This document shows positions 1 through 22,841 of a DNA stretch of 22,841 nucleotides, piece after piece. Every line of letters begins with the position of its first letter. Within the stretch, counting starts at the first letter, position 1. A program made the translations under genes and the position numbers. The notes under the pieces were generated by a model that had not been told where the DNA came from, did no database searches, and was given only the letters and a program-made list of their open reading frames with translations. The DNA lies in the IMG/VR virus record IMGVR_UViG_3300037560_000184, positions 1 to 22,841 of that record; one strand, written 5' to 3'. The stretch comes from a virus.

Positions 1-40
1 ACCAAGGATGCCCCCCATTTTCAAACCGTACAATAAACAT
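1..40 (-). CDS. 5' end of a gene running off the window edge
   Basis: A partial reading frame starts with ATG at 40 and reads MFIVRFENGGHPW before the window ends. A GGGAAAGGG-type ribosome binding site lies a few bases upstream (about 44-53), which is why this frame was preferred over a second ATG at 18. Only 13 codons are visible, so no function can be given. It follows the DUF3850-like gene in the same direction and would be the next gene of the leftward operon. Confidence 0.4.
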   Translation of the reverse strand, partial: MFIVRFENGGHPW

Positions 41-111
41 AATTCCCTTTCCCCGGAGAAACAAGTTCTGGGTTAATATCTACCCACAATTCATCATGGA
101 TACAATTTGTA

Positions 112-384
112 TTATATTTCGCATATTGTCATAATCACCCAACCTTCTTTAATCCCATATATCGGGCCTCTAAGAATGTGAATTACTTGAACCTCCATTG
201 TCCTTCCTGTATATTCAAGAGGTTTCCCGTTTTTCATCTCTTCACCAGTATATTCAGTTTCCCTCAACCATAATTCATCACCTACATTAAAATTCCTGTC
301 GTTATACCTGATTTCATAGTTTTTGAAACCATCCACTACTGATTGAAATACTTCTTGATCTGTTTTTAACCTGTGTGTAATCAT
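112..384 (-). CDS. DUF3850-like (ASCH/PUA-fold) small protein
   Basis: This 90-residue protein has the family pattern of DUF3850. A short N-terminal helix region is followed by FKNYEIRYNDRNFNVGD (about residues 20-36), then a LRETEY strand, a YTGRTMEVQVIHIL segment (about 58-71) and a C-terminal GIKEGWVIMTI strand. DUF3850 proteins are small ASCH/PUA-like proteins common in phages. They are suspected of nucleic-acid or modified-nucleotide binding, but their role is not established. The ribosome binding site before the ATG is weak, so translation may depend on the upstream gene, whose stop lies 12 bases before it. The family call comes from remembered family sequence and was not searched. Confidence 0.75.
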   Translation of the reverse strand: MITHRLKTDQEVFQSVVDGFKNYEIRYNDRNFNVGDELWLRETEYTGEEMKNGKPLEYTGRTMEVQVIHILRGPIYGIKEGWVIMTICEI

Positions 385-396
385 AGCTATTTTTTT

Positions 397-645
397 CTAA
401 TGCCTAACCACCAACCGGCTACGCACTATATCTAAAAGCGCAACAGTCAGGGCGTCAAACGTTCCTCCTGGCAAAGATTCATGCAGGGAGTCACAAATCA
501 GCTTTGCTTCTTTCACAAAAAAGTCATTTTTTTCTGTGATGTGAGAATTGTCAGGCGAATACTCCTCGCTGATGGAAATATTAATTCCCGGTACTTCTTT
601 ATCCCCTGCTGGTTGTGCTTTGAAGACTCTTATAGTTGTGATCAT
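397..645 (-). CDS. hypothetical phage protein, 82 residues
   Basis: No function is recognised. The start at 645 (MITTIRVFKAQ) is preferred over the ATG at 657 because GGGGATAA sits at ribosome-binding distance before it, overlapping the stop of the upstream gene. The longer form would overlap that gene. The protein has an acidic middle and a C-terminal helical part with a SLPGGTFDALTVALL segment (about residues 54-68), which recurs in small phage proteins as far as I remember. It belongs to the leftward operon between a small VTYVPPH-type protein and the DUF3850-like protein. Confidence 0.65.
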   Translation of the reverse strand: MITTIRVFKAQPAGDKEVPGINISISEEYSPDNSHITEKNDFFVKEAKLICDSLHESLPGGTFDALTVALLDIVRSRLVVRH

Positions 646-647
646 AT

Positions 648-866
648 TTATCCCCATACCAAGTCTTTAGGGTTAGTGGCTTGAACTGTTCTGTCTTTGC
701 AGTACAAAACATTCACAATCGCAATATTTAATGACTCACTCATATCAACAATGACGCCTTGCCTGCAATCTTTATGTCCAGCGTTTCCATTTACATGTGG
801 AGGAACATAAGTCACGTTGTCTAAATAATTATTTTCCATATCTATCTTTTTGTTCTCAATTTCCAT
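648..866 (-). CDS. small conserved phage protein, VTYVPPHxxGN type
   Basis: The 72-residue form starting at 866 (MEIENKKIDMENN) is chosen because GAAAGGA lies 8 bases upstream. ATGs further upstream (899, 1025) lack a ribosome binding site or overlap the preceding gene. The core VTYVPPHVNGNAGHKDCRQG (residues about 17-36), followed by two beta strands and ending QATNPKDLVW, matches a type of short phage protein I recognise from many Gram-negative phages. It looks like a small beta-barrel that binds or tunes something at a regulatory level, but no function is known to me. Its stop overlaps the ATG at 657 of an alternative start for the next gene. Confidence 0.7.
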   Translation of the reverse strand: MEIENKKIDMENNYLDNVTYVPPHVNGNAGHKDCRQGVIVDMSESLNIAIVNVLYCKDRTVQATNPKDLVWG

Positions 867-903
867 TATTTTTTTCCTTTCTATTGTTAATTTTTCCATT
901 CCA

Positions 904-1917
904 TCACAGCCCGTCATTGCAGTATTCCGTAATGCGCGGCAAATCTTTATTCCTGATGTCGTTTTCTCCGTCAATTCCAAGTGTTTCCAGCATTTTCGCG
1001 ACATTGGTCCCATTTTTACTAACATCCATTAATAGCTCTTCGGCTTTCTTCTTTGGAACCTTAGCTTCTGGGTCTTGAGGAGGGACGGCTGTTTCCTCTT
1101 TAGTTGCAGTGGTTTTTTTCTTGGAAGATTCACTTTTATTTGCCTTCATGCGCTCTTCCAAATCTTTAGCGCCGCCTTTTTTGTCTTCAACACCAGAGGA
1201 AAAAGCCATTTCAACGGTTGTCTCACCATCTTTTATTGCTGTGGCCAGACCTTTCAAGATAAGAAGTTCTTCAAGTCCGATGTCTTCAACTCCTGAGACT
1301 TCAAGTTTTTTGCAAATCATTTCAGGAGTCGCGCCAAATTTCTGCAAATATACAATTGCGTCACTCCTGCGATTAGAAAGAGTCTTAGCGTCTCCCATGA
1401 CCGTTTGTCTTGCCGCTTTATACATGTCATTCCATAGGGCTTTTGGGATACCTTTCAATACAGCATTCCTGTGTGCTATTGAACAAGCGGCGTTTGCAGT
1501 AACGCCTATCATGTCCGGTTTGAATTTTTTTCCGTTTTTATCGACAATTCTCCGCTTTACCTCGTATTGGATGGCTGTGTTTTTTTCAAGATCATAGAAC
1601 ATTCCCTGAGCTACGATAAAATCTCCATCCTCCCCTAAAACCTTTGAGCCAGAACGACAGTTCCCCCATGAGGTAGCAATAATTTCAGCAAATCGGGCCG
1701 ATGGACCTTCAATGGTCTTTCCGGCTCTTGGGAGTGCGTATATGCAATCCTGAGCAACCTCTTCAGTTAGAGTGACCAAATCAAGACATTCTGACCTGAA
1801 AACCTTTATTGATCTGGGGTACCTTTTTGCAGTTGACACTTGTGTGTCTATTTCTGAGCTTTGCGCTAAGGGTGCGACTGAAGAACATTCTTCCCCTTCT
1901 AAAATTTCTGGATTCAT
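904..1917 (-). CDS. conserved phage protein next to RecE-like nuclease; candidate single-strand annealing protein
   Basis: This is a 337-residue protein with a strong ribosome binding site (AAAGGAAGG) before the ATG at 1917. Residues about 40-200 form the conserved body: GKTIEGPSARFAEIIATSWGN (split here only for position, about 67-87), a VKRRIVDKNGKKF stretch and AACSIAHRNAVLKGIPKALW. A second block reads LQKFGATPEMICKKLEVSG...GLEELLILKGLATAIKDG. The C-terminus (about 250-300) is charged and disordered-looking. It directly follows a RecE-like nuclease and a Rad50-like ATPase. That is the usual place for a RecT/Erf/Sak-type annealing protein, so I infer that role from position. I did not recognise RecT or Erf signature residues. 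It could instead be a scaffold-free replication or recombination accessory protein. Confidence 0.6.
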   Translation of the reverse strand: MNPEILEGEECSSVAPLAQSSEIDTQVSTAKRYPRSIKVFRSECLDLVTLTEEVAQDCIYALPRAGKTIEGPSARFAEIIATSWGNCRSGSKVLGEDGDFIVAQGMFYDLEKNTAIQYEVKRRIVDKNGKKFKPDMIGVTANAACSIAHRNAVLKGIPKALWNDMYKAARQTVMGDAKTLSNRRSDAIVYLQKFGATPEMICKKLEVSGVEDIGLEELLILKGLATAIKDGETTVEMAFSSGVEDKKGGAKDLEERMKANKSESSKKKTTATKEETAVPPQDPEAKVPKKKAEELLMDVSKNGTNVAKMLETLGIDGENDIRNKDLPRITEYCNDGL

Positions 1918-1935
1918 ACGAACCTTCCTTTCTTT

Positions 1936-2748
1936 TTAATTATCTTTTAAATGATTAGGTGTAAATACATCTGTAGCGCCAGCATTTTGATAATGGGGAT
2001 AAAACCCTTTATCTCTGCATTCTTTTTCAATTCTCAATAGGCGGTGGACTTCTTTAGATTGTCGCTGTATGTAGTCTGGATCAATAACATAGACTTCTGT
2101 TCTATGAGGAGGGGTAGGCTCAGTTGCAACAAGAACAAAGCCATTAAATTCTTCATTTGTTGCCTTGCTAATCCCTTCCGTATAAAAAGCGCCCTGCCTC
2201 GCATATCCAAACTTGTCGATTGACCTTCTGAAGCCATAATCAGAAACATCATTGCTCGTTTTGAAATCAACTAACAAGCGATATTGCTTACCTGGGTTCC
2301 TATCTGGGCGGCATTTACATAAAATGCCGGTTTCTTTGTCTTGCCAAATAACTGTTTGTTCGGACTTTCCGTCTTGTAAATATACACTTGCAGTTGGATG
2401 GGAAAAAACTGCATTTTTAATATTTACAATATTGGCATAATCGCCCTCAAATATAAGAGTTTTTTTCAAATTATCGGCCTGATGACCTGCCCATATTTTG
2501 GAACTTCTTGTGCATTTCGGTATAACTGCATATTCTTTCAAAAACGTCTCTTCGCCTTCCAGGACATAGGTATGTGCGGCCCTCCCTATCTGCATGGCCG
2601 GTGTATCTTTCATTGGGACATGAACATTCGCCGGACACTTATCCAGTCGCCCCAATTGCGTATTAGAAACAATATGTCTCATCCCTTCGCCGTGATACTC
2701 GGCGATTGAGATATTGTCATAAATGCCCGGTTTGTATTCTTTGATCAT
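1936..2748 (-). CDS. RecE-like PD-(D/E)XK exonuclease (DUF3799-type)
   Basis: This 270-residue nuclease is predicted to resect double-stranded DNA ends for phage recombination. Visible motifs follow the RecE C-terminal / DUF3799 order: GRAAH at residues 55-59, a conserved acidic residue in KSEQTVIW near 130, CKCRPDR at 144-150, the catalytic VDFKTS at 160-165 and YARQGAFY at about 182-189. These give the D...D-x-K plus Q pattern of the PD-(D/E)XK fold. The length matches the stand-alone nuclease domain rather than full-length E. coli RecE. The start overlaps the stop of the ATPase gene by ATGA, implying translational coupling. It would act with the ATPase before it and the putative annealing protein after it. 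Confidence 0.88.
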   Translation of the reverse strand: MIKEYKPGIYDNISIAEYHGEGMRHIVSNTQLGRLDKCPANVHVPMKDTPAMQIGRAAHTYVLEGEETFLKEYAVIPKCTRSSKIWAGHQADNLKKTLIFEGDYANIVNIKNAVFSHPTASVYLQDGKSEQTVIWQDKETGILCKCRPDRNPGKQYRLLVDFKTSNDVSDYGFRRSIDKFGYARQGAFYTEGISKATNEEFNGFVLVATEPTPPHRTEVYVIDPDYIQRQSKEVHRLLRIEKECRDKGFYPHYQNAGATDVFTPNHLKDN

Positions 2749-4181
2749 GTGGATTCTTCCCCTTCTGCTGAGCTGTCCGTTGCTTTCGCAGTCTTTACGG
2801 CTTTGCGTGCAACTTCCTGATCTTCGCGCTTAAGAACCTCTCCGTCTTCAATTACAATCCCCACTTTTCCGGTTTCGTCAACTTTTTCAATCCAAACCTG
2901 ATAGCCATTATCTTTAACCATTTCCTTAATAATTTGCATATTGGCAGAGTCAAGCAGAGATCCATCCATAATACGTAATACACGGAGCTTAGGGTTAAGG
3001 GCCATCGCCATTGAAAGCGACACTTTGAGCCTCTCAGAGGACGAACACTGGCAAAAAGGAATGCCTTTGTAGGTTACGCCCTCATCGTCAAAAGAAAGGC
3101 CCTCAATCGGAAATTTGGCGGCTTTGATAGCTTCTGTTTTTTTATCATCAAATACCTCAAGGTTTCCGGTCAAAACTTCACTCTGGGTTGTCTTTTCGGA
3201 AAGCATTTTTTTGAAGACTTCACTTTTTTTCTTCTCTCGGACATTTGCATTAATAATCTCCAAATTTTTGAGTTTTTCGGAAAAACTGTCCATGTCTGGG
3301 TCAATAAGATTTTTAACTTCTTCTTCTGAAACTCTGATTTTGTTTATGCTCGTTACAATTGATAAATTTATTTCTGCTATTTCCTCATTTAAGCCTTTGA
3401 TTATCTCTTCCTTGAGCCTTTTCCTTTCATCTAGCCCTCTCCGGTTTTCGTGTTCATCTTCCAGATTTTCCCTTTTTGTATCGTTCTCAGTTTTGGTCGT
3501 CTGTGCTTCTTCTTGTTCTAATAGCACAGTAGTTGTGCTTGTTTCTTCATCTGGTGTGTCTACTGGTAGTAGAGGCGTTTCATTAATCTGAATTTTAAGA
3601 CTCTTAATATCTCTATTTAGGTCTTTTCGATTTTCAAAAATAATATTCCGTTCTTTTTCCCATTTTTCCAGGTCAAAATCAATGTTATCGAGGCCAAATA
3701 AAATGTCTTTTTGTTTTTTGTCAGGCATTTTGGAAAACGATAAAGGATCAAAACTGAAATTTCCAATTAAACTATCCAGGACAGCTTGAGGGCTTTCAAG
3801 CGGCTTTCCGGGTTTATCTTTGCTCTCAACAGTAATATACGTTTTGTGGTTTGCGGTCCATCTGCGGGTAACAATCATATCTCCCATGTCTATTTCTATC
3901 TTGGATGATTTTTGACCGTCCCTTATAGGCCGCAATAACCCCTTTCTTGCTTCTCCACCTCCAATAGTTACAAAGATGGCATCCAATACAGAAGTTTTCC
4001 CTTGCTCGTTCTTGCCACTGATAATGACAGTGTTTTCATCACCCGGTTTAATGGTAATGGCTTTTATTCTTTTGAAATTTTTTATCTTCAGTTCAACAAT
4101 TCTGAAGCCGCTTTTCGCTAGTTGTTTTGCATGCCATTCTGGATCATTCTCCATCTGTTGTACTTGACTATTCTCTTCCAT
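2745..4181 (-). CDS. Rad50/RecF-like AAA ATPase (SMC-type), short form
   Basis: The 478-residue protein has both halves of an SMC/Rad50-type ATP-binding cassette. The Walker A GKNEQGKTS is at residues 56-64, after the typical LKIKNFKRIKAITI strand. The signature-like SSSERLKVSL starts near 380, and a Walker B-like VLRIMDG ends near 407. The usual DE pair is replaced by DG, so hydrolysis may differ. Between the halves, about residues 170-330, lies a charged short coiled coil, far smaller than cellular Rad50. A strong AAAGGAG ribosome binding site precedes the ATG. It is coupled to the RecE-like nuclease. Such pairs occur in phages and probably resemble SbcCD/Rad50-Mre11 in division of labour, which is inference. 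Confidence 0.88.
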   Translation of the reverse strand: MEENSQVQQMENDPEWHAKQLAKSGFRIVELKIKNFKRIKAITIKPGDENTVIISGKNEQGKTSVLDAIFVTIGGGEARKGLLRPIRDGQKSSKIEIDMGDMIVTRRWTANHKTYITVESKDKPGKPLESPQAVLDSLIGNFSFDPLSFSKMPDKKQKDILFGLDNIDFDLEKWEKERNIIFENRKDLNRDIKSLKIQINETPLLPVDTPDEETSTTTVLLEQEEAQTTKTENDTKRENLEDEHENRRGLDERKRLKEEIIKGLNEEIAEINLSIVTSINKIRVSEEEVKNLIDPDMDSFSEKLKNLEIINANVREKKKSEVFKKMLSEKTTQSEVLTGNLEVFDDKKTEAIKAAKFPIEGLSFDDEGVTYKGIPFCQCSSSERLKVSLSMAMALNPKLRVLRIMDGSLLDSANMQIIKEMVKDNGYQVWIEKVDETGKVGIVIEDGEVLKREDQEVARKAVKTAKATDSSAEGEEST

Positions 4182-4214
4182 TTTTTATCTCCTTTTAAAA
4201 ATAATTAAATTTAT

Positions 4215-4409
4215 TCACTCACTGCTAATTACTAATCCGTCAATAAGTGTTCCTGAGAAACACATATTCTTATCCCCTTTTTTAATTTTCCCACCAGAAG
4301 AACACTTGTTTTTATCGTTTCCATTACCACCCTTGTCACATTCTGCGCAATCAACATATATTGTTCCGCGTGCATCTTTTCCACTGTATTTTGCTGTTGT
4401 TTTACTCAT
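4215..4409 (-). CDS. small four-cysteine protein, putative zinc-binding
   Basis: This 64-residue protein has CAEC at about 20-23 and further cysteines at about 36 and 50, enough for one zinc site. The region between is rich in Gly, Asn and Lys. An AAAGGA ribosome binding site lies properly before ATG 4409. No family was recognised. It is one of five small cysteine-pair proteins in the leftward genes. Zinc binding is inferred from cysteine spacing only. Confidence 0.65.
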   Translation of the reverse strand: MSKTTAKYSGKDARGTIYVDCAECDKGGNGNDKNKCSSGGKIKKGDKNMCFSGTLIDGLVISSE

Positions 4410-4439
4410 TTTTTTGTTCCTTTAATAAGTTATTAATCA

Positions 4440-4694
4440 TCAAAATTTATCTTTCCCATGAAATTTAAACAGATCAAAGCTATCCTTAGGCGATAAGTTG
4501 AATTTTGTAGAAATATCTTGTACTATCTCCATCATTTCATCTATGGTCACAGCACAACCTTTGCACATTTTGATTGCTTTTTTAAAATCACCAAGTCGCA
4601 AATCGTCAAATTTTATCCATTTCTCATCATGTGGTTGATTTGCAAATTTTACCCACCTTTCTGTGTCGCTCGCCGTTAGTATGGATTCCAGCAT
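4440..4694 (-). CDS. hypothetical protein, 84 residues
   Basis: The ATG at 4694 is chosen because a very strong GGAGGAGGAGGA ribosome binding site precedes it. The longer frame beginning at 4727 would read through that site and give an unlikely PGAGGGG start. The protein is mixed alpha/beta with WVKFANQPHDEKWIKFDDL near the N-terminus and KMCKGCAVT at about 43-51. The single CxxC may bind metal. Its ATG overlaps the stop of the 38-codon zinc-ribbon gene by one base (TAATG). No function is recognised. Confidence 0.7.
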   Translation of the reverse strand: MLESILTASDTERWVKFANQPHDEKWIKFDDLRLGDFKKAIKMCKGCAVTIDEMMEIVQDISTKFNLSPKDSFDLFKFHGKDKF

Positions 4695-4810
4695 TAAATA
4701 TCCTCCTCCTCCAGCTCCTGGAGACAATCACACCAGGGCCCTTCGCACTCTGCATATAATTGGCCGCAATCGGGGCATTTTGATGTGTATGAGTTTTCAA
4801 AATCACTCAT
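4694..4810 (-). CDS. 38-residue zinc-ribbon-like peptide
   Basis: This short gene has strong support. Its AAAGGA ribosome binding site lies about 7 bases before ATG 4810. It starts inside the end of the upstream gene and its stop overlaps the next ATG. The peptide carries CPDCG at residues 12-16, then C22, C27 and C29 in AECEGPWCDC, and ends in an acidic helix QELEEEDI. The five cysteines suggest a compact zinc ribbon. The acidic tail overlaps the purine-rich ribosome binding site of the next gene, so the DNA serves both. Function is unknown. Confidence 0.65.
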   Translation of the reverse strand: MSDFENSYTSKCPDCGQLYAECEGPWCDCLQELEEEDI

Positions 4811-4982
4811 GAAATAATCCTTTCTGACTGTTGACATATTGCATTCTAATTATTTTATCCTGGCGGTTAAGTGAGGTGTGCAGTTCCTTTGCGTGTCTTG
4901 CCAGTTCACCAACAACATCAGCGTTAAAAGCCATCAGCCGTTCCGATTCCTCTATTATTTTGTCAACATCTCCTTCAGTCAT
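4803..4982 (-). CDS. 59-residue helical protein
   Basis: The start at 4982 gives an ATGA overlap with the stop of the upstream gene, with GGGTGA just before it. A longer version from 5054 would overlap that gene by 76 bases and is rejected. The product is almost entirely helical and charged (VDKIIEESERLMAFNADVVG...ELARHAKELHTSLN), which suggests a short coiled coil that could oligomerise. No family is recognised. Confidence 0.65.
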   Translation of the reverse strand: MTEGDVDKIIEESERLMAFNADVVGELARHAKELHTSLNRQDKIIRMQYVNSQKGLFHE

Positions 4983-5350
4983 GCCGTCACCCGGTGCTGT
5001 AATCCTACAAATATTGACGGAGGCAGTTCTATTTTTTTTCCTATCGGACGCCACAAATGCAAACAGTATTCATGATCATTTGCATACAACATTTCTGGAG
5101 GATGAAATTGAACAACACAGTCGTCTTTGCTCCAAAAGGTATCTTTCACAAAACACATTATGTCCCATCCAGGACAACGGGGGCTATTAATTGTTACAGA
5201 GACATGCTCCCAGCCACCACCATCAGACGCTTGACAGCGTACTTCATACCCGTTATATGACATTACAAAAAAACCATTATTCCCGTCAGAATCTTCACTC
5301 TTCAGGAGGGAATGATTTCGTTCTCTGTATTTATTTGGGACTGTAAACAT
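4979..5350 (-). CDS. DUF7694-like phage protein, 123 residues
   Basis: The ATG at 5350 is chosen with GAGGAG about 9 bases upstream; the longer frame begins with TTG. The middle of the protein, GGGWEHVSVTINSPRCPGW then DIMCFVKDTFWSKDDCVVQFHPP, and the end CLHLWRPIGKKIELPPSIFVG form a conserved block. I remember it as the DUF7694 type from many phages and prophages. The function is not known to me. The conserved Trp, Cys and His residues could mean ligand or metal binding. It is translationally coupled to both neighbours. Confidence 0.75.
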   Translation of the reverse strand: MFTVPNKYRERNHSLLKSEDSDGNNGFFVMSYNGYEVRCQASDGGGWEHVSVTINSPRCPGWDIMCFVKDTFWSKDDCVVQFHPPEMLYANDHEYCLHLWRPIGKKIELPPSIFVGLQHRVTA

Positions 5351-5351
5351 A

Positions 5352-5765
5352 TTATTTTTTCTCCTCTTCAAGCAATTCGTATCTGCTTATTTCTTCTATG
5401 AGTTCGGAAACTTCACCAACAGGGATGGCTGTCTTTTCTGAGATTGTACTTATGTCGCCCTTCTTGAGATAACCATAGACATCATTGAGCTGTATTGTGT
5501 GGATGGTGCCTTTTAGTGAGGCATCCAGTAGTGTTAAGTCGTCAGGGCCTTCGCTTGTCAGGCAGATAAATGATAATGCGTTATGGATTTGTTTTTTCGC
5601 AAAGATTACATTTTTATCTGCTTTCAAAATGGAAGTCACCTGACGGCGCATTACTTCAGCGTCACTTGTTTTAATGCCTGCTATTGTTTCAAGGGAGTCC
5701 CTCAAACTTTTTACTTTATCTGAAGGTAATTGCAGTGTGTAGAATTTGTTAATGGCGTCAGTCAT
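5352..5765 (-). CDS. hypothetical protein, 137 residues, helical
   Basis: The start at 5765 overlaps the stop of the upstream gene by ATGA and has AAAGGA upstream. The product is mainly helical. Its C-terminal part, about residues 95-135 (VYGYLKKGDISTISEKTAIP...VGEVSELIEEI), looks like a small winged-helix or HTH-type domain because of the helix-turn-helix spacing and the ISEKTAIPVGEVSELI segment. DNA binding is therefore possible but unproven. Its stop lies just upstream of the DUF7694-like gene, whose ribosome binding site is contained in the last codons of this gene. Confidence 0.65.
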   Translation of the reverse strand: MTDAINKFYTLQLPSDKVKSLRDSLETIAGIKTSDAEVMRRQVTSILKADKNVIFAKKQIHNALSFICLTSEGPDDLTLLDASLKGTIHTIQLNDVYGYLKKGDISTISEKTAIPVGEVSELIEEISRYELLEEEKK

Positions 5766-5968
5766 TTTATTGTCCTTTCATAACGCCCCCCTTGACCCTC
5801 TCCCGTGGGGAGAGTAAGCGCTTGGGGGGAAGGTATAGCGCTTTGGCCAAGGGGGACAATTTCTTTGCCGCACATGGTACAAACATAGATACAGTTGTCA
5901 TCTGCGGATAGTGGTTTATGAAATTTATTCCCGCATTTAATACATGGCTTGTTTTTTAAGATTTCCAT
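5762..5968 (-). CDS. zinc-ribbon protein with a repeat-derived C-terminal tail
   Basis: This 68-residue protein has two cysteine pairs, CIKC at about 9-12 and CTMC at about 30-33, separated by a basic loop. This is the usual zinc-ribbon layout. The last third (from about residue 42, SAIPSPQALTLPTGEGQGG) has no ribbon character. It is encoded by a palindromic DNA repeat (5786-5855), so the tail probably arose from insertion of that repeat. The start overlaps the stop of the 51-residue basic protein by TAATG. Binding partner is unknown. Confidence 0.65.
   Translation of the reverse strand: MEILKNKPCIKCGNKFHKPLSADDNCIYVCTMCGKEIVPLGQSAIPSPQALTLPTGEGQGGRYERTIK
5786..5855. repeat. 70-bp palindromic repeat inserted in a coding region
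   Basis: The outer arms CCCCCTTG (5787-5794) and CAAGGGGG (5848-5855) are perfect complements. An inner hairpin is formed by CTCTCCC (5798-5804) and GGGAGAG (5808-5814). AGCGCTT is repeated directly at 5817 and 5837. GC content is clearly higher than in the flanks. The layout resembles REP- or MITE-like dispersed intergenic elements of bacterial chromosomes. Mobility is inferred from structure; no second copy exists in the window. Confidence 0.55.
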
Positions 5969-6123
5969 TATTTGTGTCCTTTTTTCAAATCAACATAAAT
6001 TCGCTTGTAAGTGCCGTTTTTATGTCGCATCGCTCCAGACGGTAGCCTGATTATGCCTCCATCCAGGTCGGTTGTCAGGTGGTATGCTTGTCTTCTGAGT
6101 CTTTTGGTTGTTTTTCCGCTCAT
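5968..6123 (-). CDS. 51-residue basic phage protein
   Basis: The ATG at 6123 has GAGAGGA about 9 bases upstream and lies one base after the stop of the pentapeptide gene. The stop overlaps the next ATG. The product begins MSGKTTKRLRRQAY, contains IIRLPSGAMRHKNGTYK (about 24-40) and ends DLKKGHK. It is strongly basic, so RNA or DNA binding is plausible. I recognise the RLRRQAY ... LPSGA.RH..GTY pattern as recurrent in small phage proteins, but no function is known to me. Confidence 0.65.
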   Translation of the reverse strand: MSGKTTKRLRRQAYHLTTDLDGGIIRLPSGAMRHKNGTYKRIYVDLKKGHK

Positions 6124-6124
6124 T

Positions 6125-6601
6125 TTATGCTTCCTCTCTGAATTTTTTTAAATACTCCCCGAATCCATCTTTTTCTAATTCTTCTAAGACGGATAAGATG
6201 GAAGCATTTTCAGGTTTCATGATTGATTCCCAACATAGGCGGTGGATAGCTATTTGTCCCATTATGGCCCATTGTTTTGTGGAAAATGATTCTCTTTTTT
6301 TTCTGCGGATAAGTTCAAAGAAAAAATCATGGTTTTCGCTATAATTTTTTGCGTCACTCAGGTTTGCGTTTCTCAGGTTTGCGTTTCTCAGGTTTGCGTT
6401 TATCAGGTTTGCGTTTATCAGGTCTGCGTCACTCAGGTCTGCGTTTCTCAGGTTTGCGTCACTCAGGTCTGCGTCACTCAGGTCTGCGTTTCTCAGGTTT
6501 GCGTCACTTTTCACGGCTGCCTCTATCGCCAGCCGAAAATTGTCGGTTTCTATGGAAAATAAAATGTTGCCGGAAAAACGGTGTTTGATTTCAAATTTCA
6601 T
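6125..6601 (-). CDS. pentapeptide-repeat protein with conserved C-terminal helical domain
   Basis: The 158-residue product starts at an ATG with AAGGAGAG 8 bases upstream. Residues 34-83 are ten tandem pentapeptides of the form A(N/D)L(R/S/I)(N/D), predicted to fold as a right-handed quadrilateral beta-helix of about two and a half turns. The C-terminal domain, about 85-158 (ENHDFFFELIRRKKRESFST then KQWAIMGQIAIHRLCW), is a type often joined to such repeats in phages. Some pentapeptide proteins (Qnr, MfpA) mimic DNA and bind gyrase; this one is shorter, and its target is unknown. It is the first gene after a promoter and structured leader. Confidence 0.85.
   Translation of the reverse strand: MKFEIKHRFSGNILFSIETDNFRLAIEAAVKSDANLRNADLSDADLSDANLRNADLSDADLINANLINANLRNANLRNANLSDAKNYSENHDFFFELIRRKKRESFSTKQWAIMGQIAIHRLCWESIMKPENASILSVLEELEKDGFGEYLKKFREEA
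6353..6502 (-). repeat. ten tandem 15-bp units coding for pentapeptides
   Basis: Ten near-identical 15-base units of the type TCAGGTTTGCGTTTC (+ strand) encode the beta-helix. Units differ at only a few positions, so identity at DNA level is higher than the protein needs. This favours copy-number change by slippage or unequal recombination. Confidence 0.85.
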
Positions 6602-6630
6602 TTATAGGCTCTCCTTGTCGAAAAAAAAGA

Positions 6631-6741
6631 ATGGCAGGGCGCAAGGTAAGACAAATAAAAAGCGATCGGCAAAAAAGCAATAAATTTGGCCGTTGGCCCT
6701 GCCATAAAAAATATATTGAGTATTACTTTTTTGCCGTTCAT
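6631..6741 (-). ncRNA. candidate structured leader RNA with interleaved stems
   Basis: Downstream of the promoter at 6776-6748 the leader contains, in transcript order, arm A (6736-6726), arm B (6705-6696), arm A' (6677-6667) and arm B' (6640-6631). A/A' are perfect 11-base complements (CGGCAAAAAAG with CTTTTTTGCCG). B/B' are perfect 10-base complements (ATGGCAGGGC with GCCCTGCCAT). The A-B-A'-B' order allows either a pseudoknot or two competing stems. A run of eight U residues (6628-6621) follows B', so the B/B' stem resembles a terminator. A small GGCC-AAC-GGCC hairpin (6698-6688) overlaps B. The structure has not been tested by folding or covariation. Confidence 0.45.
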
Positions 6742-6747
6742 AATTTA

Positions 6748-6776
6748 AATATAAAACAAAAGTTTTTCGTTGTCAA
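6748..6776 (-). promoter_or_regulatory. sigma70-type promoter for the recombination operon
   Basis: TTGACA at 6776-6771 and TATATT at 6753-6748 are separated by exactly 17 bases, with transcription expected to start near 6741. It lies in the gap between the lipoprotein gene and the pentapeptide gene and reads into the structured leader. Confidence 0.7.
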
Positions 6777-6800
6777 TAGTTTTTTTAAAAAAAGTTCCAA

Positions 6801-7580
6801 TTATTCAGCGAAACAATAACCCCCTAATGTTAAGCAATCAGTTTTGGAGTAATAATATGAAGTTGGATTACATATTCCATTTGTCTTATAGATATTCACA
6901 GAGAGTCTTCCGTTGAAAATAAGATCACCGTAATATAAAGATGGGGAACTTGTTGCAAAAGAATTGCAAGCAGAGCTTGAGCTGTATTCACTCCCATATT
7001 GCCCATAATTGTTCCTAATCGAATACACACCATATGCGCTGCCATACAAGCCATCTGGATTGTGGATTGACTCTGATTCAGAGGCATCACAAGACCAGCA
7101 CCCTAAATATTCATCAATATTACCAAATATATCCAGAGAATACACATTCAACGGTGGTATTACAGTAGCTTCTATTAATACTGCATCAACTAAGCTTTCA
7201 GTATTTCCATTACTCACAATAAGGCTTACAATGTACTCTCCTACCACGTCTGGAGTAAAAACAAGGAGTATGTTATTTGGATCAGATAATAAAACTGAAC
7301 TTTCAGGCGGCAAAGATGTCATTTCCCATTTATAATTTAATTCTTCTCCATCAGGATCAATGCTTTTACTGCCGTTTAGAATGACCTCTACTCCTATGTA
7401 TACAGTTTGATCGGGGCCTGCATTCGCCGTAGGAGGAACAATGTCATCCTCTACGGTATCGGAAGAGGAGCTTCCCCAACCACTATCACCTCCGCTTTTT
7501 TTGTTCTCACCACAACCCACCAATAAACATATTAATATTATAAACATTAATCCTATCTTCTTCATTACGACTCTTTTCAT
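6801..7580 (-). CDS. accessory lipoprotein with PKD-like domain and YLGCxxC-type C-terminal domain
   Basis: The 259-residue product starts after AAAGGAG. Residues 1-23 form a lipoprotein signal: basic start, hydrophobic IGLMFIILICLLVG and lipobox LVGC with Cys23 as the acyl-accepting residue. A Ser/Gly linker follows. Residues about 48-140 are a PKD/Ig-like domain (PTANAGPDQTVYIG, NGSKSIDPDGEELNYKW, GEYIVSLIVSNG). The C-terminal part has YLGCWSC (about 158-164) and repeated YGS/YSS aromatic-serine motifs. I recognise this kind of domain from bacterial surface or secreted proteins of unknown function. It probably sits on an outer or inner membrane facing the periplasm or surface. Placed alone between early operons, it fits a moron gene that alters the host envelope. 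That role is inference. Confidence 0.8.
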   Translation of the reverse strand: MKRVVMKKIGLMFIILICLLVGCGENKKSGGDSGWGSSSSDTVEDDIVPPTANAGPDQTVYIGVEVILNGSKSIDPDGEELNYKWEMTSLPPESSVLLSDPNNILLVFTPDVVGEYIVSLIVSNGNTESLVDAVLIEATVIPPLNVYSLDIFGNIDEYLGCWSCDASESESIHNPDGLYGSAYGVYSIRNNYGQYGSEYSSSSACNSFATSSPSLYYGDLIFNGRLSVNIYKTNGICNPTSYYYSKTDCLTLGGYCFAE

Positions 7581-7631
7581 AACTTTTCTCCTTTATTTTT
7601 ATAAGTGTTTGTATCCAGGTCAACCTTTTTT

Positions 7632-7659
7632 CCCTTTTCCCCCCTTTTCCCCCCTTCCC
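7632..7659 (-). other. G-quadruplex motif upstream of the lipoprotein gene
   Basis: On the - strand four G-tracts (3, 6, 6 and 3 G) are separated by short A-only loops of 2 and 4 bases. They lie within the untranslated stretch before the lipoprotein start at 7580. This meets the usual quadruplex pattern and would be present in the mRNA as well as the DNA strand. A weak promoter-like pair, TTGACC (7623-7618) and TATAAA (7603-7598), lies just downstream but has only 14 bases of spacing. Confidence 0.5.
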
Positions 7660-7712
7660 TAATCTTAAAAAATTTATCAACCACTCCTTTGGTCGAATTG
7701 CTGTTGTATTAT

Positions 7713-8012
7713 CTAAACAAATGATTTTTTCTTTTCTTCCATTTTTGTCAGACATTCATCAATTTCAATATCAAACAGCTCAATCAGCTTCTCATCACTC
7801 CAATCTCCGTTGCCAGGGACTCTCTTCCAGATATCGGTCAGAGGGTCAAGCCAATAATATAAGCATACATGTAGCCCGCTCCCGTTAATGACTACCACAA
7901 GGTGCGACTTATATTCAATATTGTCCTTCCCTGTAAAAAAAGACCTTCCCGTCAGGCATACATCACTGCTTCCCTCACGACACAGTTTCGCTATTTTGTT
8001 GATTCGGTCCAT
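7713..8012 (-). CDS. hypothetical protein, 99 residues
   Basis: The start at 8012 follows one of the five GGAGGATTGAGAG junctions. The product is mixed alpha/beta. CLTGRSFFTGKDNIEYKSHL and LHVCLYYWLDPLTDIW suggest paired strands, followed by a C-terminal charged helix. No family is recognised. It is the last gene of its cluster before the stretch that leads to the lipoprotein. Confidence 0.7.
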   Translation of the reverse strand: MDRINKIAKLCREGSSDVCLTGRSFFTGKDNIEYKSHLVVVINGSGLHVCLYYWLDPLTDIWKRVPGNGDWSDEKLIELFDIEIDECLTKMEEKKKSFV

Positions 8013-8015
8013 CTC

Positions 8016-8165
8016 TCAATCCTCCTTCAGTGCTTGTTCTTTCTTGAGGTGGTTCCCAGGAGAAAAAATTTCCAAGTAATGATCATTAGGACACTCCATA
8101 TAGTTTTGTTCGTTTTCGCTATATACTTTTTTCATTATTTTCCCGCAAAATAAACATTTTTCCAT
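8016..8165 (-). CDS. 49-residue zinc-ribbon-like peptide, paralog of the N-terminus at 8732-9127
   Basis: The start at 8165 follows a GGAGGATTGAGAG junction, and the stop lies within the next copy of that junction. The peptide begins MEKCLFCGKIM and continues to YMECPNDH. This gives a CxxC plus Cys/His set fit for zinc binding. It is nearly identical to the first 30 residues of the 131-residue protein at 8732-9127, and 46 bases of DNA around the starts are identical in the two. After that the sequences diverge, ending here with KEDLKED-like acidic residues (KEQALKED). Function is unknown. Confidence 0.7.
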   Translation of the reverse strand: MEKCLFCGKIMKKVYSENEQNYMECPNDHYLEIFSPGNHLKKEQALKED

Positions 8166-8178
8166 CTCTCAATCCTCC
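8080..8178. repeat. 99-bp direct repeat, left copy
   Basis: It aligns without gaps to 9042-9140. The last 46 bases (8133-8178 with 9095-9140) are identical and include the ribosome binding site, start codon and first ten codons of two genes. The remaining part differs at scattered positions, more than half of them conserved. Confidence 0.85.
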
Positions 8179-8207
8179 AAAATTGTTTGGTTAACCTACA
8201 ATATCGC

Positions 8208-8477
8208 CTATTTTGTGACCCTTAACTTCTCCTCTAAAAATTTCTGTAACAATATCAACGCGGTTGTGTTTGGAGGACCTCCGTTCCTGGACTGGTCCCA
8301 GTTGTCAATTGTGGAGGTAGCCACACCCATCATTGCAGCAAAAGCTGGCTTTTTCATTTTGAGTTGTTTCCGGGCTTTTTTCATTCCGGTCCCATAGCCC
8401 ATAGTTTCGCCGGCATCATCCACAAACACAGGTATGCCGTAGGAACTGCTGGGGTGGTCTGTTGTCAGTTTAATCAT
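8208..8477 (-). CDS. XRE/HTH-type regulator or DNA-binding protein
   Basis: This 89-residue protein has a strong ribosome binding site (AAAGGAG). Its first 27 residues, with DHPSSSYGIPVFVDDAGET, resemble a segment seen in many phage proteins. Residues about 33-75 form an HTH_3-like domain: KKARKQLKMKKPAFAAMMGVA then TSTIDNWDQSRNGGP, with the recognition helix TSTIDNWDQ. It resembles antitoxin- or repressor-like HTH proteins. It is the only clear regulator in the window and could act on the palindromic sites at 13028-13042 or 13306-13318, but this is a guess. Confidence 0.75.
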   Translation of the reverse strand: MIKLTTDHPSSSYGIPVFVDDAGETMGYGTGMKKARKQLKMKKPAFAAMMGVATSTIDNWDQSRNGGPPNTTALILLQKFLEEKLRVTK

Positions 8478-8501
8478 TTCTTCTCCTTTCTTTTCAATCG
8501 G

Positions 8502-8717
8502 TTATTTACCAATATTGAGATTAAACCACCCTACTATCATTTCGACAGGGGGAACGAGCAAACCCGCCGTATGTATTACTTCTGCCTTATATGGGGCTTC
8601 AAAATCACATTGTGTCAATTTAATAATGTTTTTCACATATCCCGTCCCTGCAAAAATAAGTACAATAAATAAAAACCCCATTAATTTAATAGATGTACAC
8701 CCTTTCTGATTCTTCAT
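8502..8717 (-). CDS. small membrane protein, 71 residues
   Basis: GGGAGG lies 7 bases before ATG 8717. A short basic N-terminus is followed by one transmembrane helix, about residues 12-28 (LMGFLFIVLIFAGTGYV). The conserved tail contains LTQCDFEAPYKAEVIHTAG and LLVPPVEMIVGWFN. I recognise this tail pattern from small phage and prophage inner-membrane proteins without known role. Possible roles include superinfection exclusion, which is inference only. Confidence 0.75.
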   Translation of the reverse strand: MKNQKGCTSIKLMGFLFIVLIFAGTGYVKNIIKLTQCDFEAPYKAEVIHTAGLLVPPVEMIVGWFNLNIGK

Positions 8718-8731
8718 TTCAACCTCCCGTT

Positions 8732-9127
8732 TTAATCAATTTTAAAATCTGACGGCTTGACCTGCTCAAGCTCTGTCCGGTCAATTTTTTTCTGTGCTGA
8801 TTCAAGCCATTTCTCTCTATGTAATTCTAAAATCCTCCTGAAAATAGTTGAATCAATAGTTTGTCCGTGCTGTAAGGATAATTCTTTCATTACTTCTTTT
8901 TCTACTGCCGCTCTGCCGCCGTCAAACATAACATACGGCTGCTCTCCTCCATCCATTTCTCTCTCCAATTTGGCTAAAAGCCTGATACCTTCGTTGTTTA
9001 TTTTCATTGTTTCCTTTCTTTTAGAAAAAATTAACTCTTCATGACCGTCAGGACATTCCATATGGTCCTGTTCGTTTTCGCTATACAGGAACGTCATTAT
9101 TTTCCCGCAAAATAAACATTTTTCCAT
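8732..9127 (-). CDS. zinc-ribbon/helical fusion protein, 131 residues
   Basis: The N-terminus (MEKCLFCGKIM, then MECPDGH) is a small zinc ribbon, nearly the same as the separate 49-residue protein at 8016-8165. The rest begins at a second methionine, residue 41 (position 9007). That ATG has its own good ribosome binding site (AAAGGAAAC), and MKINNEGIRLLAKLEREMDGG looks like a natural protein start. The remainder is helical and charged to the end. So either one fused protein or two products (131 and 91 residues) are made. Start 9127 follows the repeated junction. Function is unknown. Confidence 0.7.
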   Translation of the reverse strand: MEKCLFCGKIMTFLYSENEQDHMECPDGHEELIFSKRKETMKINNEGIRLLAKLEREMDGGEQPYVMFDGGRAAVEKEVMKELSLQHGQTIDSTIFRRILELHREKWLESAQKKIDRTELEQVKPSDFKID

Positions 9128-9140
9128 CTCTCAATCCTCC
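9042..9140. repeat. 99-bp direct repeat, right copy
   Basis: Partner of 8080-8178; the 46-bp identical core here is 9095-9140. See the left copy for the alignment. Confidence 0.85.
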
Positions 9141-9356
9141 TTATTAATGTTGGTTGCTGTAAAAAATTTTGACGGGTAATCCATCTCTGACTCAGGATCA
9201 CTGGTAATCCATCTGTCAAATGCTACAGGGTCTTTCTTTTCAAGCTCACCCATTAATGCCTCTCTGACTTCAGATATTCCATCATCATTCAATTTATTTG
9301 TGCATTCAAATAATGTGCATAGGTCGCCAATGCTTTTTTCTTTTATTTTGTATCAT
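9131..9356 (-). pseudogene. small gene interrupted by a one-base frameshift in an A6 run
   Basis: A strong GGAGGG ribosome binding site precedes ATG 9356, but that frame stops after 16 codons (MIQNKRKKHWRPMHII). Shifting by one base in the run of six A (9334-9339 as T on the + strand) opens a good frame. That frame reads SIGDLCTLFECTNKLNDDG, then VAFDRWITSDPESEMDYP, and ends NINKED at stop 9133-9131, inside a repeated junction. The open frame itself has no ATG and no ribosome binding site. The product would be about 74 residues. Options are a sequence error, a real mutation or slippage; the length of the A run fits each. Confidence 0.6.
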
Positions 9357-9367
9357 TTCAAACCCTC

Positions 9368-11146
9368 CTAAGTAATGACAAGCATAGCAACATTGACATT
9401 TGTTCCTGACTCAGCGAAAGACCCCTGCGGCAAAGCTACCCAGTAGTCAGCTATTGCCTGGAGTAGTTTTTGTTGTCTTGGACCATTGGCGCATAAAGCC
9501 ACCAGCTTTCCCCCTTCCCTTAAAAACTCCTTAGCATGTAAAATATGTTTGATATCTTCACCATTCTTGTAAGGAGGATTCATAATTATGCGGTCAAATT
9601 TTCCAAGGTTCCCGTTACATTCCAGGAAGTCAGAATTTTCTACCACACAGCTTTCATGCTTTTGCCGTAACTGTTCAGAAAGAGAGTGATTGATCTCCAC
9701 TGCTGTTATTTCGGTCTTAATCCCGGTCTCTTCTATGGCAGCAATAAGATTGCCGGTTCCAGCGCTTGGTTCTAAAATCGTCATGTTGCTATCAATGTCT
9801 GCCAATTCAACCATGTTTTCCGCGATGCTTGGAGGTGTTGGAAACAGTTGAGGAGCAACGGAAATTTTCACACCTGCTTTTAAGGTGTCTTTCATGGCCT
9901 CAAATTCGTCTCCTTCGCTGTCTTCTTGTGGTTGTGGACTGTCAGTTATGGCCTGAAGTTTTTCCGGGAGTTCCTCAGCAGGACTCTCTTTTGCCGCTGC
10001 TACAGGTTTTTCATGGACCTTAGAATCAGTCAAAAAAATACAATAGAAAGATGATTTTATTAGCGCTGTTTTAATGCGGTGACTGCCCTCAATGGGCCGT
10101 GTTCCTCTGTGTTCGCTGTAGATTTGGGAGTAGTCCGCTTTTGTCATTTCGCGTTGAGGATATAAAGAAAATGATCCCCTGTTATACATATTTTCAACCT
10201 GTATCCCTTCGGAAGCCCGATAATTACACAGTGGCAACTGTTTTGGCCTGGGTTTTTTTGCTATTAATTCGCTGGCTCCCTGAGCTGCCAGCATGGCTTT
10301 TTCATAGGTCAGCCGGTTGTTGTAGTGATTTATCCATCTATCACATAATGCTATGACTCTATGTTTATGGGGAATTGACAGAGCCTTTGCCTGTTCAGGC
10401 GTTATTATCTCTCCAGAAAGCGCCGACCACAAACATTGTGAGCCTTCATATTGAGAGGCGGTTTCTGGTCTGGGATAATCAGCCAAAGAAAAGCAATAAT
10501 GTCCATGATTATCAACAGTGTTTGCTATTTTTAGCGCCCATGTTTTTGTCAAGGGAGGAGTGCCCCATAGATCAATACATTTTAAGGCGTGTTTCTTTGA
10601 TCTTTCGTCCTTGCGTTTTTCAGCCTCAATTTTTTTAATCCTTCTGGCCCTGACCCCTGGCAGCTCTTTATATTTGGCATGTTCAATTGCTCCTGCTGCA
10701 CGGTCTTCCCAGTATTGTGATGTTTCCCATAAGCTGACTGCCTTTCTCAGGCCGTTTTCAATTTTTTCAGCGTCTTTCCGGGCTTTCCTTTCGCTGTGAT
10801 GACCAATAAGGATAGGTTGTCCGAATGGAATATGTTTCGTAATAGATTTAACGTGCTTTTTTGTCTGCTGTGCTTCGGACAACCTTTTTTCGCTGTATCC
10901 CTCAAACCGACCGGCCCTCTCTTCTGCACGTTCAGCCAGGGTGGTGTCCTCATCTCCGATATCTCCGCAAAACTGGAGTAATAAATTTTCTCGGCCAGGT
11001 GTCCACATAGGCGCTACAAAAAGTTTTTGTGCAGGCGCCCATTTAAAACCCGCTTTCCTGAATCTGTTGTAATCTTCAGCACTCAGGCGGTTTGCAGGGT
11101 AAAATCTCAATTTGTTGTCTTCTGGTGAATATGTCGCTTTGTCCAT
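9368..11146 (-). CDS. DUF3560 - adenine-specific DNA methyltransferase fusion
   Basis: This 592-residue protein has two parts. The N-terminal half (about 1-330) has the DUF3560 look: RFYPANRLSAEDYNRFRKAG, FKWAPAQKLFVAPMWTP and a long Arg/Lys/Glu-rich helix around 100-190 with AERAEERAGRFEGYSEKR. The C-terminal part is a class I methyltransferase with motif I EPSAGTGN at 459-466 and catalytic motif IV NPPY at 523-526. These identify an N6-adenine (or N4-cytosine) amino-methyltransferase using S-adenosylmethionine. No restriction enzyme is nearby, so it is probably an orphan enzyme protecting phage DNA from host restriction. The target sequence cannot be read from the gene. Confidence 0.88.
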   Translation of the reverse strand: MDKATYSPEDNKLRFYPANRLSAEDYNRFRKAGFKWAPAQKLFVAPMWTPGRENLLLQFCGDIGDEDTTLAERAEERAGRFEGYSEKRLSEAQQTKKHVKSITKHIPFGQPILIGHHSERKARKDAEKIENGLRKAVSLWETSQYWEDRAAGAIEHAKYKELPGVRARRIKKIEAEKRKDERSKKHALKCIDLWGTPPLTKTWALKIANTVDNHGHYCFSLADYPRPETASQYEGSQCLWSALSGEIITPEQAKALSIPHKHRVIALCDRWINHYNNRLTYEKAMLAAQGASELIAKKPRPKQLPLCNYRASEGIQVENMYNRGSFSLYPQREMTKADYSQIYSEHRGTRPIEGSHRIKTALIKSSFYCIFLTDSKVHEKPVAAAKESPAEELPEKLQAITDSPQPQEDSEGDEFEAMKDTLKAGVKISVAPQLFPTPPSIAENMVELADIDSNMTILEPSAGTGNLIAAIEETGIKTEITAVEINHSLSEQLRQKHESCVVENSDFLECNGNLGKFDRIIMNPPYKNGEDIKHILHAKEFLREGGKLVALCANGPRQQKLLQAIADYWVALPQGSFAESGTNVNVAMLVIT

Positions 11147-11235
11147 GATATAATCCTTTCAGTGGTGGTCATGTGTGTGCTGTCGAGGCGTTTACACATA
11201 TCCAGTTATGGTTGCCCCTCTTCGGATGGGGTTAC

Positions 11236-11619
11236 TTATGCAAGAATTTTTGTAATTTGAGTTATCAAATTATGTGCCTTAATATAGTTTTTGCTATTCT
11301 GTGCTTTTTCTATTTTTTCCATTAGGTTGAGGATTATGCATAATTCTGATAGCGTTGCTGTTATAGCTATAGGGTCATCCCCACATAAAAAGGTTCCCAC
11401 TGGGCTACCTAAAACATCAACATGGACCGGGACCGGGTGTGTGACATATCCGGGGTGCATGTTGCCTTTTTCATCACATACCAAACAATCACCGATGTTT
11501 TTACACCCGTCAGCGTAACTGGCAGGAGAAAAACAGTCATATTTTTTGTTATCAGGATCATAGATATGCCCTTTTTTTGCCTTGTAGATTATTCCTGAAA
11601 CCATCTTTTTTTTGCCCAT
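11236..11619 (-). CDS. hypothetical protein, 127 residues
   Basis: The start at 11619 follows a GGAGGATTGAGAG junction. The product has CKNIGDCLVCDEKGNMHPGY near residues 39-58, with three cysteines and a His that could form a metal site. The C-terminal part is helical with NLMEKIEKAQNSKNYIKAHN. No family is recognised. About 90 bases without a gene separate it from the methyltransferase. They contain a C(UUCG)G-type hairpin (CCCC...GGGG, about 11215-11231) but no U-run, so it is not called a terminator. Confidence 0.7.
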   Translation of the reverse strand: MGKKKMVSGIIYKAKKGHIYDPDNKKYDCFSPASYADGCKNIGDCLVCDEKGNMHPGYVTHPVPVHVDVLGSPVGTFLCGDDPIAITATLSELCIILNLMEKIEKAQNSKNYIKAHNLITQITKILA

Positions 11620-11622
11620 CTC

Positions 11623-11991
11623 TCAATCCTCCTCATGGATTTGTTTGTTTTTTCTCTCGTCTATGTTTTTCTCGACCGCCTGACGTTTTTCCCGGAGAGC
11701 CTGACGTTTTTCCAGCTCCCCTGCTGGCAGTAGCCGGTTCCATTTTTTTTCGATTTCAAAATCCTCTGCCATGTGGGTGCCGGAGTAGATGTCCAGGGCC
11801 GTGTCATACCGGATGGAGTCGCCATCATTGTCGTACAGCCTCCAATGCTCACAGGATTGGGTTTTTTTCAGTGCCATCAGAATGGTTTTCCGGGCACTGC
11901 TCGCACCCGCTATAGTGTTGAGTATTATTGGCGATCCATCACCATTCCATGTGTTGTGTGATACCTGCTCTACAAAAAAATTATCTTTCAT
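11623..11991 (-). CDS. hypothetical protein, 122 residues
   Basis: The start at 11991 has AAAGGAGGAAA upstream; a longer frame at 12009 lacks it. The N-terminal two thirds contain VSHNTWNGDGSPIILNTIAG and SCEHWRLYDNDGDSIRYDTA. The C-terminus is a basic helix with two similar segments, RQALREKRQAV and ERKNKQ, and the gene ends EED. The stop is part of a repeated junction. No family is recognised. Confidence 0.7.
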   Translation of the reverse strand: MKDNFFVEQVSHNTWNGDGSPIILNTIAGASSARKTILMALKKTQSCEHWRLYDNDGDSIRYDTALDIYSGTHMAEDFEIEKKWNRLLPAGELEKRQALREKRQAVEKNIDERKNKQIHEED

Positions 11992-12097
11992 TTTTTTCCT
12001 CCTTTTCATCTTCTAATTCATCCGCATATTGATCCGCCCATGATTGCCATACACCATACCCGGCCTTCATGTATTCTTGAAAATCTGAATAGTTCAT
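11981..12097 (-). CDS. 38-residue small protein
   Basis: The ATG at 12097 follows a perfect GGAGGATTGAGAG junction, and the end overlaps the next gene's start by 11 bases. The peptide (MNYSDFQEYMKAGYGVWQSW and then an acidic, lysine-bearing tail) is aromatic at the N-terminus and strongly charged at the C-terminus. The tail codons contain the ribosome binding site AAAGGAGG of the next gene. Function is unknown. Support comes from the junction and tight packing rather than from similarity. Confidence 0.55.
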   Translation of the reverse strand: MNYSDFQEYMKAGYGVWQSWADQYADELEDEKEEKNER

Positions 12098-12100
12098 CTC

Positions 12101-12658
12101 TCAATCCTCCAATTCGACCGGGTGTCCGCCATACCCTATTGCAAATGTTGTTCCAACGCCAATGCCTATCAACTTTTTTAAATATTTCACAAATGCAGTA
12201 TATTGATGTGTCCCCTCAGCAAACGGGACGCCCGGTTTAAGTCCGGATTCTGAAAAACGGATCAGGCGTTTAACCCCATTATCATATGTTAGTACATGCC
12301 CGTCACGGTCATGCGTTAGTGTCGGTGTCACAAATGTGTTTTTTTTCTTCAATTCTTTCAAAAAAGTTGTCCAATTTAATTTTTTCTCGGTCCAATCTGT
12401 GACAGGGCGTACATCCAGGTGATTCATAATGTCGAATTGTTTGTAAGCTTCCGTGGACCTGGCGTGGCTTTGTTCACATTTTTCTATAGCCTCTTTTTTT
12501 GTTGCACATGTGAGTATTGGTGTCCGGTAGGAGCATCGGCTATCCCTGTCCATTTGCACTAGTACTTCCATCTGAGCCACAGTGCCGTACACATGCGACC
12601 CCTCAGAGTTATAGCCCCGTGGGGAGTAGAATGTCATTTGATATTTTTCTGTTTCCAT
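12101..12658 (-). CDS. hypothetical protein, 185 residues
   Basis: The start follows GGAGGAATGAG, a variant of the repeated junction. The N-terminal half reads METEKYQMTFYSPRGYNSEG and has a beta-rich look. The middle has WTEKKLNWTTFLKELKKKN and a HDRDGHVLTYDNGVKRLIRF strand pair. The C-terminal end is IGIGVGTTFAIGYGGHPVELED. No family is recognised. The final codons (GAG GAT TGA) belong to the junction before the 38-residue gene. Confidence 0.7.
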   Translation of the reverse strand: METEKYQMTFYSPRGYNSEGSHVYGTVAQMEVLVQMDRDSRCSYRTPILTCATKKEAIEKCEQSHARSTEAYKQFDIMNHLDVRPVTDWTEKKLNWTTFLKELKKKNTFVTPTLTHDRDGHVLTYDNGVKRLIRFSESGLKPGVPFAEGTHQYTAFVKYLKKLIGIGVGTTFAIGYGGHPVELED

Positions 12659-12670
12659 CTCATTCCTCCT

Positions 12671-12982
12671 TTAGTTTAGTTTCTTTATTTGATCCGTGGC
12701 AATCCAGATCACTGTTTTTCCAAAACTTGCTTGACTTACGGATGGCTCGCTCAATTCCATCTGAAAAAGATAACAGAGTGTTTGAGTTTCCGATATCACA
12801 CCATTCTCGCGGACATCAAGTATTGTTCCGACTATTTCTGAAACTTTTCCCGTATCTCTGTGTATTTGAAAAACACTCACAGAGTCCCCAAGGTCTACCT
12901 GTTGTTTTTTAGTTTTCCAGTGTTTTGCTAAGAATCCGTCTTTTGTTTTTTCTGGTTGTTCTGATGCCAGGGTATATTTCAT
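12671..12982 (-). CDS. first gene of the leftward early operon, hypothetical, 103 residues
   Basis: The start at 12982 has GGAGG 6-7 bases upstream. A longer frame begins at 13066, inside the promoter, and is rejected. The product is beta-rich: VDLGDSVSVFQIHRDTGK then SEIVGTILDVRENGVISE, as in SH3-like or small barrel proteins, and it ends FGKTVIWIATDQIKKLN. No family is recognised. It lies directly downstream of the operator-covered promoter, so it will be the earliest product of that operon. Confidence 0.7.
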   Translation of the reverse strand: MKYTLASEQPEKTKDGFLAKHWKTKKQQVDLGDSVSVFQIHRDTGKVSEIVGTILDVRENGVISETQTLCYLFQMELSEPSVSQASFGKTVIWIATDQIKKLN

Positions 12983-13027
12983 TTCAAATCCTCCAAAAAA
13001 GTTAAAAAATAATACGCTTGTTGCTCT

Positions 13028-13062
13028 ACCTACAATGTAGGTCATAAGCGTATCTTTGTCAA
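13028..13062 (-). promoter_or_regulatory. leftward promoter with palindromic operator over the -10
   Basis: TTGACA (13062-13057) and TACATT (13039-13034) have 17-base spacing. The perfect palindrome ACCTAC-AAT-GTAGGT (13028-13042) covers the -10 box, so a bound repressor would block the promoter. A second pair of arms, ATACGCTT (13012-13019) and AAGCGTAT (13046-13053), flanks the region. Confidence 0.6.
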
Positions 13063-13263
13063 GCATTTATTTTACTCTTTTTTAAATTAATTTCTAAATC
13101 ACGTTTAATCAATGAGTTAGGGTGTTATTCTTTTTAAAGTTTTTTCTGGGGAATTTGAGATAGAGAATCTTCCATGACAATGTTAATTATTGTTCCCTCA
13201 ATTGTGGAGGGAAAAATTAACATGAATCAAACATACTGACGCACTACCAATTTACGTCACCAC

Positions 13264-13293
13264 TTGACAATTAACGGCACTTAAGTATATATT
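13264..13293 (+). promoter_or_regulatory. rightward sigma70-type promoter for the packaging genes
   Basis: TTGACA at 13264-13269 is followed by TATATA (13286-13291, 16-base spacer) or TATATT (13288-13293, 18-base spacer). Transcription would begin near 13300 and run into terS at 13363. Confidence 0.6.
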
Positions 13294-13305
13294 TGTAGAC
13301 ATAGT

Positions 13306-13318
13306 GACAATAATTGTC
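13306..13318. promoter_or_regulatory. perfect 13-bp palindrome, candidate operator
   Basis: GACAAT-A-ATTGTC lies just downstream of the expected start of the rightward transcript. The same GACAAT half-site overlaps the -35 box at 13266-13271, so one regulator could bind both. Confidence 0.5.
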
Positions 13319-13362
13319 CGTTTTAGTTGGTAATTGTTGGTGTCTGATTGAGGTAGGGAATA

Positions 13363-13836
13363 ATGAAAAAATTAACATCGCAACAGTCCAAATTTAAAAA
13401 CGAATTCCTGATTGATATGAATGCCACACAGGCATCTATCCGCGCGGGGTATTCAAAAAAAACAGCGAACCAAATCGGGCCTAAATTATTAACAATACCT
13501 CATATCGCTGAGGCTATCGCAAAAGCACAAGAAAAACTCTCCAAAAAGACAGAGGTGACACAGATATCAGTGATCCAGGACCTGGAAAAAATCAAAAACA
13601 GATGTATGCAGGCTGAATCAGTCCTGGACAAAAACGGTGAGGCGACCGGAGAATACAAATTTGATGCCACAAGTGCGCTCAAGGCCATTGAGCTGCAAGG
13701 CAAAACTATAGGGGCTTTTGTCGATGTCAAAGAAATCAGGAAATCAGGTCAAGATTTTTTTGCTATGGTGCAAGGGCATGTCCGGGACGGAATGTCAAAA
13801 GAAGCGGCCATCAAAAAAGTCAGAGGTGGGGAATGA
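13363..13836 (+). CDS. terS: terminase small subunit
   Basis: The 157-residue product shows the terminase small-subunit pattern. The N-terminal FKNEFLIDMNATQASIRAGY with SKKTANQIGPKLLTIPHIAE (about residues 10-50) is the DNA-recognition HTH. It is followed by a helical region rich in charged residues for ring assembly. It would bind the packaging site and hand DNA to the large subunit. A GAGGTAGGG ribosome binding site precedes it. The stop overlaps the large-subunit start by ATGA. It sits first in the rightward operon behind the 13264 promoter. Confidence 0.88.
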   Translation: MKKLTSQQSKFKNEFLIDMNATQASIRAGYSKKTANQIGPKLLTIPHIAEAIAKAQEKLSKKTEVTQISVIQDLEKIKNRCMQAESVLDKNGEATGEYKFDATSALKAIELQGKTIGAFVDVKEIRKSGQDFFAMVQGHVRDGMSKEAAIKKVRGGE

Positions 13837-15572
13837 ATGTGCTTATTGCCTGTTTTGTGGTGGGATTGCTCATGATATCGCCAATTCCTGTTGATTCTGA
13901 CCCCGATATTGCAGAGCTGGATATCAGATTACACCTCTCTGATCCTGCCAATTTTTCAGATTATGCTGCAACCTGTTTGAAAATCAAACCAAAAGGGAAA
14001 AATATTGAACCGTTTGTACTCAACGACTGTCAGATATACGCACTGCAACAACTCATTGAGCAATATCAACGCAAGGGCTACATTCGCGCAAACATCCTGA
14101 AAGCCCGGCAAATGGGAGTTTCAACACTCATTGAGGGGCTATATTACCAGATTGCTTCAAATAGTCCCGGGACTGAGGTGATGATCATAACCGAGGCCGA
14201 GCAGTCGAGAGACAATATTTTTGAAATGGCAAAACGGTATCATAGTGAGTGTCCACCAGAGTTCAGGCCTGCCACAAAAAACACAACAAAAAAGGCCCTG
14301 ATTTTTGAGAGCGGATCAACATACCACATTATGACGTGCAAGGGTCTGGGGGGCAAAGGGGTTACGAAACACCTGGCCCACCTATCAGAGATCTCATATT
14401 TCCAGGCATCTACCATCCCCACTATTACCGGTTTCCTGGAGTCAATTCCCTCTGCTCATCCTGGCGTATTAGGTACGAGCGTGATCAAAGAATCCACTGC
14501 AAACGGTGCAGGGGATGGGTTTCATCACGAATGGGAGGGCTGCAAAAAAAAATGGAGAGAGTATGAGGCCGAAGGGAAGCAGGGAGAAGAGCCAGAATAT
14601 ATCAATATTTTCATCCCCTGGTATTTCCACCAGGAATACAAAAAAGAAATCAACGAGTACGACCGAAAAAAAATACTGGCAACCCTGACAGAGGAAGAAA
14701 AAGACCTGTTGCTACAAAAAACCCTCACAAACGATGTTGTGACCATCGAGCAGATAGCGTGGAGGCGCTGGAAAATAGCAGACCTTGTGCCGCCGATAGG
14801 ATACACAAAAGAGGAATATTTCAAGCAGTGGTATCCGGCAACGGACACAGAGGCGTTTTTATTCTCAGGATCACGGGTATTTCCTATTGCCTATATTCGG
14901 GCGGCTGAACGAGAATGCTACTCCCCAAAAGAAAGAGCCGAAGTGATGGGTGGGAAAGTCCTGCAAAATCCAGGGGGCAGGTTGCGGATTTGGGATAGGC
15001 CAAGAGTCGGGAAAAACTATGTTATCGGCGTTGATGTGGCTGAGGGGCTCAAAAAGGGGGATTATTCGTGTGCGAATGTGCTGTCAATCCCTACAGGCGC
15101 ACAAGTGGCTCAATGGCATGGACACATTGACCCGGACTTGTGGGGAGAGGTGCTTTTTTCTCTGGGCATGTTCTACAACCGATCAGTGATGGGAGTGGAG
15201 GTAAACAACCACGGACACTCAACCATTTCAACGCTCAAGAGACTCAAGTACCCACGCCTATACCTGAGAGAGCAGATTGACGGTCCTGAAGGCCGGAAAG
15301 TCAAAAAATATGGATGGCTGACTACTGCCACCTCAAAAATGAGGATCATCAATCAGCTCAATGGTGTGTTGAGGGACGGCAATTCTGGGATTGTGTGTGC
15401 TGATACTGTCCGGGAACTGGATGATTATGCTATCCTGGATGCAGCAGAGGCAGACGGAGATAGAAGCATTTTCGGTGCAAAACCAAATTGTTATGATGAT
15501 AGGGTCATGTCACTGGCTATCGCTCTGGAAATGGTGTTGACTGACCCAAAAAACAGGAGGGCGAGGGGATGA
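13833..15572 (+). CDS. terL: terminase large subunit
   Basis: This 579-residue ATPase-nuclease packages DNA into the prohead. The atypical Walker A of terminases is visible as ARQMGVSTL at 91-99, followed by a HLSEISYF Walker B-like stretch. The nuclease domain follows: IGVDVAEG around Asp401, a GVEVNNHG segment and the final YDDRVMSLAIAL with Asp555/556. The metal-binding acidic set is therefore complete. The first 13 residues are hydrophobic and odd for this family. The ATG at 13872 (MISPIPVDS) is an alternative start, but 13833 has the better ribosome binding site and the coupling. Confidence 0.9.
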   Translation: MNVLIACFVVGLLMISPIPVDSDPDIAELDIRLHLSDPANFSDYAATCLKIKPKGKNIEPFVLNDCQIYALQQLIEQYQRKGYIRANILKARQMGVSTLIEGLYYQIASNSPGTEVMIITEAEQSRDNIFEMAKRYHSECPPEFRPATKNTTKKALIFESGSTYHIMTCKGLGGKGVTKHLAHLSEISYFQASTIPTITGFLESIPSAHPGVLGTSVIKESTANGAGDGFHHEWEGCKKKWREYEAEGKQGEEPEYINIFIPWYFHQEYKKEINEYDRKKILATLTEEEKDLLLQKTLTNDVVTIEQIAWRRWKIADLVPPIGYTKEEYFKQWYPATDTEAFLFSGSRVFPIAYIRAAERECYSPKERAEVMGGKVLQNPGGRLRIWDRPRVGKNYVIGVDVAEGLKKGDYSCANVLSIPTGAQVAQWHGHIDPDLWGEVLFSLGMFYNRSVMGVEVNNHGHSTISTLKRLKYPRLYLREQIDGPEGRKVKKYGWLTTATSKMRIINQLNGVLRDGNSGIVCADTVRELDDYAILDAAEADGDRSIFGAKPNCYDDRVMSLAIALEMVLTDPKNRRARG

Positions 15573-15661
15573 AAACTATCAAAAAACTCATTCGCTATCA
15601 ACGCCAAAATAGTAATGATGGGGCCAATGGGGCCAATGGAGACAATACATGGAGAGTCTGA
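15569..15661 (+). CDS. 30-residue possible small protein
   Basis: ATG overlaps the terL stop by ATGA, and AGGAGGGCGAGGGG precedes it. The peptide (MKTIKKLIRYQRQNSNDGA...) is basic at the start and has a GAN repeat from a doubled GGGGCCAAT. It ends 13 bases inside the next frame. No family is recognised; it may be a coupling peptide or chance. Confidence 0.35.
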   Translation: MKTIKKLIRYQRQNSNDGANGANGDNTWRV

Positions 15662-15939
15662 CAATAGAAAAATGGAACATTAAAATTCTTGAAAAGCTTT
15701 GCACTCCATCGTTTTTAGCTCACTCGTTCTCCATCAAACGCTCATGGAAGGACCGGTTATTTTCACGTCCTTGGAAACCATTGCAAAAATATAAATTAGT
15801 TCTGAGGAAACCCGCAGCGGAGCTGACAGGGAAAGTGTCGTGTCGGCTTTTTTCCTCCCTAGCCGTTCTGACACGAGATAAAATATTATTTAGATTGAAG
15901 GAGATAAAAAAATGGATGAGTCTATGGAAGCATTTATAA
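15649..15939 (+). CDS. phage protein with SWKDRLFSRPWKP motif, 96 residues
   Basis: GGAG lies 6 bases before the ATG. The N-terminal 50 residues, with the basic SWKDRLFSRPWKPLQKYK (about 32-49), match a short motif I remember from proteins next to terminase or portal genes in several phages. The last third is encoded by a terminator-like hairpin and has no such character, so the true end could be altered by a mutation. Its end overlaps the next start by 28 bases. Function is unknown. Confidence 0.5.
   Translation: MESLTIEKWNIKILEKLCTPSFLAHSFSIKRSWKDRLFSRPWKPLQKYKLVLRKPAAELTGKVSCRLFSSLAVLTRDKILFRLKEIKKWMSLWKHL
15821..15853 (+). terminator. intrinsic terminator candidate after terL
   Basis: AGCTGACA (15821-15828) pairs with TGTCGGCT (15841-15848), 8 bp with one G-U, followed by a T-run at 15848-15853. 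A competing partner for the right arm lies further on: AGCC at 15861-15864 and GACACGA at 15870-15876. The hairpin could therefore be disrupted, allowing partial read-through. Confidence 0.5.
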
Positions 15940-16985
15940 ATAAAATGGGTATTGGAGCCGAAAGGGAAAAGTTTATTTGTGGCGAAATTAAAAAAGCAGT
16001 CGGGTTATATTGTTTTTCGTATGAGGAAAAGACGCTACATCCTCCTACCTCAAGTATGTGTCTGCACCAAATCACAATCACTGATAAGAGAGATGGTCAA
16101 GAGTACCCAATATTAAGTTATCATGTGATGTCAGATTCATTTATAATAACTGAAAAGATGGCCGGTTTAGAATGGGCCTGCCATGACATGAGTGCAAAAA
16201 AACCGCCTGAAGACCCGTACTGGGACGCTGGCTCCTCAATACCCCACATAATAACCATGCTGGAAAATACACTTTTAAAAAAAATAGAGAGATTGACTGG
16301 CCTAAAGAAAAATAATTTTGATTGTGAAATAGAATACCTTAAAAAGAGCCATACTTTTTTACAATCATGCTATTTGGCCACAGTAACTGACAAGAGAAAT
16401 GGCGTTAAATATCCTCCAATAATATTAACCGAGGGGTTTCTGTCTAATGATCCAGCCCCTCAAATAACACTAAGAAAGATAGAAAACCTCTGCCGAGAGA
16501 TCAGAAAGAAGATGGAAGAATTCCTCTGCCGAGAAAGAAAGAGAGATGAGGATAAATTGTTTAGGGCTGTTGGAATGGACAGAGGAGAGAAAGAGGACAA
16601 GCAGTGTTGGCACTGGCGCTTTAATCCCCACCTTGACCCTTCTTTTTTTGGATGGGAAGAAGAAAAGCTCTCTGAGAAATCTGACCCCATCCGCAAGAAT
16701 CAAGATGTCCGACAAGACTGGCGCATTAAGTTTTATAAAGAAGTGTTTGGGCCTCTCCTCACTGAGAAGTCTGACCCCATGCCTGACCCTGTTCCCCCTA
16801 CACCTGAAAAGAAGATGAAAATGGAAGCGTTCATTAAGCGGCGTGCATCTGAGTACATGAGCCATAAAAAGTCTTTCGAGATGAAAGATATGTGCGAAAA
16901 GGGCATGGAAACCTTTGCAAGGGAATTATCTATCGCCCGACAATTATCAAATTTACATAGAGGCAATTTGCAAAAAGATTATTAA
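15912..16985 (+). CDS. hypothetical protein, 357 residues, with internal duplication
   Basis: The start has AAGGAG upstream. The protein contains two related segments, each with a TDKR(D/N)G core then (E/K)YP: about residues 55-66 and 158-168. This indicates an old domain duplication. Each is followed by a charged helical stretch. The C-terminal part (about 240-300) has EKSDPIRKN and EKSDPMPDP, coded by two near-identical 18-base DNA segments, then a KKMKMEAFIKRRASEYMSHK helix. No family is recognised. It sits between terminase and portal. Confidence 0.75.
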   Translation: MDESMEAFINKMGIGAEREKFICGEIKKAVGLYCFSYEEKTLHPPTSSMCLHQITITDKRDGQEYPILSYHVMSDSFIITEKMAGLEWACHDMSAKKPPEDPYWDAGSSIPHIITMLENTLLKKIERLTGLKKNNFDCEIEYLKKSHTFLQSCYLATVTDKRNGVKYPPIILTEGFLSNDPAPQITLRKIENLCREIRKKMEEFLCRERKRDEDKLFRAVGMDRGEKEDKQCWHWRFNPHLDPSFFGWEEEKLSEKSDPIRKNQDVRQDWRIKFYKEVFGPLLTEKSDPMPDPVPPTPEKKMKMEAFIKRRASEYMSHKKSFEMKDMCEKGMETFARELSIARQLSNLHRGNLQKDY

Positions 16986-17024
16986 AGGGTTTATCAAAAA
17001 AATAAATACAATCGATCCAGGAAC

Positions 17025-17035
17025 GGAGGACCTCC
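17025..17035 (+). promoter_or_regulatory. palindromic ribosome binding site
   Basis: GGAGGACCTCC precedes ATG 17040. The Shine-Dalgarno GGAGG is followed at once by its complement. The arms are too close for an ordinary hairpin but could pair between transcripts or with a partner. Confidence 0.35.
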
Positions 17036-17039
17036 AAGA

Positions 17040-17399
17040 ATGACTGAAGAAAATAAAATCATAGCACTATCCAATATTGGCAGGGTTCTGGAAGATATTC
17101 AAACAGAGTTCATTGATCAGTTGGGCAAAGCGACAAGCAATGAGATGTCTGCCCCATCCGTTACAATATACTCTGTTATGGCGGGAATTGTTCAAATCCG
17201 TTTTGACTGGAAATGGGCCGGTGAAAGGTATGGAGGGATTTTTAATCTTCCTCTGAACAATTCCCGCAGTCCTATGTTCTACAAAAACCACTACCAAGAG
17301 ATTATAGACAAAATGTGCAGGAAAATAATAGACGAAGTATGCAGGAAAATAGCTGAAGACTTTAGAAGGAAAACAAGCAATGTTAAGAACACCGATTAA
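17040..17399 (+). CDS. hypothetical protein, 119 residues
   Basis: The product has a helical N-terminus (IGRVLEDIQTEFIDQLGKAT). A beta region follows (APSVTIYSVMAGIVQIRFDW then KWAGERYGGIFNLPL), and the C-terminus is helical with repeated CRKI segments (MCRKIIDEVCRKIAEDFRRK). The start follows the palindromic GGAGG site. The end overlaps the portal start by 20 bases. No family is recognised; being next to the portal suggests a virion assembly or early structural role. Confidence 0.7.
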   Translation: MTEENKIIALSNIGRVLEDIQTEFIDQLGKATSNEMSAPSVTIYSVMAGIVQIRFDWKWAGERYGGIFNLPLNNSRSPMFYKNHYQEIIDKMCRKIIDEVCRKIAEDFRRKTSNVKNTD

Positions 17400-19902
17400 A
17401 GACCAAGAGCAGGAAAATAAAGAGATAAGAGACTCTGAATATGAATCTGGACAGGAAAATTTAGAGGTCAGTCCGTATACTCAATTGGGTCGGCATCTAT
17501 ATTCAAAATATCAAACCTGGAAAGACGCGCGTCAAGCCAAAGAAAATCAGTGGATGAACGACCTACATGCGGCAAATAGCAGGTATACATCCCAAGAATT
17601 ATCGGTAATACAAGCAAAGGGGCCGTTTGCCTGTACTACATATGTTGGAGTTACGAGGTATAAGGTCACATCAGCAATTGCAAAACTATATAGTCTCATA
17701 TTCCCAGGCCCGAATAAGAAGAACTGGTCAATTAGTCCCACACCTGTACCTGAGATAGTAAACCTGGAGGATAAAAACATAATGAAATATATCCCCCCGG
17801 AAGCATTGGAGGAACTCCAGAAAATAATGGATTCCGGGAAACCTATCCCTGAAGATGCAATGGAAGAAATGCAGAAAATGGTTAAAACAGCCATACAGAA
17901 CGAAGCGGAGAAAGCCAATACGGGCATGGAGAAAAAGATTGAGGACCTGTTAATGGAGGCAAAATACGCGAAACTGTTCAAAAATGCATTACACGAACTC
18001 GTGACTTTTGGTACAGGAGCAGTAAAAACCGCCACGTTGGATATCAAAATTGTAGAAAAATGGGGAAAAAAAGAGGAAACCGCTATTGATCCCAAGACAG
18101 GGGAAGAAACTGTAACGGAGTCATGGGGATTACAACGGACAGAAAAGTCTGACCCTGGCATCCGGTTTGTGTCAATTTTCTATCTATACCCTGACCCGGA
18201 CGCTGAGACCATAGAATCAGCAACCGGCGTATTTGAGCGCCACAGAATGACAAGAAAAGAACTCCGTGACATGAAAGACTATCGGGAGTTTGATTCTGAG
18301 GTAATCGAGAGAGTCATCAAAAACAACCAAAATGGGAACTATACCAAGGAATGGTATGAAACATTCATTGACAACATCACAGACAGATATACCTCAGCAC
18401 ATGGCGACAATATGGACCGGTATGAAGTGTTAGAGTATTGGGGATATGTTGATGGGGATATGTTATATCAGTCCGGTATGGACATACCAGAGGACATGCG
18501 AGGGATTGAGTATCAAGCCAATATCTGGACGGTCGATCAGGAAATAATCTGCACGAAATTTAACAAGCTGGAGCCTTCCTATATACCATATGCGTTATTC
18601 CCCTATGAAAAAGTGACAGGCACCATATGGGGTGACGGAGTGCCAAAAAAAATGGAACAATCAGCAAAATTAATGAACTCGATGTTCCGAAGCCTGATGG
18701 ACAATGTGGGACAGTCAGCATTGCCACAAGTGGAAATTAATGTTGATCTGATCCATGAGTCGCAATTACTGTCAGTTTTGAAAATGAAAGGGTTGGAGCC
18801 TGGGAAAATATGGTTCAGAAGTGGGATGGACAATTCTGAACCGATGATAAGATTTTCTTATCCTCGGTCAAACGTTGGTCAATTTCTCAGAGTTATTGAG
18901 ATGTTGCGCCGGATCATTGATGAAGAGTCCAACATACCCGCGATTACCCAGGGCGAATCTGTATGGAAGGGCAGTGACATGACCAGCACAGCGTCAGGCA
19001 TGTCTATGATGCTGCAAGAAGCTACTAACGTATCAAAAGGCGTAATTGTTAATATTGATGATTATTTCATTACGGTGCTTATTACATCTCTGTACAACTG
19101 GCTAATGAAATGGTCTGAAGACGATGACATTAAAGGGGACATGAATGTAAGAGCATTGGGCACAGCCTCCTATGTAGCAAAGGAAGCCAGAGCAAGGAAT
19201 ATAATGAGCTTCTACAATCTGACAAATAATCCAAAAGACGCCACTCTTACGAAACGTACTGAAATACTCCGGGAGATTGCTATAGCCCTGGACATTGATC
19301 CTGAGAGGGTAGTTCTGACTGATGATGAGATAAAAGCGCTGACTGAAAATCCCATGCAGAAGGAAATGCAGGATATGGAGTTATCAACGGCAAAAGGAGA
19401 GCTGGAAAAATTAATGGCTGAGGTTGAAAAATTAATGGCTGAAGCAGGAAAGATACAGGGAGAGACTGCTACGGGCGTCCGTGAGGGTGGAGGCCCTGAA
19501 GAAGAAGCCGAAGTGGTTTCAGGCCCGGGATCTGAATTGTCTCGAATGGAGATAGAAGATAAGGCCGCCCATACCGCAATTAAGATGAATGAAGCACAGT
19601 TGGTGCAAGAAAAGATTACAACTGAAAGAAGCAACAGGACCAATGCCGAGATGGAACGCAAAGTTAAGATGTTGGCAGAGTTTCAAAATAAGAGAAATGC
19701 AGAAAAAAGAAGTACCGTTAGTCCTGTTCCTGCATCCGAGGAGAAAGAAAAGAAAGGAAAAGAAAAATCACAAAATATTAATGTCGGCGTTTCGATAGAC
19801 GGGAAAGCCGCGCGTGTGGCTGTGTATGATGATGACGGCAAGATTGTAGGTGCAAGAGATGCAAAAGAAGGGGAACTGGAACAAAAAGAGAGTAATAAAT
19901 GA
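17380..19902 (+). CDS. portal protein (head-tail connector), long form
   Basis: At 840 residues this is long for a portal. The N-terminal region (LYSKYQTWKDARQAKENQWM, GPFACTTYVGVTRYKVTSAI then AKLYSLIFPGP) is typical of large portals of short-tailed phages. The middle has FGTGAVKTATLDI, a clip-like region and the FPYEKVTGTIWGDGVPKKME/LMNSMFRSLMDNV wing-stem block, followed by IPAITQGESVWKGSDMTSTA. Twelve copies would form the vertex through which DNA enters. The C-terminal 190 residues are a charged coiled coil with an AEVEKLMAEAGK repeat and a KEKEKKGKEK stretch, an extension not needed for the ring. GAAGGA precedes the start. Confidence 0.85.
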   Translation: MLRTPIKDQEQENKEIRDSEYESGQENLEVSPYTQLGRHLYSKYQTWKDARQAKENQWMNDLHAANSRYTSQELSVIQAKGPFACTTYVGVTRYKVTSAIAKLYSLIFPGPNKKNWSISPTPVPEIVNLEDKNIMKYIPPEALEELQKIMDSGKPIPEDAMEEMQKMVKTAIQNEAEKANTGMEKKIEDLLMEAKYAKLFKNALHELVTFGTGAVKTATLDIKIVEKWGKKEETAIDPKTGEETVTESWGLQRTEKSDPGIRFVSIFYLYPDPDAETIESATGVFERHRMTRKELRDMKDYREFDSEVIERVIKNNQNGNYTKEWYETFIDNITDRYTSAHGDNMDRYEVLEYWGYVDGDMLYQSGMDIPEDMRGIEYQANIWTVDQEIICTKFNKLEPSYIPYALFPYEKVTGTIWGDGVPKKMEQSAKLMNSMFRSLMDNVGQSALPQVEINVDLIHESQLLSVLKMKGLEPGKIWFRSGMDNSEPMIRFSYPRSNVGQFLRVIEMLRRIIDEESNIPAITQGESVWKGSDMTSTASGMSMMLQEATNVSKGVIVNIDDYFITVLITSLYNWLMKWSEDDDIKGDMNVRALGTASYVAKEARARNIMSFYNLTNNPKDATLTKRTEILREIAIALDIDPERVVLTDDEIKALTENPMQKEMQDMELSTAKGELEKLMAEVEKLMAEAGKIQGETATGVREGGGPEEEAEVVSGPGSELSRMEIEDKAAHTAIKMNEAQLVQEKITTERSNRTNAEMERKVKMLAEFQNKRNAEKRSTVSPVPASEEKEKKGKEKSQNINVGVSIDGKAARVAVYDDDGKIVGARDAKEGELEQKESNK

Positions 19903-22310
19903 GTAATGCATTAGAGTTTGATGGTATTGATGATAACGTAAGCATTCCTGATAATCCCAGTTTTGATTTTTCTGATTTTATTACAGCTTCTTGCTGGTTT
20001 AAAACTGGCGCTACAGATATTCAAACAATGCTTACAAAGCATCACAATAATATTGACGAAGGATGGACGCTTAGAACGTCATCATCTGGTGCGAATGTTG
20101 TTTGGATTATGTCTAATACTCCAGGATTCGGCAATGACGATATAATAACATCTGACGCAACATATTCGACGACCGGTTGGAATTTTGTAGCAGGCGGCTT
20201 TGACGGTACAAATATATTTATATATCTCAATGGCACGTTAAAAATAGCGTTGGCATCTTTTGGCTTTCGTATAAATAATACAGACCTTATAATAGGGGCA
20301 AGTAAATCCCAAGCAGGACCAATGAGTAATTTTCTTGGCGGCCAAATCGCTGAACCTACAGTTTGGAATGCCGGATTAACTCCATCTGAAATGTATGAGC
20401 TATTTAATTCCAATACACCAGATAAACCTTTATCTATACAACCATCTAATCTTATAGCTTATTACCCTATGGATGACCAGCCAGCCGGAACAAGTGCTGA
20501 CGGTGACACTGTTAGGGATGCATCCGGTAATAATAATAATGGTACGGGAGATGATGGACCCAATAACACAGGGCTTACCTGGAGAGCAGAAGATTTATTT
20601 ACAGGATCAGGACTGGACCCGGCAACTAATTTCGCTGTATGTGTTGTTAGTCAAGGGTATGATGCCTCCGCAACCGTCATTGAGGTAGAGACCGGGAAAG
20701 GAAGTAAATTTCCAACCAAAAACTTTAACTTTATGTGGTACAATTATACGGATTTTCCGAACCCTACCGATGATCCTGATGATGATCCCAATATTGAAAT
20801 TGCAAGATGCACAGACAGAACAGGTGACATTTTCACAATTGATCGGGCCCAGGAAGAAACAACCGCAACAGATAAAAATTTACCTAACAAAATATACAAA
20901 ATCTATGCAGGCCCTACCAAAAAGACTTTTGATAATATAGGCAACCATATTAACGATGTGACAAACCCCCATTCAGTGACTTTGGCACAAGTGGGAGGTA
21001 CTACAGACCACACCGGTTTGAGTAATATCGGCACAAACACGCATGTTCAGGTAGATACTCATATTGCTGACAACTCAATTCACTTTTCGGAAGGCAGTAT
21101 AGATCATGGTTCTATCGGAGGATTGGACGATGATGATCATGGAGCTGTCTATGGTGGCCTTGCGCAGACAGAAGAAATAACCGGGACTTGGACATTCAAC
21201 AAGTATGGAGATGGCGGTCTTACAAATTATGACCTCCTAATTGGGAATGGCGCCCCCAGTTATGGGATGATTAGAATTGGCAATAGCGCCATTGGAAGGA
21301 CTTCATTCAAGACCGGGAATATTGACCTGGATGGCGCTATTCTGTATAGAAATATCGGCGGTCCAGTAACTAGTCAGGTTGAACATATTTTCACTGAGTC
21401 TGGTGGGAATACGTGCCGGTTTGCAATCCCTAAGTCAGGGGTTGGAAATGCCACTTACAACTCTCGTTCCATGCTTATTGCTGGCCCTGCACCTGCTGAT
21501 ACTAATTTTGTAACAGTCGGATACTGGCAGACTAATAATAATATTTTTCATAATCTTGTTTGTGATACAGGTAGCGCCGGGGCTGACTTAGGTATTCAGA
21601 ATGATCTGGAGGTTGAGGGTGACATTTTTACGGATTCGATTAAAGAGAGTACGCCTGGGGCTGGAATAAGTATAAATGATTTTAATCTCACAAATGTGGG
21701 AGATATCGCGCTTGATACAATATCATCGGATTCAGGAACATCAATATCCGTGATTTTAGGAACTGACGCCGGAGATGATTTTATTGTTGGTAATAACAAT
21801 GCTTTAGTGGTTACAGGTGATAACGATAGGGTAGGGATAGGTACAATCAACCCCGGCGATAAGTTACAAGTAGCTGGCAATGTGATAATAGGTACTGGTG
21901 AGTCTGGGATTGATTACACCCTCACTTTTGACGGTGAGAATAATGATGGCGTGATCACTTTTCAAGAGGATGAAAAAAGGTTTGACTTTGATTCCAGTGT
22001 GTACCTAACTCAAGGTGTACGTCACAATGTGACGGTAGTGACAACAACAACTTATGCAATATTATTAACAGATTATTTTATAGAAGTCTCTACTGCCTCG
22101 GCAGGAGATGAGGTGACAGTGACATTGCCGGATGCTTCTGATTCTGGAGGCGGGACAGTATTTGTAATAAAGGATATTGATGATGATAGGGATATAATAG
22201 TAGACACTACAGGGGCAGATACTATTGATGGTGAGACAGACGCAACATTTAAAGGATTATCTTCTATCTCAGTTTACAGTGATGGTGTTAGTGATTGGAG
22301 AATATTTTAA
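19899..22310 (+). CDS. LamG-domain tail fibre or receptor-binding protein
   Basis: This 803-residue protein starts by ATGA overlap with the portal. Residues 1-165 are a LamG/concanavalin-like domain: ALEFDGIDDNVSIPDNPSFD, ITASCWFKTGA and NFVAGGFDGTNIFIYLNGTL. The centre, about 350-425, has fibre-type repeats: NPHSVTLAQVGGTTDHTGLS and DHGSIGGLDDDDHGAVYGGL. Then come beta-rich shaft segments. The C-terminus (VTLPDASDSGGGTVFVIKDI, ending SSISVYSDGVSDWRIF) matches tip regions of many fibres. LamG domains bind sugars or glycans, so host attachment is likely. Trimer formation is inferred from family knowledge. Confidence 0.8.
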   Translation: MSNALEFDGIDDNVSIPDNPSFDFSDFITASCWFKTGATDIQTMLTKHHNNIDEGWTLRTSSSGANVVWIMSNTPGFGNDDIITSDATYSTTGWNFVAGGFDGTNIFIYLNGTLKIALASFGFRINNTDLIIGASKSQAGPMSNFLGGQIAEPTVWNAGLTPSEMYELFNSNTPDKPLSIQPSNLIAYYPMDDQPAGTSADGDTVRDASGNNNNGTGDDGPNNTGLTWRAEDLFTGSGLDPATNFAVCVVSQGYDASATVIEVETGKGSKFPTKNFNFMWYNYTDFPNPTDDPDDDPNIEIARCTDRTGDIFTIDRAQEETTATDKNLPNKIYKIYAGPTKKTFDNIGNHINDVTNPHSVTLAQVGGTTDHTGLSNIGTNTHVQVDTHIADNSIHFSEGSIDHGSIGGLDDDDHGAVYGGLAQTEEITGTWTFNKYGDGGLTNYDLLIGNGAPSYGMIRIGNSAIGRTSFKTGNIDLDGAILYRNIGGPVTSQVEHIFTESGGNTCRFAIPKSGVGNATYNSRSMLIAGPAPADTNFVTVGYWQTNNNIFHNLVCDTGSAGADLGIQNDLEVEGDIFTDSIKESTPGAGISINDFNLTNVGDIALDTISSDSGTSISVILGTDAGDDFIVGNNNALVVTGDNDRVGIGTINPGDKLQVAGNVIIGTGESGIDYTLTFDGENNDGVITFQEDEKRFDFDSSVYLTQGVRHNVTVVTTTTYAILLTDYFIEVSTASAGDEVTVTLPDASDSGGGTVFVIKDIDDDRDIIVDTTGADTIDGETDATFKGLSSISVYSDGVSDWRIF

Positions 22311-22841
22311 TGGCATACATAAAAGATGTAGATATAGATTTGCAAGACACAGGCATTAAAGATGCTTCTGGAAGATTGAGAGTTAGTAACTCTTTCAACA
22401 CGTTTGATAGTCAGTTTAATTACAATCTTAACCCGTTATTTTGGGAACAAGATAACACGGGGAATGGTGCGGTATCCCATCAAGCCAATACGTCAGAAGT
22501 ACGGCTAACTACTGGGGGGACGGTGAATAATGATGAGGCTATTTTCCAAACAAAAAGATATTTAAGATATCAGCCTCAGAAAAGTAATTTTGTCGCTTTC
22601 ACTGTAACGTTTGGCGCGAAAAAAGCAAATGTGAAACAGCAAGCAGGAATATTTGATGATGACAATGGTTTGTTTTTTGAGCAAGACGCTTCTGATTTAA
22701 AAGTTGTCAGACGTACAAAAACTTCCGGGAGTGTCGTTGATAATGTGGTTAATCAATCAAATTGGAATCTGGATAAATTAGACGGAACAGGAGCAAGTGG
22801 TAAAACACTTGATACCACAAAAGATAATATTTATATAATAG
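22310..22841 (+). CDS. phage structural-type protein, partial (3' end outside window)
   Basis: The ATG overlaps the fibre stop by TAATG. The 177 visible codons stay open to the window edge. MAYIKDVDIDLQDTGIKDAS, then NPLFWEQDNTGNGAVSHQAN and FQTKRYLRYQPQKSNFVAFT form a conserved start. I recognise it as recurring in proteins of large phages next to tail or fibre genes. The function is not certain; an adhesin-associated or structural role fits the position. No stop is visible. Confidence 0.65.
   Translation, partial: MAYIKDVDIDLQDTGIKDASGRLRVSNSFNTFDSQFNYNLNPLFWEQDNTGNGAVSHQANTSEVRLTTGGTVNNDEAIFQTKRYLRYQPQKSNFVAFTVTFGAKKANVKQQAGIFDDDNGLFFEQDASDLKVVRRTKTSGSVVDNVVNQSNWNLDKLDGTGASGKTLDTTKDNIYII

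Follow-up and report, generated by a model that had tools for sequence, protein, structure and literature searches.

In a phage fragment from a 22.8-kb virus record, the leader of a leftward operon carries two perfect inverted repeats with interleaved arms, followed by a U8 tract and the first clear gene. On the predicted folds, the best single reading of this arrangement is a terminator/antiterminator switch with two competing structures, to which we attach a probability of roughly 40%. That figure and the likelihoods worded below for the other readings are judgements rather than computed probabilities, and all of them rest on one leader sequence, a single case.

Layout of the leader and its operon

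The window, i.e. the whole stretch of DNA analysed, is a phage fragment with leftward genes up to ~13.07 kb and rightward genes, among them terminase and portal, from 13.36 kb. The closest terminase relatives of this phage share 41% identity with it, and there is no close relative among the matches. The leader is read from the minus strand, where a promoter-like site is followed by the stem arms in the order A-B-A'-B', the U8 tract, a Shine-Dalgarno sequence and a pentapeptide repeat gene. The sigma-70-type promoter (TTGACA-17-TATATT, 6748–6776) has its -35 element TTGACA at 6776–6771 and, after a 17-nt spacer, its -10 element TATATT at 6753–6748, bearing out the consensus -35 and 17-base spacing reported by the initial annotation; the spacing places the predicted +1 at about 6741. 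Promoter sites of the 11-of-12 class number two in the window (6776 on the minus and 13264 on the plus strand) against 0.67 expected, and the second precedes the rightward genes. Several overlapping inverted repeats surround this second promoter (TTGACA-18-TATATT) in the interval 13170–13330 between the leftward and rightward genes, for example 13180–13191/13212–13223, 13189–13199/13207–13217 and 13266–13281/13303–13318; the region is possibly an operator or a two-way terminator.

The perfect repeats of 11 and 10 bp had been annotated in the same interleaved order, and both were recovered in the minus-strand leader. The 5' arm of stem A (6721–6736) pairs with A' (6667–6682) through a perfect 11-bp core, CGGCAAAAAAG/CTTTTTTGCCG (6736–6726 with 6677–6667), which extends to 16 bp with one G-U pair. 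Stem B consists of 10 perfect pairs, seven of them G-C, between its 5' arm (6696–6705) and B' (6631–6640), ATGGCAGGGC/GCCCTGCCAT, 6705–6696 pairing with 6640–6631. The span from A to B' is 106 nt, and the loop enclosed by B/B' measures 55 nt, or less when an imperfect extension of the stem is included. Two bases 3' of B' lies the terminator-like U8 tract (6628–6621), as annotated ahead of the pentapeptide gene; the window's leftward half has no other run of at least eight T on its sense strand. A simple terminator scan that considered only loops of up to 8 nt did not list stem B with U8 among its terminators. In the predicted A state a further element, CUUACCUU (6643–6650, minus strand), pairs with the Shine-Dalgarno region, and in the predicted B state part of it would extend stem B. 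The longest perfect inverted repeat in the window scan, of 14 bp, lies in a rightward gene (17181–17267).

The first clear gene 3' of the leader encodes a pentapeptide repeat protein (6601–6125, minus strand; PF00805, E 6.3e-20), and its Shine-Dalgarno sequence AAGGAG was placed at 6611–6616 from sequence and folding. About ten 15-bp tandem units lie within the gene (6361–6510). The leftward genes 3' of the leader also encode small proteins, an ATPase of the RecF/SMC type, a DUF3799/exonuclease VIII-like protein and a 337-aa member of PHROG 3657; the earlier label of a recombination operon is a fair one. Their spacing suggests that the leftward genes after the leader share one transcript.

Predicted folding and the proposed switch

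For a transcript that starts at the predicted +1 (6741), stem A would be complete at ~6665 and stem B possible at 6631. Once the transcript reaches U8, nested folding yields near-equal ensemble energies, -28.1 kcal/mol for the A state and -28.9 kcal/mol for the B state; equilibrium folding at this point gives B a share of ~0.8, and stem A has a head start. With more downstream RNA the balance returns to A (0.96 at 6560), with CUUACCUU now paired to the Shine-Dalgarno region. Blocking the first 17 nt from pairing shifts the fold to B, and when the 5' arm of B is covered as well, neither stem forms. The Shine-Dalgarno bases are mostly paired in all computed cases, in the A and B states alike, and the leader is therefore a poor fit to simple on/off control.

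In the switch that we favour, the leader would fold during transcription with two competing forms available to it. A/A' would form as soon as A' is transcribed, ahead of B', and would keep the 5' arm of B in its loop, a form in which RNA polymerase would read on, making A/A' the antiterminator. Were the 5' arm of A sequestered, whether by a ribosome on the leader frame or by a protein, small RNA or ligand, stem B would form immediately upstream of U8 and transcription would stop near 6621. We infer the termination, the switch and any trigger, and a ligand or protein partner is putative. This reading is favoured by where the interleaved perfect stems lie, after a good promoter and ahead of the first gene, by the U8 just two bases past B', by the near-equal predicted energies of the two states and by the shift to B when the first 17 nt are blocked. 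Against it stand the search for homologous leaders, which turned up none to show covariation, the 55-nt B/B' loop, which is unlike those of usual intrinsic terminators, the pairing of the Shine-Dalgarno region in both states, a fold only moderately better than that of shuffled sequences (z of about -2, with values of -2.1 and -1.9) and a pseudoknot that, by a hand estimate, may close both stems at once.

Coincidence, coding and other readings

The interleaved perfect stems are unlikely to be a product of chance, given that interleaved 11/10 pairs were absent from all 5000 sequences obtained by dinucleotide shuffling of the leader. That two unrelated repeats and a U-run merely came together in AT-rich DNA is distinctly unlikely, even if interleaved 11/10 pairs turn up somewhere in ~1% of shuffled versions of the window (3 of 300) and also in other phage loci (14 pairs, at fewer than 14 places, in 1.93 Mb), the folding z is moderate and no relative with a conserved leader turned up. 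Single repeats of at least 10 bp are not rare in the window (9 against 4.2 expected). The location between promoter and gene, together with U8, lowers the likelihood of coincidence, and the 1.93 Mb of other loci, a rough yardstick because many of them exceed the window in G+C content, holds no second example: none of its 94 interleaved 9/9 pairs has a T6 within 4 nt after B'. A different account of the same DNA starts from coding. The initial annotation was right about the leader elements and overlooked an open frame of 47 codons that runs through the whole leader (6741–6598, minus strand); its ATG falls at the predicted +1, and its TGA overlaps the ATG of the pentapeptide gene as ATGA, with a similar overlap elsewhere in the operon (5762–5765). 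A serious rival, though fairly unlikely, is that the leader is mainly a small gene or leader peptide, translated leaderless and coupled to the pentapeptide gene via ATGA, with stems that are incidental or opened by the ribosome. The codon score of the frame is intermediate between those of real genes and spurious frames (at the 15th percentile for real gene pieces, above 85% of spurious frames), and since most of the pentapeptide gene's start region is base-paired in the predicted structures, translational coupling could help. Against such a gene, the ATG at 6741 has no Shine-Dalgarno sequence, the peptide has no homologue in Pfam, PHROGs or phage records, its hydrophobic middle is readily produced by U-rich RNA, and shuffles stay open over the same length in 5% of cases for one given frame and in 17% for any of three. 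Nor are the stems a by-product of the peptide, because the interleaved 11/10 stems appear in none of 3000 versions of the overlapping frame recoded synonymously, and the amino acid sequence thus leaves them unexplained; 3 of 300 such recodings fold as well as the leader.

The leader may hold a genuine RNA structure, a genuine coding frame, or both. A combination of the two, in which a pseudoknot-capable interleaved terminator/antiterminator carries a leaderless coupled frame and the position of the ribosome governs both whether transcription terminates and how accessible the next start is, seems quite improbable. It is also unlikely that both stems coexist as a long H-type pseudoknot serving stability or translation control rather than a two-state switch. 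Loops of 15, 13 and 26 nt would give such a fold enough room, and a rough hand estimate of -32.3 kcal/mol, against -25.2 and -26.9 kcal/mol for the single nested folds, suggests that it may be favoured, although the estimate depends on a hand-set penalty of the Dirks-Pierce type and ignores a hairpin lost in the A loop; a pseudoknot would, moreover, leave U8 unexplained. The energies of the A state, the B state and the pseudoknot (about -32 kcal/mol) are all compatible with the earlier proposal of a switch or a pseudoknot, whereas the parallel that it drew to the HK022 put RNA is weak. Both are structured RNAs early in a phage transcript, and the place of the leader directly after its promoter would suit an RNA that targets RNA polymerase and thereby suppresses terminators further along the operon. 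But put RNA is ~70 nt long, forms two consecutive stem-loops and binds the zinc-binding domain of the RNA polymerase beta' subunit (PMC9378689); the leader does not share this stem arrangement, its stems interleave over 106 nt with a U-run after them, and it has no Rfam match, all of which makes a put-like antiterminator very improbable.

Known systems and the search for relatives

Judged by its predicted folds, the leader appears to work most like a transcription attenuator. As in attenuators and transcriptional riboswitches, an early pairing that would be protective is predicted to compete with a late one, which a U-run follows, ahead of the first gene; the leader differs in a stem order that leaves a 55-nt terminator loop and in having no recognised aptamer or protein-binding site. 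An Rfam search of the leader returned only matches far below the gathering scores, in agreement with the annotation, which had recognised no known riboswitch class. H-type pseudoknot leaders, of which the SAM-II and preQ1 riboswitches are examples, share the A-B-A'-B' topology near a start codon, while the stems of the leader are much longer and lack an Rfam match. A literature search of titles and abstracts gave no match for pseudoknotted attenuator leaders in phages or for leaderless leader peptides.

No homologous leader was found via relatives of the pentapeptide protein, the terminase or the methyltransferase, or via the stem-B pattern. The relatives of the pentapeptide protein (L002–L042), many of which share the MKFEIKHR start, have upstream DNA unrelated to the leader, and the relatives of the terminase (~41% or less) and the methyltransferase (53%) carry neither leader nor operon. 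Scans with the ATPase, the DUF3799 exonuclease, orf137 and the 337-aa protein yielded no relatives, and genome contigs yielded two terminase relatives at 26–27%. The stem-B pattern GGCAGGGC...GCCCTGCC, a loose one, occurred in at least 120 stretches, with no leader-like match among those compared by blastn. Pentapeptide proteins with the conserved MKFEIKHR start recur in many otherwise unrelated viral contigs (L002–L025) with differing upstream DNA, as if the gene moved as a small module. For the 337-aa protein and the ATPase (window 904–4181), the best named phage relatives among the matches listed are Microcystis phages (Mae-JY30 at 47% and MaeS at 43.5%), possibly a clue to habitat or to gene exchange; four gaps in the Microcystis phage relatives of the recombination proteins contain no interleaved stems.

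The leader is a single case, with no counterpart seen in other sequences, compact, and carried by a phage without close described relatives. If the favoured reading of a terminator/antiterminator switch is true, it would represent an RNA-based control point, possibly one sensed by the ribosome, placed before a phage operon with recombination genes.
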